A stretch of 64,000 nucleotides of DNA from Nitrospina sp. GTDB taxonomy: Bacteria > Nitrospinota > Nitrospinia > Nitrospinales > VA-1. Made by a program: the position numbers and the translations under genes. Positions 1-64,000 of the stretch are shown here, piece after piece (within the stretch, counting starts at the first letter, position 1; the number at the start of each line of letters is the position of its first letter). The stretch spans positions 1-64,000 of the forward strand of contig JABHBK010000034.1 in the NCBI GenBank assembly GCA_018673915.1. The letters run 5' to 3'. The notes beneath the pieces are model-generated. The model had not been told where the DNA came from. It worked only from the letters and a program-made list of their open reading frames with translations, and searched no databases.

Positions 1-1
1 C

Positions 2-442
2 AATCGTAATTTCCATAATTTCATTCCACATTGTGGTGAAATTGCCCAACGTACTAATGGGGTTCTAATTGCCATGGAAAATGGGAACACAACCGGATTC
101 TCCCTGTTCAATTTACAGGAAAGAGGTTCTATGTTTCTTGGGCCAGCCGAAGAAATTTATACCGGAATGATTGTGGGAACAAATAAAAAAGACAATGACC
201 TGGTGGTTAATCTTTGTAAGGAAAAAAAGCTGAGCAATATGCGTGCATCGGGTTCAGATGTGAATATTATTCTCACCCCGCCCATAATTATGAGTTTGGA
301 ACAAGTTCTTGGTTTTTTAAACGAAGATGAATTGGCCGAGATAACCCCGAAAAGCATACGGTTGAGAAAAAAGATTTTAAACGAAAGCGACAGAAAAAGA
401 TTTGGACGTGCACGGAATTCCATTCCCGTTCCTGTGTCCTGA
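2..442 (+). CDS. typA: TypA/BipA ribosome-associated GTPase, C-terminal part
   Basis: The reading frame is open from the left edge and ends at TGA 440-442, so 146 C-terminal residues are visible and the start lies outside the window. The segment has the typical BipA ending: GEIAQRTNGVLIAMENG, QERGSMFLGP, YTGMIVG, LTPP, SLEQVLGF and TPKSIRLRKKIL. BipA is a translational GTPase that binds the 70S ribosome and helps 50S assembly and stress adaptation; the visible part is the BipA-specific C-terminal domain that contacts the ribosome, and the GTPase domain is off the edge. An internal ATG at 74 is not the real start because homology continues upstream of it. The C-terminal tail is slightly extended and basic. 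Confidence 0.93.
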   Translation, partial: NRNFHNFIPHCGEIAQRTNGVLIAMENGNTTGFSLFNLQERGSMFLGPAEEIYTGMIVGTNKKDNDLVVNLCKEKKLSNMRASGSDVNIILTPPIIMSLEQVLGFLNEDELAEITPKSIRLRKKILNESDRKRFGRARNSIPVPVS

Positions 443-456
443 ATATTCCATTTTAA

Positions 457-485
457 TTGTCCGAAATATTGAAATGAGGTAGAAT
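457..485 (+). promoter_or_regulatory. putative sigma70 promoter of fbp
   Basis: TTGTCC (457-462) and TAGAAT (480-485) are separated by 17 bases, about 130 bases upstream of the fbp start. It was found by eye and the -35 match is imperfect. Confidence 0.4.
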
Positions 486-513
486 CAAAAACTTTTCAAT
501 TCCCGAGAAATAA

Positions 514-543
514 TTTTGAAAAACAATATAATATTTTTCAAAA
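514..543 (+). other. AT-rich perfect hairpin in the fbp leader
   Basis: TTTTGAAAAA (514-523) and TTTTTCAAAA (534-543) form a perfect 10-bp inverted repeat with a 10-base loop, between typA and fbp. It would lie in the fbp 5' leader if the 457-485 promoter is real, or act as a weak typA terminator. It is AT-only apart from one G-C pair. Confidence 0.35.
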
Positions 544-618
544 CTTCAGGATTTTTTCGGTAAACACATTCATCACAACTTATCAGCCGGGTTGGACTTA
601 TCCGGCAATTGAATTCCT

Positions 619-1653
619 ATGGAACGTACAACTCTCGTTCAACATATCAGACAACAAGAAAAAACGATTCCCGGAGCAACCGGAGAATTTACCAGCCTGA
701 TGAATGAAATCATGGTGGCTGGCAAGATCATTTCGCTTCAAGTTAATAGTGCGGGGATTGGTGAAGATATCCTCGGGCTTACTGGAAAGATAAATGTCCA
801 GGGTGAAGAAGTTAAAAAGCTGGACGAATTTTCAGACATCACTTTCACCAAAATTATCGGTCAATCTGGAACGGTATGCGCCATCACCTCCGAAGAAAAA
901 GAAGAGGCCTACATAATTCCTCCTGAAGACCACCCTGGAAAATACATTTTCATGATGGATCCTCTGGACGGATCTTCCAATATTGATGTCAATGTGAATA
1001 TCGGAACCATATTTTCCATTTATAAAAAGAAAAGCCCTGGCTTAGAAGTCACAGACGAAGATCTGCTGCAAAAAGGATCGGAGCAAGTTGCCGCCGGTTA
1101 CATCGTTTATGGATCCAGCACCATTTTTGTCTACACATCAGGTCAAGGAGTTCATGGGTTTACTCTGGATCCGACGTTGGGCGAATTTTTTCTTTCTCAC
1201 CCTGACCTGAAGATACCGGAACAAGGCTCCACATACAGTGCAAATGAAGGCAATTGGGGTATATGGGACGAATCGCAAAAAGATTTAGTAGCGTATTTGA
1301 AGGAGGAAGATTCCGCCACAGGGCGGCCCTATAAATTGCGCTACATAGGTTCACTGGTAGCAGATTTCCACAGAACTTTGCTGAAGGGTGGCCTCTTTAT
1401 GTACCCAAAAGACTCAAAAAGTCCAAAGGGTAAGTTAAGACTTTCCTTTGAAGCCGCACCACTAGCTTTAATCGTTGAAAAAGCCGGAGGAAAGGCCTCA
1501 ACAGGAAATCAACCCATCCTTGATATTACCCCGACTGGCATTCACGACCGTCTGCCTCTTTTTATCGGCAGTAAAAATGACGTGGAAATGGCAGAGGAAC
1601 GACTTGCGGCTAAGGGGAAAAAAGGCAGTTGGTTTAAATGGTTGAGCGGCTGA
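619..1653 (+). CDS. fbp: fructose-1,6-bisphosphatase, class I
   Basis: Hydrolyses fructose-1,6-bisphosphate to fructose-6-phosphate in gluconeogenesis or the Calvin cycle, in the cytoplasm. At 344 residues it has normal class I length. The metal- and substrate-binding signature DPLDGSSNID is intact at residues 114-123, and the C-terminal FEAAPLALIVEKAGG segment that closes the active site is present near residue 280. The start at 619 follows a short leader. It stands alone between typA and hisS in the same orientation. A class II aldolase that supplies its substrate is encoded at 61.8 kb. The class I assignment is firm; whether it also accepts sedoheptulose bisphosphate cannot be seen. Confidence 0.95.
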   Translation: MERTTLVQHIRQQEKTIPGATGEFTSLMNEIMVAGKIISLQVNSAGIGEDILGLTGKINVQGEEVKKLDEFSDITFTKIIGQSGTVCAITSEEKEEAYIIPPEDHPGKYIFMMDPLDGSSNIDVNVNIGTIFSIYKKKSPGLEVTDEDLLQKGSEQVAAGYIVYGSSTIFVYTSGQGVHGFTLDPTLGEFFLSHPDLKIPEQGSTYSANEGNWGIWDESQKDLVAYLKEEDSATGRPYKLRYIGSLVADFHRTLLKGGLFMYPKDSKSPKGKLRLSFEAAPLALIVEKAGGKASTGNQPILDITPTGIHDRLPLFIGSKNDVEMAEERLAAKGKKGSWFKWLSG

Positions 1654-1765
1654 CTGCTAGCCGTAGTGGCAACTAGCCATAACGCAAATTAGCTAACAAA
1701 ATTTTTCTCGGCTTGATTGATGAACGGGCTCTGAATCAGTTCCCACCTACTGCACCTTTATTATT

Positions 1766-3034
1766 ATGAAAATTCAAAGCATACGAGGCGTTAAAGATAT
1801 CCTGCCAGATGAAATCTGGAAGTGGCAGTACATCGAGTCCGTCGCCCATAATATTTTTCCTCGTTATGGTTTCAAGGAAATTCGCCTGCCAATTTTTGAA
1901 GACACCCGACTATTCTCTCGAAGCATCGGCGAAACCACAGATATCGTAGAAAAAGAAATGTACACTTTTAGCGACCGAAGCGGCGACTCCATAACGCTAC
2001 GCCCCGAAGGCACCGCTTCAGTAGTTCGCGCCTATGTAGAACATAAAATGTACAACCCCCCTTCCGTACTTAAAATGTTTTATATCGGCCCTATGTTTCG
2101 CTATGAAAGACCACAGGCAGGTCGACTAAGACAATTCAACCAAATTGGTGTCGAGGCCATGGGTTCACCCAGTCCCATTGTAGATGTGGAAGTAATGACC
2201 ATGTTAATGGAGTTTTTCAAAGAACTAGGCCTTAAGGAAATTAAACTTGAGATAAACAGTTTGGGCAGTCAGGAGTGCAGGCCTCGCTATCGAGAACTCT
2301 TGCAAGCAGAAATAGAAAAACATTTAGACCAGCTGTGCTCCAACTGTACAGGTCGATATCAGCGCAATCCCCTGCGAGTTCTGGATTGCAAAGTAGAACA
2401 ATGCGGAAAGATTGCTGAAGAGCTTCCTAAACTCATCGACCATCTTGACACTGAAAGCGCAGAGCATTTCTCAGAAGTCCGCTCCCTTCTTGATTCTGCA
2501 GGAACGCCCTACTCTATCAACCCCCGTCTGGTTCGAGGTCTAGATTATTACAACCGGACCGCGTTTGAGGTCACTTCACAAAATTTAGGCGCTCAAAATG
2601 CAATTTGTGGTGGTGGGCGCTACGACACCCTTGTGGAGGAGCTCGACGGCCCTTCCACACCCTGTTTCGGTTTTGCCTTGGGTTTGGAGCGACTTGTCTC
2701 CTTAGTGCCTTTTGAAGACATAAAAGACTTGCAGAAAAATCCAGATATTTTTATCGTCTGTCTGGGTGAGGAAGCGAAAACAACCGGATTCCAAATTGCA
2801 CACGAATTGCGATTGAAAGGATTTAAGGTTGAAAGAGATTATGAAATGGGCAGCATGAAAAGCCAAATGCGTAAGGCAAATAAAACAAAATCTCAATTTT
2901 CCCTAATTCTTGGAGAAAATGAAATTAAGTCCGGAAAGCTTGCATTGAAAAATATGGAGACCGGCGAGCAAATAGAATGTCCTGCCCAAGAATTGGCAAC
3001 AAAAATGGCGGAACTTTCACCCAATAAGCTTTAA
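1766..3034 (+). CDS. hisS: histidyl-tRNA synthetase
   Basis: Class II aminoacyl-tRNA synthetase charging tRNA-His. At 422 residues it has the expected bacterial length. Motif 2 lies at residues 105-125 (FYIGPMFRYERPQAGRLRQF), the histidine-specific loop LVRGLDYYNRTAFEV starts at 255, CGGGRYD is at 281-287, and motif 3 GFALGLERL is at 302-310. The last ~95 residues are the anticodon-binding domain. A small cysteine cluster near residues 191-213 (CSNC, C, C) resembles the insertion found in many bacterial HisRS. It probably forms a loose same-strand run with fbp upstream and the Fur-family gene downstream. Confidence 0.97.
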   Translation: MKIQSIRGVKDILPDEIWKWQYIESVAHNIFPRYGFKEIRLPIFEDTRLFSRSIGETTDIVEKEMYTFSDRSGDSITLRPEGTASVVRAYVEHKMYNPPSVLKMFYIGPMFRYERPQAGRLRQFNQIGVEAMGSPSPIVDVEVMTMLMEFFKELGLKEIKLEINSLGSQECRPRYRELLQAEIEKHLDQLCSNCTGRYQRNPLRVLDCKVEQCGKIAEELPKLIDHLDTESAEHFSEVRSLLDSAGTPYSINPRLVRGLDYYNRTAFEVTSQNLGAQNAICGGGRYDTLVEELDGPSTPCFGFALGLERLVSLVPFEDIKDLQKNPDIFIVCLGEEAKTTGFQIAHELRLKGFKVERDYEMGSMKSQMRKANKTKSQFSLILGENEIKSGKLALKNMETGEQIECPAQELATKMAELSPNKL

Positions 3035-3079
3035 TCCTGATAGAGCAAAACTTTTCCAGAATATCAGCATCGTAACTAC

Positions 3080-3100
3080 AGGGTCAATTATTGACCCTTT
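3080..3100 (+). terminator. stem-loop after hisS
   Basis: AGGGTCAA and TTGACCCT form a perfect 8-bp stem around a 3-base loop (3080-3098), followed by only a short T run. This is a weak intrinsic terminator or attenuator between hisS and the Fur-family gene. Confidence 0.45.
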
Positions 3101-3161
3101 CTAGTGACCATGCTAGATTAACTGTCAAAATTTAATTCCTACCGGGTTGATTAAGGAAGTT

Positions 3162-3590
3162 ATGGCTAGTAAAGAATTAGAAGTTCTTGAAGATTATATC
3201 GTTCAAAACAAGCTTAAGATTACCCGCCAAAGACGGGTTGTCCTCAATGCTTTTTTGGAATGCGAGAAACACGTCAGCGCCGAAGAACTTTATAATCAGG
3301 TAACGATTACCGACCCTAAAGTAGGACTGGCAACGGTATATCGCACCTTGGCCCTGCTAACTCAAAGCGGCCTAGCCTCAGACCTGGATTTTGGGGATGG
3401 GCAAAAACGGTATGAGCACAAATATATGCACGGCCATCACGACCACATGATTTGTACCGAATGCGGGAAAATTATCGAGTTCAATCATCCACTCATCGAA
3501 AAGTTTCAGGAAGAAGTCGCCAGCCGAAACGGATTCACCATTACCTCCCACAAGCTAGACATGTTCGGCCTGTGTAGCGAATGCCGGTAA
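3162..3590 (+). CDS. fur: Fur-family metalloregulator
   Basis: DNA-binding repressor of the Fur/PerR/Zur family, 142 residues. I chose ATG 3162 over the upstream TTG at 3147 because AAGGAAG (3153-3159) is correctly placed before it. The winged helix holds the recognition segment VGLATVYRTL (54-63). The dimerisation domain has the metal ligands HGHHDH (90-95) and two CxxC pairs (C98/C101 and C138/C141) that form the structural zinc site. These make a canonical ferric uptake regulator the most likely identity, but peroxide or zinc sensing cannot be ruled out from sequence. No iron gene is adjacent. An imperfect inverted repeat (ACCAGG 3597-3602 / CCTGGT 3627-3632) follows the stop codon. Confidence 0.88.
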   Translation: MASKELEVLEDYIVQNKLKITRQRRVVLNAFLECEKHVSAEELYNQVTITDPKVGLATVYRTLALLTQSGLASDLDFGDGQKRYEHKYMHGHHDHMICTECGKIIEFNHPLIEKFQEEVASRNGFTITSHKLDMFGLCSECR

Positions 3591-3673
3591 CCCCCCACCA
3601 GGCATGATGCCCATTCACTGTTTAACCCTGGTTTGTCTTAAGAGCAGCTATCTACCTTAATGTAACGAGAGGT

Positions 3674-4573
3674 TCAGGCACTAGGAATAGATTTTGCGCA
3701 ACGAAAGCCAATGTAGTTAAATATTTCGTTCATGATCTGACCATAGGTGGTCACTTTGGGGAAGACCTTATTTTCAGGATGTAACCAGATTCGGTTGGTG
3801 ATACGCAATGCTCCCGCCGAGGAGTCAAACGACCCCCCTCGCACAACTTTCGACTCTCCTTTACCTGGTCCCTTGGGATTGTTTTTCGTGCGGATTTTAT
3901 AATAGGGCTCATACCAATCATCCACCCATTCCCAAACATTTCCCATCAGGTCATAAACTCCATACTGATTGGGAGCCTTGCTGCCGACAGGATGCGTCGT
4001 TTCTTCAGAGTTTTCTTCGTACCAGGTATAATCACCGTGCACCATATTTCCCCAGAAGTATCGGGTCGTTGCACCCCCTCGCGCAGCATATTCCCACTCT
4101 GCTTCGGTAGGCAGGCGACAGGCACCTCCTGATTTCTGGATAAACTTCTGCACATTGAGATAATTGACTTGTTCAACAGGCAGGTCAGCTCCGCTAAACT
4201 TTGAGGGATTAAATCCCATCAACTTTTCCCACCGCGCCTGGTTCACTTCATATTTGCCCAAATAGAAATCATCGACACAAACTTCATGCTCCGGTTTTTC
4301 ATCTTCCTGGGCGTAATCATTTCCCATAGTAAAACACCCACCTTTTATAAAAACCATCCCCTCAGGCGCTTTACTCGCCTTTGCCTGATCTTCAGGAGAA
4401 TATTGGATCGGGACCACTCGCTGATCAAGCTTAGAAGACGATTCTTCTGTCATCTCTGGAAGTTCAGAAAAGCTGGGATGAATTTCCTGGCTGGCTTGAT
4501 CTTCTGCTTTTTCAGAGCAGGAAGAAAGCAGGAAAATAATACTGGCAATAAAGAAAATTTTAAATAAACGCAT
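3674..4573 (-). CDS. SUMF1/FGE-fold lipoprotein
   Basis: A 299-residue exported lipoprotein. I took the ATG at 4573 because it gives MRLFKIFFIASIIFLLSSC, a clean lipobox signal; an in-frame start at 4612 would only bury it. The remainder is a sulfatase-modifying-factor (SUMF1) fold: GMVFIKGGCFTMG, LPTEAEWEYAARGG, GVYDLMGNVWEWVDDW, VVRGGSF and the terminal GFRCAK. The paired catalytic cysteines of true formylglycine-generating enzymes, expected after the RGGS segment, are absent (the residues there are FDSSAGALRITNR). It is therefore probably not a sulfatase activator but a ligand-binding or structural SUMF1 protein. A second such protein sits at 29.9 kb. It is divergent from the TPR lipoprotein gene. 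Confidence 0.85.
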   Translation of the reverse strand: MRLFKIFFIASIIFLLSSCSEKAEDQASQEIHPSFSELPEMTEESSSKLDQRVVPIQYSPEDQAKASKAPEGMVFIKGGCFTMGNDYAQEDEKPEHEVCVDDFYLGKYEVNQARWEKLMGFNPSKFSGADLPVEQVNYLNVQKFIQKSGGACRLPTEAEWEYAARGGATTRYFWGNMVHGDYTWYEENSEETTHPVGSKAPNQYGVYDLMGNVWEWVDDWYEPYYKIRTKNNPKGPGKGESKVVRGGSFDSSAGALRITNRIWLHPENKVFPKVTTYGQIMNEIFNYIGFRCAKSIPSA

Positions 4574-4794
4574 TGTTTTATTAGGACTTGGGAAAAGGCT
4601 GAATAATACCATTTTAATGGATTTTTACAAAAATAATTCTAAACCGCCAATAAATTCCTCCATTTTTCTTGTATTCATCAGTAAAAGAGTTAAAAAATAG
4701 CCTTAAATCATATAATACCTGATAAAAACCTTAAATTTTTCTTCCAAAAACCGATAAATAAGAGAAATACTTCTTTCTGTTACGGAGCCGGACT

Positions 4795-7137
4795 TTGCGA
4801 TTAAAAAAACAATTTTGCGTCTTTACCCTTTTCATAATCTTTGGGGTGGGTTGTAGTGCCTTGGAAAAAACCTATCAGAAAACACAAAATGTGGTAGGAA
4901 GCCTAATTCCCATAGACAAGGAAAACTATAGCCCCATATTGACCTTTGGTTCGAATATTGACATAGAATTTGCCAGACATCAATTCAACCGGAGTGAGTA
5001 TGCGGTGTCTGAATTTTATATAAAAAAGACTTTGGCCAACCGCCCTGATAATCGAGAAGCCATTCAACTCCTGCCGTGGGCATATTTTTTTCAAAAACGT
5101 TTTGATAAAGCACTTGTGGCTTTCAAACAAGCTCATGCCCGGTACAAAAAAGATCCAACACCCTTATTAGGTATGGGCTGGTGTTTTTTCAGTTTGAAGG
5201 ACTACCAAAAGGCTCTGGAGAGCTTCGAGCGTGCTGAAAGGTTTGCTCCACATTCTTATGAGGTTCACAAAGGGAAAGCTTTCTCATACCTAAAACAAAG
5301 TCAGAGCCAACTTGCAAAAGAAGAATTTGGAAAAATTTTCCAACCTGCCAAAGTGATTGAGTTGTTAGAAACATGGGAAACCTGGAATCAATCCACTCAT
5401 CCTTGGGAGATTGTTCCCTCAAGCCCCGAATCTCGTTCCATTTTCACCTTGCCCGTTGAATTCCCTCGATATCGCAGTCTTCTAATGGGAATGCCCTCAA
5501 ATAATTTGGAATCCTTGAATTCAGCTTGGAAAAGTTTTTACCAGAGGAAATACGCCAAAGCTGCTGACATTTTTGAAGATCTTACCCAAACCAATTCTCC
5601 CAATCTGGATGCAGTGAACGGACTGGCTTGGAGCCTTTTGCATTTAAAGCAAATCAATAAATCTGAAAAAGTATTCAAAGAAATTTTAGAAATTTATCCG
5701 CATTTCTTGGGAGCGTTCAGAGGTCTAGAGGAAATCGAGGAGATCAAAAAGCATCAAGCCATCTATGTCCAATACTATATGGATCTAGGTAAACACCAGC
5801 TCGCAGTGACAAAGCTGGATGAGTTACTGGATCAATACAGCGATTGGGCGCATCTTTATAACCAATATGGAAAAGTTTTTCTTGCCCGTAATGAGTATGA
5901 GAAGGCCAGAGATTATTTTATGGATGCTCTGGAATATTCTCCTCATAACAATACTGCGCAACTCGGACTTGAGAATGTCCAAAAAGCTCTCGATAAACAA
6001 TTATATAAAGCCGACCAAGCTTTAAAAAAGGGAGATTATAAAACCGCAACCCTGATTTATCATGATTATTTAGGCGATGAGGAATGGGAAACCACTCAAT
6101 TCAAAGTAGCTCATGCCTATAACGGCCTGGGCTGGAGCCAGTTTCAGAAAAAGCAGTATGAATATGCTATTGATAAATTTTCAAAATCCATTGAACATGA
6201 AGACTATGAAGCTTCTTCTGCAAAGGGACTCGGCCTATCTCTATATGCCATAAAAAATTATCAGGACGCCATCCCATATCTTGAAACAGCCTTGAAGGCT
6301 GATCCTAAAAACAAGAATCTGGAATATAAACTAGATTGGAGCATTCTAAGAAGTGAGCCCTTAGACAGTTCTAAAAGCTATTTCGAAAAAATATTGGTAG
6401 ATCAACCTCTCAGTGCCTCGCCATATATGGCTCTCGGTTGGATTCATTACGGTATGAACAATCCTGACCTGGCAGTGGAATACTTTCTCAAAGCTATTTC
6501 TTTGGATCCTGATTTTGCTCTGACTCAAGAGTTTATGGATTTACTTAAAAAAGAGCGTTTTGGCTGGCAGGTATATAATTCTCTAGGCTGGACATACTAT
6601 CAAAAGCAAATGTATGACAAAGCGATGAACATGTTCAAGATTTCCTTAAGAATTCAGCCAAACAAATCAGAAGCTCGTAAGGGAATGGGCTATGTCTATT
6701 TTGTGAAGGAAAAGTATGACTTTGCCATTACCATGCTGGAGCAATGTCTAGCTTTAAACCCAGACCCCAACCCCGTTTTTGAAAGGGTCGCAGGCCCTAA
6801 CGCCATTGCCCCATTTCAGATGCAAACGACAGCAAGAACCAAGCTTGGAAGGACTCATTATATTAATGGTGATATATCAATGGCCATTAACCAGTTTAAC
6901 GAAGAAATCCGTCTGAATCCTATTCAGCCAGATGCTTTTGATGGTTTGGGATGGGCTTACCTAAATCAAGGCCGGATTCTGGAAGCCCGATCCGCGTTCA
7001 ACAAAGCCATTGAACTGGAGCCACTTAATAATTCAGCCCATAAAGGATTAAATGAAGCCAAACTTGTAATGACCGAAAAACGCCTGAAGACAAAAATTGC
7101 GTCCCCCTTCTTTTCGCTAAAAACAAGTCCAAATTAG
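4795..7137 (+). CDS. large TPR-repeat lipoprotein
   Basis: A 780-residue protein starting at TTG 4795 with a GGAG-containing ribosome site just upstream. The N-terminus MRLKKQFCVFTLFIIFGVGC is a lipoprotein signal with Cys20 as the lipidated residue. The rest is built almost wholly of tetratricopeptide repeats, seen as recurring A-LGLGW/ALG-Y and KAI-L-P patterns across residues ~40-760. TPR lipoproteins act as scaffolds in the periplasm or outer membrane, for example in assembly or export complexes; the partner cannot be told. The -10-like TATAAT at 4711-4716 may belong to its promoter, although the matching -35 is poor. It is convergent with acs. Confidence 0.87.
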   Translation: MRLKKQFCVFTLFIIFGVGCSALEKTYQKTQNVVGSLIPIDKENYSPILTFGSNIDIEFARHQFNRSEYAVSEFYIKKTLANRPDNREAIQLLPWAYFFQKRFDKALVAFKQAHARYKKDPTPLLGMGWCFFSLKDYQKALESFERAERFAPHSYEVHKGKAFSYLKQSQSQLAKEEFGKIFQPAKVIELLETWETWNQSTHPWEIVPSSPESRSIFTLPVEFPRYRSLLMGMPSNNLESLNSAWKSFYQRKYAKAADIFEDLTQTNSPNLDAVNGLAWSLLHLKQINKSEKVFKEILEIYPHFLGAFRGLEEIEEIKKHQAIYVQYYMDLGKHQLAVTKLDELLDQYSDWAHLYNQYGKVFLARNEYEKARDYFMDALEYSPHNNTAQLGLENVQKALDKQLYKADQALKKGDYKTATLIYHDYLGDEEWETTQFKVAHAYNGLGWSQFQKKQYEYAIDKFSKSIEHEDYEASSAKGLGLSLYAIKNYQDAIPYLETALKADPKNKNLEYKLDWSILRSEPLDSSKSYFEKILVDQPLSASPYMALGWIHYGMNNPDLAVEYFLKAISLDPDFALTQEFMDLLKKERFGWQVYNSLGWTYYQKQMYDKAMNMFKISLRIQPNKSEARKGMGYVYFVKEKYDFAITMLEQCLALNPDPNPVFERVAGPNAIAPFQMQTTARTKLGRTHYINGDISMAINQFNEEIRLNPIQPDAFDGLGWAYLNQGRILEARSAFNKAIELEPLNNSAHKGLNEAKLVMTEKRLKTKIASPFFSLKTSPN

Positions 7138-7176
7138 CTTATTAACGCTTTATTTACGCAAAAACAAAACTTTCAA

Positions 7177-7204
7177 TTGACACTTTCCAAGATTCGCTTA
7201 TAAT
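7177..7204 (+). promoter_or_regulatory. consensus sigma70 promoter with no gene behind it
   Basis: TTGACA (7177-7182), a 16-base spacer and TATAAT (7199-7204): both hexamers match consensus perfectly. It points rightwards in the gap between two convergent genes (TPR protein ends at 7137; acs, on the opposite strand, ends at 7355), so it cannot serve either. It probably drives a small RNA. Confidence 0.6.
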
Positions 7205-7210
7205 ACCTTA

Positions 7211-7333
7211 CTATTCCACTGGTTGTATAAAAATTAGATGCGCTCAAAGATTTGGGGGGGGAAGAGGAGACCTTTCTCTTTTCACTGTAGGAGTGAGAAA
7301 TCATGGAGTTGAATCTTGATTCGACTCCATGAT
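7211..7333 (+). ncRNA. candidate small RNA with stacked hairpins
   Basis: Starting about 7 bases after the TATAAT box, the region contains a run of eight G (7254-7261), a possible AAGAG/CTCTT hairpin (7262-7280), an 8-bp hairpin TTTTCACT/AGTGAGAA (7279-7299, one G-U) and, directly abutting it, a 15-bp hairpin with a CTTG loop (7300-7333, one G-U). No T-run follows on the plus strand, so the 3' end is unclear and transcription may run antisense into the acs 3' end. No known RNA family was recognised. The extent is inferred. Confidence 0.35.
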
Positions 7334-7354
7334 CCCGGACGCCTGCCTATTCTC

Positions 7355-9340
7355 TTATTTATCCTTAGAGAACATTTCCAAATAAGAAGACTTGAGATAA
7401 TCCACGACAGAGGGGTCTGCTAAAGTCGAGGTATCTCCCAATTGGTCGGCTTCATTCGCTGCGATTTTCCTTAAAATACGTCGCATGATTTTCCCAGAAC
7501 GCGTTTTGGGTAGAGCGGGTGCCCAATGTATGACATCTGGAGATGCAATGGGCCCAATTTCTTTTCTCACAAACTGCACCAGAGTCTTTTTTAGCTCGTC
7601 ACTCGGTTGCACCCCATCCATAAGAGAAACATAAGCATAGATTCCTTGCCCCTTTATTTCATGAGGAAACCCTACGACAGCGGCTTCCGCAACAGCTTCA
7701 TTCAGCACAAGAGCAGACTCCACCTCTGCCGTTCCCATTCTATGTCCCGATACGTTGATGACATCATCGACTCTGCCAGTTATCCAGTAATAACCGTCTT
7801 CATCGCGACGACAACCGTCACCAGTGAAATAATATCCAGGATAAAGCTTAAAATAGGTTTCTTCAAAGCGTTCGTGATTGCCATATATCGTTCGCATTTG
7901 CCCCGGCCAGGGTTCAGATATCGCCAAAACTCCTGCAACCCCATTACCTTCCAGTATTTTTCCAGTTTCCGCCTCAATCACCACAGGCTTTACCCCAAAA
8001 AATGGCAGGGTTGCCGAGCCAGGTTTAGCCGGGGTGCAACCCGGTAAAGGGGTTATAAGGATGCCTCCGGTCTCGGTCTGCCACCAGGTATCCACAATAG
8101 GGCAACGTTCCCTTCCCACATTTTTATAGTACCACCGCCATGCTTCGGGATTTATAGGCTCACCTACCGAACCTAAAACCCTCAAGGTAGAGAGATCATA
8201 CTGAGCGGGTGTGTCTTCTCCATGGGACATCAAAGCTCGGATGGCCGTTGGAGCAGTATAAAATTGTGTGACCTTTAGGCGATCCACAACATCCCAAAAC
8301 CTTCCACAATTTGGATAAGTCGGGATGCCTTCGAACATGACTGTTGTAGCCCCATTGGCCAAGGGTCCATATATAATATACGAGTGGCCCGTGACCCAGC
8401 CAATATCGGCCGTGCACCACCAGATGTCGCCATCCTGATAATCAAAAATATATTTGTGGGTCATAGCAGTATAGATCATGTACCCACCAACATTATGCTG
8501 AACCCCTTTGGGTTTACCCGTTGCCCCGGAAGTATAAAGAATAAATAGCGGGTCTTCAGAAGACATAACCTCTGCATCACAAACGGGATCAGCACTAGCC
8601 ATTTCTTCATGCCACCAGGTATCTCTACCCGATTGCATTTGAACAGAAATCTTTTCCCCCAGCCTCTGGGAAACAATGCAACTTTTAACAACGACCCCCT
8701 CTTTTTCAGCCAACTTTATGGCCTCATCCACATTGGATTTTAAAGGAACAGGTTTTGGGCCACGAAACCCTCCATCTGAGGTGACGAGTACGGTACAGTT
8801 GGAGTCTATAATTCTATCTGCCAAAGCTGTTGGGGAAAAACCACCGAAGACAATAGAGTGCACCGCCCCTACCCTCGCACAAGCCAGCATCGCAATGGCC
8901 AACTCCACCACCATCGGCATATAAATAGAGACTCGATCGCCTTTTTTAACCCCGTGACGCTTTAGGACATTGGAAAATTTGCAAACCTCTTGATGAAGCT
9001 GTTGATAGGTCAATCTTATGTTATCGCCGGGTTCGTTCCCTTCCCATAAAATGGCTGTTTGGTTTCCCCGTTTTTCCAGATGGCGATCCAAACAATTGAC
9101 CGTAATATTAGTTTCTGCGCCTTTGAACCACTCAATGTTTATTTTTCCATTTTTGACATTGTAGTTATAGTCACGCACCTGATCCCATTTTTTAAACCAT
9201 GTAAATTTTTCTGCCTCATCGGCCCAAAATTTTTCAGGATCATTAATTGAACGCTTATACATTTCCTCATATTGATCCATATTTGAGATCAAAGCCTTTG
9301 CTGATACAGACTCCGAAGGATGATAAATTTCCTCACTCAT
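7355..9340 (-). CDS. acs: acetyl-CoA synthetase (AMP-forming)
   Basis: Activates acetate to acetyl-CoA via acetyl-AMP. Its 661 residues match the family. The N-terminal ACAS_N region is followed by the AMP-binding motif [11 protein letters not shown] (269-279), the core [10 protein letters not shown], and [14 protein letters not shown] in the C-terminal hinge domain. The conserved catalytic lysine lies in PKTRSGK (Lys617), the site acetylated in enzymes controlled by protein acetylation. ATG 9340 is preceded by a GGAG ribosome site. It is monocistronic by appearance: the TPR gene converges on it and a DUF1566 gene lies 42 bases upstream on the same strand. Role: acetate or propionate assimilation, or salvage. 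Confidence 0.96.
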
Positions 9341-9382
9341 TTTTTATCTCCAACTAACCGTTGAAAAAACGGAAGTGTGTTT

Positions 9383-9814
9383 TTAAATAGATCGTACTAC
9401 TCTGGCTGCTTCGGTTAAAGTCCAGAGACCATCAGGGTGAGTGAACTCACCATCCCGGATATTAAGTATCCAGGTACGCATTCGACCTGACACCTGCAAC
9501 GCGACCATGGAAAAGCCTCCGCCTGAAGCAAATTGATCACTGATGTGAATGGTTTTTCCAAACTGATCCGTATTTTCAAATTTTTTATCAAAAACCGTAA
9601 CCATTTCATCTTTGTTGGGAAGACGCCAATCATCATACCCCGCATATTTTTCTTCTCGCAATCCCCGGGCGTAATCAGCACTCTCCTGATAATTGACCCA
9701 TTTCTTTAAATCATTCATGCTATCGGTTTTACACCACATCAACCCATGTGCCTTGGAGGTAACGGTACCGTCTCCGTTGTCTACAAACATATTCTCAGTA
9801 TTATCGTCACTCAT
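9383..9814 (-). CDS. DUF1566 (Lcl-domain) protein
   Basis: A 143-residue protein without a signal peptide. It carries the DUF1566/Lcl C-terminal signature: a start like MFVDNGDGTVTSKAHGLMWC, the middle DDWRLPNKDEMVTVFD, and an aromatic-rich end. The domain is common in environmental bacteria, often in secreted or surface proteins; the biochemical function is unknown. It lies 42 bases upstream of acs in the same direction and could be cotranscribed with it. It is divergent from the HI0074-like gene. Confidence 0.8.
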   Translation of the reverse strand: MSDDNTENMFVDNGDGTVTSKAHGLMWCKTDSMNDLKKWVNYQESADYARGLREEKYAGYDDWRLPNKDEMVTVFDKKFENTDQFGKTIHISDQFASGGGFSMVALQVSGRMRTWILNIRDGEFTHPDGLWTLTEAARVVRSI

Positions 9815-9931
9815 AATGATATAAAATTCTACTTTGATTTAAATTTAAGATAAAATATCACTTCAGCATTTTTTTTACAAAATTTCTTGGCAATATTAAC
9901 CTCAAAAATTAAGTCCCAGTTTAAAATTCAC

Positions 9932-10321
9932 ATGCCTCAACCATCCCTGCCAGAGAAAAAAGTTTTATTAACTCATCTCAACTGGAACCTGCAAAGGTTA
10001 GATGAAGTATTAAAACAGGGAAGTACCGAATATTTCAAAAGTGCTGCCCTGCAACGGTTTGGGCATACCTACACTATGGCTATCAAAAGTATACGTGGTT
10101 TTGGAGAGCCCGAAGGGGAAACCAGTGATATTGAATGTATTGTATTGGCCGCACAAAATGGCTGGATGGAAGAATCACCCCAATGGGAAGAAATGACCGC
10201 AGACTTTAAATGTATCAATCAAAAGCCTCTTGAGCAAGAAGTCGAAGTCATCTATCAGAAACTCCCCCGCTACCATAAAGCTTTCAAAATACTATATTTA
10301 CACCTGCAAAACCTGACCTGA
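9932..10321 (+). CDS. HI0074-type nucleotidyltransferase substrate-binding (HEPN-like) protein
   Basis: 129 residues from ATG 9932; an upstream in-frame TTG at 9887 would add a basic leader with no ribosome site. The helical pattern LNWNLQRLDEVL, FKSAALQRFGHTYTMAIKSI and ECIVLAAQNGW matches the HI0074 family, the HEPN-fold partner of minimal nucleotidyltransferases (HI0073-like). These pairs usually sit side by side, sometimes as toxin-antitoxin modules. Here no MNT gene is adjacent: neighbours are the DUF1566 gene and an ITPA-like gene. It may be an orphan or may act with a distant partner. Confidence 0.75.
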   Translation: MPQPSLPEKKVLLTHLNWNLQRLDEVLKQGSTEYFKSAALQRFGHTYTMAIKSIRGFGEPEGETSDIECIVLAAQNGWMEESPQWEEMTADFKCINQKPLEQEVEVIYQKLPRYHKAFKILYLHLQNLT

Positions 10322-10326
10322 TTTAG

Positions 10327-10869
10327 TTAAAGCATTTCCTTTAGTTTGTCCAGCGCTCTTCTGCGATGAGAAATGGCGTTTTTCTCTTGTGAAAGCATTT
10401 CTGCATACGTTTGTTCATAGCCTTCCGGGATAAAAATCACATCCCAGCCAAAGCCATTCCCCCCCCGGATACGGTCTGCCAAAGTTCCGTTTACTTCCCC
10501 TCGGGCAATTTTCAACCTTTTGCCATCATAAACAGCGAAACAGCAAATTGCAGTGACTCTCCGGTCTTCAAAAGCGTTGACCATCTTTAACATGCCCTGG
10601 CAGCCTACTGTTTCTTCAAACCATTTGACCAATGCTCCAGGCAAACCATTCCAGGCATGAAAGACCAAACCAGAGTCTTCCACCATCACCGGGCGTTGCA
10701 AAACAGAATAAGCTTGCTGGGCCTTATGTCGAACCACCTCATCCAGATCCGGGGTCTGGATTTCATACAGCCCTTCTACTTGCACCGAATCAAGATCCAG
10801 ACCCAAAATTTCACACGCCTCCTTCACCTTATTGGGATTTCCTGTTACAAATTTAAAATTGCTTAACAT
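10327..10869 (-). CDS. HAM1/ITPA-like non-canonical purine NTP pyrophosphatase
   Basis: Removes dITP, ITP and XTP by cleaving them to monophosphates, protecting DNA and RNA. 180 residues from ATG 10869, chosen because GGAGG precedes it at proper distance; the longer frame from 10950 is not supported. The motifs FVTGNPNKVKEA, VEDSGLVFHAWNGLPGALVK and HRRRALDKL are visible. The stretch after LPGALVKWFEETVG (GMLKMVNAFEDRRVTA) is closer to the archaeal/eukaryotic ITPA branch than to typical bacterial RdgB. It ends just before the convergent HI0074-like gene. Confidence 0.87.
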   Translation of the reverse strand: MLSNFKFVTGNPNKVKEACEILGLDLDSVQVEGLYEIQTPDLDEVVRHKAQQAYSVLQRPVMVEDSGLVFHAWNGLPGALVKWFEETVGCQGMLKMVNAFEDRRVTAICCFAVYDGKRLKIARGEVNGTLADRIRGGNGFGWDVIFIPEGYEQTYAEMLSQEKNAISHRRRALDKLKEML

Positions 10870-10931
10870 AACGGAATCCCTCCGCAGGATATTTGCAATA
10901 GCTTTTTCCTGCCAGCAACCCTGTTCTCGGC

Positions 10932-10960
10932 TTGACGAGGGATTGCACATTTGCTATACA
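10932..10960 (+). promoter_or_regulatory. putative sigma70 promoter of the 11019 gene
   Basis: TTGACG (10932-10937), 17-base spacer, TATACA (10955-10960), about 58 bases before the start codon at 11019. A good match, found by eye. Confidence 0.5.
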
Positions 10961-11018
10961 TTGGCCTTCTCCATTCGTCCCATAGCCTTAATATCGATTA
11001 TTTACCTAGTTAAAATTA

Positions 11019-11798
11019 ATGAAACTGCTTACCCGATTGCTCACATATTCTTTTTTACTGGTTTTCCTCAATTCTTGCAGCCAGATTTTTGAGGTCGATG
11101 CCGATGTGCAAGCCAGGCAAGCCTTACTGGATCTGGTTAAAATACAGGAAAAGTTTTATCAGGAAAACAAAAGATATGCCACCGGCCATGCGGAAATAGA
11201 AAAATACAATCTAAAATATCATTCCGGCATTGTTTATCTTGAAATCGAATCCGCAGGAAAAGACACATTCAGAGCTGTTTCCCTGCCAGCAGAATCTACC
11301 ACAGCCCGAGTATTCGCCTATGACAGTGATCAGGGCGGGTTTTATGAAATGGAGGAGGAGGAAGTTTCAAGATATGTCCTCGGAGCTTTGAGAGCTATCC
11401 GCGATGAAAAGCATAAAAAAGAACTCAATGAAGTAACCGGCTGGATTTTAATGAGCGGAATGGGGTTTCTGGGTTTGCGGTTTTTTTCCCGCTATCGATC
11501 TAAAGAAAACAATCCCGGTATTTGGGCCTATATCGTATGTCTGCCGGCTTTAGGTTGGGCGGTCACCCTACTTGGAAATATGGAACCCGATGTGGTATTC
11601 ACCCCAACAATTGGTCAGATTACTTGGGCTGGCTTGGCAGTCGCTCTATTCGCATTTAGTCTGGAAGGCAGGTGGCTAATGAAGAATAAAAGTCTGCAGA
11701 CCCCAGCTCCTTTGATAAGCCTCTCCATATGCACATTGCTCATATCCCTATTGAGTGCTGGAGTCATGGCATACATACTGAAAACTAATGCCTGGTAA
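11019..11798 (+). CDS. membrane lipoprotein of unknown function
   Basis: A 259-residue protein that I do not recognise. It opens with MKLLTRLLTYSFLLVFLNSC, a lipobox with Cys20. Residues ~25-125 are a soluble domain resembling the C-terminal part of pilin-like proteins (QARQALLDLVKIQEKFYQENKRYAT is the pattern seen in type IV pilin pseudopilin cores, but without a prepilin leader). After residue ~140 there are four hydrophobic stretches (GWILMSGMGFLGLRFF, GIWAYIVCLPALGWAVTLL, ITWAGLAVALFAFSL, LISLSICTLLISLLSAGVM). It has a recognisable promoter and stands alone, convergent with the J-domain gene. Confidence 0.7.
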   Translation: MKLLTRLLTYSFLLVFLNSCSQIFEVDADVQARQALLDLVKIQEKFYQENKRYATGHAEIEKYNLKYHSGIVYLEIESAGKDTFRAVSLPAESTTARVFAYDSDQGGFYEMEEEEVSRYVLGALRAIRDEKHKKELNEVTGWILMSGMGFLGLRFFSRYRSKENNPGIWAYIVCLPALGWAVTLLGNMEPDVVFTPTIGQITWAGLAVALFAFSLEGRWLMKNKSLQTPAPLISLSICTLLISLLSAGVMAYILKTNAW

Positions 11799-11803
11799 TT
11801 GGG

Positions 11804-12595
11804 TCAGTTCAAACGAACAGTGAGAATGTGAAGAGTTCCCGGTTTGCCCAAACCCTCCCTTTGGGAGTGAAGAGTAAAGCTTTGTCCATCCTGTGTGTTT
11901 CGTGGAAGGGTGAATTTGAGGGGGCCCTCGGAAGAATTTAATGTCATAACCCTTCCGCCATCAATTTGGTTGCGCTGTATATTCATCTCATAAGAAAAAC
12001 GGGAGTTTGCCGCACTCGTAATTTTCTGGACAGGCACACTCAGGTTCAATACAAGATCACCTCGTCGCTTGGAAAAGATACTGCTCTCCCCCTTGTCCGG
12101 GATTCTAAGAGACATCTGGTTCCAATCTCCTGAGGGAACTTTTATTTCAAAACGGTCCTTACCAGATTTTAAATGGATGCTCGCACCTTTTTGAATGGTG
12201 GATTCTGATAGTTTTATATCAATTTGATTATCCAATTGAAAAACTTTACTGTCCAGATCAACCAGAAAACTCAGACTTGAGGTGAAGGCCCGCTGAACAG
12301 CAGGGTTTTCTTTCAGCCTGTTAAATAGTTTTACCCATTTTTTCGAGTTACGGTTTTGATGCAAAGAAACTGGATGTGCTGGTAGAACATTAGATTTATA
12401 ATGAGTTTCCAGTTTTTCGAAAGCCTGATTGATTTCTTTCAGCCGAGTGTCTGACTGTTGAGGGTCGGTGGTTCTCTTTTCTGGATTCACATCGGGATGA
12501 AATTGTCTGGCGAGGGAGTGGTAAGATTTGCGCACTTTTCGCCAATCTTCCCCCGGGGATACATTTAGGATTTTAAAACATTCAACAATTTGCAT
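11804..12595 (-). CDS. J-domain (DnaJ/CbpA-like) protein
   Basis: 263 residues from ATG 12595; the longer frame from 12658 would need an ATT start. Residues 1-66 are a J domain with the diagnostic HPD (in ARQFHPDVNP), so it should stimulate a DnaK-type Hsp70. No Gly/Phe region or zinc finger follows. The C-terminal ~150 residues (HLKSGKDRFEIKVPSGDWNQ, RRGDLVLNLSVPV, LKFTLPRNTQDGQSF) look like the DnaJ C-terminal substrate-binding fold of CbpA-type proteins, including the RRGDL motif. It is shorter than CbpA (~300). No DnaK or GrpE gene is nearby. Confidence 0.83.
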   Translation of the reverse strand: MQIVECFKILNVSPGEDWRKVRKSYHSLARQFHPDVNPEKRTTDPQQSDTRLKEINQAFEKLETHYKSNVLPAHPVSLHQNRNSKKWVKLFNRLKENPAVQRAFTSSLSFLVDLDSKVFQLDNQIDIKLSESTIQKGASIHLKSGKDRFEIKVPSGDWNQMSLRIPDKGESSIFSKRRGDLVLNLSVPVQKITSAANSRFSYEMNIQRNQIDGGRVMTLNSSEGPLKFTLPRNTQDGQSFTLHSQREGLGKPGTLHILTVRLN

Positions 12596-12851
12596 AAGAG
12601 TCCCTGTATTCAGGATTTGTGCCGCAACCTGAAAAATGGATGACGCTTTAAATATCAATTAGATATAAAAATATCCTCTTTTTGAGGCTGTTGCAACTGG
12701 GAAAATTTTTCTAAAAGGGTCTAAATTTCATAGTTTATTATTTTTCAATGAGTTATATTTAGAATGTTTGATAGGTAATCTCTATCAGCCCGGCAAAATT
12801 TACCCAAACACAAGCAAAACCATTTGAAATTTTGGAACTTTTCCAATTCGC

Positions 12852-13916
12852 ATGATTATGAATAGCCTCGCCATTTCTAGAAACTTCTTTGGCACCTCGG
12901 AAGCCGAACTCAATGAGTTGTTCACCGACTGGGAAGTTGAGACCTATCGGGTGCATCAGGTATTTACCTGGGTCTACCACTACCATTGCCGGGACTTTAA
13001 CGAGATGACTAATCTTTCAAAGTCTTTGCGGTCGCGGTTGGCGGAAAACTTTCATTTTGCGCTTCCAAAAATTCAAAGCCGAACTCATTCCAAAGACGGG
13101 TCTATCAAATATTTATTGGAGTTGGAGGATGGTGCGGTGGTTGAAAGTGTTTGGATGCCTTCAGAGTCCAGAAAAACATTATGCCTTTCCACGCAAGTGG
13201 GATGCCGCTTGAATTGCTCATTTTGTTTAACCGCCAGCTTAGGTCTGAAACGAAATTTGACGGCCGCTGAGATTATCGGACAACATCTCGCAATCAACGC
13301 AGAACTAAAAGAGGAAGACCAAATCACCAATATCGTTTTCATGGGTATGGGTGAACCGTTGGATAATTTGGGACCGGTTGTGAATGCCCTGCGTCTCATG
13401 ACCTCTCCGCAAGCCATGAAAATATCAACAAGAAAAGTAACCGTTTCCACCTCTGGATTGGTGGACAAAATGAAAGCTTTTCAAAATGAAAATATCCACA
13501 TAAATCTTGCCATTTCCCTCAACGCTTCTGATAATGCTACCCGCGATCGATTGATGCCTATAAATAAAAAATATCCTATTGAGGTATTGATAGATTGTCT
13601 CAAGCAATATCCATTAAAACCTCAAAGACGACACACTATTGAGTATGTCCTGCTTGCAGGTATTAACGATTCGGATGAGGATGCGCAGAGACTGGCAAAA
13701 TGGTTGAAAGGTGTCCCCAGTAAGATCAACCTGATTCCCTTTAACTCATTTGATTCCTCTGAATACAGACCTCCCTCTAAAGAGAGAGTTCTAATTTTCC
13801 AAAATTATTTAATCGAACAGAATTTTTCTGCATTTATCAGACAAAACCGGGCCACAGACATACTTGGTGCATGCGGACAGCTTGCAGCACAGTCAGAAGT
13901 GAGCACCCCCAGTTAG
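12852..13916 (+). CDS. rlmN: 23S rRNA (adenine2503-C2)/tRNA A37 methyltransferase
   Basis: Radical-SAM enzyme that methylates C2 of A2503 in 23S rRNA and A37 in some tRNAs. At 354 residues it has normal size. The iron-sulfur motif CxxxCxxC is at C118, C122 and C125 (GCRLNCSFC), followed by GMGEPLDN, the SAM-binding segment KVTVSTSGLV, and a C-terminal catalytic cysteine in ILGACGQ (C341). Start ATG 12852; a second in-frame ATG at 12858 is possible. A small inverted repeat TGATAG/CTATCA at 12769-12787 lies in its upstream region. It is 37 bases before the glycosyltransferase gene and may be cotranscribed with it. Confidence 0.95.
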   Translation: MIMNSLAISRNFFGTSEAELNELFTDWEVETYRVHQVFTWVYHYHCRDFNEMTNLSKSLRSRLAENFHFALPKIQSRTHSKDGSIKYLLELEDGAVVESVWMPSESRKTLCLSTQVGCRLNCSFCLTASLGLKRNLTAAEIIGQHLAINAELKEEDQITNIVFMGMGEPLDNLGPVVNALRLMTSPQAMKISTRKVTVSTSGLVDKMKAFQNENIHINLAISLNASDNATRDRLMPINKKYPIEVLIDCLKQYPLKPQRRHTIEYVLLAGINDSDEDAQRLAKWLKGVPSKINLIPFNSFDSSEYRPPSKERVLIFQNYLIEQNFSAFIRQNRATDILGACGQLAAQSEVSTPS

Positions 13917-13953
13917 ATTTAGATATTGAACCAAAACTCTTTCCAAAATTTTC

Positions 13954-14685
13954 ATGAATAACTCTGAATCCAAAACTCTCGAACTGTCTATTGTTATCCC
14001 GTTGTACAACGAGCGGGATAACCTGATTCCACTTGAAGACAAGCTGGAGACCGAACTATCTAAACTGAACCTGAGTTACGAAATCATTCTTATTGATGAT
14101 GGCAGTATCGATGGAAGCGCGCATTTAATCGAATCAATGAAAAAACATAATCCGCATATCAGGCTTATCCAATTCGGCCATAATCACGGGCAGTCTGCAG
14201 CATTCGCGGCTGGATTTAAAGCCGCCCGTGGAGAGATTTTTGTTACCCTTGATGCCGATTTGCAGAACAACCCTGCCGACATTTATCTTCTTCTTGAAAA
14301 GATGCAGGACTACGACGTGGTCTGCGGCTGGCGCCACAAAAGAAATGATTCGTGGGTTAAAAGGGTTTCCTCAAAAATTGCTAATGCGGTGCGGAATAAA
14401 TTGAGTGAAGAGGAAATTGCTGATACCGGCTGTTCCCTGAAAGCCTTCCGCCGGGAATGTTTCGACAATGTTAAGCTCTTTAAAGGAATGCACCGGTTTT
14501 TCCCCACTTTAATGAAGATGGAGGGATTCCGGGTTACTCAAGTCAAAGTGAGTCACCACCCTCGGCTTCATGGAGAGTCAAAATACAATATTAGAAACCG
14601 GCTGTTTTCTTCTTTCAAGGATTTACTTGCCATCCGCTGGATGAAAAAGCGTCAAATTAACTATGATATTATTAAGGAGGATTAA
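13954..14685 (+). CDS. family 2 glycosyltransferase (DPM1/ArnC-like)
   Basis: A 243-residue GT-A enzyme, likely transferring a sugar from a nucleotide donor to a polyprenyl phosphate. It begins with LSIVIPLYNERDNL, has the acidic metal motif in TLDADLQNNP and the donor-site IDDGSIDG. The acceptor region VVCGWRHKRND, ADTGCSLKAFRRE and HPRLHGESKY is typical of DPM1/ArnC relatives. No C-terminal membrane helices are present, so it is peripheral. Its stop codon directly abuts the next start (14685/14686), which fixes it as the first gene of a tight three-gene unit with a LAB_N protein and a small membrane protein. Confidence 0.87.
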   Translation: MNNSESKTLELSIVIPLYNERDNLIPLEDKLETELSKLNLSYEIILIDDGSIDGSAHLIESMKKHNPHIRLIQFGHNHGQSAAFAAGFKAARGEIFVTLDADLQNNPADIYLLLEKMQDYDVVCGWRHKRNDSWVKRVSSKIANAVRNKLSEEEIADTGCSLKAFRRECFDNVKLFKGMHRFFPTLMKMEGFRVTQVKVSHHPRLHGESKYNIRNRLFSSFKDLLAIRWMKKRQINYDIIKED

Positions 14686-14988
14686 ATGACAACAAACCAA
14701 TGGCTGATCATTGGATTTGTAGGGCAAGCTCTTTTTGGAGCCCGTTTTATTATTCAGTGGATTGTTTCTGAGAAAAAGGGAGAAAGCACCATTCCCCTTG
14801 CGTTTTGGTATTGCAGTATTGGCGGTGCAATTGTACTTTTGACTTATGCCGTACACAGGCAAGACCCCGTTTTCATAGTTGGGCAAAGCCTGGGAAGCAT
14901 TATATACGTTCGCAATCTTGTGCTCATCGACCGCAAGAGAAAAGCCCTGGCCACAGGAGGAGTTGAGGATGAACAAATGGAAAATTAG
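14686..14988 (+). CDS. LAB_N (lipid-A-disaccharide synthase N-terminal domain) membrane protein
   Basis: A 100-residue protein carrying only the LAB_N domain: GFVGQALFGARFIIQWIVSE, STIPLAFWYCSIGGA and GQSLGSIIYVRNLVL. Three hydrophobic segments are visible. Standalone LAB_N proteins are typically encoded beside ArnC-like glycosyltransferases and ArnT-like enzymes and are thought to assist lipid A or polyprenyl-linked sugar modification; that role is inferred from context. The ribosome site AAGGAGG lies at the end of the upstream gene. It overlaps the next gene by 20 bases. Confidence 0.87.
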   Translation: MTTNQWLIIGFVGQALFGARFIIQWIVSEKKGESTIPLAFWYCSIGGAIVLLTYAVHRQDPVFIVGQSLGSIIYVRNLVLIDRKRKALATGGVEDEQMEN

Positions 14989-15169
14989 AATGGGTGGTTT
15001 GGCTCTCCTGGTATTGGGAGCCTTTCTTTTTGTCTGGTCCGTAAAATACGTTCAAGCGGAATGGCCTCAAATATTTACCGGCTTACTCTCCGTATTCAGC
15101 ATCTCCATGGGCTTTGCTTTGCTCATCATGCCGTTGGAGATACAGGAGGATAGTTCAACATCGGATTGA
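14969..15169 (+). CDS. small two-helix membrane protein
   Basis: 66 residues from ATG 14969, preceded by AGGAGGAGTTGAGG, so a good ribosome site is contained in the LAB_N gene it overlaps by 20 bases. Two hydrophobic segments are clear (MGGLALLVLGAFLFVWSVKYV and IFTGLLSVFSISMGFALLIMP), ending in an acidic Ser-rich tail. No known family is recognised. Position and overlap suggest it works with the glycosyltransferase/LAB_N pair. A longer frame from 14879 is not preferred because it would run through most of the LAB_N gene. Confidence 0.6.
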   Translation: MNKWKIRMGGLALLVLGAFLFVWSVKYVQAEWPQIFTGLLSVFSISMGFALLIMPLEIQEDSSTSD

Positions 15170-15406
15170 CCTAATTTTCCTCCTTCACATCCCTCCTGAA
15201 AACACCCTTTTTTCTTACTCAAAAAATAAGTAAAGCCTTTTATAAGCAACAGTTTTGAAAGTTCTTGACTTTACTTAACCCGTATGATATTCCTCTACCT
15301 TCTTCAATCCTTTTAACCTTAAAAACTGGTTAAAAGTTTTGATGAATAGAGGTTTTCCATAGTTGGGAAACGGGTACTTATCGCCTTCTTCAGGCCATTC
15401 ATTTAA

Positions 15407-17503
15407 GTGATGATGAAACAATCTCAGAGTCCTTTAAAAAACACCTTTTTAAAAACCCTTGTCTGTCTGATATTTGTTTATTTGCTCGGACATATAAGCC
15501 CCATTCTTTCTGTCTCTTCTAATACCTTCTTTTCGAATCTGAGTTTTCAGGCCGTGGCATATGCCGAAGAAGATGATGAGGAAGATGAAGACGATGAAGA
15601 CGAAGACGATGAAGAAGGTGAAGAAGAAGGTGAAGAAGGTGAAGAAGGAGAAGCTGAGGAAGAAGATTTATCCTATCTAACCGATATCGGTCCAGCCGCA
15701 GAACATGAGTTTGAAGAATACTCCTTTCTAGGCATGAGCAACCGTAAGTTCACCTGGGCAGCAGCTCAGCTTCATATTCTTTTTGCTTCCTTTATTTTAG
15801 GTTGTCCCATGTTCGTGGTCATCATGGAGGTTATGGGTGCCCGTCGAACTCAGGGAGTTCGTAAAGCTATCATCCTATCAAACGTGTTCCTAGGAGTTCT
15901 CATAGGCGTTGTCATAGGGATCACGGGTGAAATCATAGTTGGAATCCATCATGGTGTGCTCTATGGCATGTGGGCTTGTGCTTTTGGAGCCTTAATCGTT
16001 AGTTTCCTGAATTATTTCCACCGCTTAATGAATATTCGGGCATCTGCCTTTGTTGGAGCGGTGTTCGGTGCCCTGATTTCCATGGGTCTGACTCCCGTTG
16101 AGCATTATGAGGTTTCCGGAATTATTCTTGCTCTGGTTAATGGTGCGGTGGGGGGACTACTCTCTAATGGCATCATGTTTGCCAAATCCGATTTCAAATT
16201 TGAACGTTTGTCTCATGAAATCACCAAAGTAATTGGCATTTGTTACAGTTTTACTGCTTTGACAGGTGGTCTCTTCCTCTTTGTCATGCTGGTTGCCTAC
16301 AAAGATTTCATTACTTATCTAATAGCCTCGTTTCCGACCCTTTTCATGGTGGCCTACCCCACACTGTTTATTCTGGAAACGGTGGTCATGTATATCTATG
16401 TCTATTCGTGGGATCCGCTGAACAAGGCCAACAAAAAAGGCCGTCATATCGTTACAGGTGTCATCCTGAATATTCTGGGGCTTTCTCTCCTAGTAGCTCT
16501 GGATGGACCTGCAACCTTCATGCAGACCCCAACAAAACCCCTTGACCAGCTTCTTAATATCAGCGAGTGGGATAGAATCGCAAATATGGCCTGGATGCCC
16601 TTGAATTATCACCGTCTCGTGGGCAATGGAACCTTTGGCGGTTATATGGTTTGCATCATCGGTGCTTATATGTACCTGTGGTCGGACAAAACAGAAGAGC
16701 GAGAATATTATGATTGGGTAGGTTACATTGGCAACTTGATAGGCGTTGCTATCATGATTCCCCTGCCTGCTATGGGTTATATTTTTGTCCGCGAAATTTA
16801 CCAATATGACGCAACCATCGGCATGTATATCATGTCCGACCGGGAGTCCATGTTCATGCTAGTGCAAGGGCTACTGGTAGGTACTATGTTTAGTGCCAGT
16901 AATATTTATATGTGGGTCAGTATGAAACGTATTGAGAATGCCGAGAGATTTTTCCCGGCCATGAAATTCGGATTCGTACTGATAGTTATATCTGCCACCA
17001 TCTGGTTTACGCCCCGACGATTTTTCGCGACCATGCTCCCTGAACCGGGCATGAACCCAGACATGGTTTTACCGGATAATCTGGCTTTTCTCGCCCTGAT
17101 GGTTTCAAAAAATACCGCAGCATTTTGTTTGGTGACGGTAACGTTCATCAACTACATCTTCTACACCATCGCCACTAAAACTGGAAAAGTACATTATGGC
17201 AAAGTGAATCCGTTAGGCCCTTATGTTCTCATTTTCCTTGGTTTTGCCGATATCTGGCTGATGAGCTGGATGGGTACCATTCGCGAACTGTCGAGAATGA
17301 ATTGGCATATATATAAAGTTTTCAAAGATGTAACTCCGGAAAAGTTTGCACCGTCCTTAGCTGAGTCGGGTTTCCACGTTACTACAATTGTTTGGACTTT
17401 TTTCATCCTGATGACAGCTATCATCTGGATCGGAATCAAGTATCCAAAAACTAAAAAGAAAGAAACTGAGCCTGCGCAAGCCTCACCGCAAATGGCCGAA
17501 TAA
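15407..17503 (+). CDS. cytochrome bd-oxidase subunit I-like membrane protein with acidic N-terminal tract
   Basis: A 698-residue integral membrane protein. Residues ~12-53 look like a long signal peptide ending in VAYA, followed by a 34-residue block of almost only Glu/Asp with Gly (54-87). About 14 hydrophobic helices follow. Parts recall CydA: AQLHILFASFILGCP matches the N-terminal helix whose His ligates a b-type heme; GIHHGVLYG, NYFHRL, NYHRLVGNGTFGG and LDGPATFMQTP resemble further CydA motifs. It lacks a recognisable Q-loop GRQPW motif. I infer a bd-like redox protein paired with the diheme cytochrome c gene 23 bases downstream. Similar bd-like proteins are known in nitrite oxidizers; the function here is not proven. 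ATG 15407 was used; a second ATG lies three bases later. Confidence 0.75.
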   Translation: MMMKQSQSPLKNTFLKTLVCLIFVYLLGHISPILSVSSNTFFSNLSFQAVAYAEEDDEEDEDDEDEDDEEGEEEGEEGEEGEAEEEDLSYLTDIGPAAEHEFEEYSFLGMSNRKFTWAAAQLHILFASFILGCPMFVVIMEVMGARRTQGVRKAIILSNVFLGVLIGVVIGITGEIIVGIHHGVLYGMWACAFGALIVSFLNYFHRLMNIRASAFVGAVFGALISMGLTPVEHYEVSGIILALVNGAVGGLLSNGIMFAKSDFKFERLSHEITKVIGICYSFTALTGGLFLFVMLVAYKDFITYLIASFPTLFMVAYPTLFILETVVMYIYVYSWDPLNKANKKGRHIVTGVILNILGLSLLVALDGPATFMQTPTKPLDQLLNISEWDRIANMAWMPLNYHRLVGNGTFGGYMVCIIGAYMYLWSDKTEEREYYDWVGYIGNLIGVAIMIPLPAMGYIFVREIYQYDATIGMYIMSDRESMFMLVQGLLVGTMFSASNIYMWVSMKRIENAERFFPAMKFGFVLIVISATIWFTPRRFFATMLPEPGMNPDMVLPDNLAFLALMVSKNTAAFCLVTVTFINYIFYTIATKTGKVHYGKVNPLGPYVLIFLGFADIWLMSWMGTIRELSRMNWHIYKVFKDVTPEKFAPSLAESGFHVTTIVWTFFILMTAIIWIGIKYPKTKKKETEPAQASPQMAE

Positions 17504-17526
17504 GTTTATTCAGGAGCAAAAGTGCA

Positions 17527-18786
17527 ATGAAAATTGATGTAATCATTGTTGGCATCATCGCCGCCTTGAGTGGTCTGTATGCCCTTTACAGTAGTTTTGG
17601 AGTTATCGGAGCTGGGGCCGGTCTTGCGGTCATGATCACTTATGCCCTCCTCCTCAAAGTTAGGCCCAAAAAGGTACAAGAGAAAACGTTTTTTCAAAAC
17701 GTCCGATTCAAGATCCCAGTAGTCATCGTTATAGCCGGAATTATTTGGGTCGTGGCGGGAAAATTCAATTTCCCCATATGGTGGCAGATTGAGTTTGTTT
17801 CTTTCGCCCTTGTGGGATTCTTTTTCTTCACCCTTCTGGATTGGAAAACACTCTCCCTAGAAAAATCAAGTTTCGATTGGATCAAGCGTCTATTGGCTAC
17901 TTATGCCCTCGCTTCGGGTATATTTATTGGCGTGACCGCGCAACTGCCACAATTTGATCCTGAGTATGAGCTTGCTAAGCTAAACAGACCCCCGGTTGTA
18001 TTAAGTGGTCTCGCTGGCCCTGAAGTCATCGCCGCCGGACGCGAAGTATTCGAAAATAATAAATGTTTCAACTGCCATAAAGTTTTTTGGGAAGGCAACT
18101 CAGACCGTGGCCCAAATTTGGGCACAAAGCAGATTGGTCTTTACTCCGAGGATTATATTAAAGATCAGATCCTCAACCCTCGAAGAAATCAAGCTCCAGG
18201 CTTTGAGGACCCAAAATCCAAAAAGGCCATGCCGACTTATTATGGCGATGACTTGAGTGAAGACGAGTTGTCCGCCCTGATATCTTATTTAAAAACAATG
18301 CGTGATCCCACTCATATGCCGGTTGAAGGCAAATTCCCCAATCAATGGACCTGGTGGGATGATAAAGATGTACTTGCTGAAGGCCAGCAGGTCTTTGAAG
18401 GTGTACATCCTGCAACAGAGGGACTCAGTTGCGCAGTCTGTCACGGCAAGGATGGTACGCCAATGATGACCGGCGCTCTTGATTTCAGAAATGAAAATAA
18501 TCCTGATACCAATAAAATTGAAGGCGATCATACGGACAAACTATTAAAAGATTGGCCGGATGACCTATGGTATCGCCGGGTTACCCGTGGTGTTCCCAAC
18601 ACGCCTATGGCTCCTTGGGGAATGATTTTCGAACATCTGTATCTCTGGAAGGCTGAAGCCTATGCCCGGACTTTCCATGATCCTCTGGACAAACGCACCG
18701 CCAAAAGGCCTGTGCCGCCTGTCCCCACCAAAGAAGAGGTAGAAAGCTGGAAAACGAAGGAGTTGTTCCTCGATCCGCTACTTTAG
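17527..18786 (+). CDS. membrane-anchored diheme cytochrome c
   Basis: A 419-residue protein with about five N-terminal transmembrane helices (residues ~5-145) followed by two class I-like cytochrome c domains that would face the periplasm. The heme-binding motifs are CFNCH (about residue 180) and CAVCH (about residue 302), with Met-containing segments downstream as possible axial ligands (MPTYYGDDLSEDEL and PMAPWGM). GGAGC precedes the start 23 bases after the bd-like gene, so the two form an operon, closed by a strong terminator at 18806. I infer that it passes electrons to or from the bd-like subunit, replacing the usual quinol-only input. Confidence 0.85.
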   Translation: MKIDVIIVGIIAALSGLYALYSSFGVIGAGAGLAVMITYALLLKVRPKKVQEKTFFQNVRFKIPVVIVIAGIIWVVAGKFNFPIWWQIEFVSFALVGFFFFTLLDWKTLSLEKSSFDWIKRLLATYALASGIFIGVTAQLPQFDPEYELAKLNRPPVVLSGLAGPEVIAAGREVFENNKCFNCHKVFWEGNSDRGPNLGTKQIGLYSEDYIKDQILNPRRNQAPGFEDPKSKKAMPTYYGDDLSEDELSALISYLKTMRDPTHMPVEGKFPNQWTWWDDKDVLAEGQQVFEGVHPATEGLSCAVCHGKDGTPMMTGALDFRNENNPDTNKIEGDHTDKLLKDWPDDLWYRRVTRGVPNTPMAPWGMIFEHLYLWKAEAYARTFHDPLDKRTAKRPVPPVPTKEEVESWKTKELFLDPLL

Positions 18787-18805
18787 AGAAATTTAAATTT
18801 TCATG

Positions 18806-18842
18806 AAGCCGGTCCCGTTTAACGGGGTCGGCTTTATTTTTG
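18806..18842 (+). terminator. intrinsic terminator of the bd-like/cytochrome c operon
   Basis: AAGCCGGTCCCG and CGGGGTCGGCTT form a 12-bp stem with two G-U pairs and a 5-base loop, followed by TTATTTTT. Confidence 0.8.
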
Positions 18843-18847
18843 CCTGT

Positions 18848-18877
18848 TCGACAAAATCAAGACAAGTTTGATAGAAT
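18848..18877 (+). promoter_or_regulatory. putative sigma70 promoter of the LRR gene
   Basis: TCGACA (18848-18853), 18-base spacer, TAGAAT (18872-18877), about 38 bases before ATG 18916. Confidence 0.4.
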
Positions 18878-18915
18878 GGATGCCTTGAAATGTTTATGAT
18901 CCTTCGGAGATTGAA

Positions 18916-19395
18916 ATGAGTAAAATTGATGACTTGGTAAAAGAAAACCTGCTAGAAGACGGCACTATCCTGCATCTTCGTGATAAATACATAGGCATAC
19001 GTGGTTGCATGGAACTTGCCACAAAAGAAGCCTTAAAAACTGTAACGCAACTTATTCTCCCAGGAAACCAGATTGCGGATGAAGGTTTGGAGGCACTGGC
19101 TGATTCTCCCTACTTAACCAATTTGGAAGCTCTCAATATCAATCACAATGATATTGGCGATGATGGAGCGGTCTCCCTGGCCAACTCAGAAAACTTACCC
19201 AGATTGAAAGAAGTTTCCATGTTCGGTAATGTTGTAGGAGATGTAGGGGCTCAAGCTTTCGCTAATTCTTCCCAAAGTAAAAAATACCTCAAACTGGATC
19301 TTTATAAAAACCAGTATACAGACATCGGTTATAAAGCTCTCACGGAATCAGAGAACCTGAAAAACTGCGAAGAACTGGAAGTCTATAGGGATTAA
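18916..19395 (+). CDS. leucine-rich-repeat protein
   Basis: A 159-residue cytoplasmic protein (no signal peptide) made of about four ribonuclease-inhibitor-type leucine-rich repeats of 26-28 residues: LTQLILPGNQIADEGLEAL, LEALNINHNDIGDDGAVSL, LKEVSMFGNVVGDVGAQAF and LDLYKNQYTDIGYKAL. This type mediates protein binding; no enzymatic domain is present and the partner is unknown. Repeats follow the LxxLxLxxNxIxDxG pattern closely. It has its own promoter and a hairpin after the stop codon. Confidence 0.82.
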   Translation: MSKIDDLVKENLLEDGTILHLRDKYIGIRGCMELATKEALKTVTQLILPGNQIADEGLEALADSPYLTNLEALNINHNDIGDDGAVSLANSENLPRLKEVSMFGNVVGDVGAQAFANSSQSKKYLKLDLYKNQYTDIGYKALTESENLKNCEELEVYRD

Positions 19396-19402
19396 CAATA
19401 TC

Positions 19403-19425
19403 CCGGCCACAGGAGGTGTGGTCGG
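19403..19425 (+). terminator. G-C-rich hairpin after the LRR gene
   Basis: CCGGCCACA and TGTGGTCGG pair (one G-U) around a GGAGG loop. No T-run follows, so this is a possible Rho-dependent or weak terminator. Confidence 0.35.
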
Positions 19426-19495
19426 CTAGCGATCCGGCTATTTTGCCATCATACCAAGGCGTACAATAACCTCACACGGGAATGCAAATCTGCAT

Positions 19496-19780
19496 TCATC
19501 CTTTTTCAGCCCATTGAGCAACATCGTAAGTCTTAACCTGTAAAGCATGGATAAGCTTAGGGGTGCCCGTCATCTCTACATCGAGAGCTTTATGGACCAG
19601 TCGAATTCGTTCCATAATATTGGCATTTTCAAATTGGGGCGAAACGACCACTATTGAATAATGCCCACCACCTCCAGCCGCTTTATGCCCGCGATGCAAG
19701 TGGCTCTCATCAATAATTTCTACATGTTCCGCAGAGATTTTCTCTCTGAGGTTTTGATTTATAATTTCAACAGTATCCAT
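19496..19780 (-). CDS. bolA: BolA-family protein
   Basis: A 94-residue BolA-fold protein with the family motifs LREKISAEHVEIIDES, HLHRGH, GGGHYSIVVVSPQF and RIRLVHKAL. BolA proteins partner with monothiol glutaredoxins to bind [2Fe-2S] clusters and affect iron-sulfur trafficking or cell shape; the conserved His residues are present. No glutaredoxin is adjacent. It lies 30 bases after a small zinc-ribbon gene on the same strand, probably one transcript. Confidence 0.9.
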   Translation of the reverse strand: MDTVEIINQNLREKISAEHVEIIDESHLHRGHKAAGGGGHYSIVVVSPQFENANIMERIRLVHKALDVEMTGTPKLIHALQVKTYDVAQWAEKG

Positions 19781-19810
19781 AAATTTTTCAAGGGGGTTTA
19801 TAGGTTAATT

Positions 19811-20026
19811 TTATTCAGTAGGTTTGGGACGAAATCCCACATCCGGAAAATCTTTAAACTGGTTGAGATTATCCTGAAACTTCTGGAAAGCCACATTTTC
19901 TTGTTCGTCCATCAGCTTAGCCCGGCAACGTGCACAAACAGGTATTTTCCCAGAATTATAACCTCTAATTCTGTTTTTGACTCCGCATTGAGGGCAAGGT
20001 ATGATGGCTAAATCAGGATCACTCAT
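19811..20026 (-). CDS. small zinc-ribbon protein
   Basis: A 71-residue protein. Two CxxC pairs, CPQCGVKNR near the N-terminus and CARCRAKL about 20 residues later, form a zinc ribbon like the one at the N-terminus of thioredoxin 2 (TrxC), but no thioredoxin domain follows. The C-terminal half is polar. It is probably cotranscribed with bolA downstream. The function is unknown; the thiol or metal link to BolA is only suggestive. Confidence 0.65.
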   Translation of the reverse strand: MSDPDLAIIPCPQCGVKNRIRGYNSGKIPVCARCRAKLMDEQENVAFQKFQDNLNQFKDFPDVGFRPKPTE

Positions 20027-20084
20027 TACTTATCATAACAAACTGACAGCTTAAGTTAAAATAGTTCTTAAAATATTCGATAAA

Positions 20085-20354
20085 ATGTTTATATTTAGAC
20101 AGATCGGCCAAAACCAGAAAGTTCCTTTCACCACCAAATTGGCCTTGGTATTCTGGATCATTCTGAGTTTGGCTATATTGTCCTTTTTTGCTTTCAGTAT
20201 TTTCTTAATTGCCTTAATGGTTGGCGTAGTATTATTTGCAACCAACCTGTTTCAGAAAAATAAAAGCTCCATACCCAAATCCCCCTCAGGTTTTCAAACC
20301 CGAACCTATTCTTCGCCCCCTAACACCAAGAATGATGACGTAATAGATATTTGA
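20085..20354 (+). CDS. small membrane protein of unknown function
   Basis: 89 residues. A basic amphipathic start (MFIFRQIGQNQKVPFTTK) is followed by one long or two short hydrophobic helices (LALVFWIILSLAILSFFAF and IFLIALMVGVVLFA), then a Ser/Pro-rich polar tail. No family is recognised. It is divergent from the zinc-ribbon gene, with 58 bases between starts. Confidence 0.55.
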   Translation: MFIFRQIGQNQKVPFTTKLALVFWIILSLAILSFFAFSIFLIALMVGVVLFATNLFQKNKSSIPKSPSGFQTRTYSSPPNTKNDDVIDI

Positions 20355-20405
20355 ACTCCATTTTCTATTTCAAATGAAATTCTCCAAGGACATCACCTTA
20401 TTTTT

Positions 20406-20460
20406 TATAGGTCCCACTGAGTTGCCCTGCCAGACCTATAGTCCTTGCTTTATAGGCAGG
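20406..20460 (+). promoter_or_regulatory. switch-like leader with mutually exclusive hairpins before the CotH gene
   Basis: TATAGGTC (20406-20413) can pair perfectly with GACCTATA (20433-20440). The same CCTATA (20435-20440) can instead pair with TATAGG (20451-20456), extended by CCTG (20426-20429) with CAGG (20457-20460). The second structure traps the GCAGGA ribosome site of the gene starting at 20471. The two stems exclude each other, as in sequestor/antisequestor riboswitches or thermosensors. No known class was recognised. Confidence 0.45.
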
Positions 20461-20470
20461 AAAATTATCC

Positions 20471-23131
20471 ATGAATAAAAATATGAAAAAGAACCTATTT
20501 GTCTATGCGGCTATATTGCCCATATTTGTGGCTTGTATGGCATATTTTTTACCTATGGATAAACAATTTTTAAAAGATTTATACCGCAATTTTTATAATA
20601 GCAATCACGATTCAGCTATGAGTCTGGATTTAGGATTTTCACATCTTCGCAATGTATCCCTGGACGAAAGTAACTGGACTGTGTGGGGGAATATTAGTGG
20701 CTTGCTTTTAAAGACACCTAAAATAATATTTGAAAAATTTCGCGGTTTTCCTTCACGACCCACCATAAACACATTACATATCGCTATTAAATTTCGAAGT
20801 TACCAACAGTTGCTCAATGATCGTGAGCAAGCCATGGAAAAGGGTATTCTCCAAAACCCAAAAAAATTAAAGGCCAAAATATTTTTTAACGGAAAACAAT
20901 ATAAAACAGAGCTTCGCTTAAAAGGCGATAAATCGGAGCATTGGAGAAGCGAACACCGGATGAGTTTGCGTGTAGCCCTCAAGGGGAATAAAAACATTCT
21001 AGGCTTTAAAAAGTTTTCATTACATAAAATGGAAGCCAGGCAATTCCCATTTGACCATGTTTTTCAGTCGACAATAAGACGCCTCGGAAATTTATCGTCG
21101 GTACATAAATATGTGCGTGTTGTTATTAATGGGGTGAGTTGGGGAATTATGAATATAGAAGAACATATGTCAAAAGAGCTTCTCGAAAAACAAGGAAGAA
21201 AAGATTCAATAATCATGAAATTTGGGAATGAAAAAATATGGACCCTTGGACAACGTTCTTACCCGCATTACAGATTGTCTGACTCAAAACTTAATATAAA
21301 ATTATATTCTCAGAACAAATATTTAAAAAATAGAATTTTTAGAGAATGGTTTACATATGTTTCAGAAAAAAGACTCAATAAAGAAAATGATGAGTTATAT
21401 AGTTTTGACCATTATGCTATGGCATTAATTTTAGCTAAAGTCTGGAATAACACCCATACATTAAAGCCATCCAATGCACGACATTATTTCAACCCCTACC
21501 TGTTGAAACTAGAACCCATAACAGCAGACCAAGGTCACTATGCGCTAATTCGAGAAGACGACAAAACAGCCAAAACCCAAGATGAACCAAGTCAATTTAA
21601 TCCTATAAAATTTATTATAGAAGACATATATCAACATATAACAGAGACCGATAAATATAAGAAAAATTTTAACGCAAATTTCCTTTCCGTAGTGAATGCA
21701 CTAAAGAATATTGAGGATGAGTTTAGCATTGCTCAAATTTATTTCCCCATTAACAAGAAAATTATTCCTGACATCCTAAGCGTTAATAAAAGGATACTCT
21801 CTGAAACTTCAGATAGTGCAATCTCCAAAATAATACCCGAAGCTAAGGAAATCGATAAATTACAAATTATTAATCGACTACCAACCGACTTGCAAGCCAA
21901 GGAATTTTCACAACATTTACTTATTAGACATTATGAAGATGGAGAATTAAAAATTTTCAACTTGTTGCCTGACACTGTGAATCTCAAAAGTTTAATACTT
22001 GATGAGACCACAGAGCTGAATCTTGATGTGGCAGTTCCCGGTTTCTTGCCTGGAAATTACAAGCCATTTATTTATCAAACTAAATTACGGGGAATTTACG
22101 ACAATAGAATTATTTCAAAAACTGAATATAAAGGAAATGATCTAAGTCTCGCAATTGGCCCAACGTTTCTCAAGGGTTTACGAAATCCATTGTTACCTAC
22201 CAAAGTTAAAAACAACCGGGAGTATTTGAAAGAAACAGATGAAAACGTATGGCTCATACGTAGTGGAATATGGAATATTGATGAACCGATTGTTATTCAT
22301 GGGGACCTTACCATTGAAAAAGGGGCAGAGCTTTACTTCACTCAAGATTCCTACCTGATTGTTATAGGCTCCATTCAGGCAAAAGGCACGCTCGATTCAA
22401 AAATAGTTTTTGCTCCTCAGAATAAGAGCTGGAAAGGGATATATGTAATTGGTGATGGAGATAAATCCTCTGAACTAAAGAACGTAATAGTTAAATCTAC
22501 GTCTGGCCTTAAACATGGCATGCTCAATTTGTCCGGAGGTGTAACTTTTTATCATGCCAATGTAGAAATTGAAGGTGCGCACTTTGAAAAGACTCTTGCA
22601 GAGGATGCATTAAATATTGTTAAGTCTAACTTTTCATTAAATGATATTCGATTTCATGGAACCAGTTCGGATGCTTTGGATAGCGATTTTTCTAGTGGAA
22701 AAATTGTTAATTCTGTCTTCAATGATATTGGAGGAGATGCTCTGGATTTTTCGGGCTCACGTTGTACCATTAAAAACGTAGAAATATTCAATGTCCAGGA
22801 CAAAGCTTTTTCAGTAGGTGAAGTGAGCACTATTACAATAGAGAAAGCACAAATAAACAAAATTGGTATTGGTATCGCCTCTAAGGATGGAAGTAGTGCT
22901 ACAATTTCTAACTCCAAAATAGAAAACTACACACTTCATGCTGCAATGACTTATAACAAAAAAGGATTTTATGAGGGTCAACCACGCATAGAATTATATG
23001 AAACTGAGGTAGATGGCGATCATCCCTTTGCTAAACAAGAACAAACAAGTTTACTGGTTAATGGGGTTGAATTTCCCGCAGGCAATATAGATGTTCAAGC
23101 GTTATATCAATCAGAAAAAATTCAAAATTAA
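20471..23131 (+). CDS. CotH-like kinase-fold protein with C-terminal beta-helix
   Basis: An 886-residue protein. Residues ~7-27 are a hydrophobic signal/anchor. Residues ~110-420 resemble the CotH family (KAKIFFNGKQYKTELRLKGD, NGVSWGIMNIEEHMSKEL and a later ITADQGHY), the spore-coat-type secretory protein kinase fold found also outside spore formers. Residues ~590-840 are a right-handed parallel beta-helix with repeated short strands (ENVWLIRSGIWNIDEP, GGDALDFSGS, TISNSKIENY). The combination suggests an extracytoplasmic surface or matrix protein that phosphorylates or binds partners, but no substrate can be named. It is locally AT-rich. The leader upstream may control translation. Confidence 0.75.
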   Translation: MNKNMKKNLFVYAAILPIFVACMAYFLPMDKQFLKDLYRNFYNSNHDSAMSLDLGFSHLRNVSLDESNWTVWGNISGLLLKTPKIIFEKFRGFPSRPTINTLHIAIKFRSYQQLLNDREQAMEKGILQNPKKLKAKIFFNGKQYKTELRLKGDKSEHWRSEHRMSLRVALKGNKNILGFKKFSLHKMEARQFPFDHVFQSTIRRLGNLSSVHKYVRVVINGVSWGIMNIEEHMSKELLEKQGRKDSIIMKFGNEKIWTLGQRSYPHYRLSDSKLNIKLYSQNKYLKNRIFREWFTYVSEKRLNKENDELYSFDHYAMALILAKVWNNTHTLKPSNARHYFNPYLLKLEPITADQGHYALIREDDKTAKTQDEPSQFNPIKFIIEDIYQHITETDKYKKNFNANFLSVVNALKNIEDEFSIAQIYFPINKKIIPDILSVNKRILSETSDSAISKIIPEAKEIDKLQIINRLPTDLQAKEFSQHLLIRHYEDGELKIFNLLPDTVNLKSLILDETTELNLDVAVPGFLPGNYKPFIYQTKLRGIYDNRIISKTEYKGNDLSLAIGPTFLKGLRNPLLPTKVKNNREYLKETDENVWLIRSGIWNIDEPIVIHGDLTIEKGAELYFTQDSYLIVIGSIQAKGTLDSKIVFAPQNKSWKGIYVIGDGDKSSELKNVIVKSTSGLKHGMLNLSGGVTFYHANVEIEGAHFEKTLAEDALNIVKSNFSLNDIRFHGTSSDALDSDFSSGKIVNSVFNDIGGDALDFSGSRCTIKNVEIFNVQDKAFSVGEVSTITIEKAQINKIGIGIASKDGSSATISNSKIENYTLHAAMTYNKKGFYEGQPRIELYETEVDGDHPFAKQEQTSLLVNGVEFPAGNIDVQALYQSEKIQN

Positions 23132-23173
23132 AAAATACTCATGAAACTGAAGTGAGGATTTCGTCGGAAAAGT

Positions 23174-24574
23174 TTATTTTCTGGGCTTTTTATAAATATG
23201 GGTGGCCTTGCCATAGAATGCTTCAGCCGACTCCATAATCGTCTCAGAAAGCGTAGGGTGAGGATGAATGGATTGCGCTAAATCTTTTGCTTTTAAACCA
23301 TGATCTACTGCCAAGACCCCCTCCCCTATTAATTCGCCCGCTCCTACCCCTGATATTCCCACACCCAGAATTTCCTCTGTATCCGGATCAAGTATCAGTT
23401 TGGTAACACCCTCTTGTCTACCAAGCGTCTGGGCTCTTCCCGATGCACCCCATGGGAACTTGGCCACTTGAATTTTTCTGTTGCTGTTTTTTGCTTCGGT
23501 TTCCGTTAATCCGCACCAGGCTATTTCAGGATCGGTAAAAACCACAGCCGGAACACAATGCTTTTTTTGACTGCAGTTCTCTCCAGCCAGAACTTCGACA
23601 ACTGCTTTTCCTTCTGCTGAAGCTTTATGAGCCAGCATGGCACCTCCAATTACATCACCAATCGCAAATATGGAGGGCTCAGCGGTTTGAAATTGTTTAT
23701 CCACAATAATAAAGCCCTTTTCATCTGTTTTAATTTTTGTGGTTTCCAAACCAATATCAGTCGTATTGGGTTTTCTACCTACCGCTATCAGGACTCTGTC
23801 ATAATGATTAGGAATTAAATTCTCAGGCCCATCAAATTGAACCGATACCTGATTTTGACTTAATTTACAAGAGACTACTTGGGTGTTTAAATATATATCC
23901 TTAAACTTTGTTTTAAGTCTGGATAATAATACTCGAACAAGATCACGGTCTACCCCTGGTAACAGTTCACGGGTCATTTCAACCACTGTCACACGGCTAC
24001 CTAACGAAGCATATACCGTTCCCATTTCCAACCCAATATATCCTCCGCCAACAATCAATAAGTTTTCCGGAATTTCCTCCAACTCCAGCGCAGTGGTTGA
24101 GGTCAAAAGTCGCTTGCCAATATTAGAAAACAATGGGGGGCATACTGGCTGAGATCCGGTAGCAAGAATACAATAATCAAACCCTATCTTGTCCTTATCG
24201 TTGAGCATCAGACTGTGACTGTCTAAAAGCCTGGCCCTCCCCTGCACAAATTCTACCCCCCGTTGTTTGCAGAGCGAAACAAGCCCATTGGCCATTTTGT
24301 TGATGACTTCACTATTCCAATCACGAATTCGATTCAGATCAATTTCTGGAGGTTGGAATTTCACCCCAAACGCTTCCGCATCACGGGTTTCCTCAATCAA
24401 TTTGGAAAGATGGAGCAATGATTTAGATGGAATGCATCCCTTATGTAGGCACACGCCCCCGGGTTTGGGGTTTTCATCAACCAGAGTAACCTTCATTCCC
24501 AGATCGGCAGCTAAAAAAGCGGCTGTATACCCTCCCGGGCCGCCACCAAGAACAACAACTCTTTTTTTATCCAT
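23174..24574 (-). CDS. lpdA: dihydrolipoamide dehydrogenase (E3)
   Basis: FAD enzyme that reoxidises dihydrolipoamide for 2-oxoacid dehydrogenases or the glycine cleavage system. 466 residues, normal length. It shows the FAD dinucleotide fold VVLGGGPGGYTAAFLAADLG, the redox disulfide GGVCLHKGCIPSK (C42/C47), the NAD motif GGGYIGLEMGTVYASLGSRV, AIGDVIGGAMLAHKA, and the C-terminal catalytic HPHPTLSE. No E1, E2 or glycine cleavage gene is beside it. It follows the unknown 24604 gene by 29 bases in a MOSC-unknown-lpd run. Confidence 0.95.
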   Translation of the reverse strand: MDKKRVVVLGGGPGGYTAAFLAADLGMKVTLVDENPKPGGVCLHKGCIPSKSLLHLSKLIEETRDAEAFGVKFQPPEIDLNRIRDWNSEVINKMANGLVSLCKQRGVEFVQGRARLLDSHSLMLNDKDKIGFDYCILATGSQPVCPPLFSNIGKRLLTSTTALELEEIPENLLIVGGGYIGLEMGTVYASLGSRVTVVEMTRELLPGVDRDLVRVLLSRLKTKFKDIYLNTQVVSCKLSQNQVSVQFDGPENLIPNHYDRVLIAVGRKPNTTDIGLETTKIKTDEKGFIIVDKQFQTAEPSIFAIGDVIGGAMLAHKASAEGKAVVEVLAGENCSQKKHCVPAVVFTDPEIAWCGLTETEAKNSNRKIQVAKFPWGASGRAQTLGRQEGVTKLILDPDTEEILGVGISGVGAGELIGEGVLAVDHGLKAKDLAQSIHPHPTLSETIMESAEAFYGKATHIYKKPRK

Positions 24575-24603
24575 AGAATTAAACTCTTATAATCAGGCTA
24601 GAA

Positions 24604-25191
24604 CTAGCGGTGCCTTTTGCGGCTCAATTGTTCCCAAACTCTTGGCTCTGCTTTAGTGTTCATTTTACCAAACATATAATGAAAAAGTTTTTTCGCGTCC
24701 TGTTTGCTAACATTTTCACCAACTAGTCGCGAGACAATGGACTCTTCAATTTGTAAAAATGGTTGCAATTGTTTACCCACTTTTTTAACGATCTGAAGAT
24801 TACTAAGATCAGAAGCGGGTTTATTATTTTTTGAGGGCTCCCCATGCCTTTTTGTAGAGCCTTTACCCAAGAGTTTTGACTTAGCATCAATAGTTTTTTC
24901 AGATAAATTTTTAAAACCAATAAAATAAGGCAGGGCGAATCCTGAGTCCAAGTCACACAATGATTCAAGATTGTTTTGAACAACTGCAATTAGATTTTCA
25001 GAATGAACCTGAGAATTACAGGTTTTCCATTCCCAAAATTTATCATCAACCAGCGTCAAAACTTTAAGGTCCATAAGATGTCTTAAAAATAACTCGACAA
25101 TATCCTCACTCAAATCATCGGGTACAATGAATTCCACAAAAAAACTTATCCATTCATCCATGCTCATCCTGCCTGAATAAACCTTTTTCAT
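24604..25191 (-). CDS. conserved-looking protein of unknown function
   Basis: A 195-residue cytoplasmic protein that I do not recognise. The N-terminal ~70 residues look like a helical bundle or winged helix (MSMDEWISFFVEFIVPDDLS, VELFLRHLMDLKVLTLVDD). A lysine-rich linker (KRHGEPSKNNKPAS) leads to a second helical part (QIVKKVGKQLQPFLQIEES, LVGENVSKQDAKKLFHYMF). The terminus is basic. It lies 4 bases from the MOSC gene and 29 from lpd, so it belongs to the same transcript. Confidence 0.6.
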   Translation of the reverse strand: MKKVYSGRMSMDEWISFFVEFIVPDDLSEDIVELFLRHLMDLKVLTLVDDKFWEWKTCNSQVHSENLIAVVQNNLESLCDLDSGFALPYFIGFKNLSEKTIDAKSKLLGKGSTKRHGEPSKNNKPASDLSNLQIVKKVGKQLQPFLQIEESIVSRLVGENVSKQDAKKLFHYMFGKMNTKAEPRVWEQLSRKRHR

Positions 25192-25195
25192 CGGC

Positions 25196-25855
25196 TCATC
25201 CTTTATCCTGCAGTATTCGATCCAAGCGTTTTTGAATCATTATTCTCCATGAATTTGATAAGGCCGGAAGAGAGATTAAGTCTTCCATATTTTGGACATT
25301 CATTCCCCCTTTTCGTAAGAGAGCATTTGCATTTTCAATAGAAAACCCATTAGCGTCTTTATGAATTAATTTTAGGGTGCTTCCAGATTCCACCAAGCCT
25401 GCTTTAAGCACCCTTAGATAATATCCGCTAAAACCGGTTTTTTTTATACTGCAGGCCATACTTTGATCATTAAACACCTTATTCAATTTATGACATGGTT
25501 GGCGGGGTTGAGAGATTTGAACCTGAGCGGACCCGACCTCGAAAATATCACCAATATTAACATCCGTTTCAAGCATTCCTTCCACGCTTAAATTTTCTCC
25601 CAAAGAACCTGATTCAAGTTTCCGGTTTAGTTTTTCATTCCAATAGGACAAATGTTCAACGCAGTAGACACATAAAGCTAAATCTTCCCCGCCATGGATT
25701 TTGGTATCACCCACACCATCTCCTTTTAAACCCAAATGATCCAAGAAGATTGGACCTGAGACAGGAGTTTTAAAAATGCCTGACTTGTATTTTTTTGGAC
25801 CACCATCAAGGGAAACAAGGCTGGGACTGGCAATATTGATGGAAATAATCTTCAA
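25196..25855 (-). CDS. MOSC-domain protein, YiiM type
   Basis: A 219-residue MOSC protein, first gene of the MOSC-unknown-lpd run. It has HGGEDLALCVYCVEHL and LGENLSVEG typical of the domain and the conserved cysteine in QPRQPCHKL, thought to bind molybdenum or sulfur. YiiM-type MOSC proteins reduce N-hydroxylated bases with a Moco cofactor in Escherichia coli; whether this one does is inferred from similarity. A 3-alpha C-terminal tail (ENANALLRKGGMN) typical of YiiM is present. Confidence 0.88.
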   Translation of the reverse strand: MKIISINIASPSLVSLDGGPKKYKSGIFKTPVSGPIFLDHLGLKGDGVGDTKIHGGEDLALCVYCVEHLSYWNEKLNRKLESGSLGENLSVEGMLETDVNIGDIFEVGSAQVQISQPRQPCHKLNKVFNDQSMACSIKKTGFSGYYLRVLKAGLVESGSTLKLIHKDANGFSIENANALLRKGGMNVQNMEDLISLPALSNSWRIMIQKRLDRILQDKG

Positions 25856-25905
25856 GTAAAAATCTCCAAAACTTTACATCTAAGGTATTAAACACAGGTC
25901 AAAGA

Positions 25906-27834
25906 TTACTTACTGTAATAGTGATAACAATCCCGGCCATCATTTTTGGCCATATATAAGGCTTCATCAGCACACCTGATAAGAGATTTCACATCTTTTC
26001 CGTCAATGGGGTATAAACCAATGCCTATACTCAAGGTTATATTAAGTTCATGATCCTCGATAAAAATAGTAGGACGAATTTTGTCTAGTAGTTTTTGCGC
26101 AAGCTTCCCTGCATCTTCTTGATTTGAAATATCCGGTAAAAGAAGAATAAATTCATCACCTCCAAGTCGAGCCACAGTATCCTGTTGGCGTAAACAATCT
26201 TTAAGTCTATTTCCCACTGCCTGTAAAAGCTGGTCACCAATATCATGGCCTAAGTTATCATTAATTTGTTTGAAGCGATCAAAGTCTATATACAATAAGC
26301 CTACCAGGCTTTTGCTTCGCTGAGCCTGAAGTAATGCCATTTCTAACCGGTCGTTCAAGAGAATTCTGTTAGGTAAACCTGTTAAAGAATCATGATAAGC
26401 CATGTCTCTCATGGCACTTTCAGTTCTTTTTCTTTCTAATTCCGCACCGGCTCGCGAAGCGAATATTTTAAGAATTGAGAGAGTGCGCTTTTGATCCAAC
26501 ATGGGTTTGTCATCCATAATGGCCAAATGCCCGATAATCTTATAATGGGAATCAAAACAAGGTACCCCCGCGTAGCTGACAACTTTTAATTCTTTAAGGG
26601 TTTGGTCATTAGGATATGCGTCGGTAACATTCCTGGGGTGGAACGCCAGCATTCCCGCTAACACCTCTTCACCTGGAGTATCTACGGTATTAAAAATCTT
26701 TTTTTCAGAATAATCATTACCTTCCCATCCGGCAAGAACAGAACACTGAAGGTCCTTAATATTAATAGATTCATTTACGAAAGCATATTTCACAGGAAGT
26801 GCTTTAGCCAAATGGAGGACTAATGATCGAAAAAACTCATCTCCAACCTGAGAGGAAGTACCCTCAACAATTTGCCTGAATGCTTCTTTCTCTATTTGAC
26901 GCTTGATCTCCCCGCCAATACTGGCTACAACAGCTTCTAAAATAGATTGTTCGTTTTTTAACCACAGTCGGTCCTTTTTTTTAGAGCCTAGTGCAACAAA
27001 ACCCCAGTAATCGGAATTAATTTCCAAAGGAACAATAAATATAGACCTGATAGATAAATGTTTAAATATTCCTTGGGGGAAATTAGATCCTTGTCTTTCA
27101 TATGTAATTGTGGATTGTTTCTTCTTCAGGGGTTGGAAAACTTCCTCGATTCCCAATTCGGCATAGCTTAAGTTCTCAGCTTTAAAGTTGAATCCTGCAA
27201 CTTCACTATTATCAGTCCAGGCAAATTCGAGATTGCACATCTGAGACTTTTCAGAATCCGTGAAATGCTTAAAAATAAAAGCCCCATCAACACTAGCGGC
27301 TTTCCCCAATTCCTCCAGGGCCTGACTGATTGCTAATTGAAAATCAGCAACCGTCAGTAGTTTATGCATTGCGTTAGAAACACCTTGCAATAATTCATCC
27401 TGAACAGCCAGGGAATGCTCGGCCAATGCCCTTTGCGCTTTTTCTTCTTCAAGCTTTATAGCGGATCGTATGGATTGAGCAAGGCTTTCAACAGAAAGCC
27501 TTGACTTGATTAAATAATCTGTGGCTCCCGCCTTCATCACCTCAACCGCTTTTTCCTGATCCCCTTGGGAAGTTAAAAAAATAACCGGAGTAAAACTATT
27601 TTTTTCATTTAAATATTTTAAAATTGAAAGTCCGTCTGCTTTTCCCAAATGAAGGTCCATAAGACAAATATCATGTTTATCATTATCTATATGAGCAATG
27701 GCATCATTGTCTGTCATTGCAAAATCCACAGAAATATCCGATTCAGGCAAACCTTCCTTAAGCATCCCCTTTACAAGGAAAATATCGTCCTCATCATCAT
27801 CAATAATCAATACTTTTAATAGGTTATCTGCCAT
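25906..27834 (-). CDS. response regulator with two GAF domains and a GGDEF cyclase
   Basis: 642 residues from ATG 27834; the frame extends to 27876 but lacks support. Order: receiver domain (DDD acidic pocket near residue 12, phospho-acceptor Asp60 in DICLMDLHLG, Lys near 105); two GAF-like sensor regions (~150-300 and ~320-460) with a helical linker; C-terminal GGDEF at 558-562. The product inhibition I-site RQQD (549-552) sits five residues before GGDEF, so the enzyme should be an active, feedback-controlled diguanylate cyclase producing c-di-GMP. No histidine kinase is adjacent. Confidence 0.9.
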   Translation of the reverse strand: MADNLLKVLIIDDDEDDIFLVKGMLKEGLPESDISVDFAMTDNDAIAHIDNDKHDICLMDLHLGKADGLSILKYLNEKNSFTPVIFLTSQGDQEKAVEVMKAGATDYLIKSRLSVESLAQSIRSAIKLEEEKAQRALAEHSLAVQDELLQGVSNAMHKLLTVADFQLAISQALEELGKAASVDGAFIFKHFTDSEKSQMCNLEFAWTDNSEVAGFNFKAENLSYAELGIEEVFQPLKKKQSTITYERQGSNFPQGIFKHLSIRSIFIVPLEINSDYWGFVALGSKKKDRLWLKNEQSILEAVVASIGGEIKRQIEKEAFRQIVEGTSSQVGDEFFRSLVLHLAKALPVKYAFVNESINIKDLQCSVLAGWEGNDYSEKKIFNTVDTPGEEVLAGMLAFHPRNVTDAYPNDQTLKELKVVSYAGVPCFDSHYKIIGHLAIMDDKPMLDQKRTLSILKIFASRAGAELERKRTESAMRDMAYHDSLTGLPNRILLNDRLEMALLQAQRSKSLVGLLYIDFDRFKQINDNLGHDIGDQLLQAVGNRLKDCLRQQDTVARLGGDEFILLLPDISNQEDAGKLAQKLLDKIRPTIFIEDHELNITLSIGIGLYPIDGKDVKSLIRCADEALYMAKNDGRDCYHYYSK

Positions 27835-27938
27835 AACAATAGATATAAAATTTTTATCGGAATATTTTAAAGCCAATCTTGGATGAAAAATTATCTATGA
27901 CACGATAGCTCAATTACTGGGGAATATCAAGATGGGCC

Positions 27939-28913
27939 TCACGGCATCCAAAGGTATAAAAAATAAGGACTTAGCACATTTGGATTCAAGCCGAGATTTA
28001 AGTTTATCAGGTTAAAGGCAGGAGGTTGCGGGGATAGTGAATAAAGGTTAGATTTATAATCACCCTCACGTTGATAGGTAATCACTTGTAATGCAGAGTT
28101 TTCAAGTTTAAGTTTAATTCGCTCTACGGTATCTGAAACATAACCGATGCTATCAATGAGATTAAGTCCCATGGCTTGCTTCGAGTCATAAACTCTACCA
28201 TCGGCAAGAGCCCTTACGTCGTCAATATCGAGTCCGGGTCTATTTTCTGCGATAACTGAGACAAAACGATTGTGAAAATTATCAATAGTTTCCTGAAAAA
28301 GCATTCGTTCTTCTTCAGTGAAAGATCGAAACGGAGACATAAAATCCTTTTTATCTCCTGATTTCACAACTTCCCAATCCACGCCAATTTTTCCCATCAG
28401 GTTTTCCAGATTGACCTTGAATGCAATCACGCCAATACTGCCAATTAAGGAGGTAGGGTGCGCAACAATTTCATTCCCAGCCAGTGCAATATAGTATCCG
28501 CCTGAGGCCGCAAGATCCATGACATGAACATAGATAGGGATTGCATGATTTTTCTTATAGAGTAAAAGTTCATGCAAAATAATATCGCTAGCTGTCACCG
28601 TTCCCCCGGGACTGTTAACTTTAATCAAAAGTGCCTTAATATCTTTGTCCTTCTCTGCTTTTGCAATAACTTCACGAATCCATTCCACCATCCCCAATGC
28701 TGTTGTAGCCCCTGTAAAGGCACGGTCAATTTGATTATTAATCACCCCTCGCACATCTATTAACAGAATTTTATCTGGGCCCTCCCCTTGCAAAACGACT
28801 TCCTCCAAAGGCTTCATAGACGGACCAAGTTGGATGGTCGCGCAAGATGAACTCAAAAAAGCAGCTAGCAATGAGAGCAATAAATATTTAATGCACCTTG
28901 TAATTTTCATCAT
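27939..28913 (-). CDS. sppA: signal peptide peptidase SppA (36K type), lipoprotein
   Basis: 324 residues from ATG 28913 (a second ATG follows at once); a start at 28955 would overlap the upstream gene and spoil the signal. Residues 1-24 form a lipobox signal ending SSSC. Serine protease of the S49 family: NSPGGTVTASD, nucleophile Ser137 in LAASGGYYIA, and a general-base lysine in SGDKKDFMSPFR (Lys188 or Lys189). Degrades cleaved signal peptides in the membrane. The single S49 domain fits the short form. It follows the coiled-coil gene by 23 bases, probably in one operon. Confidence 0.9.
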   Translation of the reverse strand: MMKITRCIKYLLLSLLAAFLSSSCATIQLGPSMKPLEEVVLQGEGPDKILLIDVRGVINNQIDRAFTGATTALGMVEWIREVIAKAEKDKDIKALLIKVNSPGGTVTASDIILHELLLYKKNHAIPIYVHVMDLAASGGYYIALAGNEIVAHPTSLIGSIGVIAFKVNLENLMGKIGVDWEVVKSGDKKDFMSPFRSFTEEERMLFQETIDNFHNRFVSVIAENRPGLDIDDVRALADGRVYDSKQAMGLNLIDSIGYVSDTVERIKLKLENSALQVITYQREGDYKSNLYSLSPQPPAFNLINLNLGLNPNVLSPYFLYLWMP

Positions 28914-28936
28914 TTTAAAAGTTTTAGCCGTAAGCA

Positions 28937-29845
28937 CTAATTTAAAATTCCCCAAAAGGGTTCAAGTTTATCCATGAAAAGTTCAGAGCTTGTTTCTGCC
29001 TTAAAAATTTTCTCAAGATTATTACGAATTTTCATAATAACCTCTTCATTACGCTTCTCTTTTTCTAACAAAGCTTGCTGCACCAAAGCGTAAATACTGA
29101 GAATGATTTCTTTTAAATTTAAATTTATTTTTGCGACACGCATTTTAGTTTCCTTGCGCTGATCTGCAGAACGGCCGGACCAAACAGTACCTTCGACTTT
29201 TTTGATTTCCTTCGCATACATTTGAATGATTTCATTTAACGAGTTAAAAATCTCACTGTCACAACCTGCATCCTTCAATTTTTTGAACAAAAGGTGCATA
29301 TCCTGCAAAGCATCGATGACCTGCAAATCTATCAATACCGACTCATCCACTCCATATATTTTACTCAACTCAGAAGGTTGAATTCTTTCAGAAGCTCCAA
29401 TTTCGCGCTCCAGCTTCTCCTTTAAATTGGTCACCTCTGTATCCACGGAAATTTTAGCTTCACGAAGGGTTTCTATAATTTTATTATCAAACTCCTCGGC
29501 AGTCCCTCTTTGTTTATGAGCATCTCTGAATTTTTTCTTTAAATGCTCCAAGGCACTTTCAATCTCAGTATTCCAACCAGCCATCAGCTTCTTAGCCCTC
29601 AAACTCTCTAAAGGAACCAGGTATTTAAGCCTTATTTTTTTTTCAATATTAATTTGCTGCCTTATAAGTGTACGAATCAACCTTTCATAAGAAACATACT
29701 GAGCATCCAGGTGAGCCTCGGAATGTTTTTGATCCGTCGTGGTAAATTTAATATTATTTTTTTTCAAACGCACCGAATTCTCGGCCAGCAGAGCCGTGCA
29801 TTTATCACGCTCCATAATATCCAAGGTTTTATCAAGATCTTCCAT
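28937..29845 (-). CDS. helical coiled-coil protein of unknown function
   Basis: A 302-residue, strongly charged, all-helical protein without signal peptide or membrane helix. Coiled-coil stretches recur (QQINIEKKIRLKYLVPLESL, LEHLKKKFRDAHKQRGTAE, VTNLKEKLEREIGASER, LKEIILSIYALVQQALLEKE). No known domain is recognised. It lies between sppA and a SUMF1-type protein gene on the same strand (53 bases to the latter). Confidence 0.6.
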   Translation of the reverse strand: MEDLDKTLDIMERDKCTALLAENSVRLKKNNIKFTTTDQKHSEAHLDAQYVSYERLIRTLIRQQINIEKKIRLKYLVPLESLRAKKLMAGWNTEIESALEHLKKKFRDAHKQRGTAEEFDNKIIETLREAKISVDTEVTNLKEKLEREIGASERIQPSELSKIYGVDESVLIDLQVIDALQDMHLLFKKLKDAGCDSEIFNSLNEIIQMYAKEIKKVEGTVWSGRSADQRKETKMRVAKINLNLKEIILSIYALVQQALLEKEKRNEEVIMKIRNNLEKIFKAETSSELFMDKLEPFWGILN

Positions 29846-29898
29846 AGTTAAATTTCAAAATTATTGTTGGAGGAATATTGGTGAAACAAGTCAATAAA

Positions 29899-30672
29899 TT
29901 AATCTGCACTTTTGGCACAACGACACCCTATACCATAGTAGTCTTTGGCGTCGCTATCCCCATAGCGGCTGGAGGAACGAAGATAAACGGGAAGGCTGTT
30001 CCATGCCCCCCCTCGAATAACGTGGTGCTTTCCTTTATCAGGCCCTTTCGGGTTTTTATAAGGGCTTTTAGTATAATATTTTTTATCATACCAATCATAT
30101 ACCCATTCGGCAACATTGCCTCCGAGATCAAACACCATATCAGGTGTTTTTCCTTGATCAAAATCTCCCACTTGGGATAGCACCATTCCCCTTTGTATAA
30201 AACAACAATTCCCATAATTCGCTCGATGATCACTTGGAGGCTCGTTGCCCCAGGGGTATGCCCTGTTTTCAATGCCTTTAGCAGTCCGTTCCCACTCAGC
30301 CTCGGTCGGCAAACGCTTTTGCTTCCATTCGCAATATTTTTTGCAACGCTCCCATCGAAGTCCAAATACTGGCTTATTCAACATATCAGGACGCGCCTTG
30401 CGGTCATACCAGCCAGTAATAGTTGGATGTTGCTCAGGGCTTACATCTAGGTATTCCTCAAATTCTTTAAAAGTCACTTCATATCGGTCTATAAAAAATG
30501 CATCCAAATAAACTTTATGTTGAGGGTGCTCATTGGATTTGCCTGCCTCATCGGGACTCCCCATCAAAAATTCGCCTGCAGGGATATAAGCCATCTCGGA
30601 GTCGGCCTCAACGTTGTTAAACGATAATGCAACCATAACCCCAAGACTCAATGTATAAAAAATATGTCTCAT
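29899..30672 (-). CDS. exported SUMF1/FGE-fold protein
   Basis: 257 residues. Residues 1-23 form a cleavable signal peptide (MRHIFYTLSLGVMVALSFNN). The rest is a SUMF1 domain: EMAYIPAGEFLMGSPDEAGK, KRLPTEAEWERTAKG, VFDLGGNVAEWVYDWYD, VIRGGAWN and GIGCRCAKS. As in its relative at 3.7 kb, the catalytic cysteine pair of formylglycine-generating enzymes is missing after the RGGAWN motif, so sulfatase activation is unlikely. Its role is unknown. It may be transcribed with the coiled-coil gene and sppA. Confidence 0.83.
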   Translation of the reverse strand: MRHIFYTLSLGVMVALSFNNVEADSEMAYIPAGEFLMGSPDEAGKSNEHPQHKVYLDAFFIDRYEVTFKEFEEYLDVSPEQHPTITGWYDRKARPDMLNKPVFGLRWERCKKYCEWKQKRLPTEAEWERTAKGIENRAYPWGNEPPSDHRANYGNCCFIQRGMVLSQVGDFDQGKTPDMVFDLGGNVAEWVYDWYDKKYYTKSPYKNPKGPDKGKHHVIRGGAWNSLPVYLRSSSRYGDSDAKDYYGIGCRCAKSAD

Positions 30673-30707
30673 ACGACCCTTTTATATTATTTAGAACCCA
30701 ATATCTA

Positions 30708-30736
30708 TTGAGCGCAAATGTTTAACAGTTTATTAT
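30708..30736 (+). promoter_or_regulatory. putative sigma70 promoter of the TRAP genes
   Basis: TTGAGC (30708-30713), 17-base spacer, TATTAT (30731-30736), about 70 bases before the dctQ-like start. Confidence 0.45.
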
Positions 30737-30805
30737 ACAAGGAACGGAAATGAAGGGAAAATTCCTGCAATTTCGTAATTTAAATTTAACCGTATCTTTC
30801 CATCC

Positions 30806-31300
30806 ATGCATATCTTAAAGCAAGTTGATCTAATTCTGGAAAAAATTGAAGGCCACCTGATTGTCTTAATTTTGAGTCTTATGATTCTACTCTCGTTTGG
30901 CCAAATGTTATTGAGAAATTTTTTTGATCAGGGGATAATATGGGGCGACATCCTACTCCGTCAATGGGTTCTATGGCTGGGTTTCTTAGGCGCCGCCATG
31001 GCCGTCAGGAAAAATAAACATATTTCCATTGAGATTTTCTCCAATCTACTTTCACCTTATTGGAATCAAATTATAAAAGCTTTTACGCGGCTTTCTGCTG
31101 GCATTATCAGCGGCTTCCTTGCCTGGGCAGCCTGGTCATTCATGATTTTCGAAAAGGAATCAGAATCTGTTCTTTTTCTAGATCTTCCTGTCTGGATCTT
31201 TCAGATCATTCTCCCTTATAGCTTTATGGTTATCGCACTACGTTTTATTATTAGTGGAGCCACGATTGAAAAAAGTGACTCCGGGCAACCCCTGCAATGA
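30806..31300 (+). CDS. TRAP transporter small membrane subunit (DctQ type)
   Basis: A 164-residue four-helix membrane protein typical of DctQ: VLILSLMILLSFGQMLLRNF, then WGDILLRQWVLWLGFLGAAMAVRKNKHISIE, ending in two further helices. The small subunit links the TRAP substrate-binding protein to the DctM permease. Its stop overlaps the dctM start by 4 bases (31297-31300), so the two are translationally coupled. No DctP periplasmic binding protein is encoded in this locus. Substrate unknown. Confidence 0.88.
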   Translation: MHILKQVDLILEKIEGHLIVLILSLMILLSFGQMLLRNFFDQGIIWGDILLRQWVLWLGFLGAAMAVRKNKHISIEIFSNLLSPYWNQIIKAFTRLSAGIISGFLAWAAWSFMIFEKESESVLFLDLPVWIFQIILPYSFMVIALRFIISGATIEKSDSGQPLQ

Positions 31301-32553
31301 TAGCTCTCGGTATCATTCTCTTGGCTTTGCTGGGAGTTCCCTTATTTGCCATCATTGGCCTTTCAGCCCTGGCTTCTTTTTATAATGCTGAAATAGATTC
31401 GGCAGCAATCTTTGTCGAACTTTACCGGGTTGCCAGTAACCCTACTCTCATCGCCATTCCCTTATTCACCTTTTCTGGGTTTATACTCGCTCATGGCAAG
31501 ACTCCGGCGCGTTTAACACGTCTATCCCAATCCCTTTTACATGATGCCCCCGGTGGCATCCCCCTTGCCATTCTGATGGCTTGTGCTTTCTTTACCGCCC
31601 TTACCGGAGCTTCTGGTGTAACGATCATCGCCCTGGGGGGGCTGCTCTATCCTCTATTGTTAAAAGAAAAGTATGGCAAAAATTTTTCCCTGGGGCTGGT
31701 CACCTCATCAGGAAGTTTGGGGCTCTTATTTCCTCCATCCCTACCACTTATCTTATATGGACTTGTTGCCCAAGTCAGTGTCGATAAACTGTTCATCGCG
31801 GGAATTATGCCCGGCTTACTCATGATCTCAATCGTCTCGGCATATGCTATCTCTCGAAGCGCACCATCCACTCCAACTTTTAACTGGCCGGAAGCCAAAT
31901 CAGCTCTGATAGATGCGATTTGGGAACTCCCCCTACCCTTTATTGTGTTGGGAGGAATATATGGAGGGTTCTTCACCGTAACCGAAGCGGCTTCCGTAAC
32001 TGTGGTCTATGTGATCCTGGTTGAGGCTTTCATTTATAAAGATTTGGATATGTTCCAGGATTTACCTGGACTCATGAAAGAGAGCATGGTGTTGGTGGGT
32101 TCCATCCTCATTATTTTGGGAACTGCAATGGGTTTTACCAACTATCTGGTGGATGAGCAAATACCGATGACCATCTTGGAATCCATGAAGCAATATATCC
32201 ATGATCCCTTAACATTTTTAATAGTTTTAAATATTTTTCTACTGATCGTGGGTTCCATGATGGACATTTTTTCAGCAATCATCGTGGTTGTTCCGCTAAT
32301 CATACCCGTAGCCCAAAGTTTTGATATTAACATGATACATTTGGGAATCATTTTCCTGACCAATCTGGAAATTGGTTACTCAACGCCTCCAGTTGGGATT
32401 AATCTTTTTATATCAAGTTCCCGGTTTAATGAGCCTGTATTAAAATTATACAAAGCGGTTCTTCCTTTTTTAGGTTTGCGATTAATCGGTCTAATTTTAA
32501 TCACCTATATACCTGGAATCAGCCTCTTTCTAGTTGATTGGATATCTGATTAA
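31297..32553 (+). CDS. TRAP transporter large permease (DctM type)
   Basis: A 418-residue secondary-transport permease with about 12 helices: ALLGVPLFAIIGLSALA at the start, FALTGASGVTIIALGG-like region (FTALTGASGVTIIALGG), TSSGSLGLLFPPSLPLILYG, and a late GYSTPPVGINLF motif of the family. It imports organic acids using sodium or proton gradients. Overlaps dctQ. The partner binding protein must lie elsewhere, as no DctP homologue occurs within 5 kb either side. Confidence 0.9.
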   Translation: MIALGIILLALLGVPLFAIIGLSALASFYNAEIDSAAIFVELYRVASNPTLIAIPLFTFSGFILAHGKTPARLTRLSQSLLHDAPGGIPLAILMACAFFTALTGASGVTIIALGGLLYPLLLKEKYGKNFSLGLVTSSGSLGLLFPPSLPLILYGLVAQVSVDKLFIAGIMPGLLMISIVSAYAISRSAPSTPTFNWPEAKSALIDAIWELPLPFIVLGGIYGGFFTVTEAASVTVVYVILVEAFIYKDLDMFQDLPGLMKESMVLVGSILIILGTAMGFTNYLVDEQIPMTILESMKQYIHDPLTFLIVLNIFLLIVGSMMDIFSAIIVVVPLIIPVAQSFDINMIHLGIIFLTNLEIGYSTPPVGINLFISSSRFNEPVLKLYKAVLPFLGLRLIGLILITYIPGISLFLVDWISD

Positions 32554-32646
32554 TAACACCGGGATTCTTATTTTTCCGATTCAGAACCTATGCTATTCTT
32601 TAAAAGAGAATTCTATATTTGTGGCCCGTAGGCAAACAGATTAATC

Positions 32647-33198
32647 TTGCACCCATTCATTGTCGTGAAAAAAAAATATTCCTATATTCCGAAAAATGAA
32701 ACGGTTTCTTACACTGTATTCAAAAATCCTATTGGGTTAACAGGTCTCGCGGCCACAAAAAAAGGCCTTATACGTTTAGCAAACAAGGTTCCCAGTGAAA
32801 AGGCCTTTGGAAATATGTTGGTTAAAAATCTCGGGTTTCAAATTGAAAATAATCCCGGAAATTTCAAAAATCTTATTGAGCAGTTTCAAGCCTACTTCAA
32901 GGGAGAGCTAAAATCCTTCAAGTTTCCATTAGATTTAAGACTGGGGACCCTTTTCCAACAAAGGGTATGGAAAAATCTTTTGACTATTCCTTATGGAGAT
33001 ACCCGAAGCTATAAATGGATGGCCAAATCCATAAAGAACCCTGACTCAGCCAGGGCTGTAGGCAATGCTAATGGCCAAAATCCTCTACCAATTATCGTCC
33101 CATGCCACCGAGTGGTCCGTGAAAATGGTGCATTGGGAGGCTATACTGGGGGCGTACAGATAAAGCAGTATCTTCTTGATCTGGAAAAAACAAGTTAA
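32647..33198 (+). CDS. ogt: methylated-DNA-protein-cysteine methyltransferase
   Basis: Suicide repair protein removing alkyl groups from O6-guanine. 183 residues from TTG 32647; a GTG at 32665 is an alternative start. The active site PCHRVV (in PIIVPCHRVVRENGALGG) and the upstream DNA-binding helix FQQRVWKNLLTIPYGDTRSY, plus SARAVGNANGQNP, are intact. No Ada domain is present. Its stop codon overlaps the recO start by one base (TAATG), marking an ogt-recO-ridA run. Confidence 0.92.
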   Translation: MHPFIVVKKKYSYIPKNETVSYTVFKNPIGLTGLAATKKGLIRLANKVPSEKAFGNMLVKNLGFQIENNPGNFKNLIEQFQAYFKGELKSFKFPLDLRLGTLFQQRVWKNLLTIPYGDTRSYKWMAKSIKNPDSARAVGNANGQNPLPIIVPCHRVVRENGALGGYTGGVQIKQYLLDLEKTS

Positions 33199-33959
33199 TG
33201 GCGCTCTATAAGACCCGAGCAGTGGTGCTCAAAAGCATCAATCTTTCAGAGTCCGACCGGTTGATCACTTTCATGACCGAGACCCAAGGCAAAATTAAGT
33301 GCGTTGCCAAGGGAGCCCGAAAGATTAAGAACCAATTCTGGGGCGCATTGGAACCTATGTCCCTAATTCACCTGATCTATTTTGGCAAAGAGCACCAGAG
33401 TCTTTTCCGCTTGAATCATTCAGATATTATCGAATCGTTTCAAACTATTCGTGATGATTTCAATAAACTTTATACAGGAGTCTATTTTCTGGACTTGACC
33501 GATGCAATGATTCTTGAAGGGCATCAGGAAAAGAAAATTTTCAACCTGCTTTACCAGTCGTTGGCGGCACTCAACCAGCAGACAGAATTAGAATCTCTGC
33601 GTCGACTTTTTGAGATCCGCTTACTTAAATTGTCCGGGTATGAGCCACAATTGGAGCATTGTGTAATATGTAGGAGTGCGCCGGGAAACGGTATGATCCC
33701 CTTCAACTATGCCCATAATGGAATCCTCTGCAGTACCTGCTCCAACAGGGCGAGAATTGATACGCAGTTCAGTACGGGAACAAGAAATTACATAAAAAAA
33801 TTATTAGATGTGGAAATTAAAACCTGTGAACGGTTAAAATTCCCAAAATCTCAAACGGACGAAATTGAGAAGATGACCCACCGCCTGGTTCTTTCACATT
33901 TAGGCCGTGAGTTGAAGTCTTATCCCTTTATTAAAAATATGGCAGAACTAAACATATAG
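33198..33959 (+). CDS. recO: DNA repair protein RecO
   Basis: Recombination mediator that loads RecA with RecR at ssDNA gaps. 253 residues, normal. N-terminal OB fold (MALYKTRAVVLKSINLSESDRLITF, VAKGARKIKNQFWGALEPMS), helical middle, and a zinc site CVICRSAPGN ... CSTCSN with four cysteines. Overlaps ogt by one base. Confidence 0.9.
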   Translation: MALYKTRAVVLKSINLSESDRLITFMTETQGKIKCVAKGARKIKNQFWGALEPMSLIHLIYFGKEHQSLFRLNHSDIIESFQTIRDDFNKLYTGVYFLDLTDAMILEGHQEKKIFNLLYQSLAALNQQTELESLRRLFEIRLLKLSGYEPQLEHCVICRSAPGNGMIPFNYAHNGILCSTCSNRARIDTQFSTGTRNYIKKLLDVEIKTCERLKFPKSQTDEIEKMTHRLVLSHLGRELKSYPFIKNMAELNI

Positions 33960-33969
33960 GAACTCCTTC

Positions 33970-34356
33970 ATGGATAAAAAAACTATTCAAACATCGCAGG
34001 CCCCATCAGCAATAGGCCCATATTCTCAAGCCATCCGTATCGGTGATTTCCTATACACTTCCGGGCAGATCGCTTTAAAACCAGATACTATGGAAATGAT
34101 GAACGGTGAGATTGAGGAAGAAACTGAATGGGTTCTAAAACATATAGAAGCTATTTTGAAAGCAGGCGGCCTGAGCTTGGATCATGTCATTAAAACTACA
34201 GTATATCTGACGGATCTCGGCGAGTTTTCCAGGATGAATCAGGTTTACGAGAAATTTTTTGAAAAAACCAAACCGGCACGGGCCTGTGTGCAAGTTGCGG
34301 CATTACCTAAGGGGGCAAAAGTTGAAATTGACGCCATTGCCGCGGAGCACCGGTGA
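33970..34356 (+). CDS. ridA: RidA-family enamine/imine deaminase
   Basis: 128 residues of the RidA (YjgF/YER057c) family, which clears reactive 2-aminoacrylate from PLP enzymes. Family motifs: APSAIGPYSQAIRIGDFLYTSGQI, VIKTTVYLTDLGEF, the substrate arginine in KPARACVQVAALP and the C-terminal glutamate in VEIDAIA. It lies 10 bases after recO with an AGGAACTCC ribosome region, so probably cotranscribed. Confidence 0.95.
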   Translation: MDKKTIQTSQAPSAIGPYSQAIRIGDFLYTSGQIALKPDTMEMMNGEIEEETEWVLKHIEAILKAGGLSLDHVIKTTVYLTDLGEFSRMNQVYEKFFEKTKPARACVQVAALPKGAKVEIDAIAAEHR

Positions 34357-34357
34357 C

Positions 34358-34413
34358 GGGCAATAGCTTTTTACTGCTGGCAAGAATTCTCTCGACTCAA
34401 AGAGTCATTGCCC
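34358..34413 (+). other. nested stem-loop between ridA and a small cytochrome gene
   Basis: GGGCAAT (34358-34364) pairs with ATTGCCC (34407-34413), and inside it GACTC (34394-34398) pairs with GAGTC (34402-34406) around an AAA loop, the two stems being directly stacked on one side. No T-run follows. The interior shares a pattern with 46121-46151. Confidence 0.4.
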
Positions 34414-34450
34414 TTACTAAAACATTCCATCGCAAATAGGCTGAAATATT

Positions 34451-34708
34451 GTGGCTAAAAAATCTAACGGAACAAGAAATTTTTACAGGTTTATGTCCCT
34501 GATTGGGGTTGGCGTAATTGGTAGCCTGAGTTACTCATTCATGAGTGCCGCCCCAGACATTAAAATATCAGAATACCACCAGGCCACGACACCGGCAGAG
34601 CAATGCATGCAATGCCATATTCAAGGCGAGGAAAAAATCCCGATTATGCCTCATCGTCCAATGGGAACCTGCACAATGTGCCATACCCCCACAGACAAGC
34701 CGTATTGA
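34451..34708 (+). CDS. tiny membrane-anchored diheme cytochrome c
   Basis: 85 residues from GTG 34451. An uncleaved signal anchor (FMSLIGVGVIGSLSYSFMSA) is followed by two c-type heme motifs, CMQCH and CTMCH, only about 22 residues apart with PHRP between them, giving a compact class III/NapB-like packing with bis-His ligation likely. It would face the periplasm. It may belong to the ridA transcript. Possible role: electron shuttle to a membrane oxidase or reductase; not provable here. It runs convergently up to the 34715 gene (6 bases between stops). Confidence 0.78.
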   Translation: MAKKSNGTRNFYRFMSLIGVGVIGSLSYSFMSAAPDIKISEYHQATTPAEQCMQCHIQGEEKIPIMPHRPMGTCTMCHTPTDKPY

Positions 34709-34714
34709 CGGCAG

Positions 34715-35389
34715 TTAAATACTGAGAATCAGTTTGAATAACGGGACACGACTATAAATAGAAAAAAACTCCCGTTGGACATCAGATAGGATAATTTTAA
34801 GATGGGCCCCTGGCTTCAAACCAAATGCCTTAAGTCCAACGACGGGCAAGCCATCGGCAAAAACGTCCGATGCCAAAATATCATGGTAGGTTAATTGATC
34901 GTTGTCCAGTCGGATAGATATTCGTGAGCGGGCAAAATCAAGTTTCTGAAAATACTTCGCTTCAATAGCCTTATTGATCATTCTAAAGCGTGCCTGATTA
35001 AGCAATAAGTCCACATCTACCCCGCCAATCTGGCTTGAACGAGCCGCATTGATAGCAATCAGACTATTATTGTCCTTCCCAGAAGACAGAATCGGAATTT
35101 GAAACTCGGCAACAAAATAGGATTCCATTCCCATCTGTTCACAGGGACGTACTTTGAAACCCTCTAAATGGTTCTCCAGAACCGAAGTAAAAAACTGGCT
35201 TTCATTTTTGCACTGAATAACAGAACCCACTTCCAGCTTAAGAGTTCCCTTACCGGTCACACCCACTTCCTGGCTCAAGGCAACACGGTTTAAATCCCCA
35301 ACATTAATCCTGGAAGACAAGTCAAGCTTGCAGGCACCCAAGGACAGAATGCATAAAAGGGGAATGACCAAATATCTTGTGAGTTTCAT
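34715..35389 (-). CDS. lipoprotein of unknown function
   Basis: 224 residues from ATG 35389 (frame open to 35398). The N-terminus MKLTRYLVIPLLCILSLGAC is a lipobox signal. The mature part alternates beta strands and short helices (KGTLKLEVGSVIQCKNESQF, NNSLIAINAARSSQIGGVDV, LDFARSRISIRLDNDQL, HLKIILSDVQREFFS) and is similar in pattern to short DUF-type lipoproteins, but I recognise no named family. Upstream lies the UDP-glucose dehydrogenase gene on the same strand; the 59-base gap may allow cotranscription. Confidence 0.6.
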   Translation of the reverse strand: MKLTRYLVIPLLCILSLGACKLDLSSRINVGDLNRVALSQEVGVTGKGTLKLEVGSVIQCKNESQFFTSVLENHLEGFKVRPCEQMGMESYFVAEFQIPILSSGKDNNSLIAINAARSSQIGGVDVDLLLNQARFRMINKAIEAKYFQKLDFARSRISIRLDNDQLTYHDILASDVFADGLPVVGLKAFGLKPGAHLKIILSDVQREFFSIYSRVPLFKLILSI

Positions 35390-35447
35390 TATTGGCAATC
35401 CACACGGCTAAACAAGTATTTCTCCGTGTTTACTCAAGGCGGGATAA

Positions 35448-36833
35448 CTATAAATGGTTCAGTGCAGGCTTTCCTATAGGGTAAACATTAAAACCTATCT
35501 CATAGAGAGCCTTATGATCCAGAAGATTTCTTCCGTCGAAAATAAAAGCGGGTTTTTCCATCTTATCAAAAATCTTCTGATAGTCCAATTCCTTGTATAA
35601 GGTCCATTCTGTGATCAATGCGATTCCGTGTGTCCCTTCGACAGCTTTATAGGGATCTTCAACAAAATCCAGCCCCTCTTCGAAATCCTGAAGATCCTTT
35701 CTGGCATTTTTCAACGCATGCGGATCCGTGATGTTCAAATAGGCTTTTTCTTCAAGTAGCCGCTTACAAATACTGATCGCCGGCGCATCACGGGTATCCC
35801 CCGTATCCGGTTTAAATGCAAAACCAAAAATTGCCAGTTTTTTTCCAACCAGCGTATTGAACATGGCCTGCAATATCCGCTTCACAAATCTATCCATTTG
35901 ATAATCGTTTAGAGATACGACCTGCTCCCAGAAAGAGGCAATTTCATTCAATTGGTAAAATTCGCATAAATAAACCAGATTCAAAATATCCTTACGAAAG
36001 CAGGACCCACCAAAACCCGGACCAGCATTTAAGAACTTGGGACCGATCCGTGAATCCATCCCTATAGCACGGGAAACCTCTGTCACATCAGCTTCTGTCG
36101 CCTCACATATTGAAGCAATCGTATTAATGGAGGATATACGTTGAGCAAGAAAAGCATTGGATACCAGTTTTGAAAGCTCACTACTCCAGAGATTGGTAGT
36201 CACCAAGCGTTCCTTTGGAACCCAATGGAGATAAATTTCCATTAAAACATCACGGGCCGCAAGCCCAGAAGGCGTATCCTTTGAGCCGATCAAAATCCGG
36301 TCTGGGGCTTCCATATCCCTGATCCCTGTACCTTCTGCCATAAACTCAGGGTTGGATAGGATTTCAAATTGGACAGAACTATTACCAGAATGAAGAATAT
36401 TCGCCATAGTCTCTGCAGCCCGGACAGGAATGGTGCTTTTTTCAACAACGATTTTATTCGATTTGGCATTTTCCTTTATTCGTCTTGCCGTTTGCTCAAT
36501 AAATTGCAAATCGACGGCCTTTCCAGCACCTTCACCAAACATTTTTGTAGGCGTGTTGACCGCAACAAAAATGATATCAGCCTCATCAATACAGCGATCA
36601 ATTTCCGTAGAGAAAAAAAGGTTTTTCCCACGGGCCTTTTGCACCCGTTCCAGTAATCCCGGTTCAAAAATAGGGAGATTATCCGAGTTCCAGGCGTCGA
36701 TCCTTTCCTGAGAAATATCAACGACTGTCACCTTATAATTAGGGCATTTGTTAGCAATGATGGTCATGGTCGGTCCGCCAACATAACCCGCCCCGACACA
36801 TAGAATGTTTTTTTTGAAATTTACAGTTGTCAT
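35448..36833 (-). CDS. ugd: UDP-glucose 6-dehydrogenase (long, eukaryote-like type)
   Basis: Oxidises UDP-glucose to UDP-glucuronate for polysaccharide or lipid A precursors. 461 residues from ATG 36833. Rossmann motif LCVGAGYVGGPTM, NAD contact VAVNTPTK, VVEKSTIPVR, catalytic cysteine C278 in GPGFGGSCFRKD, and GFAFKPDTGDTRDAPAI. Length and motifs match the eukaryotic/long bacterial type rather than the ~390-residue bacterial Ugd. It follows a terminator (36871), so it has its own promoter or is transcribed separately. Confidence 0.93.
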   Translation of the reverse strand: MTTVNFKKNILCVGAGYVGGPTMTIIANKCPNYKVTVVDISQERIDAWNSDNLPIFEPGLLERVQKARGKNLFFSTEIDRCIDEADIIFVAVNTPTKMFGEGAGKAVDLQFIEQTARRIKENAKSNKIVVEKSTIPVRAAETMANILHSGNSSVQFEILSNPEFMAEGTGIRDMEAPDRILIGSKDTPSGLAARDVLMEIYLHWVPKERLVTTNLWSSELSKLVSNAFLAQRISSINTIASICEATEADVTEVSRAIGMDSRIGPKFLNAGPGFGGSCFRKDILNLVYLCEFYQLNEIASFWEQVVSLNDYQMDRFVKRILQAMFNTLVGKKLAIFGFAFKPDTGDTRDAPAISICKRLLEEKAYLNITDPHALKNARKDLQDFEEGLDFVEDPYKAVEGTHGIALITEWTLYKELDYQKIFDKMEKPAFIFDGRNLLDHKALYEIGFNVYPIGKPALNHL

Positions 36834-36870
36834 TAGGAACTTTTCGGTAAAAGGGAAGAATAGCTTGAAC

Positions 36871-36908
36871 AAAAAAAGGCCCGGCCCCGAGGGGACCAGA
36901 CCTTTTTA
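36871..36908 (-). terminator. intrinsic terminator of the tetraheme cytochrome gene
   Basis: Read on the minus strand, GGUCUGG and CCGGGCC plus a CCCC/GGGG inner stem (several G-U pairs) are followed by seven U. The wobble pairs form only on the minus strand, which fixes the orientation. Confidence 0.8.
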
Positions 36909-36929
36909 TTTAGGAATTAAAAAATCTCA

Positions 36930-37856
36930 CTATTTATAATTAAAGGTCTTTTTCTTGCTGTTATAAGGCTTTGTGCCTTTTTTAAACTTGAGTTTGCCTT
37001 TATCTGTAATTTTAAAGTCTTCGATTAACAGCGGAGTTTTCTCTGTCTGACCAACTTCTTTGGCACGGTCATCCTTTTTCTCCAGTTTCTGGTCCGCATT
37101 ATCCTCGTTCCAGTAATCCGCAATTTTATGCACCTTCAACTTTCTTTCTTCAAAGTTGAATTTATACTTGTCATGAACCTCAGGTTTAAAGGGTGTCTTA
37201 TCATGGGTGTGGCAGCGGGTACAGACATTGGCATAATCCCATCGCTGACCATAGTGTTCCGTTTCCGCTTTAGTAAAATTCCCTTTTGAGGCTTTCATCA
37301 CGGCCCGGAACTGGGAACCACCGGCAACTGCGTGGCACATTTCGCAGCCTACCTGCTCCTTGTTAGGCTCCTCCGGATCAATTTTGCTAGCTGTGTCTTT
37401 GCCTTTTTTACTCTTACTCCCGGCTGGTTTAAACCCGCCTTTTTGACGATACCCGGTTGTATGACATCTTAAGCAAAGGGGAGTCGTGGTGTAATCTTTT
37501 TCAGGATCCAGCTTAACCCTTAGCTTGGCTTCCTTCCGTTCTCCGGGCTTTAACAAATTGAAAGTGCCACCATGTGGAGACTTTGTCCAAGCCTGGTAAT
37601 AAGCATCATGGCAACTGCCATTACATTTAACGGCACCGACATATTTTGGTTTTTTCCGCATATCCTTGACCGTCTTGGCCCGTTTTTTGGGTTTAACTTC
37701 CCATTTGTCAAACAAGGCGTTTTCTTCTTCGGTCAATTCAATTTTCTTCTTCTTCTTTTTAGCATCCGCCTCAATACCGGTCCCAAAAACCAAGGCTAAA
37801 GAAACCAAAACCAAACTCAGAACTTTCAATGCTTTTCCCATTTTCCACTCCATCAT
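36930..37856 (-). CDS. exported tetraheme cytochrome c (c554-like)
   Basis: 308 residues. The Sec signal (residues ~8-31, ending GTGIEADA) is followed by Lys-rich and then heme-bearing parts. Heme sites: CNGSCH (C78/C82, a CX3CH spacing), CLRCH (128-132), CEMCH (171-175) and CTRCH (212-216). Extra His (SPHGGTF, ETEHYGQRW) may be distal ligands. The pattern YVG-C--CH-aYY-AW--SPHGGTF is that of cytochrome c554/multiheme families. GGAGG lies 9 bases before ATG 37856; a second start at 37841 is possible. It has its own putative promoter (37933-37961) and a strong terminator. Electron carrier in the periplasm; partner unknown. Confidence 0.83.
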   Translation of the reverse strand: MMEWKMGKALKVLSLVLVSLALVFGTGIEADAKKKKKKIELTEEENALFDKWEVKPKKRAKTVKDMRKKPKYVGAVKCNGSCHDAYYQAWTKSPHGGTFNLLKPGERKEAKLRVKLDPEKDYTTTPLCLRCHTTGYRQKGGFKPAGSKSKKGKDTASKIDPEEPNKEQVGCEMCHAVAGGSQFRAVMKASKGNFTKAETEHYGQRWDYANVCTRCHTHDKTPFKPEVHDKYKFNFEERKLKVHKIADYWNEDNADQKLEKKDDRAKEVGQTEKTPLLIEDFKITDKGKLKFKKGTKPYNSKKKTFNYK

Positions 37857-37932
37857 GTGCGCAATCCTCCCAGACCCACGTATTCGAGGCTTAAAACATA
37901 TTTAAATAAAAATCCTTCATAAATACATGGAA

Positions 37933-37961
37933 AGGATAGTATAAATCCCTTTTCGGGTCAA
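37933..37961 (-). promoter_or_regulatory. putative promoter of the tetraheme cytochrome
   Basis: On the minus strand TTGACC (37961-37956), 17-base spacer, TATCCT (37938-37933). Confidence 0.4.
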
Positions 37962-38026
37962 TAGCCATTGCGGAGAACCTTGGCTATTTATAACTCTATA
38001 TTTTCAATCTATTTCGGCTAATTTCA

Positions 38027-39079
38027 TTGAATCCTAAACTTTCAAATTTTGATTTCGATTTACCGGAGAACCTGATAGCCCAAAAACCAACCCAGCGCAG
38101 AGGGCAGTCTCGCTTATTAGTGGTCGATCGTGAAAAGAAATCCTTAATCCACGACAAATTTAGCAATTTAAAAAACCATTTAAAAAATCATCCCCTTATG
38201 GTTTTTAATGATACACGTGTCATCCCGGCAATACTTCAAGCTCATATGGAATCCACTTCCAGACAAGTCGAAATCCTGCTAACTCGCCAATTAGAACCTG
38301 ATGTATGGGAAGCCATGATTAAAGGATTGGGACGTTTAAAACCAGGAGCAAAATTCAAATTCGAAAACAGTGATTTAAAGGCGCAGTTTGTAAGACGGAA
38401 GGATAACCGAGCCCATATAAGTTTTTCATCACAAAATGAACTTTCAACTTTTATAAACCAGAGTGGGCGAATGCCCCTCCCTCCTTATATCCATAGACCT
38501 CTAGACACAGACCGGCAAACCCTTGAGGTGGATAGAAAGCGGTATCAAACTGTTTTTGCCCGCAATTCAGGGGCCATTGCCGCACCCACAGCAGGCCTGC
38601 ATTTTACACAGGCCCAATTGAAAGTTCTTCGTGAAAGTTTTGCGGATACAGCCCATCTCACTTTACACGTGGGTCCGGGCACTTTTATACCCATACGCGA
38701 AGAAGAATTTACCCTCCACAAAATGCAGGAAGAATACTTTCAAATTTTTCCGGCGAACTGGAACAAAATTGCTCAGGCAAAAAAGAAGGGGCAAGCTATT
38801 TTGGCGGTGGGAACCACAACCACCCGGGTCTTGGAGACTCAGGGGTTTGAGAAAACTATCCAGACATCAGCATCTGGATGGACCAATTGTTTTATATACC
38901 CAGGTTGGGAATTCAGGATGGCGGATCACCTGCTCACCAATTTTCATCTACCCAAGTCGACACTGTTCTTGCTGGTGTGTGCCTTCATGGGTGAAAAACT
39001 GGCCAAAAAAGCCTATTCCGAGGCAATTAAGGAAAAATACCGTTTTTTCAGCTACGGTGATGCGATGCTAATTCTTTGA
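38027..39079 (+). CDS. queA: tRNA preQ1(34) S-adenosylmethionine ribosyltransferase-isomerase
   Basis: Converts preQ1 in tRNA to epoxyqueuosine using SAM as ribosyl donor. 350 residues, start TTG 38027. Motifs: FDLPENLIAQKPTQRRGQSRLL, MVFNDTRVIPA, PLPPYI, SGAIAAPTAGLHFT, HVGPGTFIPI, LTNFHLPKSTLFLLV and FFSYGDAMLIL. It is divergent from the tetraheme cytochrome gene and convergent with the HU/IHF gene. No tgt is adjacent. Confidence 0.95.
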   Translation: MNPKLSNFDFDLPENLIAQKPTQRRGQSRLLVVDREKKSLIHDKFSNLKNHLKNHPLMVFNDTRVIPAILQAHMESTSRQVEILLTRQLEPDVWEAMIKGLGRLKPGAKFKFENSDLKAQFVRRKDNRAHISFSSQNELSTFINQSGRMPLPPYIHRPLDTDRQTLEVDRKRYQTVFARNSGAIAAPTAGLHFTQAQLKVLRESFADTAHLTLHVGPGTFIPIREEEFTLHKMQEEYFQIFPANWNKIAQAKKKGQAILAVGTTTTRVLETQGFEKTIQTSASGWTNCFIYPGWEFRMADHLLTNFHLPKSTLFLLVCAFMGEKLAKKAYSEAIKEKYRFFSYGDAMLIL

Positions 39080-39105
39080 AAGTAAGGCCCTTGGCCAAGA
39101 TTTAA

Positions 39106-39390
39106 TCAAACCTTACCTTCATCAACTGCTTGCTTGAAAAACTTACCCGATTTGAAGCGAACCACTTTCCGGGCAGAAATTTCAGCTTCTTCACCGGTTT
39201 TTGGATTTCTACCGACACGCTTGGTCTTGGCGCGGACTTGAAATGTTCCGAACCGACGCAAGATAACTGGCTCCCCATGGCCCAGTGATTCTTTTATCAA
39301 TTCAATCACTGTTTCCACAGCCTCTTCAGCTTTGGCTCTGGATAAACTGGCCCGAGATGAAACCTGATTAATTATGTCTTGTTTGGTCAT
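39106..39390 (-). CDS. HU/IHF-family DNA-bending protein
   Basis: 94 residues of the bacterial histone-like family, IHF-alpha-like. It shows the C-terminal pattern GRNPKTGEEAEISARKVVRFKSGK, with the conserved proline that intercalates in the minor groove (RNPKTG), and GTFQVRAKTKR. GGAGGAGGG lies just before ATG 39390. HU and IHF alpha cannot be told apart with certainty. It is separated from ftsB by a 369-base non-coding gap. Confidence 0.92.
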   Translation of the reverse strand: MTKQDIINQVSSRASLSRAKAEEAVETVIELIKESLGHGEPVILRRFGTFQVRAKTKRVGRNPKTGEEAEISARKVVRFKSGKFFKQAVDEGKV

Positions 39391-39759
39391 GCTCCCTCCT
39401 CCAAAAACAAACTAATGATATTTTTATAAATTAATTGGCCAAAAAAAAATTAAATTTATTTTTTATACCGCGATAAAGTTTCCTAGAGTTTCATACGAAT
39501 GCAACACCAGGAATTACCTCGGAAAAAAAACAACTTATTAATATATCGATGCACCTACCTTATCACTTAAATCAAAAATATCAATAGTTTATTCAAGAAT
39601 TTAACATGTTTATCCTTGCTTTAGACTAATCCCATTTTCATTCTTGACAAGGTTTTACAACTGAGAGGAAACAGGGGATCAGATAACCCTTTTTTTAAAA
39701 AGGTTTATAAACGGGATGGGTTTGTGGGCCTCCACAGGAATGCAAAAGGAAGAGGAAAA
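39391..39759. other. non-coding gap between HU/IHF and ftsB genes
   Basis: 369 bases with no supported gene. It holds an 8-bp inverted repeat CCTCCACA (39729-39736) / TGTGGAGG (39767-39774) that spans the ftsB stop codon, an AT hairpin AACCC/AAGGTT around 39685-39705, and the upstream region of the HU/IHF gene. I see no confident promoter or known RNA. Confidence 0.5.
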
Positions 39760-40074
39760 TTATTTTTGTGGAGGAAGCGGATTTTTTGTTTGCACAATGT
39801 GATAAACCTGATCGCCGGGTTTAATCAGGCTCAGTTTTTCTCGCGCAATTTTTTCAATCTCATATGGGTCTGACTTCAATGCTTTTACTTCAAGCTTAAG
39901 CTTTTCATTTTTGGCCTGCAAAATTTCATTTTCTTGTTTCATTTTAATCTGATTTTGCTCGGAATAGTAAGCATTCAATATACCATTCTCATGAAAGACC
40001 GCCATCAAGAGCAGAAGCATAAAAAAGCCCAGACTCAACAATAAAATTTTTTGGTGTCGGCTAGTTTCAAGCAT
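39760..40074 (-). CDS. ftsB: septum formation initiator, FtsB/DivIC family
   Basis: 104 residues. A short cytoplasmic start is followed by one membrane helix (ILLLSLGFFMLLLLMAVF) and a periplasmic coiled coil (SEQNQIKMKQENEILQAKNE, KLKLEVKALKSDP), ending YEIEKIAREKLSLIKPGDQVY. This is the bitopic divisome layout that recruits FtsL/FtsQ. It is the last gene of a mtnP-hemL-eno-ftsB run; eno-ftsB adjacency is common in bacteria. Confidence 0.9.
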   Translation of the reverse strand: MLETSRHQKILLLSLGFFMLLLLMAVFHENGILNAYYSEQNQIKMKQENEILQAKNEKLKLEVKALKSDPYEIEKIAREKLSLIKPGDQVYHIVQTKNPLPPQK

Positions 40075-40121
40075 AAGTCATAGTAAGTTTTTAATGGATC
40101 AAAAATCCAGCTAGCCTACAA

Positions 40122-41408
40122 TCAGAGCAGGTTATAAAAAACTTCTTTACCTCGGTATACTGCCGTGTCACCTAAAATTTCCTCAATACGCAAAAGTTGG
40201 TTATATTTTGCTGTACGATCCGTTCTGCACAAAGACCCCGTTTTAATCTGACCTGCATTCACGGCTACAGAGATATCCGCAATACTCGTATCTTCCGTTT
40301 CGCCTGAGCGGTGAGATATAACAGCCGTATACCCAGCCTTTTTGGCCATTTCAACAGCATCCAGCGTTTCGGTAAGGGTACCAATTTGGTTAACTTTAAT
40401 CAGAATAGAATTTGCCACCCCTCCCTGAATTCCCTTAGACAGAATCTTCGTATTGGTAACAAACAGGTCATCACCGACAATTTGAACAGAGTCTCCAATT
40501 TTGTCGGTCATTTTTTTCCAGCCTGTCCAGTCATTTTCTGCGAGACCGTCTTCAATACTGATGATGGGATATTTAGCCGCCAAACCGGCCAGAAAGTCTA
40601 CCATCTCATCAGAGCTCCATTTGCTGTTGCCTTCAGCGGATAGAGAATATTTTTTATTCGAATACAACTCGCTGGCGGCAACATCCAGGGCAATTAAAAA
40701 ATCCTTCCCAATTTTATACCCGGCGCTTTTTACTGCCTTGATCAAAACCTCAATAGCTTGTTCATTCGATTGCAAATCAGGGGCAAACCCTCCTTCATCT
40801 CCAACAGCAGTATTAAAGCCTCCTTTTTTCAGGACCCCTTTCAAATGGTGAAACACTTCGACACCCATCCTTAAAGCCGCTGAAAATGAATTTGCACCAA
40901 CCGGAACAATCATAAACTCCTGAATATCTACATTATTGTCCGCGTGAGCCCCTCCGTTCAGCACATTCATCATCGGAACAGGAAGTTCCTTGGCATTGGT
41001 GCCCCCTATATACTGAAATAAGGGTAGATCAAGGTCACTTGCCGCCGCTTGCGCCACAGCTAATGAAACCCCCAGTATGGCATTAGCACCTAACTTATTT
41101 TTATTGGCGGTTCCATCCATTTCTATCATCAACCGGTCGATCAATATCTGCTCTGTGACTTCAATTCCTACGATTTCCGGAGCAATTTTGCTATTCACAT
41201 TTTTTATGGCTTTGGTAACCCCTTTTCCCTGATAAATCTTCTTATCTCCATCGCGAAGCTCTACCGCTTCCCTTGAGCCCGTCGATGCCCCGGATGGTAC
41301 AGCCGCTCTGCCTATGGCACCGCTCTCCAAGGTCACGTCCACTTCCAACGTAGGATTTCCCCTTGAATCCAAAATTTGCCTGCTCTGTACCCCTATGATT
41401 TCGCTCAT
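40122..41408 (-). CDS. eno: enolase
   Basis: Interconverts 2-phosphoglycerate and phosphoenolpyruvate. 428 residues from ATG 41408; the upstream in-frame ATG 41426 would overlap hemL. Canonical residues: [49 protein letters not shown] and the signature [15 protein letters not shown] followed by [14 protein letters not shown]. All metal ligands are present. It is followed by ftsB 47 bases later. Confidence 0.97.
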
Positions 41409-41418
41409 AATCTCACCG

Positions 41419-42714
41419 TTATCCACGAGCCGCAGTTAACGCTTTGCGGCTAGCTTCTATAGTTAGGCTGATGTCCTCATCCGTATGAACTGCAGACATG
41501 AAACCAGCCTCAAATTGGGAAGGCGCAATATAGACACCTTCCTCCAATAATCCATTAAAATATCGTTTAAAAAAATCTGTGTCACAGGATTTGACCGTTT
41601 CAAAATCAACAATATCCTGATCGGTAAAAAACATGGAGAACATCGAACCTACGCGAGTAAACTGGGCCTGAATACCAAGAGCCGCAACATTTTGTATTAA
41701 ACCCTCGCAGAGCTTTTGCGACTTTTGCTCCAAGGCTTGATAAGTTCCATCTTGCGAGAGTAAGTCAAGCATTTCGTTTCCGGCCGCCATAGCCAAAGGG
41801 TTACCGGACAAGGTACCTGCCTGATAGACAGAGCCTAAAGGAGAAATATGAGCCATTACATCACGCGATCCACCGTATGCACCAACCGGCAGGCCTCCTC
41901 CTATAATTTTTCCCATGCAAGTAATATCTGGATTTACGCCATATAGTTTTTGCGCGCCTCCCAGTGAGACACGGAACCCCGTAATGACCTCATCAAATAT
42001 CAGCAGCGCACCCGCCTTTTGGGTCACTTCACGCAAGGCTTCAAGAAAGCCTGGTTTAGGCGGGACGACACCCATATTGCCTCCAATGGGTTCAACTATC
42101 AGAGCCGCAATTTCTTTACCTTCTTTGTCAAAAAGTTCACGGACCTGCTCAATATTGTTGTAGGGAAGGTTCAGAGTTTTCTCTGCAAGACTGGAAACGA
42201 TACCCGGACACTCTGGAATTCCCAGCGATACCAACCCAGAGCCGGCCTTAACCAAAAGGCTGTCTCCATGACCGTGATAACATCCCTCAAACTTGACGAT
42301 CTTGTCGCGCCCAGTAATCCCACGTGCCAACCGCAAAGCACTCATTACAGCTTCGGTACCGGAATTCACCATTCGCACAACTTCAATGGAAGGTACGGCA
42401 TTGACTACTTTTTCCGCCAACTGGATTTCCAGTTCCGTAGACGCTCCATAACTAGTACCCAACTGGGCCTGACGGGTAATAGCGGACACAATTTGAGGAT
42501 GGGCATGGCCGAAAATGAGAGGTCCCCATGAACCCACATAATCGACAAACTCGTTTCCATCTGCATCGGTTATTCGTGATCCCCTGGCACTTTTAATAAA
42601 CAAGGGGTCTCCGCCTACAGCGTTAAAAGCCCTGACGGGACTATTCACTCCTCCCGGCATTACCTTCTTGGCTTTAGAAAAAAGTTGACTGGAAATATTT
42701 CTATTCATGGACAT
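41419..42714 (-). CDS. hemL: glutamate-1-semialdehyde 2,1-aminomutase
   Basis: PLP enzyme making 5-aminolevulinate in the C5 heme pathway. 431 residues. Catalytic lysine K269 in [18 protein letters not shown], plus [53 protein letters not shown] and [13 protein letters not shown]. Supplies heme for the cytochromes found here. Its start (42714) overlaps the mtnP stop codon by one base. Confidence 0.97.
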
Positions 42715-43565
42715 TAACCAAATAAAATTGAAAGTTCGTCTTTAAGGGATTGTGGAATTTTTTCGGGGTCCGTGACCACTGCAAATTTGTTGGCTTCACA
42801 ACAGGTACAGGGTTGAATGCTCCCTATCATGGGTATTAATTCTTTAATAACCTTCTGCGCCTGCTCCACATTTTTATGCATGATTTCTAACACAGCTTCC
42901 AGAGTAACGGGTTCTTCTTCGACATGCCAACAATCGAAATCAGTCACTAAAGCCAGAGTTGAATAGCAGAGGCCTGCTTCGCGGGCTAGTTTGGCCTCGG
43001 TAACATTGGTCATTCCTATGACATCAACACCCCATTGCCGGTATAAATTCGACTCTGCTCGGGTAGAAAACTGCGGTCCTTCAATACAAATATAGGTTCC
43101 TCCCTCATGGACCTGGGCGCCTGCATTTTGGGCGGCCTGGAAAAGAGTCTTTGAAGTGGAAAGGCAAACTGGGTCGGCCAAGCTGACATGGCCCACCATT
43201 CCCTGAGTAAAAAAGGTGCTGATACGCAGATGTGTTCTATCAATAAACTGATGAGGTACCACAAAATGACCAGGGGGGGCATCTTCTTTCATACCCCCTA
43301 CAGCACTTACTGAAATAATCCGATCAACCCCAATTTTTTTCATCGCAAAAATATTAGCCCGGAAATTTATTTCAGAGGGGGGAATGACATGCCCCACACC
43401 ATGACGAGGAAGGAAAGCTATTCTGACTCCATCCAATTTTCCGATCACAATGCTGTCCGAAGGTGAACCAAAAGGGGTATCCACTGTGATCTTTTCGATC
43501 ACATCAAGACCCTTCATCTGGTATAAACCACTCCCACCAATCACACCCAGCAACTTATCCGCCAT
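42714..43565 (-). CDS. mtnP: S-methyl-5'-thioadenosine phosphorylase
   Basis: Phosphorolysis of methylthioadenosine, first step of methionine salvage, from the PNP superfamily. 283 residues. GVIGGSGLYQMKGL, FLPRHGVGHVIPPSEINFRA, SVSAVGGMKEDAPPGHFV, EGPQFSTRAESNLYR and VIGMTNVTEAKLAREA are diagnostic of MTAP rather than plain PNP. First gene of the run with hemL, eno and ftsB. ahcY at 52.8 kb belongs to the same sulfur/methyl cycle. Confidence 0.93.
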   Translation of the reverse strand: MADKLLGVIGGSGLYQMKGLDVIEKITVDTPFGSPSDSIVIGKLDGVRIAFLPRHGVGHVIPPSEINFRANIFAMKKIGVDRIISVSAVGGMKEDAPPGHFVVPHQFIDRTHLRISTFFTQGMVGHVSLADPVCLSTSKTLFQAAQNAGAQVHEGGTYICIEGPQFSTRAESNLYRQWGVDVIGMTNVTEAKLAREAGLCYSTLALVTDFDCWHVEEEPVTLEAVLEIMHKNVEQAQKVIKELIPMIGSIQPCTCCEANKFAVVTDPEKIPQSLKDELSILFG

Positions 43566-43717
43566 GAAAATTCACTCCATTAAAATTAAAAAGGGGGTTT
43601 GTTCAAAGACTATTTACAAAAGGGTAAAAAAGATTCACCACATTGAAGAAATGAAACCCAGTCCTCACTAATCACAGGAAAAGGTTCTGGAGATTGGTGC
43701 CTATGAGTTAAACCCGG

Positions 43718-45988
43718 TTAGGCCGAGTCTTCTTTCTTTCTTTCTACCTCACTCAATAAAAATTTCAATTCATTGATCTGCTCGCCAGCTTTACCGATAA
43801 CAGACTCTTCCTGTTGAAGGTTTTGAACTTTAACATTCACATCCTCCGCCAACAGGTTCAATGAGCTCAAACGTTTTTCTACCTCTCCCAGCATATTGAT
43901 CTTGCTGTTCAATAGATCAATTTTTGAATCAGCGTCCTCTGTAATATTGGTCAGTTTTTCAATATTCAGATTAATTTTATCTAAATTGTCTCTTTCCTTA
44001 TCAATCCTCGCTTTTTCGGTATTGGTACGCTTAATAACAACCTCTAGTTCGCCAAGTGCCTGCTGGGTGCGCTTAACTTTTTCTTCACCTTCAGAAACAA
44101 GGTTTATACGGTTCTCCGTTCGCTCAAGCATATTATTAAGTTGATCCATTTTCTTTTCAACATTAAGCATAAACTCCTGTTTTTCATCCAGGGCTTCCTG
44201 CCTGCTTCGCAAATCTTTCATCAAGGTATCAAGTTCCTGAAGTTTTGAATCAGTCTTCTCCACTTGGGCTGTATCCCTGTTCAACTGATCCATTTTTTCT
44301 TCAAAGTTGGTAGTAATTTGTCCAAGTTCATCGCGCACCTGATCAATTTTGGATATTTCATCCTTGGCTTCCTGAACCTCCTTAAACCGAGCGCGTAATT
44401 CAATTTCCTGAATACTCAATTTAGATGAAATGTTATTCATCCTTTTTTCCTGATCGTCGATAGCGGCCTTTTCCTTGGACAGATCAAGAATTTTCTCTTC
44501 AATTATATTTGCCATGGACTTTACGTCCTCAAGCTTCTGATCTACCTTCTCGAGGAAATCAATTTTTTTGGAAACTTTAGCAATTTTGATATTAGCTTCT
44601 TCAATGAAGAAATCCAGCCCATCCACCTTTTTTTCCATCTTTTCAATCAGGGCTTTCCTCTGCATCTGAGTTTCCATCTTCACATCAAGACTAATAACCA
44701 TTGAACTAAGATCATTGATCTTTTTATCCACCTGATCCACCAACTGTTGCTTGCGGATAATCTCATCCATTTGTTGCTGGGTGGATTCATTCATCACCTC
44801 AACCTGCCTGAGGATTCCTGAGATAGTATCAATCTTCTTGACTTCATCATCCAAACGCTTGACCTTCTGCTCCGCTTCTTCGGCCATAACATTAAAACGA
44901 CTCATCTTTTCATTGGCGCTATCAATACTCTTCATCTCATCTTTCAAAATCTTCATTTTGTTGCTGAGATTGTCTATGAGAAAAGAGTTGAGTTTGTTTA
45001 TTTTTTCTTCGGTCTTCTCAATTATGATTTTTTCGTCATGAATTTTGGCAATCCGCGTCTCAACATCTACAGACACAGAATCCAAATCTCGCAAACGTCC
45101 GGTAATGCTTCGGATCATTTCATTTTTTATCGAGATATTTTTGGACTCAATTTTTAATTCGCTAATTTGTTGTATGAGATTGTGAAGGGTATCCTGAGTC
45201 TCAGAAATCATATGGCTCTGTCCAAGGAGCTTTTCATAATCAGTCTGCACGCTGGCAAGAATCCGCTTCAACTCTTCGGTATCGCGAGTATGACTTTCTA
45301 TAGTTTCTTTATCCTGCTTGATCCGATCATAGCGGCTATCGAGTTCGCCCAGGGTATCCTTCATAACCCCGACTTTTACCGCAGCAGTTCTCAACAACTC
45401 TTTCATGCTGACAACATCCTGCACCTGACCTGAAACGCTATCCAGGATATGCTCCAGCCGATTGATATTGCGATCTGCAGACTTAAGAAGTTTGCTTTCT
45501 TCACGGAGTTTTTTAATTTTGGAATCCATGTCCCAGACCAGGACATTCAGGCGGCCTGCATCCTCATTGGCTTTTTGGACAACCAGTTTTTGCTGGGCAA
45601 GGTTCTTGGTCTTGCTATCAATATGCTCGTTGAGTAAATGGAGCCCATCCAATTCCCTTTTCAAGGTGCCGTAATTAGAATTCAGCTCCTTTGAAATGCG
45701 TTGAAAGTCTCGAATCCGAACATCAAAAGTCTTAATTTCTTCAAAACGGACTTCCATTGAATCGAGTTTCCGCAACGCGTCAGGTACCTGATTACTCACA
45801 CGATCAAAAAACCTTTTCCTTTCATCCAATTCTCCCGACTTCTTCTCAAAATACTCCACCAGCAATTGCAAGTTCTTGCGCTCATGGGAAGCAAGGTTAA
45901 GAAGCTCTTTAAATTCTTTGGGGTTAAAGCCTTCGGGAAAACCAGGTATAGAACCTTTAGGATTTTCAGGTTTGAATTCTTCAGCCAT
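43718..45988 (-). CDS. giant coiled-coil protein of unknown function
   Basis: 756 residues from ATG 45988, preceded by AGGA. Nearly the whole protein from residue ~20 is heptad coiled coil with no Pro after ~residue 40 and very few aromatics. It shows an internal modular rhythm of ~38 residues (segments like VEKKMDQLNNMLERTENRIN, VDKKINDLSSMVISLDVKM, MEKKVDGLDFFIEEANIKIA, VDQKLEDVKSMANIIEEKIL). No signal or membrane helix. It is not an SMC protein, as no Walker motif or hinge exists. Possibly a filament or cell-shape scaffold; family unknown. A strong promoter is at 46059-46087. Confidence 0.75.
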   Translation of the reverse strand: MAEEFKPENPKGSIPGFPEGFNPKEFKELLNLASHERKNLQLLVEYFEKKSGELDERKRFFDRVSNQVPDALRKLDSMEVRFEEIKTFDVRIRDFQRISKELNSNYGTLKRELDGLHLLNEHIDSKTKNLAQQKLVVQKANEDAGRLNVLVWDMDSKIKKLREESKLLKSADRNINRLEHILDSVSGQVQDVVSMKELLRTAAVKVGVMKDTLGELDSRYDRIKQDKETIESHTRDTEELKRILASVQTDYEKLLGQSHMISETQDTLHNLIQQISELKIESKNISIKNEMIRSITGRLRDLDSVSVDVETRIAKIHDEKIIIEKTEEKINKLNSFLIDNLSNKMKILKDEMKSIDSANEKMSRFNVMAEEAEQKVKRLDDEVKKIDTISGILRQVEVMNESTQQQMDEIIRKQQLVDQVDKKINDLSSMVISLDVKMETQMQRKALIEKMEKKVDGLDFFIEEANIKIAKVSKKIDFLEKVDQKLEDVKSMANIIEEKILDLSKEKAAIDDQEKRMNNISSKLSIQEIELRARFKEVQEAKDEISKIDQVRDELGQITTNFEEKMDQLNRDTAQVEKTDSKLQELDTLMKDLRSRQEALDEKQEFMLNVEKKMDQLNNMLERTENRINLVSEGEEKVKRTQQALGELEVVIKRTNTEKARIDKERDNLDKINLNIEKLTNITEDADSKIDLLNSKINMLGEVEKRLSSLNLLAEDVNVKVQNLQQEESVIGKAGEQINELKFLLSEVERKKEDSA

Positions 45989-46058
45989 AACAGGAGTCCT
46001 GCAAAAAGGATTATATTTGGGCAAATTGATAGCACCCATATACCATAAGGTACTACTT

Positions 46059-46087
46059 TTTATATACTTATGGGAAATCAATGTCAA
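46059..46087 (-). promoter_or_regulatory. sigma70 promoter of the coiled-coil gene
   Basis: On the minus strand TTGACA (46087-46082), 17-base spacer, TATAAA (46064-46059). It predicts a ~64-base leader before ATG 45988. Confidence 0.6.
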
Positions 46088-46185
46088 GCGCCACGAGGCG
46101 TGGGGCCGATTTACAATAACTTTTGCTGCCAGCGAAAGAGATCTCTCGACTTTATCGATCTCTTACGACAGGCGGCTCACCAAAA

Positions 46186-47202
46186 TTAGCGGCTAACAAG
46201 ATATTCGGCGATTTGCACAGCATTGAGAGCCGCACCTTTACGTAAATTGTCGGATACCACCCAAAAATTGATGGCATTTTTGCAGGTAATATCATCACGA
46301 ATCCTACCGACAAACACCTCATCCTTACCAGCGCAATCAATAGCTAACGGATATTCGTTTGATGCAGGATCGTCAAATACCTGGAGGCCATCCAATCCTG
46401 ACAAAAGCTCCTTTACTTCTTTAGCACTTATGGGGCTGATAGTTTCCACATTCACAGATTCAGAATGAGAATAAAATACCGGCACTCGAACGGTGGTAGG
46501 AGACACCATGACCGAAGAGTCTCCTAATATTTTTTGAGTCTCATTCACCATCTTCATCTCTTCTTTTGTGTACCCATTATCTATAAAAGTATCTATATGT
46601 GGAATGCAGTTAAATGCAATTTGATGAGGATACACATTAGGCTCTATCGCCTCTCCGTCTAGCAGGCTTCTTGTCTGGTTTCTTAGTTCATTAATGGCTT
46701 TTTGGCCGGAACCGGAAACGGACTGATAGGTAGAAACGATCACCCTTTTTATTCTAAACTTGTCATGGATAGGCTTCAATGCCACCACCATTTGAATGGT
46801 AGAACAATTTGGGTTTGCGATAATACCCGGGTTTTCCCCGACAGCATCTGGATTCACTTCTGGCACCACAAGCGGAATGTCCGGCTCCATACGGAAAGCA
46901 CTGCTGTTATCAATCACAATACAATTTGATTTAACTGCAAACGGTGCAAACTGACGGCTCACACCTGCCCCAGCAGAAAAAAGCGCAATATCCACCCCTT
47001 CAAACGAATCCTCAGTCAACTCCTCAACGATAACCGGATTCCCCTTGAATTTAAGAGATTGTCCCACCGATCGCGCAGAGGCCAGGGCTTTAAGTTTTGC
47101 CACAGGGAAATCCCGTTCTTCGAGAATTTCCAGAATTTTCCTACCCACTGCGCCGGTGGCTCCCGCTACCGCAATGTTATATTGACCCTTCTTATGCAAC
47201 AT
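46186..47202 (-). CDS. asd: aspartate-semialdehyde dehydrogenase
   Basis: Reduces aspartyl phosphate to the semialdehyde for lysine, threonine, methionine and cell wall synthesis. 338 residues. NADP fold [16 protein letters not shown], catalytic cysteine in [32 protein letters not shown] and [12 protein letters not shown]. It overlaps the leuB 3' end by 11 bases, so the two form an operon leuB-asd. Confidence 0.96.
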
Positions 47203-48292
47203 TCCTTTTCTCCAACTCCTCAGCTATCAGGTCTCCCATCTCTTTCGTCCCAACCTGTTTCATCCCGTCTGACATAATATCTGCGGTTCGCACACCCTGC
47301 CCTAAAACGGATTCAACCGCTGATTCAATCCATTCATTCGGTTCTTCACGATCCAGAGAGTATTTAAACATCATTCCAACCGATAATATTGTTGCCAGTG
47401 GGTTTGCCAGTTCCTGGCCGGCAATATCTGGCGCAGAACCATGTATCGGTTCATACATGGCATGCTTTTCTCCAAGACTCGCTGAGGGTAGCATTCCGAT
47501 TGACCCTGTAAGCATGGAGGCCTCATCACTCAATATATCTCCAAACATATTAGTCGTCAGGATCACATCAAATTGTTTGGGGTTTCTCACCAACTGCATG
47601 GCACAGTTATCCACATACATATGTGAAAGTTCCACATCCGAGTAACTTGAATGCAGATCCGTCACAACTTCTCGCCAAAAACCGGTCGACTCCAAAACAT
47701 TAGCCTTGTCCACTGAGCAAACAGATTTGTTACGCTTCCGAGCCACATCAAACGCGATGCGGGCAATGCGAATGATTTCCGGCTCACTATAAACCAGCGT
47801 ATTAAATCCTCTACGGGTGCCATCCTCAAGGGTATCAACGCCACGGGGCTCACCGAAATAGATTCCACCGGTCAATTCGCGCACCACAAGAAGGTCCAAT
47901 CCTTCTACAACTTCTCGCTTTAGTGTCGAAGCATCAACTAAGGCTGGAAAAATTCGGGCGGGACGAAGGTTGGCATAGAGTCCCAGGCTGGATCGGAGTC
48001 CCAGCAAAGCCCGTTCCGGTCTCAGGGAAAAATCTATATTCTCCCATTTGGGGCCACCTACCGCGCCCAACAAAACGGCGTCTGCATTTCGGGCTAGTTC
48101 CAATGACGCGTCCGGCAAAGGGTGTCCCGTCGCCTCATAGCCAGCGCCACCAACAGGCGCCTCATTAATACTAATTTTCAGACCCAGTTTAGACTCAATA
48201 ATTCTGAGAATTTTTAATGCTTCTTGAACCACCTCCGGACCAATTCCATCACCGGGAAATACCGTAATATTAAATTCCGTTTTCTTACTCAC
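47192..48292 (-). CDS. leuB: 3-isopropylmalate dehydrogenase
   Basis: Oxidative decarboxylation in leucine biosynthesis. 366 residues, normal. [55 protein letters not shown], and the metal/substrate set [22 protein letters not shown] plus [22 protein letters not shown]. The dicarboxylate site uses the RPE-type loop of LeuB. Upstream and divergent is a glycosyltransferase gene. Confidence 0.95.
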
Positions 48293-48435
48293 TAATCAAA
48301 CTCCTCTTGAATCATTGTTTCCATACACATCGGGGAGGAAATAGTAGCAGACTCTAGTAAAAAGCCCAACAACCACTTTCTTCCCGATTACCGGCTATCA
48401 AGCATATTTCCCTGCCTTCAGCGGGATAAATTTAA

Positions 48436-48463
48436 TTGAAAATATTTATTTTTACATTATTAT
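48436..48463 (+). promoter_or_regulatory. putative promoter of the 48512 glycosyltransferase
   Basis: TTGAAA (48436-48441), 16-base spacer, TATTAT (48458-48463), about 48 bases before the start codon. Confidence 0.45.
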
Positions 48464-48511
48464 ACACGCGGTAAGCAAAACCTGATTAAACCAACCTATT
48501 CATTCCAGCCT

Positions 48512-49273
48512 ATGCTAAACGGCAAACGCGTTTGCGTGGTTATGCCGGCCTACAATGCCGAAAAAACCCTAAAGAAAACCTACGAGGATATCCCCAAAGA
48601 TATTGTGGATGAAATCATTCTCACTGATGATGCCAGTCAGGATGAAACCGCAAAACTCTCACGAGAACTGAAAATCAAAACCTTGGTGCATGCCAAGAAC
48701 AAAGGGTATGGCGGTAACCAGAAAACCTGTTATCAGGCTGCCCTCAATAGTGGATCCGATATTATTATTATGTTGCATCCAGACTATCAATATAATCCCA
48801 AGCTCATCACACCCATGGCATCTTTGATCGCGGAGGGTATTTTCGATGCTGTAGTGGGTTCGAGAATTCTTGGGAATAAGGCCATGCAAGGAGGAATGCC
48901 GCTTTATAAATATATTTCAAACCGCGTTCTAACCCTGGCCGAAAACCTGATCATCCAACAAAAGCTTTCCGAATATCATACTGGATACCGGGCCTTCAGC
49001 CGAGAGGTACTGGAGACCCTGCCGCTACTGGAAAACTCAGATGATTTCGTGTTCGACAACCAGATGCTTTGTCAGACCCTGTATTTCGGATTTGGCGTGG
49101 GCGAAGTCTCCTGCCCTGCCCTCTATTTTCCAGAAGCCTCATCCATCAGTTTTAGCCGCAGCGTTACCTATGGGCTAGGGGTGATGGAAACTTCCTTCAA
49201 GTATGCTTTCGCCAAGCGCGGTATGGGACATTTCAAAATTTTCAACCCCGACGGTAAAAAGCTGTTGGGCTAG
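48512..49273 (+). CDS. family 2 glycosyltransferase (DPM-like)
   Basis: 253 residues, GT-A fold: VCVVMPAYNAEKTLKKTYED, EIILTDDASQDETA, KNKGYGGNQKTCYQAAL, IIIMLHPDYQYNPKLI (metal motif as HPDYQ in place of the usual DxD), then YHTGYRAFSREVLETL and a C-terminal hydrophilic tail. No membrane helices, so cytoplasmic or peripheral. The sugar and acceptor are unknown. The H-P-D variant of the DxD position occurs in a subclass of DPM-like enzymes. Confidence 0.85.
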   Translation: MLNGKRVCVVMPAYNAEKTLKKTYEDIPKDIVDEIILTDDASQDETAKLSRELKIKTLVHAKNKGYGGNQKTCYQAALNSGSDIIIMLHPDYQYNPKLITPMASLIAEGIFDAVVGSRILGNKAMQGGMPLYKYISNRVLTLAENLIIQQKLSEYHTGYRAFSREVLETLPLLENSDDFVFDNQMLCQTLYFGFGVGEVSCPALYFPEASSISFSRSVTYGLGVMETSFKYAFAKRGMGHFKIFNPDGKKLLG

Positions 49274-49508
49274 TCACCCTACCCCTCCTCGTTAAGCAAT
49301 TCGCTTATCATCGTTAATCCCCATTCAAAATTTTTCAAATACCTCGCGAGACAACACCAAACTGTTTTTGCTTGGCTCGCAATTACGGCAACCCTCCCTC
49401 AAATCTCGATCTGTGTCACCTGTGGTTGATTGGACTTTTATAAAGTATATAAATATTCTATACTTATTACTCAACTGTGTGGTTTTATTACTCAATTCCT
49501 GGAAGAAA

Positions 49509-52316
49509 ATGCCCCTAAAATCGTCTCATCATTTAATTTCACGTTTTGGCAAAGAAAGTCTGCCCGAAATTCTTCACCACATTGCAACCCGTTTGAAGAA
49601 ACTCTATGACTGTAAAATGGTGCGGATCAATCTCGAAGACCTTTATGAAGGGATGCTGGTTTGCCAATATGTCACCGATCAAAATCCGGCCAATGAACAA
49701 CCCATCACTAAATTTATTTCACCGGAAGCTTCGATCATCTCGCAGGCTTTTCTCAATAATGAAGTGGTATTTTCCTGGAACTGGCCGGATGGATTCGCTA
49801 AAACCCAGAATCCTTTTGAAAAACTGGCAGGGATTAAGGCTACCGCCGTTTTTCCCATTACCCATCAGTTTCGTCCTATTGGCACCATCAGTTTGGACTG
49901 GGGAAAGGTGGGAGAGTTTCTTGATGAAGAACAGAAAAAGAATATTGTCGATTTTTTAGCCGATGCCAGTGGAACCATTGATCGCGCTAAACGCTTCCAT
50001 CAGAAATTGTCCTTTTCCCGGCATCTGGATATGGCTCGAAAAAAGGAAGCGGCATGGATGATGATGCGCTCAGCAGTGCAACTTATCGACAAGCTGGCCC
50101 TGGCCTCAGTGTGGGTGCCCTCTTCCATTAAAGATCCAAAGTCCAACTCAACGAGTAACCAGATAGAAATTCTCGCCGCATTTTCTAAAAACAGAGACGA
50201 TGCCTTGATCTATAACAACCGTGATCATATCAATATCCACAAAGAAAATTTGATCAACCGCGTTGTCCTCTATGATAAAGAAAAAGGACTCATCGCCAAA
50301 GATCGAAACTTGAAGGCGGTCTATATCGAAGATGTCATGGAAGAAAGTTTCAGCCGAAAAGCAGTGGCTCGCAAGATTGATCTCGTTTCCCTTTATCAGG
50401 TTCCCAAAATCAACCCTAAAACCGGTCAGTTGATTTGCATGGTGAATTATTACACCAATACCTCGCACAAATTCACCAATTTTGAAAAGCCTCTGCTTGA
50501 AAACCACGCTGATATGGTAGAGAAATTAATTCTTGAAGAAAACCCTGAGCATGTAGAAATTGAGGTGCTCAGTGAAATCGAAGAACTGCTCTCCGACGCC
50601 GATGACAACATGGGGTCATTTCTCGACAAAATTCTGGCTAAAACTTCTGAATTGATCGATGCCGATTCGGGAACCATTTCCATCCATAAGATTTTGGATG
50701 GGAAACCCTGGCTCATCATTGAAGACAAAGAGGGCAATCTGGTTGGAGCGAAGTCCCGAGGCTGGATGAAAAGCAAAATCCCTCTTCTTCCCGTAGGTGG
50801 GGAGGAGCTATCTACTGAGCAAAGATCTTTAAACGGCTTTGTCGCACATTCTGCAAGGCCGGTTTTAATCTCTAATGTGGAAGATATTAAACAAACGCGG
50901 GGATTTTACAAAAATCTTTCCGGTCAAATCAAGTCGGCATTGGCGGTTCCGATTATTCATGGCAGCCATGTTCTCGGAGTCATTAATCAGGATAGTTTTC
51001 AAAAAAATTACTTTACCCAGGAGCATCAAAGAATCCTCCAGATCATTGCTAGCCTGATCAGCCAGAAGGTTAACAATCTCCTGCAAATTGAAACCCTGAA
51101 GCAGGAACTACTTCAACTCAGAAAAGATATTGAGTACCGGGACCCCAAAGTTTCTTCCTATCATTTTGGTAATGTGATCGGAAAAAGCCACAACATCAAC
51201 TCACTGGTCAACCAGATCCAGACCGTTGTAGAATCTATTTGCAACCGCATGCTGAGTTGGGAGGGCAACCAACAGCGTGAGACAATGACCGGACTGCCGA
51301 GTCTTCTTATCCAGGGTCAAACGGGTTCTGGAAAGGAATTCTTCTTCAATAATATCTACTCCCACCTCAATGACATATTCCAAAAAGAGAAGGGAACGCA
51401 TTTCAAAATACCTTTAAGAAAAACCAATATCGCCGCCTATAGTGGTGAGTTGACTTATAGCGAATTGTTTGGGCACAAAAAAGGAGCTTTTACGGGAGCA
51501 GAATTCAATCGTCAGGGAATTCTGGAAGAAGCCAACGGAGGCGTGGTTTTTCTCGATGAGATTGGCGATGCCGACCCAAGAACCCAGGTGCAGTTATTAC
51601 GCTTTCTTGATACCGGAGTCTTCATGAGACTGGGGGAAAATCAACCTCGTATTTCAAAAATATTTTTGATTGCTGCAACCAATAAAAACCTGTTAGAAGA
51701 AATTCAAGAAGGAAGGTTCCGGGAAGACCTGTACCATCGGCTCAATGCCTTAAGCTTTCAAATACCACGTCTTAACGAAAGAGAAGAAGATATAGAAGAT
51801 CTCGCCACACATTTTCTCGGCATCCTTTACAGTTCCTATAAAAAAGAGGGGCATGACCCGTCTCCGCCGCAATTGGATCCGGGAGCGGTCGAATATCTAA
51901 AGCAACACCAATACCGAGGAAACGTAAGGGAATTAAAAAACATCTTACTCAGAGCCATGCTTTTTCGCAAAGGCCCTTTGATCACCAAAGACGAAATCAC
52001 CTCAGCATGCAGGCCGTCCGAGGGAGCCCCCACCAGCGATCGAGACTTTATCGAAACCTTATTGAGTCAGTTTGAAACGGGAGAAGCCAACTTCTGGACA
52101 AATATCCATCAACCTTTTAAAGCAAACCATTTAACCCGTGATACGGTCAAGTCTTTGATAATAGCGGCAAAAAATCGGTACCAAACTAATTTGCCAGGTC
52201 TCGCAGTAAAACTAGGGGCTTGCAAAACCCGCTCGCATTTGAAATTGGATGAGAGAAAAAAATTCATCAGCTTTAAAAACTTTCTTTATAAGACAGTGAA
52301 AATATCCTCAAACTGA
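49509..52316 (+). CDS. sigma-54-dependent transcriptional activator with GAF sensors
   Basis: 935 residues from ATG 49509, which has a GGAAGAA ribosome region; an upstream TTG 49368 would add a 47-residue lead with one hydrophobic segment. Three GAF-like sensor regions (~20-170, ~180-330, ~360-530), then an AAA+ domain: Walker A GQTGSGKE (~603), sigma-54 contact loop GAFTGA (~659-664), VVFLDEIGDADP. The C-terminus (GLAVKLGACKTRSHLKLDER) is a divergent Fis-like helix-turn-helix. It should convert a bound small-molecule or redox signal into activation of sigma-54 promoters. Targets are unknown. Confidence 0.88.
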   Translation: MPLKSSHHLISRFGKESLPEILHHIATRLKKLYDCKMVRINLEDLYEGMLVCQYVTDQNPANEQPITKFISPEASIISQAFLNNEVVFSWNWPDGFAKTQNPFEKLAGIKATAVFPITHQFRPIGTISLDWGKVGEFLDEEQKKNIVDFLADASGTIDRAKRFHQKLSFSRHLDMARKKEAAWMMMRSAVQLIDKLALASVWVPSSIKDPKSNSTSNQIEILAAFSKNRDDALIYNNRDHINIHKENLINRVVLYDKEKGLIAKDRNLKAVYIEDVMEESFSRKAVARKIDLVSLYQVPKINPKTGQLICMVNYYTNTSHKFTNFEKPLLENHADMVEKLILEENPEHVEIEVLSEIEELLSDADDNMGSFLDKILAKTSELIDADSGTISIHKILDGKPWLIIEDKEGNLVGAKSRGWMKSKIPLLPVGGEELSTEQRSLNGFVAHSARPVLISNVEDIKQTRGFYKNLSGQIKSALAVPIIHGSHVLGVINQDSFQKNYFTQEHQRILQIIASLISQKVNNLLQIETLKQELLQLRKDIEYRDPKVSSYHFGNVIGKSHNINSLVNQIQTVVESICNRMLSWEGNQQRETMTGLPSLLIQGQTGSGKEFFFNNIYSHLNDIFQKEKGTHFKIPLRKTNIAAYSGELTYSELFGHKKGAFTGAEFNRQGILEEANGGVVFLDEIGDADPRTQVQLLRFLDTGVFMRLGENQPRISKIFLIAATNKNLLEEIQEGRFREDLYHRLNALSFQIPRLNEREEDIEDLATHFLGILYSSYKKEGHDPSPPQLDPGAVEYLKQHQYRGNVRELKNILLRAMLFRKGPLITKDEITSACRPSEGAPTSDRDFIETLLSQFETGEANFWTNIHQPFKANHLTRDTVKSLIIAAKNRYQTNLPGLAVKLGACKTRSHLKLDERKKFISFKNFLYKTVKISSN

Positions 52317-52318
52317 TG

Positions 52319-52585
52319 TCAGGAATAAACTTTATAGGCCTCAAGGATCGCAGACCTAAGAGAAGATTGTATAGATGCCGATTTAAATTCAACCATGTCG
52401 TAAAATTTTCCGTCTTTGCCTTTTTTTGATGGAAAGCCAACGAACAATCCACCATTTTTAGCTGCCAGAACCCGGAAACCCTTGATCAAAACCGCCTGAT
52501 TAAAAGTGACATCGGCATAGGCCCTCAAGGATGAGTCAGGCTCACCTGTGTCAAAAGGATAAATCTTAACCTCAGAAATATTCAT
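52319..52585 (-). CDS. spoVG: SpoVG-family RNA/DNA-binding regulator
   Basis: 88 residues of the SpoVG family, with ISEVKIYPFD, LRAYADVTFNQAVLIKGFRVL, FVGFPSKKGKDGKFYDMVEF and the C-terminal helix SSLRSAILEAYKVY. SpoVG binds nucleic acids and affects gene expression; it is widespread outside sporulating bacteria. It ends two bases from the sigma-54 activator stop (convergent). Confidence 0.93.
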   Translation of the reverse strand: MNISEVKIYPFDTGEPDSSLRAYADVTFNQAVLIKGFRVLAAKNGGLFVGFPSKKGKDGKFYDMVEFKSASIQSSLRSAILEAYKVYS

Positions 52586-52646
52586 AAACTTAATGATGTT
52601 GTTTAGGCTATAAGCCTATAGTCCTTTACCCTAGCTTCGTCAAATA

Positions 52647-52674
52647 TTGACGTCTCCGCAAAATCTGCTAAACT
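52647..52674 (+). promoter_or_regulatory. putative sigma70 promoter of ahcY
   Basis: TTGACG (52647-52652), 16-base spacer, TAAACT (52669-52674). It predicts a leader of about 165 bases before ahcY. Confidence 0.4.
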
Positions 52675-52701
52675 ATTGTGAAGGATCACCGTTAATTAGA
52701 G

Positions 52702-52735
52702 GATGGATTCACTTCAGGACTTCCTATAATCCATC
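52702..52735 (+). other. stem-loop in the ahcY leader
   Basis: GATGGATT (52702-52709) and AATCCATC (52728-52735) pair perfectly. The 18-base loop contains AGGA and TCCT (52716-52725), which could pair in a smaller way. Two copies of CGTATCA lie further down the leader. It does not match the SAH riboswitch consensus. Confidence 0.4.
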
Positions 52736-52845
52736 TGTGTGCCCAATCATTCAAGACATCGTATCAGGCATTAGCTTTGCCAACGTATCATTATAATTGA
52801 TTTCGAATAACATAAATAACATTCAAAACCTTTAAGGAGTAGCTC

Positions 52846-54153
52846 ATGTCAACAACCGCCGTCTCTGAAAAATTTAAAGTCAAAGATCTGTCTCTGGCAG
52901 ATTGGGGACGAAAAGAAATTATCCTTGCCCAGAACGAAATGCCCGGACTCATGGCCTTGCGCGAAAAGCATGGCGCGTCCAAACCTTTAAAAGGGGCACG
53001 AATTGCCGGTTCGTTGCATATGACCATTCAGACTGCGGTGCTGATGGAAACTCTGATTGAGCTTGGGGCCGAGATTCGCTGGGCTTCCTGCAATATTTTT
53101 TCGACACAAGACCATGCCGCCGCTGCCATGGCCAAGGCGGGCATTCCTGTATTCGCCTGGAAAGAAGAAACTGAAGAAGAATATTGGTGGTGCACGGCTC
53201 AAACTTTATTATTCGACAACGATCAGGGACCAAATATGATCCTCGATGATGGAGGAGATCTCACAGGATATGTTCACGAAAAGCATCCTGAATTGTTGGC
53301 TGAAATAAAGGGCATTACAGAAGAAACCACCACCGGTGTTCATAACCTGTACAAAATGATCGAAAAAGGAACCTTAAAGCTTCCCGCCATGAACGTCAAC
53401 GATTCGGTCACTAAATCGAAGTTCGACAATCTTTATGGATGCCGGGAATCCCTTGCCGATGGAATCAAGCGAGCCACCGACATTATGATTGCTGGAAAAG
53501 TAGTGGTCGTTGCCGGATTTGGAGATGTAGGAAAAGGTTGTGCCGATTCTATGAAAGGGTTGGGTGCCAGGGTGATCATTACAGAAATTGACCCCATCTG
53601 CGCTCTGCAAGCCGCGATGGAGGGTTATGAGGTCACCACGATGGAAGAAGCCGTAAGGGAAGGCGATATTTTTGTCACCACCACAGGTTGTGCAGACATC
53701 ATCACCATCCAACATATGGAAAAAATGAAAAATGATTCCATCGTTTGTAATATTGGTCACTTTGACATTGAGATTCAGGTGGAAGAATTAAACAATTTCC
53801 CTGGAGTTCAGAAAATAGTTATCAAACCCCAGGTAGATAAATACACTTTCCCGGATGGACACAATATTCTTCTGCTGGCAGAAGGAAGGTTGGTTAATTT
53901 GGGATGTGCAACAGGACACCCTTCTTTCGTAATGTCCAACTCCTTCACCAATCAGGTACTGGCTCAGATAGAGCTGTACAATAAAAAATATGAAGTAGGC
54001 GTATACACTTTGCCGAAAATACTTGATGAGGAGGTTGCGCGTCTGCATTTGGATAAACTCGGAGTGAAGCTGACAACACTTTCCGAGAAGCAGGCAGAAT
54101 ATCTCAGTTTGAAGGTAGAAGGCCCCTACAAGCCTGACCATTACCGATATTAA
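52846..54153 (+). CDS. ahcY: adenosylhomocysteinase
   Basis: NAD-dependent enzyme that hydrolyses S-adenosylhomocysteine to adenosine and homocysteine, keeping SAM methylation running. 435 residues. Catalytic and NAD motifs: [71 protein letters not shown] and [11 protein letters not shown], ending [15 protein letters not shown] lies at proper distance before ATG 52846. A terminator follows. Related to mtnP in the same methyl cycle. Confidence 0.97.
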
Positions 54154-54170
54154 GATCAACGCAGCAAAAT

Positions 54171-54207
54171 AAAACCGGTTTTCCTTCGCGGGGAAACCGG
54201 TTTTTTA
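54171..54207 (+). terminator. intrinsic terminator of ahcY
   Basis: AAACCGGTTTTCC and GGGGAAACCGGTTT form a long stem with a short loop, followed by a T run (54171-54207). The stem is self-complementary, so it may also serve oleB on the other strand. Confidence 0.85.
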
Positions 54208-54315
54208 TTGCTCGCAAAAACTCACCGGCGAGCTGCCGGAGGCAAATTATAGTGTCTTTATTTTTTGGGCAAATATCTACTCTGCCGCGTGAGACATTGT
54301 CAGTCGGCTTCACGC

Positions 54316-55179
54316 CTAGTGGTTTTTCTGCAAGAATTCTTTCAGCATGGGAAGAATGCTCTCATGGGCGTCTTCCACGACATAATGCCCGGCGTCTTCC
54401 ATCCGGTGCACCTCAGCCTGAGGGAAAATCTCCTGCCAACGTTTCAAGAAATTATCGTTAAAAACAAAATCATGCGCTCCCCAAATAATTTGAACGGGAT
54501 GATTTTGAAATAGTTTTAAATTCTTTTCGATATTTTGAATCACAGAATAACTCGGTGAATCAGGACTCATGGGAATATCCTGCACAAAGCGCAGATTGGC
54601 CACCCGGTTGGAAAAATTATCATAGGGCTCCAGATAACCCGCCTGGACTTCATCCGTCATTCTTTCTTGCTTGACGCAAGCCCAACGGATGGCCCCACGC
54701 GCAAAGGCGTTAAAACCACGAATTGCCAAGGCGCCGAACCCAGGGATGCGACAGAGGCTAAGACTTAATGGGATTTCATGCGATAAAAATGCCGCAGTAT
54801 TAAAAATCACTAATCTCCGGATTAGCTTAGGATGTCGAACCGCGAATCCCATACCGATGGCCCCGCCCCAGTCATGAACAACCAGAGTGATGTCATCCAA
54901 CCCGAGGTGATTCACCAACTGCTCAAGATTGTCGATGTGTTGGGAAAGCGTATAAGGATAATCTTGCGGCTTATCTGATTTCCCCATTCCCATATGGTCG
55001 GGCACCACACAACGATAAGAATCCTTAAGGCCTAGAATTAGATTACGATAATAAAATGACCAGGTAGGATTCCCATGAAGCATGAGAAGAGTTTCGCCAG
55101 CACCTTCATCCAAATAATGATAGCGGTGCTGCTCAAGTTGAAGAGAATTGGAAGAAAAGGGATAAAGCTTTGTCACCAC
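54316..55179 (-). CDS. oleB: OleB-type alpha/beta hydrolase (beta-lactone decarboxylase)
   Basis: 287 residues, haloalkane-dehalogenase-like alpha/beta fold. Oxyanion segment LLMLHGNPTWSFYYRN, nucleophile Asp103 in VVHDWGGAIG, and catalytic His265 in AGHYVVED. OleB proteins turn the beta-lactone made by OleC into a cis-olefin plus CO2. The assignment rests on the oleA gene overlapping its start by 7 bases (55173-55179) and on an HGNP/HDWGG dehalogenase core; a plain dehalogenase or epoxide hydrolase is the alternative. OleC and OleD are not in the window. Confidence 0.78.
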   Translation of the reverse strand: MVTKLYPFSSNSLQLEQHRYHYLDEGAGETLLMLHGNPTWSFYYRNLILGLKDSYRCVVPDHMGMGKSDKPQDYPYTLSQHIDNLEQLVNHLGLDDITLVVHDWGGAIGMGFAVRHPKLIRRLVIFNTAAFLSHEIPLSLSLCRIPGFGALAIRGFNAFARGAIRWACVKQERMTDEVQAGYLEPYDNFSNRVANLRFVQDIPMSPDSPSYSVIQNIEKNLKLFQNHPVQIIWGAHDFVFNDNFLKRWQEIFPQAEVHRMEDAGHYVVEDAHESILPMLKEFLQKNH

Positions 55180-56219
55180 TCAACACCCATCATCAAACAG
55201 TTAAGCCCGCTACCTATACCGAGTAGAGCAGCTTTGTCCCCCGATTTGAGCACTTTCTTTTCTATTCCCATGGCCAATGTGGTTGGGAGGGAAGCCGAGC
55301 CTGTATTGCCCAGAAACTCCAGAGTAGAGAAATCTTTTTCAGGGTCGAGCCCTACTTTTTCATACATAAGTTTTCGATGACCTTTGCCTACCTGATGGCA
55401 GAACACCCGGTTTATCTCTTCGTTGCTCCAGCCAAGCACTTCTCGGGTACGCGCCCAGGTTTTACCGGCAAGTCGACAACCCTCCTGCATCAAAGTTTCG
55501 GAATCGGTATCCATCAAGGGAGACCAATCTCCCCCTGCACCACTGTCATCATTACCGCGACATAAATGGTTGAACTGCGTCTCGGCCATGGAAACACCGC
55601 CCGCCAAACGATGGCCTTGCTTTGCGATCTTTTCATGGGCCAAGACAACACCCACAGCAGAAGAACCAATCGTCAATGAAGCGAAAGAGGACTTGGTCTC
55701 ATTCCGCGTAATATCTTTTCTGGCTAGCAATGTCTCAATCGTATTATTTACCAACGGACCCCCGTTTTCTCCAGCCACCACCAACCCTGCTTCAATTTGG
55801 TTTTGTTCGATCATACTGGCGATGATCGACATTCCGTTTAGCACACCAAGACATGCATTGGACACATCAAACACAAAGGCTTCGCCGGGAAGCTTCAGGT
55901 TATTATGAATAACAGAAGCCGTGGAAGGTTCCAGAAAATCCCGGCACACCGATGCTGAAATAAGGCAACCTATTTGTTCAGGGTCCACCCCGGATTGGGC
56001 AATGGCTTTTTCTCCGGCGAGAGTTGCTACCTCACTGGGCAGAACTTCCTTCCCCCAAAAGCGTCGTTCTCGAATACCGCTCATCAATTCTAAACGGCCT
56101 TGTGGAAGTTTTAGCCTGTCATAAAGAGGGGCCAACCGATCTTCAATTTCGACCGATGTAACGATATTTTCAGGCAGATGATAGGCTAAGCCTTCTATAT
56201 AAACTTTTTCAAAAAGCAT
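55173..56219 (-). CDS. oleA: OleA, thiolase-fold acyl-CoA condensing enzyme
   Basis: 348 residues. Head-to-head Claisen condensation of two acyl-CoAs to a 2-alkyl-3-ketoacid, first step of long-chain olefin synthesis. Catalytic Cys123 in SNACLGVLNG, the OleA-specific glutamate Glu97 in DFLEPSTAS (26 residues before the cysteine as in known OleA), His275 in CHQVG and Asn305 in GNTGSAS. The glutamate base separates OleA from FabH. GIGSGLNCLMMGVEW closes the protein. Start abuts the msbA stop codon (TAG-ATG) and it overlaps oleB by 7 bases, so the three genes are one operon. Confidence 0.9.
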   Translation of the reverse strand: MLFEKVYIEGLAYHLPENIVTSVEIEDRLAPLYDRLKLPQGRLELMSGIRERRFWGKEVLPSEVATLAGEKAIAQSGVDPEQIGCLISASVCRDFLEPSTASVIHNNLKLPGEAFVFDVSNACLGVLNGMSIIASMIEQNQIEAGLVVAGENGGPLVNNTIETLLARKDITRNETKSSFASLTIGSSAVGVVLAHEKIAKQGHRLAGGVSMAETQFNHLCRGNDDSGAGGDWSPLMDTDSETLMQEGCRLAGKTWARTREVLGWSNEEINRVFCHQVGKGHRKLMYEKVGLDPEKDFSTLEFLGNTGSASLPTTLAMGIEKKVLKSGDKAALLGIGSGLNCLMMGVEW

Positions 56220-57986
56220 CTAATTGGATTCCTCAATACCCTTATTATTTTCATCCACGTCTATGATCTGCATTTCATAATATTTTTGGTATAGTCCGCT
56301 ACTAGCAAGAAGGGATTCATGCGTTCCAGATTCTACAATCTTACCCTTATCCAGAACAATGATGCGGTTGGCATGCTTGATCGTTGAAAGCCGGTGAGCA
56401 ATTACGAAAGATGTTCGGTGTTCCATGAGATTATGCAAAGCATCCTGAACCAGCTTTTCCGACTCCGAATCCAGCGCAGAAGTGGCTTCATCCAAAACTA
56501 AAATTGGTGCATTCCTTAAAATAGCGCGGGCTATGGCAATCCTCTGGCGTTGCCCTCCTGAAAGTTTGACTCCCCGTTCTCCGATGATAGTGTCGTAGCC
56601 ATCATCTAAAGTCGACACGAAATAATCCACATGGGCGGCTTTAGCTGCTTCCATAATTTCATTGTGAGAGGCCTTTCTCTCACAGCCAAAAGATATATTG
56701 TTCCATATTGTATCGTTGAATAAAAATGTCTCCTGAGTTACCAGTGCTAACTGCTTCCTCAATGAATCCAATTTATAATCCTGAATAATTTTTCCATCTA
56801 TCAGGATGGTTCCGGAAGTCGCATCAAAAAACCGAAACAGCAGGTCTACCAACGTTGTCTTACCAGCACCGCTCATCCCAACAATTGCGATGATTTCCGA
56901 TTTTTTAACAGAAAGATTGATATCATTCAAAATCATGGTGCTTCTTGAAGGATAACGAAAAGAAACATTTTTAAACTCAATTCCATCCTTAACACCACGT
57001 AGTTCTATCTGGCCTTCCTGCATATTTTCCGCATCCTGATCGAGGATCCCAAACACTCTTTCCGCCCCGGCTAAAGCCGTTTGGATATTAGTGTAAGCTT
57101 TGAATAAAATTCGGATAGGTGCGTACATCATGAACAATGCAACGATGAATGCCAGAAATGTTCCTTGGCTGATCTCCTCATCCAAAACCTGATTCCCGCC
57201 ATACCACAAGATAAATGCAGCGCTGACAACTCCTAATACTTCCAGAAAAGGTGAAGTGATTTCCACATACTTGACATTTTTTTTCATCACTTTTAGGTAG
57301 CTGTCATTATGTAGGCGAAACTTCTCTATCTCTCTAGGCTCCATACCAAAAGCGCGGACAATTTTTATTCCCGAAAAGGACTCCAGAATCGTTGCGTTAA
57401 TATTTCCTAAAATCTCCTGCCCTTTTTTCGAAAAGTGACGTAGTTTCCGGGCAATATTGGAAACGGGAATGATCGTAACCGGAAAAATTATCAATGCCAT
57501 CACTGCCCAGTCCCATTTCATATAAAATACCCATATCAACAAACCTATCAACATCACACTGTTTTGCAGAATCTCTTTCATCATCCGCGTTACACTGGAC
57601 TGCATAATCGCGACATCATTATTGATTCGGGACATAAGTTGTCCTGTTTCATTGTCCTCAAAAAACTCAAAAGGAAGTGCGTGAATATGCGCAAACAACT
57701 TCCCTCTAAATTTCACCACCAGCTCCCATGAGATCCCAAAAATAATCAGATTTTGCGCATAGGTCAATATAGCCTTGACTACATATAAAGCGATCAAGGC
57801 GAGGGGAATAACCTTGAGCATGAAATAATCTTTTTCTACAAATATTTTATCGAAGGTTTTTTGAATAAGCGGAACAGGGGAAGTTGAAATAACACCTACA
57901 ATAACGGAAAAAAATATCGCCAAATACAGGCGGCCCATATAGGGTTTCAGGTGTAGAATTAAGCGCCTAAAAATTTGGAAGGACAT
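56220..57986 (-). CDS. msbA: MsbA-type lipid exporter (ABC transporter)
   Basis: 588 residues from ATG 57986. Six helices in the N-terminal ~300 residues (LAIFFSVIVGVISTSP, VIPLALIALYVVKAIL, VMALIIFPVTIIPVSN, FLAFIVALFMMYAPIRIL) followed by the ATPase: Walker A GMSGAGKTTL, signature KLSGGQRQRIAIARA, Walker B ILVLDEATSALD, H-loop IAHRLST. Half transporter flipping lipid A core or similar lipids at the inner membrane. It is directly followed by oleA, which suggests that the transported lipid could be an olefin-related or long-chain product, but this is only inferred. Confidence 0.9.
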   Translation of the reverse strand: MSFQIFRRLILHLKPYMGRLYLAIFFSVIVGVISTSPVPLIQKTFDKIFVEKDYFMLKVIPLALIALYVVKAILTYAQNLIIFGISWELVVKFRGKLFAHIHALPFEFFEDNETGQLMSRINNDVAIMQSSVTRMMKEILQNSVMLIGLLIWVFYMKWDWAVMALIIFPVTIIPVSNIARKLRHFSKKGQEILGNINATILESFSGIKIVRAFGMEPREIEKFRLHNDSYLKVMKKNVKYVEITSPFLEVLGVVSAAFILWYGGNQVLDEEISQGTFLAFIVALFMMYAPIRILFKAYTNIQTALAGAERVFGILDQDAENMQEGQIELRGVKDGIEFKNVSFRYPSRSTMILNDINLSVKKSEIIAIVGMSGAGKTTLVDLLFRFFDATSGTILIDGKIIQDYKLDSLRKQLALVTQETFLFNDTIWNNISFGCERKASHNEIMEAAKAAHVDYFVSTLDDGYDTIIGERGVKLSGGQRQRIAIARAILRNAPILVLDEATSALDSESEKLVQDALHNLMEHRTSFVIAHRLSTIKHANRIIVLDKGKIVESGTHESLLASSGLYQKYYEMQIIDVDENNKGIEESN

Positions 57987-58030
57987 TAGCCACCAGAGTA
58001 TCGGGAGCAATCAGGGAAGAAAATAGCAGG

Positions 58031-58080
58031 AAAAAGCCCCTGGAATTGAACCCGATTCAATATCCAGGGGCTAAAAAAAA
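58031..58080 (-). terminator. strong intrinsic terminator of the USP gene
   Basis: On the minus strand AGCCCCTGGA and TCCAGGGGCT form a 10-bp stem, extended by AUUGAA/UUCAAU with a one-base bulge, then a T tract. Lies 23 bases after the USP stop codon. Confidence 0.85.
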
Positions 58081-58103
58081 CCGTTACATAAACGGGGTAA
58101 AAA

Positions 58104-60077
58104 CTAGGCTTTCACTTCTTTCTGCGGTATGAAGTCATCCAGGCCCGCACCATTTTTAATGGCATCTTCCATCATCTTCACGGACTCCCGAATTCCTTCT
58201 TCACAGACGTCCAGAGAAATATCCCGGATATCGTTTTGCGAGCACCAGGCCATCACCCGGTTTTGGGTATTGTCCCGCATAAATCCTTTAGGGACACGCT
58301 CCAACCGTTCCAAAGCTTCTGGCGACCAGTTGAAATCTTCGGCATTCAAAGCAGCCCCAATACTGAGGATGTCGCCCGGAATTCCTTCACTGGCCCCATT
58401 GTCATTGTCATCTTTTTTAATTTTCTCATTCAGGATTTTATCGAGGAATGCCGCAGAAACCGTATTGACCTTCTGAACCCGAGCATTTTTCTCAACACGA
58501 GCATGGGCTTTCCTTCTCAAATGCCCCTGAGGGAATGAGTTAAGCTTGTCCAATGCCTCCTGTGTCCAGGATACTTGCACACCATCAGGCAAAGTTGTAA
58601 AGGTAGTGGAATCCTGAGCCTCTGCTTCTGTAGCTTGGTACTCTTCCTTGTTAACGGGAAGCAAGCGTTCCGGACCCGCATTACAAACAGTACACTTAAC
58701 AACGTCACCTTTGTAAAAAGTATTACAACTGGTACATTTCAGTGTGATCTCTTCTGGAGGCTTACCAGCATGAGCTTCTGCCATTTCTTCCTTAAGCATG
58801 CCCAGGCCTTCCGGATTATTCGGATCCATCCCTTCATTCTTCATTCTCTCACCAATTGCAGACATAGCCTGCATCGCACCAGCAGGCAAAATCTCCTGCA
58901 CCGCTTCGGTGATAACACTGGAAGTGATCATGCTATGGCCCCGCTCCAACGCATAACGCAGGATCGCGGAAGTCGCCATCGGTCTTACAAATCCAGGAAT
59001 TTTCTTCAATCGCTCTTTGCCTTCAGCAGTCCACTCAATGCTTTCTTCTGCCTGCATATCTATCGGCGGCTTAAATACTTTACTGGAAAGCAGGATGTTG
59101 CAGGGAACGAGACGTAATAGGTTCTCGGTATTGCCTCCAATATCCATATCCGGAGCACTGTGAACACCGATCCGTCCCAAAATCAACAAATACGGGTTCT
59201 CTTCCCTTGCGTATTGCAAAACTTTTTCGAAAACCTTGCCATCCAAAAGACGAATGGTGCATTCAATATCTTCTTCTTCACAGACCTTCCGGGAAATCTC
59301 CAGATGAGCCTGATAGATTTTTGCCAATCCTTTATCGATGATGTCTTCATGAAGCTTTTCCTGTTGCTCAAACTTGAAAACTTTGGAAGCTTCGCGTGAC
59401 AATACACCGGTCAGACTGTTAAACATTGCATAGTGAAAGTAGGGATCGAAGGTAGAGATGACTTCCAGAGGCCGATTCAACTTTTTGGCCATTTCGATCC
59501 CCGTCATCAACCCACCAAAAGAATGACCACTACCATCCACTGCAACCACAATCTTTCCACTGGAAGGCCGGTCGTCATGAATCTCCGGGCAATGCTTCAC
59601 AATCAGCATATCTTTGTTAGAACGACGAATTACTCTTTCTGCAACGGACCCAATCAAGCTGTCTTTAATGGCACCAAGCCCCAATGCACCCATAATTACC
59701 AGGTCGTACGGGGATTCTTTGATATCCCGAACCAGCTCTGTCCAGTTACGCCCTTCAAGGGATTTACCCACAAAAGGAATGTCCAGTTCTTTACATTTTT
59801 CTTTGGGAACATCCAGATAGGAATCACTGATAACTTCCATTCCTTTGGTGATCAACTGATCATGAATATTCCGTTGCTTTTCTAATTCCTCTTCATCCTG
59901 ATATTCCTCAGGAAGCCCGCTCTCCATTTGGCGAAACCGAACATCATGCATTTTAGCGGCATAAACATGGCTTGCAGAAATGGTCGTATCTGATCCTTTG
60001 GCGAACTCAAGCGCCAAGTCAACACAGGCGTTGGAGTAATCAGAATTATCTACCGGTATATAAATATTCTTAAACAT
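58104..60077 (-). CDS. tandem universal stress protein fused to PCP_red-like domains and a zinc ribbon
   Basis: 657 residues, no signal peptide. Order: USP domain 1 (1-162) with the ATP motif GALGLGAIKDSLIGSVAERV; USP domain 2 (174-333) with the related GRIGVHSAP motif; a PCP_red-like region (347-395, WTAEGKERLKKIPGFVR) resembling the C-terminal part of the light-independent protochlorophyllide reductase B subunit; a zinc ribbon with C448, C451, C462 and C465; and two more WxxEAxxxLxxxP copies (502-552 and 582-640). No other photosynthesis gene is present. Function is not known; it may bind nucleotide and a metal or tetrapyrrole. Its promoter is at 60220-60247. Confidence 0.82.
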   Translation of the reverse strand: MFKNIYIPVDNSDYSNACVDLALEFAKGSDTTISASHVYAAKMHDVRFRQMESGLPEEYQDEEELEKQRNIHDQLITKGMEVISDSYLDVPKEKCKELDIPFVGKSLEGRNWTELVRDIKESPYDLVIMGALGLGAIKDSLIGSVAERVIRRSNKDMLIVKHCPEIHDDRPSSGKIVVAVDGSGHSFGGLMTGIEMAKKLNRPLEVISTFDPYFHYAMFNSLTGVLSREASKVFKFEQQEKLHEDIIDKGLAKIYQAHLEISRKVCEEEDIECTIRLLDGKVFEKVLQYAREENPYLLILGRIGVHSAPDMDIGGNTENLLRLVPCNILLSSKVFKPPIDMQAEESIEWTAEGKERLKKIPGFVRPMATSAILRYALERGHSMITSSVITEAVQEILPAGAMQAMSAIGERMKNEGMDPNNPEGLGMLKEEMAEAHAGKPPEEITLKCTSCNTFYKGDVVKCTVCNAGPERLLPVNKEEYQATEAEAQDSTTFTTLPDGVQVSWTQEALDKLNSFPQGHLRRKAHARVEKNARVQKVNTVSAAFLDKILNEKIKKDDNDNGASEGIPGDILSIGAALNAEDFNWSPEALERLERVPKGFMRDNTQNRVMAWCSQNDIRDISLDVCEEGIRESVKMMEDAIKNGAGLDDFIPQKEVKA

Positions 60078-60434
60078 GGGGTGAAGTTCTCCCTTCCCGA
60101 AACCTGGGATAGTTAGTTTTGAAAAATTGGAATTCTAATATTCTAAAATCACAGAGTTTAAAAACCCTGCAACCAATGGCGGAATCAAGTACTATCAAAC
60201 CTTAATATAGTCGTTGGGAATTCTAGCAAATTATTCAATAGTGTCAACAAGAATTAAACCAAAATAATATTGTAATTGTTGATATTTTAAGAGTTTAAGC
60301 GAATATACCTAAAATAACCTTATTGGATTAAACCACCGACCACTTATCGATCAACCTAATAAATGGACGGCCTCACACCTCCACTAACAAAAAGAATCAG
60401 CAAATACCACCTAAACTCATAAATCTAAACAATA
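60078..60434. other. non-coding gap between USP and glycosyltransferase genes
   Basis: 357 bases, AT-rich, without supported ORF. It holds the USP promoter (60220-60247). An imperfect repeat TCAACAAGAATT (60244-60255) / AATTGTTGA (60274-60282) overlaps the -35 box and could be an operator. Nothing else was recognised. Confidence 0.5.
60220..60247 (-). promoter_or_regulatory. sigma70 promoter of the USP gene
   Basis: On the minus strand TTGACA (60247-60242), 16-base spacer, TAGAAT (60225-60220), predicting a leader of about 136 bases. Confidence 0.6.
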
Positions 60435-61490
60435 TTACCAATCCATATCCTTCATGGATGACGTGTATTTATGAAATTCACTAAAACGGTCCTTTATCTC
60501 AGACCGTTTCTTTTTTCCCCTTAGTTCATTGAAAAGGTTTAGATACCAGCGGTATGGAGGGAACCACCTGCTTGCAAATGCAAACAATTTTAGTTTGAGA
60601 TAATGACGGGGAGACTTAAAAAAATCCTTTAAAACATTTGCAGACATACCTGCCACAGAATAATTTCCGCATCTAACGGCTTCTTTGCCCTGCCCGACCA
60701 ACATTTGTTTTAAACGTATTTTCAAATGAGTCTCCACCTCATTTTTTGTTTCCAAGTCCAAGTTCGGGTGCTCCACGATTCTTTGGTACATTTTTAACCA
60801 TTGCGGCCAAACAAAGTCGCTACGTGCATTGATGGAAGCGCTGGTTTCATCTCCATAAAAGATAACTCCTGGGGTTTGGTTTACTGCGTAGGAAAACTGA
60901 GCAGCAATTCTGAATGCATAATCCCAGTCTGCGAGTAATCCTATTTCTGGATCGTATTCCCCAACCTTTTGGGTCACCTCTCTTCTAAACAACGCTCCCG
61001 ATATAATATAGGGAATTTCTTTTATTAAAAATAGAAGGCCTTCAGGGTGCTCATACAACCCTTCCCGGCAATTTTCAGCTAACGTAACTCTGAGAATTTG
61101 CCATTTACTGTTTACAAAAATAACCTGATTTACAGACATTAACGCTTCGGGATACTTTTCAAATCCATTTAAAGCGCTTTCAAGGCAATTTGGCAAAAGC
61201 AGATTATCGTCGCACAATTCGATAAAGTATGGGGTATCCACTTTCTTCCAAGCCTGTTGTGAATTGTATATCACCCCAAGGTTTTGCTCATTACAATGAT
61301 AAAATATGCGCGAATCATTTTTGGCCATTTCCGCAACAACTTCACCTGTATTATCACCCGAAGCATCATCATAAATATAAATTTTAAAATGTGGGTAGGT
61401 CTGATTTAAAACACTTTGAATGGCCCTTTTTAAAAGTTTCGGACGCTTATAAGTGGGAAGTACAACTGTGACGAGGGGATTATTGATCAT
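60435..61490 (-). CDS. family 2 glycosyltransferase
   Basis: 351 residues from ATG 61490; the frame runs to 61574, but the extra residues are basic and unsupported. GT-A motifs: VTVVLPTYKRPKLLKRAIQ, IYIYDDASGDNTGEVV, ELCDDNLLLPNCLES (metal-binding acidic motif), and GLLADWDYAFRIAAQFSYAV. No membrane helices except a weak C-terminal hydrophobic patch. Possibly exopolysaccharide or lipopolysaccharide sugar transfer; donor unknown. It has no tight operon partner. Confidence 0.82.
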   Translation of the reverse strand: MINNPLVTVVLPTYKRPKLLKRAIQSVLNQTYPHFKIYIYDDASGDNTGEVVAEMAKNDSRIFYHCNEQNLGVIYNSQQAWKKVDTPYFIELCDDNLLLPNCLESALNGFEKYPEALMSVNQVIFVNSKWQILRVTLAENCREGLYEHPEGLLFLIKEIPYIISGALFRREVTQKVGEYDPEIGLLADWDYAFRIAAQFSYAVNQTPGVIFYGDETSASINARSDFVWPQWLKMYQRIVEHPNLDLETKNEVETHLKIRLKQMLVGQGKEAVRCGNYSVAGMSANVLKDFFKSPRHYLKLKLFAFASRWFPPYRWYLNLFNELRGKKKRSEIKDRFSEFHKYTSSMKDMDW

Positions 61491-61613
61491 AAAAAATATT
61501 AAAAAATGTCCTGAATTTTTGAGGGATCGTTGAAGCGGAATACCCTTGTTTAAATTTGGCCTGGATCGTAACATGTAACTATCAGGCTAGCAAATTGTCC
61601 GGCTAAACATATT

Positions 61614-61641
61614 TTGCCTGCAAACGATTTTTTGTTACAAT
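61614..61641 (+). promoter_or_regulatory. putative promoter of the aldolase gene
   Basis: TTGCCT (61614-61619), 16-base spacer, TACAAT (61636-61641), about 125 bases before the start. Confidence 0.3.
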
Positions 61642-61765
61642 TCGTATAGCAAGAAATACAGCAACGCTGAAACTTAGAATTGATCTTTTATTCCATATAA
61701 TTTCCCCAATCGACATCCCGATCTTGCATACTCATTTCAGTCAGGGACCTTAAGCGGAGAGCTTG

Positions 61766-63163
61766 ATGCTTTTTAACCACAAAGACGAAGTAACCCACCA
61801 ACTCAAGAATATCGTCACTCAGGATAATGGCGGTGTAAAAATAGATAACGCAGAAAAACTTCGAGGTGATGTTCTCGATCAACTGATCTTGAATGCAGTC
61901 CTTAATCCTTCAGCAGAAATAAAAGGACTGAGCCGGTTCCTCATCAAATCGGCCGCACAGGAGTTGGGCATCGTCACTTCATCGATTCAAGGGCTCTACG
62001 ACGCCCGCGGCCGGGGCGAAGTAAAAGGATTCACCGTTCCCGCGCTCAACATCCGCGGCCTGCCCTATGAGCTATGCCGGGCCATTTTCCGCACCGCCAT
62101 CAAAACCAATGCCGGGGCGTTTATTTTTGAACTGGCTAAATCGGAAATGGGTTACACCTTCCAAAAACCACAAGAACTTTCCACCGTTATCCTTACTGCG
62201 GCCATTAAAGAAGGCTTTACCGGACCGGTCTTCATCCAAGGCGATCATTTTCAAGTCAACGCTAAAAATTACGCTCTAGATCCCGCAAAGGAAGTTGCCG
62301 GACTGAAAGAATTGATCAAAAATGGCATCGCTGGCGGATTCTATAATATAGATATCGACACCTCCACATTGGTCGACCTCAGCAAAGACACCGTCGTCGA
62401 ACAGCAACGAGCTAACTTTGAAGTCGGTGTAGAACTCACTCAACATGTTCGTGAACTGGAACCAGAAAATATCACCATTTCTGTTGGGGGTGAGATCGGC
62501 GAAGTGGGAAAAGAAAACAGCAACGAGCAGGAATTAAAAGCCTACCTCGACAACTTTAACGAACTGCTGGAAAAGACACGAAGCGGATCCACGACCATCA
62601 GTAAAATATCCATCCAAACCGGAACCTCGCACGGCGGCGTGCCTCTCCCTGATGGAACCGTGGCCGATGTGAACCTCGATTTTGATACGCTGGAAAACCT
62701 GTCACGCATTTCCCGTGAAGATTATGGATTGGCGGGAGCCGTCCAGCACGGTGCGTCCACCCTGCCCCAGGACCTATTCAACAAGTTCCCGGAACTGGAA
62801 ACGGCAGAAATTCACCTGGCAACCGATTTCCAGAATATGATTTACGGAAGCGATCTTTTTCCCGCCAGCTTTAAAGAAGAAATCTACACCCACCTGCGCA
62901 AAAAATTTACGGGAGAGAAAAAATCCGGCGAGACAGACGAACAGTTCATCTACAAAACCCGCAAAAAAGGTTTTGGTGAATTCAAAAAAGAGTTTTGGGG
63001 ACTGTCTAACGAGATTCGCCAAGGAATCGGCAAAGAACTGGAAGGCAAAATGGATTTCCTGTTTGACAAACTAGCCGTACAAAACACCAAAGAGTCTGTC
63101 GACAAAACCGTAGAACAAGTAGCTATCAAACCCAACCTTGAAGATGAAATTTCCGCCTGCTAA
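61766..63163 (+). CDS. class II fructose-bisphosphate aldolase family protein, long form
   Basis: 465 residues from ATG 61766 (GGAG six bases before; the TTG at 61763 is ignored). Class II, zinc-dependent aldolase fold: substrate-side FTVPALNIRG (89-98), catalytic Asp160 with zinc-ligand His161 in VFIQGDHF, GGEIGEVG with Glu243, zinc His289 in QTGTSHGG, and AVQHGAS with His328. It is longer than classic FbaA (~345-360), with an N-terminal extension of about 85 residues (QLILNAVLNPSAEIKGLS) and a long C-terminal tail. Likely splits or forms fructose-1,6-bisphosphate, pairing with fbp; a different sugar bisphosphate or tagatose-type substrate cannot be excluded. Confidence 0.8.
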   Translation: MLFNHKDEVTHQLKNIVTQDNGGVKIDNAEKLRGDVLDQLILNAVLNPSAEIKGLSRFLIKSAAQELGIVTSSIQGLYDARGRGEVKGFTVPALNIRGLPYELCRAIFRTAIKTNAGAFIFELAKSEMGYTFQKPQELSTVILTAAIKEGFTGPVFIQGDHFQVNAKNYALDPAKEVAGLKELIKNGIAGGFYNIDIDTSTLVDLSKDTVVEQQRANFEVGVELTQHVRELEPENITISVGGEIGEVGKENSNEQELKAYLDNFNELLEKTRSGSTTISKISIQTGTSHGGVPLPDGTVADVNLDFDTLENLSRISREDYGLAGAVQHGASTLPQDLFNKFPELETAEIHLATDFQNMIYGSDLFPASFKEEIYTHLRKKFTGEKKSGETDEQFIYKTRKKGFGEFKKEFWGLSNEIRQGIGKELEGKMDFLFDKLAVQNTKESVDKTVEQVAIKPNLEDEISAC

Positions 63164-63194
63164 AACCTTTTTTAGCCACAGATGAATGCAGATA

Positions 63195-63234
63195 AGCGCC
63201 GCTGATTTCTCCCCCTGATCATAAATCAGACGCT
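63195..63234. terminator. extended stem-loop between convergent genes
   Basis: AGCG (63195-63198) / CGCT (63231-63234) and CTGATTT (63202-63208) / AAATCAG (63223-63229) form a bulged hairpin with a 14-base loop. It lies between the convergent aldolase and response-regulator genes and could act in either direction, but a T tract is weak. Confidence 0.4.
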
Positions 63235-63238
63235 AGAT

Positions 63239-64000
63239 TTAGTGGTTAAAAAGCGCTTTAACCTTTTCTTCCAGGGCAACTACTTTGAAGGGCTTTTGCA
63301 TGAATTCATCGACACCTGCCTCATAGGCTTCCAACATCTTATCGGGGCTATAATCGGAGGTAATCATCAAAACTGGAATCAGGTCGGTTTTTTCATTCTC
63401 TCGAACCTCATGAACAAATTCAATTCCATCCATATCGGGCATATGCAGATCTGTGATGATCAAATCTATTTTATTTTCTTCCAGCATGGATAAAGCTTCG
63501 ATACCGTTATTTGCTCCGACAAAATTAAAGCCGCCAAAGCCCAGCATCTTTAATTGCTTTTCAACAATGTGGTGAATCACCGGTGAATCATCCACAACCA
63601 TCACCTGTTTGGATCCATATAAGTTTTTTCCTAATGTCTGTTGAATTTTTTCTTCAAAATAATCGGGTTTGAAGGGTTTACAAATATATTGGTTGACCCC
63701 GGCTTTAAATGCTTCATCCACTTTATCCTTCTCTGTTTCCGAAGTGATCATTATGAAAGGAATGGATGCCAGTTCCGGGTAATCTTTTATGGTACGTAAC
63801 AATTCCAGGCCATCCATTTTTGGCATATTCCAATCAGAAATGATCAGATCTACCTTCTCAGCCCGCAGCAAATTAACACCCTCCAACCCATCATCCGCCT
63901 GAAAAACATTATTCTCTTCAAATCCAATTTTCCGGAGGTTTTTTACAATGACCTCACGGACAACGGGAGCATCATCAATCACGACTACTCTTTTAGTTTT
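63239..64000 (-). CDS. two-receiver response regulator, 5' partial
   Basis: 254 visible residues ending at 63239. The frame is open to the right edge (residues KTKRVVVIDDAPVVREV precede the in-frame GTG at 63982), so the true start is outside the window. Two CheY-like receiver domains in tandem: the first with phospho-acceptor Asp in LIISDWNMPKMDGLEL, the second with LIITDLHMPDMDGIEF, each with the threonine (MITS) and lysine (KPF) of functional receivers. No output domain is seen, so it relays or buffers phosphate or interacts with partner proteins. No kinase is visible. Confidence 0.88.
   Translation of the reverse strand, partial: KTKRVVVIDDAPVVREVIVKNLRKIGFEENNVFQADDGLEGVNLLRAEKVDLIISDWNMPKMDGLELLRTIKDYPELASIPFIMITSETEKDKVDEAFKAGVNQYICKPFKPDYFEEKIQQTLGKNLYGSKQVMVVDDSPVIHHIVEKQLKMLGFGGFNFVGANNGIEALSMLEENKIDLIITDLHMPDMDGIEFVHEVRENEKTDLIPVLMITSDYSPDKMLEAYEAGVDEFMQKPFKVVALEEKVKALFNH

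Follow-up and report, generated by a model that had tools for sequence, protein, structure and literature searches.

How electrons pass from cytochrome c to O2 in Nitrospina-type bacteria that have no heme-copper oxidase is posed as an open question in PMC8026999. The locus described here lies in a 64,000-nucleotide stretch of DNA (the window) from a Nitrospinaceae MAG of 3.15 Mb and 92% completeness, and it raises the question of whether a bd-like membrane protein and the cytochrome c encoded directly behind it could perform this step. An earlier note, made from the sequence alone, had taken the two for a bd-like oxidase subunit coupled to a membrane diheme cytochrome c, and we asked how far conserved residues, modelled folds and related loci bear out such a view.

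The gene pair and its neighbourhood

The bd-like protein of the pair and its clade are called W-type in what follows, and the second bd-like protein of the same genome, on contig C18, is called C18-type together with its own clade. The W-type reading frame starts with GTG, ATG being its next codon, and it is followed in the same direction, after 23 nt and with no gene in between, by that of the cytochrome. This two-gene layout with its short gap, the five-helix cytochrome with two CxxCH motifs and the shared terminator were all present as the earlier note had described them (Table 1).

Table 1. Features of the W-type locus (positions are those of the window)
Feature	Position	Strand	Basis or remark
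W-type bd-like (OR-N-like) membrane protein, 698 aa	15407..17503	+	ORF, PF01654, fold match to CydA, tree
Hydrophobic segment at the N-terminus (residues 10-38), a signal peptide or anchor	15434..15520	+	hydropathy; helix 9-27 in model numbered from residue 2
Acidic tail (residues 53-86), probably on the periplasmic side (topology inferred)	15563..15664	+	34 D/E, 0 K/R in 68 residues counted
H123, counterpart of H19 in E. coli CydA (ligand of the high-spin heme)	15773..15775	+	H in 48/48 W-type rows reaching column, 54/54 C18-type
Insert of four helices (residues 146-258) separating CydA helices 1 and 2	15842..16180	+	model, searches, alignment
E324, equivalent of E. coli E107	16376..16378	+	joint alignment
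H402, counterpart of E. coli H186 (ligand of heme b558)	16610..16612	+	joint and profile alignment
R537-R538, segment standing in for Q-loop	17015..17020	+	non-Nitrospinia W-type proteins have RH, most C18-type proteins TPH
M565, probably matching E. coli M393 (b558 ligand)	17099..17101	+	M in 48/48 W-type, 54/54 C18-type
H634, invariant in both paralogue types, just past segment aligned with E445-GRQPW	17306..17308	+	joint alignment
Membrane diheme cytochrome c of 419 aa, with two c domains behind five N-terminal helices	17527..18786	+	ORF, Pfam, model
CxxCH 1, C180-H184; Met235 likely distal ligand	18064..18078	+	24/24 close rows
CxxCH 2, C302-H306; Met361 likely distal ligand	18430..18444	+	24/24 close rows
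Intrinsic-terminator-like hairpin, 16 pairs, T-rich tail	18803..18837	+	

In the window, the pair is surrounded by genes for RlmN, a glycosyltransferase, and LAB_N, LRR and CotH proteins; among these neighbours no alternative NxrC or other NXR genes cluster with it, and within the window no stress genes directly adjoin it. Elsewhere in the genome an NxrB-like fragment lies at a contig end beside a TorD-like gene (both named by eye), which agrees with a nitrite-oxidiser genome. Searches by sequence against solved structures returned 0 matches for either protein, and nothing exceeded the cut-off in the NCBIfam profile search. Close relatives, with 77-94% identity, carry the labels Nitrospina, Nitrospinaceae or other Nitrospinota at 34 of 35 loci; the 35th (L041, 35% identity) belongs to the other paralogue type.

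The cytochrome is matched by PF00034 and PF13442, and its five N-terminal helices appear in an AF2 model of low confidence (pLDDT 57). The distant protein of L041, a 25th row next to the close ones of Table 1, has the CxxCH motifs and lacks the Met ligands. The earlier note had proposed looking for the same pair in other genomes, where it proved to be constant: a CxxCH protein is encoded next on the same strand, at a gap between -200 and +400 nt, at 59/59 W-type loci with at least 600 nt of downstream DNA, including loci outside Nitrospinota (for 11 of the 70 W-type ORFs the sequence downstream was too short to count). These 59 loci comprise 43 distinct C-terminal sequences, with some genomes present twice, and one of them is a truncated copy of the window itself. 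Since the pairing is kept at every testable locus, chance can be excluded as its cause. The partner cytochrome at a locus from another phylum (L127) is moreover a true relative, with 32% identity over 377 columns that span the helices as well as the c domains (E 3e-51).

Six W-type loci lie outside Nitrospinia (L072-L076 and L127), and in four of them (L072, L073, L075, L127) a molybdopterin oxidoreductase gene stands upstream on the same strand, in an operon with the W-type gene. A separate Fe-S protein is also encoded upstream in L072, L073 (by eye) and L075, and a small protein with one CxxCH motif in L072, L073 and L127, whereas L074 has none of these redox genes and L076 too little upstream DNA. 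In L072 and L127, genes for NrfD, for a four-heme cytochrome and for an Fe-S protein that carries a Tat signal are found nearby (on the opposite strand in L127), a set that resembles alternative complex III; in Nitrospirales, OR-N5 genes are reported to adjoin such a complex (PMC12342949).

Heme-ligand residues, quinol site and lineage-specific parts

The CydA profile PF01654 matches residues 255-457 of the W-type protein at 28 bits (E 9e-7), just exceeding its cut-off of 26.2 bits, and the AF2 model, itself of low confidence (pLDDT 55), aligns in VIA-align with ten CydA entries at Z scores of 21-24 over 309-353 residues (rmsd 3.9-4.7). Profile and modelled fold together place the protein in the cytochrome bd superfamily as a CydA-like member. 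The model contains about 15 membrane-length helices besides the N-terminal hydrophobic segment, so that the earlier count of about 14 was slightly low.

In E. coli CydA, H19 is the ligand of the high-spin heme, H186 and M393 are the ligands of heme b558, and E445 is a ligand of the active-site heme, while K252 and E257 are the quinol residues of the Q-loop. We compared these positions in a joint alignment of the window protein with 51 distinct W-type ORFs, 54 distinct C18-type sequences and E. coli CydA, from which identical rows had been removed beforehand (70 to 51 for W-type, 57 to 54 for C18-type). Equivalents of H19, H186 and M393 are kept in all 48 W-type rows that reach them (4 have gaps) and in all 54 C18-type rows, and that of E107 in 50/50 W-type rows reaching it and in 53/54 C18-type rows. 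The CydA-like heme-ligand residues suspected from the sequence are thus found by alignment to be H123, E324, H402 and probably M565, and they are conserved in homologues; for M393 the assignment carries more doubt, the profile alignment being weak across the C-terminal half.

The joint alignment shows E99 and E445 to be conserved in neither type, and at the E445 column there is no E in any of the 48 W-type or 54 C18-type rows. The profile alignment (hhalign) does put E627 of the W-type protein under E445, but the corresponding residue is S or T in the W-type proteins of L074 and L076 and S in the C18-type. Because E445 is conserved in neither type, the second active-site heme would be left without a sure ligand, and this counts against a role in O2 reduction. 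H634 is a candidate replacement ligand.

As for quinol, the E257 column is a gap in all rows of the joint alignment, which is weak in that region, and both the alignments and the AF2 model suggest that the place of the Q-loop is taken up by other helices. Neither a quinol loop nor any other quinol or quinone site could be recognised in the joint and profile alignments, weak as they are there. The absence of a recognisable quinol loop and of CydB, together with a diheme membrane c partner, suggests a different electron input or output, as had been proposed. A reading made by eye, in which E445 had become His in the C18-type (WxTPH) and had been lost in the W-type (WFTPRR), was rejected because the larger alignment, together with the profile alignment and the order of the helices, puts the motif in the helices that replace the Q-loop; the RR, RH and TPH difference between the types is nevertheless real.

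The four-helix insert is peculiar to the window's order: it is present in 55 of 77 genomes of the phylum, that is, in 55/64 within the order and 0/13 outside it, and no relative of it turned up elsewhere in the phylum at E<=0.001. In 38 distinct insert-bearing proteins E175, H181, C191, Y203 and H205 are fully conserved. The insert is missing from all six non-Nitrospinia W-type proteins, and two further insert-less rows of the alignment (L028, L095) are truncated Nitrospinia copies. The acidic tail holds a median of 33 D/E residues in the same 38 proteins (range 0-42), the low values being likely due to rows cut short at the N-terminus. Of the non-Nitrospinia proteins, that of L074 has an acidic tail but no insert, and the other five have no tail. 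The insert and R537/R538 separate the Nitrospinia W-type from its relatives, which again counts against O2 reduction.

A possible route from cytochrome c to O2

The one other bd-like gene of the genome, on contig C18, encodes a protein with 31% identity to the W-type over the aligned part. Downstream of it lie genes for three proteins: a cytochrome c of 454 aa with hydrophobic N-terminal segments (C18 helices were judged by eye), a membrane cytochrome c of 321 aa, and a diheme protein of 593 aa that carries an EB_dh domain; the first of these is weakly similar to the 419-aa cytochrome (E 8e-5). In a tree of 40 rows, W-type proteins form one clade (100/100) on a long branch of 1.94 and Nitrospinota C18-type proteins another (100/100), the root being unsure because the canonical CydA rows are long-branched.

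All genome counts rest on MAGs, and COX1 and CydB are the oxidases that were screened. Among 64 genomes of the order (G000, G004-G066; counted by hand), 56 have the W-type, 57 the C18-type and 50 both; among those at least 90% complete, both paralogues occur, at least as fragments, in 28/28. COX1 exceeds its cut-off in six of these 28 (G004, G016, G019, G023 as a fragment, G024, G029) and CydB is found in four (G010, G012, G016, G029), leaving 20/28 with neither COX1 over the cut-off nor CydB. The source genome has no match at E<=0.001 to COX1 (PF00115) or, as had been thought, to CydB (PF02322; control positive in 10/14). Weak COX1 matches, under the cut-off, occur in many Nitrospinota genomes; as oxidases these were rejected on the one inspected, in L142, a protein of 310 aa with few helices and a C-terminal soluble part that is not a full oxidase. 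Outside the phylum, the C18-type query found matches in 11/165 genomes (of 242 searched in all, 77 belong to the phylum), and ten of the 11 are C18-like. The C18-type thus occurs in other phyla without the W-type, while one complete genome outside the phylum (G138, 100%) has the W-type only, which argues that a heteromer of the two is not obligatory across bacteria.

On balance, we lean towards a model in which the W-type protein is a subunit of a cytochrome-c-fed O2 reductase. It would work together with its diheme partner as a single unit belonging to the quinol-site-less (OR-N) branch of the bd superfamily; exchange of electrons with c-type hemes is the best reading of this partnership, the donor being suggested by the gene pairing. 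Periplasmic c-type or blue-copper carriers, probably docking with the help of the acidic tail, would deliver electrons, in Nitrospinia ultimately from nitrite oxidoreductase, to the two heme-c domains of the cytochrome, whose five helices would hold it beside the W-type protein. A low-spin heme b on H402/M565 would receive them next, followed by a high-spin heme on H123, where O2 would be reduced with protons from the cytoplasmic side. The predicted topology, in which the N-terminal segment would leave the acidic tail outside, the five helices would leave the c domains outside, and the insert, with its even number of helices, would keep the CydA topology, allows for such a path. The W-type protein may work alongside the genome's C18-type paralogue or join it in a heteromer.

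This model is consistent with the CydA fold and the conserved H19, E107, H186 and probable M393 equivalents in both paralogue types, with the unbroken cytochrome pairing and its true relative outside the phylum, and with the non-Nitrospinia operons, whose Moco oxidoreductase, mostly accompanied by Fe-S and monoheme c proteins, would form a redox chain ending in c hemes. It is likewise supported by the joint presence of both paralogues in all good genomes, most of which lack another recognised oxidase, by the NxrB-like and TorD-like genes, and by published functional guesses. A bolder version strikes us as decidedly unlikely: here the pair is a self-sufficient bd-fold cytochrome-c oxidase, E175, H181, C191 and H205 of the insert hold an additional cofactor or provide a path for protons, and the enzyme thereby separates charge or pumps, serving abundant marine nitrite oxidisers as a main O2 reductase.

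Electrons could conceivably also run the other way, the pair acting as a cytochrome-c-to-quinone module, comparable to alternative complex III or a bc1 complex working backwards, and supplying reverse electron transport from nitrite. This direction has been suggested in print for the NXR-linked bd-like protein (PMC3578206, PMC6606698), and it would accommodate both the match of the W-type AF2 model to chain C of alternative complex III (Z 17) and the alternative-complex-III-like set of Moco, Fe-S, NrfD and multiheme c genes at two non-Nitrospinia loci. However, a module of this kind would have to do without the canonical quinol loop or any quinone site that we could recognise, the H19 high-spin ligand is kept, and 20/28 good genomes would be left with the C18-type only for O2 reduction, so that we consider this direction unlikely. 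A similarly doubtful proposal makes the W-type protein a partner (A') of the C18-type without catalysis of its own, serving as a scaffold, as an electron relay from the diheme c or in proton conduction while O2 is reduced at the C18-type. The constant company of the two types in the good genomes, the idea of a CydAA' of associated OR-N1 and OR-N2 (PMC10839748), the long W-type branch and the lack of the RH/TPH histidine in the Nitrospinia form all speak in its favour; yet the four CydA-type residues are as conserved in the W-type as in the C18-type, and the complete G138 makes do with the W-type only. Finally, the pair might detoxify O2, NO or peroxide instead of respiring, as canonical bd enzymes can (work cited in PMC10839748), but its near-universal presence in the order, the lack of another recognised oxidase in most good genomes and the absence of stress genes directly adjoining it in the window make this highly improbable.

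If the pair does reduce O2 with cytochrome c, the bd superfamily would gain a cytochrome-c oxidase branch. Since most good genomes show no other obvious O2-reducing enzyme, the little-studied W-type pair may be part of respiration in the marine nitrite-oxidising Nitrospina group. As a candidate for the step from cytochrome c to O2 it is compact, heterologously testable and separate from the NXR-linked paralogue discussed in print. The finding that the paralogues are found together in the good genomes of the order and apart elsewhere also bears on the CydAA' idea.

Relation to known systems

With canonical cytochrome bd (CydAB, of which E. coli, Geobacillus and Mycobacterium structures exist) the W-type protein shares the fold and the equivalents of H19, E107, H186 and probably M393, but it has no CydB, no Q-loop, no conserved E99 or E445 and no GRQPW motif of the quinol-oxidising enzymes, and it has extra helices. 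The name bd-like oxidase has been in use since 2013 (PMC3578206), and the NXR-linked module of Nitrospina, Nitrospira and anammox bacteria, in which a bd-like oxidase is accompanied by c cytochromes and an alternative NxrC (PMC3578206, PMC8026999, PMC6606698), resembles our pair in superfamily and in having neighbouring c cytochromes. The earlier note had regarded the pair as part of a module loosely known from nitrite oxidizers; the superfamily relation holds, but the published module fits the C18 locus, from which the W-type pair differs in sequence and in its partner cytochrome. The best structural match of one c domain of the 419-aa cytochrome, modest and confined to that domain (Z 8.7, 89 residues, 25% identity), is the diheme cytochrome c Kustd1711 of Kuenenia (7zs0), a three-domain protein encoded in an nxr gene cluster, with hemes near +350 mV and no five-helix anchor reported in the relevant text of PMC11791136.

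The family is better framed in print than "loosely known" would imply, namely as the OR-N group of the bd superfamily, defined by Murali et al. 2021. PMC10839748 places all but four named Nitrospinota CydA cases in OR-N1 or OR-N2, and it is on this ground that we tentatively assign the W-type protein to the quinol-site-less OR-N group, which its sequence fits; the pair of paralogues in the genome would correspond to the two reported clades. The W-type protein shares with OR-N1 and OR-N2 its CydA-like character without CydB or a recognisable quinol loop, the phylum and a proposed cytochrome c donor. That donor, the CydAA' hypothesis and the OR-N idea itself are already published (PMC10839748); there and in PMC10579370 this function is also guessed for OR-N or bd-like proteins. 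A 2024 paper calls OR-N subunit composition and function unconfirmed, and the OR-N literature, in the portions consulted, yielded no purified or assayed protein. The four-helix insert, the acidic tail and the dedicated five-helix diheme c, which set the W-type apart, are not mentioned in the corresponding portions of PMC10839748, nor was a description of them found in the main text of other papers, supplementary tables excepted. Taken together, what our analysis appears to add to the published text is the invariable cytochrome pairing, the molybdopterin-operon context, the insert and tail, the separateness of the pair from the NXR-linked module and the co-occurrence of both paralogues in every good genome of the order.

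Structural matches of the bd-like protein

The low-confidence AF2 model of the window's 698-aa bd-like protein (mdc46b87d99c5) finds its best structural matches in CydA and then in alternative complex III, whose chain C (6btm, 8k9e) is matched with Z of ~17 over ~280-300 residues. The remaining matches score far lower (Z 7 as against ~17 for chain C).

Related operons outside Nitrospinia

At four loci carrying related genes outside Nitrospinia (L072, L073, L075 and L127), a molybdopterin oxidoreductase shares one operon with the bd-like gene and the membrane diheme cytochrome c, and NrfD and a multiheme c are also present in part of this set. These operons could possibly encode an alternative-complex-III-like chain with the bd-like protein as its end. 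Separately, weak COX1 matches similar in size to the 310-aa protein of locus L142 are repeated across many Nitrospinota genomes.

Features by coordinate
Location	Coordinates	Feature
Window	15410-17500	bd-like protein, modelled region
Window	18916-19395	small leucine-rich-repeat protein gene, directly 3' of the terminator of the bd-like/diheme pair
Window	20471-23131	886-aa protein, CotH kinase and beta-helix domains
Window	58104-60077	657-aa protein that combines a PCP_red domain with two universal-stress domains
L142	1430-2362	310-aa protein, short COX1-like helical part and soluble tail
Contig C18 (L007)	3102-9280	second bd-like gene of the genome and three cytochrome genes

Nxr genes and the second bd-like gene

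The nxr genes of the window's own genome appear to be broken by the assembly; at the end of contig C34 (L093), a TorD-like gene adjoins an NxrB-like fragment that is cut by the contig end. On contig C18, the product of the last of the three cytochrome genes is a diheme protein of 593 aa that carries an EB_dh-like domain, and this bd-like gene and cytochrome set fits the published NXR-linked module.

Follow-up and report, generated by a model that had tools for sequence, protein, structure and literature searches.

Why should a bacterium not known to make chlorophyll join universal stress protein (USP) domains to PCP_red, a domain named for chlorophyll synthesis? The question is raised by a minus-strand gene at positions 58104–60077 of the 64,000-nucleotide stretch of Nitrospina sp. 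DNA analysed here (the window), which has an ATG start, a TAG stop and an open frame encoding 657 aa. Pfam domains and a cysteine motif together give the protein the domain order USP-USP-PCP_red-(Cys)4-PCP_red-PCP_red, with no further Pfam domain. This order, read in a first-pass annotation that called the cysteine motif a zinc ribbon, is confirmed by Usp in two stretches (2.8e-33, 115.9 bits against a curated cut-off of 24), by PCP_red in three (3.5e-27, 94.6 bits against 32.5) and by four Cys between residues 448 and 465; the outcome that the annotation had allowed for, namely that profiles PF08369 and PF00582 would find USP only, is excluded. Downstream, an intrinsic terminator hairpin (58035–58072, minus strand; −30.3 kcal/mol, z −4.14), equalled by 0 of 200 shuffles and rightly called very strong at first pass, separates the gene from an MsbA-like gene. 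Upstream, the proposed strong promoter is present as a single sigma-70-like match (TTGACA-16-TAGAAT with TG; 60220–60247, minus strand; 11 of 12 matches; ~145 bp upstream of the ATG), but promoter-like sites are no more numerous than in shuffles.

The USP pair has the residues expected of nucleotide binding. USP domain 1 (residues 1–161; 59595–60077, minus strand) has, invariant in 54 aligned sequences, D10 and the ATP motif G130-2x-G133-9x-G143, the residue after G143 being S or T in the sequences displayed; with the motif and an Asp after the first strand both present, the domain is predicted to belong to the ATP-binding USP subclass. USP domain 2 (residues 175–331; 59085–59555, minus strand) retains D181 and G301-2x-G304-9x-G314 followed by G or S, a nearly intact motif. 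Further invariants in the 54 sequences are H37, Y39, H44, R47, F48 and Q50-M51-E52 in domain 1, which are family-specific, and D211-P212, H215 and Q239-E240 in domain 2. The AF2 model aligns with the tandem USP 3cis and with ATP-bound 3ab8 (TTHA0350), with TM by target of 0.65–0.83. The protein is like tandem USPs (Rv2623, TTHA0350, UspE; PF00582) in having two USP folds per chain, but differs from them in having PCP_red domains and (Cys)4 C-terminal to the pair, in the extra family-wide invariants H37, H44, Q50-M51-E52, D211-P212 and H215, and in the linkage of its gene to that of a radical SAM heme-type enzyme.

Profile analysis recovers PCP_red at exactly the residues where PCP_red-like units had first been placed. 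Domain 1 (residues 347–395; 58893–59039, minus strand) scores 54.3 bits (E 5.4e-14), above the curated cut-off by itself, whereas domain 2 (residues 502–552; 58422–58574, minus strand; 29.0 bits, E 4.4e-6) and domain 3 (residues 582–640; 58158–58334, minus strand; 23.7 bits, E 1.9e-4) pass the cut-off only within the whole protein, the E-values of the three single segments being scaled to one genome. Domain 1 is kept by every aligned family member, with W349 and P361 invariant in 54 sequences. Structure prediction, proposed at first pass as a check, yields a short three-helix pattern common to all three segments (AF2, mean pLDDT 80) but leaves the domain arrangement undefined (pLDDT 68.7 then 80.4, and pTM 0.52 then 0.54, in successive runs). 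A profile built from 17 PCP_red domains has clear matches in the PDB exclusively to solved structures of PCP_red and to B subunits of DPOR (2l09 at 1.3e-15, 2kru at 1.6e-13, also 2xdq, 3aek and 2ynm; range 1e-10 to 1e-15), and this recovery, together with the Pfam scores, leads us to reject a chance or compositional match. Across the domain alignment no His, Cys or Met is conserved, W and P being the only invariant residues, and for want of a conserved ligand residue we reject axial ligation of heme iron by PCP_red.

The domain is homologous to that of DPOR subunit B (BchB/ChlB; PF08369; NMR structures 2kru and 2l09) and has the same W..EA..L...P.F.R pattern, but the nitrogenase-like body of BchB is missing from USP-USP-PCP_red. 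The DPOR subunit B model TIGR01278 gives 34.5 bits against a cut-off of 490.35, with only the C-terminal 51–75 positions matching. No BchB above cut-off is found in the window's own genome, and we reject the possibility that the gene is a remnant of a DPOR or phototrophy cluster, there being no BchB body anywhere in that genome.

Between the first and second PCP_red domains, the knuckles C448, C451, C462 and C465 (58683–58736, minus strand) form a putative rubredoxin-like or zinc-ribbon CX2CX10CX2C site. All four Cys are retained in 40 of the 41 aligned orthologues that cover the region. Because orthologues match RUBY_RBDX, the rubrerythrin rubredoxin-like domain (8.7e-6 and 2.4e-8; above cut-off in L083, just below it in N. 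defluvii, no match in the 657-aa window protein), iron is as plausible as zinc.

USP-USP-PCP_red is a conserved family. The gene is present in 62 of 77 genomes of the window's phylum, Nitrospinota, and the long form occurs in all four families of the window's order at 66–98% identity. Since the architecture is conserved at this level across the order, it is no artefact, and conservation through the whole order likewise leads us to reject a strain-specific horizontal oddity. Other families of the class have proteins from ~400 aa (USP-USP-PCP_red) to 773 aa, the largest with PCP_red in five copies, and the number of copies per chain in the family is one to five. Relatives in named genomes, drawn from the best 80 of 419, come from Nitrospira defluvii, N. 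moscoviensis, many other Nitrospirota, Thermodesulfovibrionia, and deltaproteobacterial and Chloroflexi MAGs; three PCP_red domains plus (Cys)4 are found at 63 of the 75 full-length loci, and a single PCP_red at 9. In a phylogeny of the core that all forms share, long forms from Nitrospira group with those from Nitrospinales (97/91), separate from Thermodesulfovibrionia and from the short forms of f9 Nitrospinota (100/100), a topology that cuts across phyla and suggests transfer or deep paralogy.

What the protein works with is suggested by a second PCP_red protein, a radical SAM protein (rSAM-PCP_red) that in most lineages is encoded beside it. In 61 of the 75 named-genome loci the radical SAM gene is the next gene, frequently overlapping; in Nitrospira the gene after USP-PCP_red overlaps it or almost touches it, and its product is a radical SAM/SPASM protein that ends in PCP_red (L111:7112-8518). 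Among 148 Nitrospirota genomes, 49 have both genes, 2 have USP-PCP_red alone, 6 have rSAM-PCP_red alone and 91 have neither (Fisher 7e-30, the relatedness of the genomes being ignored), and in 48 of the 49 with both, rSAM-PCP_red is the adjacent downstream gene, in the same orientation. The pairing is found also in Thermodesulfovibrionia (L118), in f9 Nitrospinota and in the phylum of G080 (L229, L231, L249), and a Chloroflexi MAG (L206) has a single run of USP-PCP_red, Mrp ATPase, ribbon-PCP_red and rSAM-PCP_red, with two genes between the pair. In Nitrospinales the two genes are apart, and the window's genome retains rSAM-PCP_red (C73). As a separate observation, the Chloroflexi protein (L114/L206) has an extra N-terminal 230 aa before USP-USP-PCP_red, for which there is no NCBIfam or Pfam match, and a separate ORF that looks similar to this extra domain adjoins the gene pair in L201.

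The best NCBIfam models for rSAM-PCP_red are NirJ2 (TIGR04055) and AhbD (TIGR04545), at 302–345 bits, below the cut-offs of 500. Nothing adjacent to the USP gene reaches the equivalog cut-off for AhbD; nearest are the rSAM-PCP_red proteins of f9 Nitrospinota (456–459 bits to TIGR04545, cut-off 500) and an unfused protein that adjoins the gene pair in L229 (493.5 bits). All 72 rSAM-PCP_red proteins examined contain CX2CX5CX2CX17C, a motif that has been described at the C-terminal end of AhbD (PMC10452713). AhbD converts Fe-coproporphyrin III to heme b, with an electron proposed to go to an external acceptor (PMC10452713). The partner, and not the USP protein, has the radical SAM and SPASM regions in common with AhbD and NirJ2, and this motif in common with AhbD, but differs from both in its additional C-terminal PCP_red and its scores under the equivalog cut-offs. 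In L204, rSAM-PCP_red adjoins a gene for protoporphyrinogen oxidase (TIGR00562, 271 bits, cut-off 97.85).

From these results we conclude that a functional link of USP-USP-PCP_red to AhbD-type enzymes is well supported by gene order and co-occurrence, and is the best-supported step of the interpretation. Tetrapyrrole binding by the protein, suggested at first pass, is predicted; the neighbours of the gene and the fusions of PCP_red lend it strong, if indirect, support. The conserved partner is of the AhbD/NirJ2 kind and itself bears PCP_red, which makes heme or coproheme the most likely tetrapyrrole. Redox sensing, also suggested at first pass, may be served by the rubredoxin-like (Cys)4 site. 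We give even chances to the reading that USP-USP-PCP_red acts in the cytoplasm as an accessory to, or regulator of, oxygen-independent heme synthesis of the AhbD type. According to this reading, PCP_red would hold or transfer an iron porphyrin (coproheme or heme), as suggested by its company and by DPOR, or alternatively would dock the USP protein to the rSAM protein and so enable porphyrin transfer; the nucleotide state of the USP pair, as its intact motifs suggest, would gate the porphyrin step; and, as a guess, proteins with (Cys)4 may use it to accept the electron that AhbD-type catalysis would have to pass to an external acceptor. We count in favour of a heme role that three genomes tested from Nitrospinota families f7 and f8, in which no PCP_red was found, are all without the USP gene too. 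We count against it that the partner scores below the cut-offs of the AhbD and NirJ2 models, which leaves its reaction putative, that the genes are apart in Nitrospinales, that PCP_red has no conserved ligand residue and that the predicted arrangement is undefined (pTM 0.54).

The distribution of PCP_red in other proteins bears on what the domain does. PCP_red proteins occur in 46 of 46 genomes of the window's family, usually with 9 domains, and PCP_red in the absence of chlorophyll is therefore not peculiar to the USP gene. The window's genome encodes five PCP_red proteins with 9 domains: USP-USP-PCP_red, a (zinc-)ribbon-PCP_red encoded next to an Mrp/NUBPL-type ATPase, a PCP_red-HemQ-like protein, radical SAM-PCP_red and a triple PCP_red. 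The HemQ/chlorite-dismutase-like protein carries PCP_red N-terminally (L039:9041-10000, minus strand; C23; Chlor_dismutase 3.6e-57), and the His of its EH motif and its YP motif look retained. In the phylum of G080, a fusion of PCP_red to siroheme-type NIR_SIR (1.5e-23), small (~270 aa) and with 4Fe-4S, is common (L234:847-1641, L236, L227 and others); many genomes there have one PCP_red match each, and those read are NIR_SIR fusions. One f9 Nitrospinota protein (L200:6182-7609, minus strand), encoded beside an ArsR-type regulator, has the order PCP_red-rubredoxin-PCP_red-PCP_red-Haem_oxygenas_2 (7.7e-31), the last being a heme-oxygenase-like iron enzyme. The recognised enzyme co-domains of PCP_red are of tetrapyrrole-acting types, the heme-oxygenase-like one being uncertain, as its fold has other substrates. 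The remark that the window has no other pigment gene holds for phototrophy but overlooks heme.

These same proteins give rise to the main rival explanation, that PCP_red has no ligand of its own and serves for homotypic contacts or protein docking, joining USP-PCP_red, rSAM-PCP_red, ribbon-PCP_red with Mrp, and HemQ-PCP_red in one complex, with the USP pair as a nucleotide-dependent scaffold. The spread of 9 domains over five distinct PCP_red proteins in one genome, chains with up to four or five copies (four in L193, five in L083), the lack of a conserved ligand residue, and the position, in three lineages (L038, L192, L206), of the ribbon-PCP_red gene beside one for an Mrp/NUBPL-type P-loop ATPase would all be accommodated by docking; lone PCP_red-enzyme fusions in PCP_red-poor genomes, such as the NIR_SIR fusions in the phylum of G080, have no homotypic partner there and argue against it. 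We regard docking without a ligand as rather unlikely.

Ferrochelatase and a HemY/CgoX-type oxidase are encoded in many of these genomes, side by side in Nitrospira, and canonical HemN in only 1 of 15, a combination that we take to fit a coproporphyrin-dependent route. (Heme synthesis routes are set out in PMC7242693.) A HemQ-type protein is unfused in Nitrospira, so that AhbD may be unneeded for heme there; it carries PCP_red in those Nitrospinales that were read, and several lineages with rSAM-PCP_red, for example G079, lack it. Neither ferrochelatase nor protoporphyrinogen oxidase was found in the window's genome, a 92% complete assembly; relatives have them, and the absence is possibly due to incompleteness.

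USPs are commonly regulatory, and the protein might instead be a regulator that reads heme supply through PCP_red and iron or redox state through (Cys)4, and that switches respiration or nitrite oxidation in starvation. Such a sensor would suit a gene that forms a transcription unit by itself in the window, flanked by a promoter-like site and a strong terminator, and a (Cys)4 long form common to two nitrite-oxidiser lineages whose proteins group at 97/91. We consider it improbable: USP-USP-PCP_red has no output domain, and the gene that adjoins or overlaps it in most lineages is a radical SAM gene of biosynthetic type, a neighbour more in keeping with an enzyme partnership than with global regulation. 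Less probable still is an ordinary stress protein, as its USP annotation would have it, with PCP_red as a passive tail of no tetrapyrrole role and the radical SAM linkage as an inherited neighbourhood. A literature search gave no biochemical data on PCP_red outside DPOR, which leaves room for a passive tail; set against it are the invariant W and P of PCP_red domain 1 in every aligned member, the presence of the same domain in the partner, and the recurrence of the linkage across several phylum-level groups.

Beyond a role in AhbD-type heme synthesis, we tentatively propose a wider, and doubtful, generalisation: that PCP_red may be, rather than a chlorophyll domain, a general tetrapyrrole substrate-handling module, of which that of DPOR is one case, and that in nitrite oxidisers and related bacteria USP-USP-PCP_red may be an ATP-gated porphyrin chaperone or electron-transfer partner of a radical SAM heme synthase that bears PCP_red, an accessory of a kind previously undescribed. 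Our literature search on PCP_red with USP, Nitrospina or Nitrospira found nothing, including no paper on USP-USP-PCP_red, and the family and its pairing with an AhbD/NirJ2-like protein are apparently undescribed. If the proposal is true, a domain named for chlorophyll synthesis would be part of a wider tetrapyrrole toolkit in non-chlorophyll organisms, with partners of heme- and siroheme-handling kinds; universal stress proteins, for many of which no client is known, would gain a concrete biosynthetic one; and AhbD-type heme synthesis in Nitrospira and Nitrospina would gain candidates for its missing parts, a porphyrin carrier and an electron acceptor. Nitrospira and Nitrospina are major nitrite oxidisers, and heme proteins underlie their energy metabolism.

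Other genes near USP-USP-PCP_red differ among lineages. In Nitrospira, upstream of the pair (L111:3183-4838), lie genes for a B12-type radical SAM protein (slr0320-like, 446 bits, below cut-off) and a UbiE-type methyltransferase. MetK and AhcY genes stand divergent beside USP-PCP_red in one Nitrospirota group (L101, L108, L117 and others), and AhcY is also ~4 kb from the USP gene in the window, perhaps for supply of SAM to the radical SAM partner. Downstream of the terminator, the window (54316–57989, minus strand) encodes an ABC transporter similar to MsbA, a protein of KAS III type (PRK09258, 448 bits) and a hydrolase resembling haloalkane dehalogenase, in a gene order conserved across Nitrospinales; the arrangement presumably recalls OleA-OleB of olefin synthesis. 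We reject an operon of the USP gene with these MsbA/OleA-like genes, as the strong terminator intervenes and the neighbours in other phyla are different. On the other side, nearly all Nitrospinales read have, close to the USP gene and divergent from it, a gene for a 466-aa protein (61763–63163, plus strand) that is fructose-bisphosphate-aldolase-like by eye and has no NCBIfam match at 1e-30.
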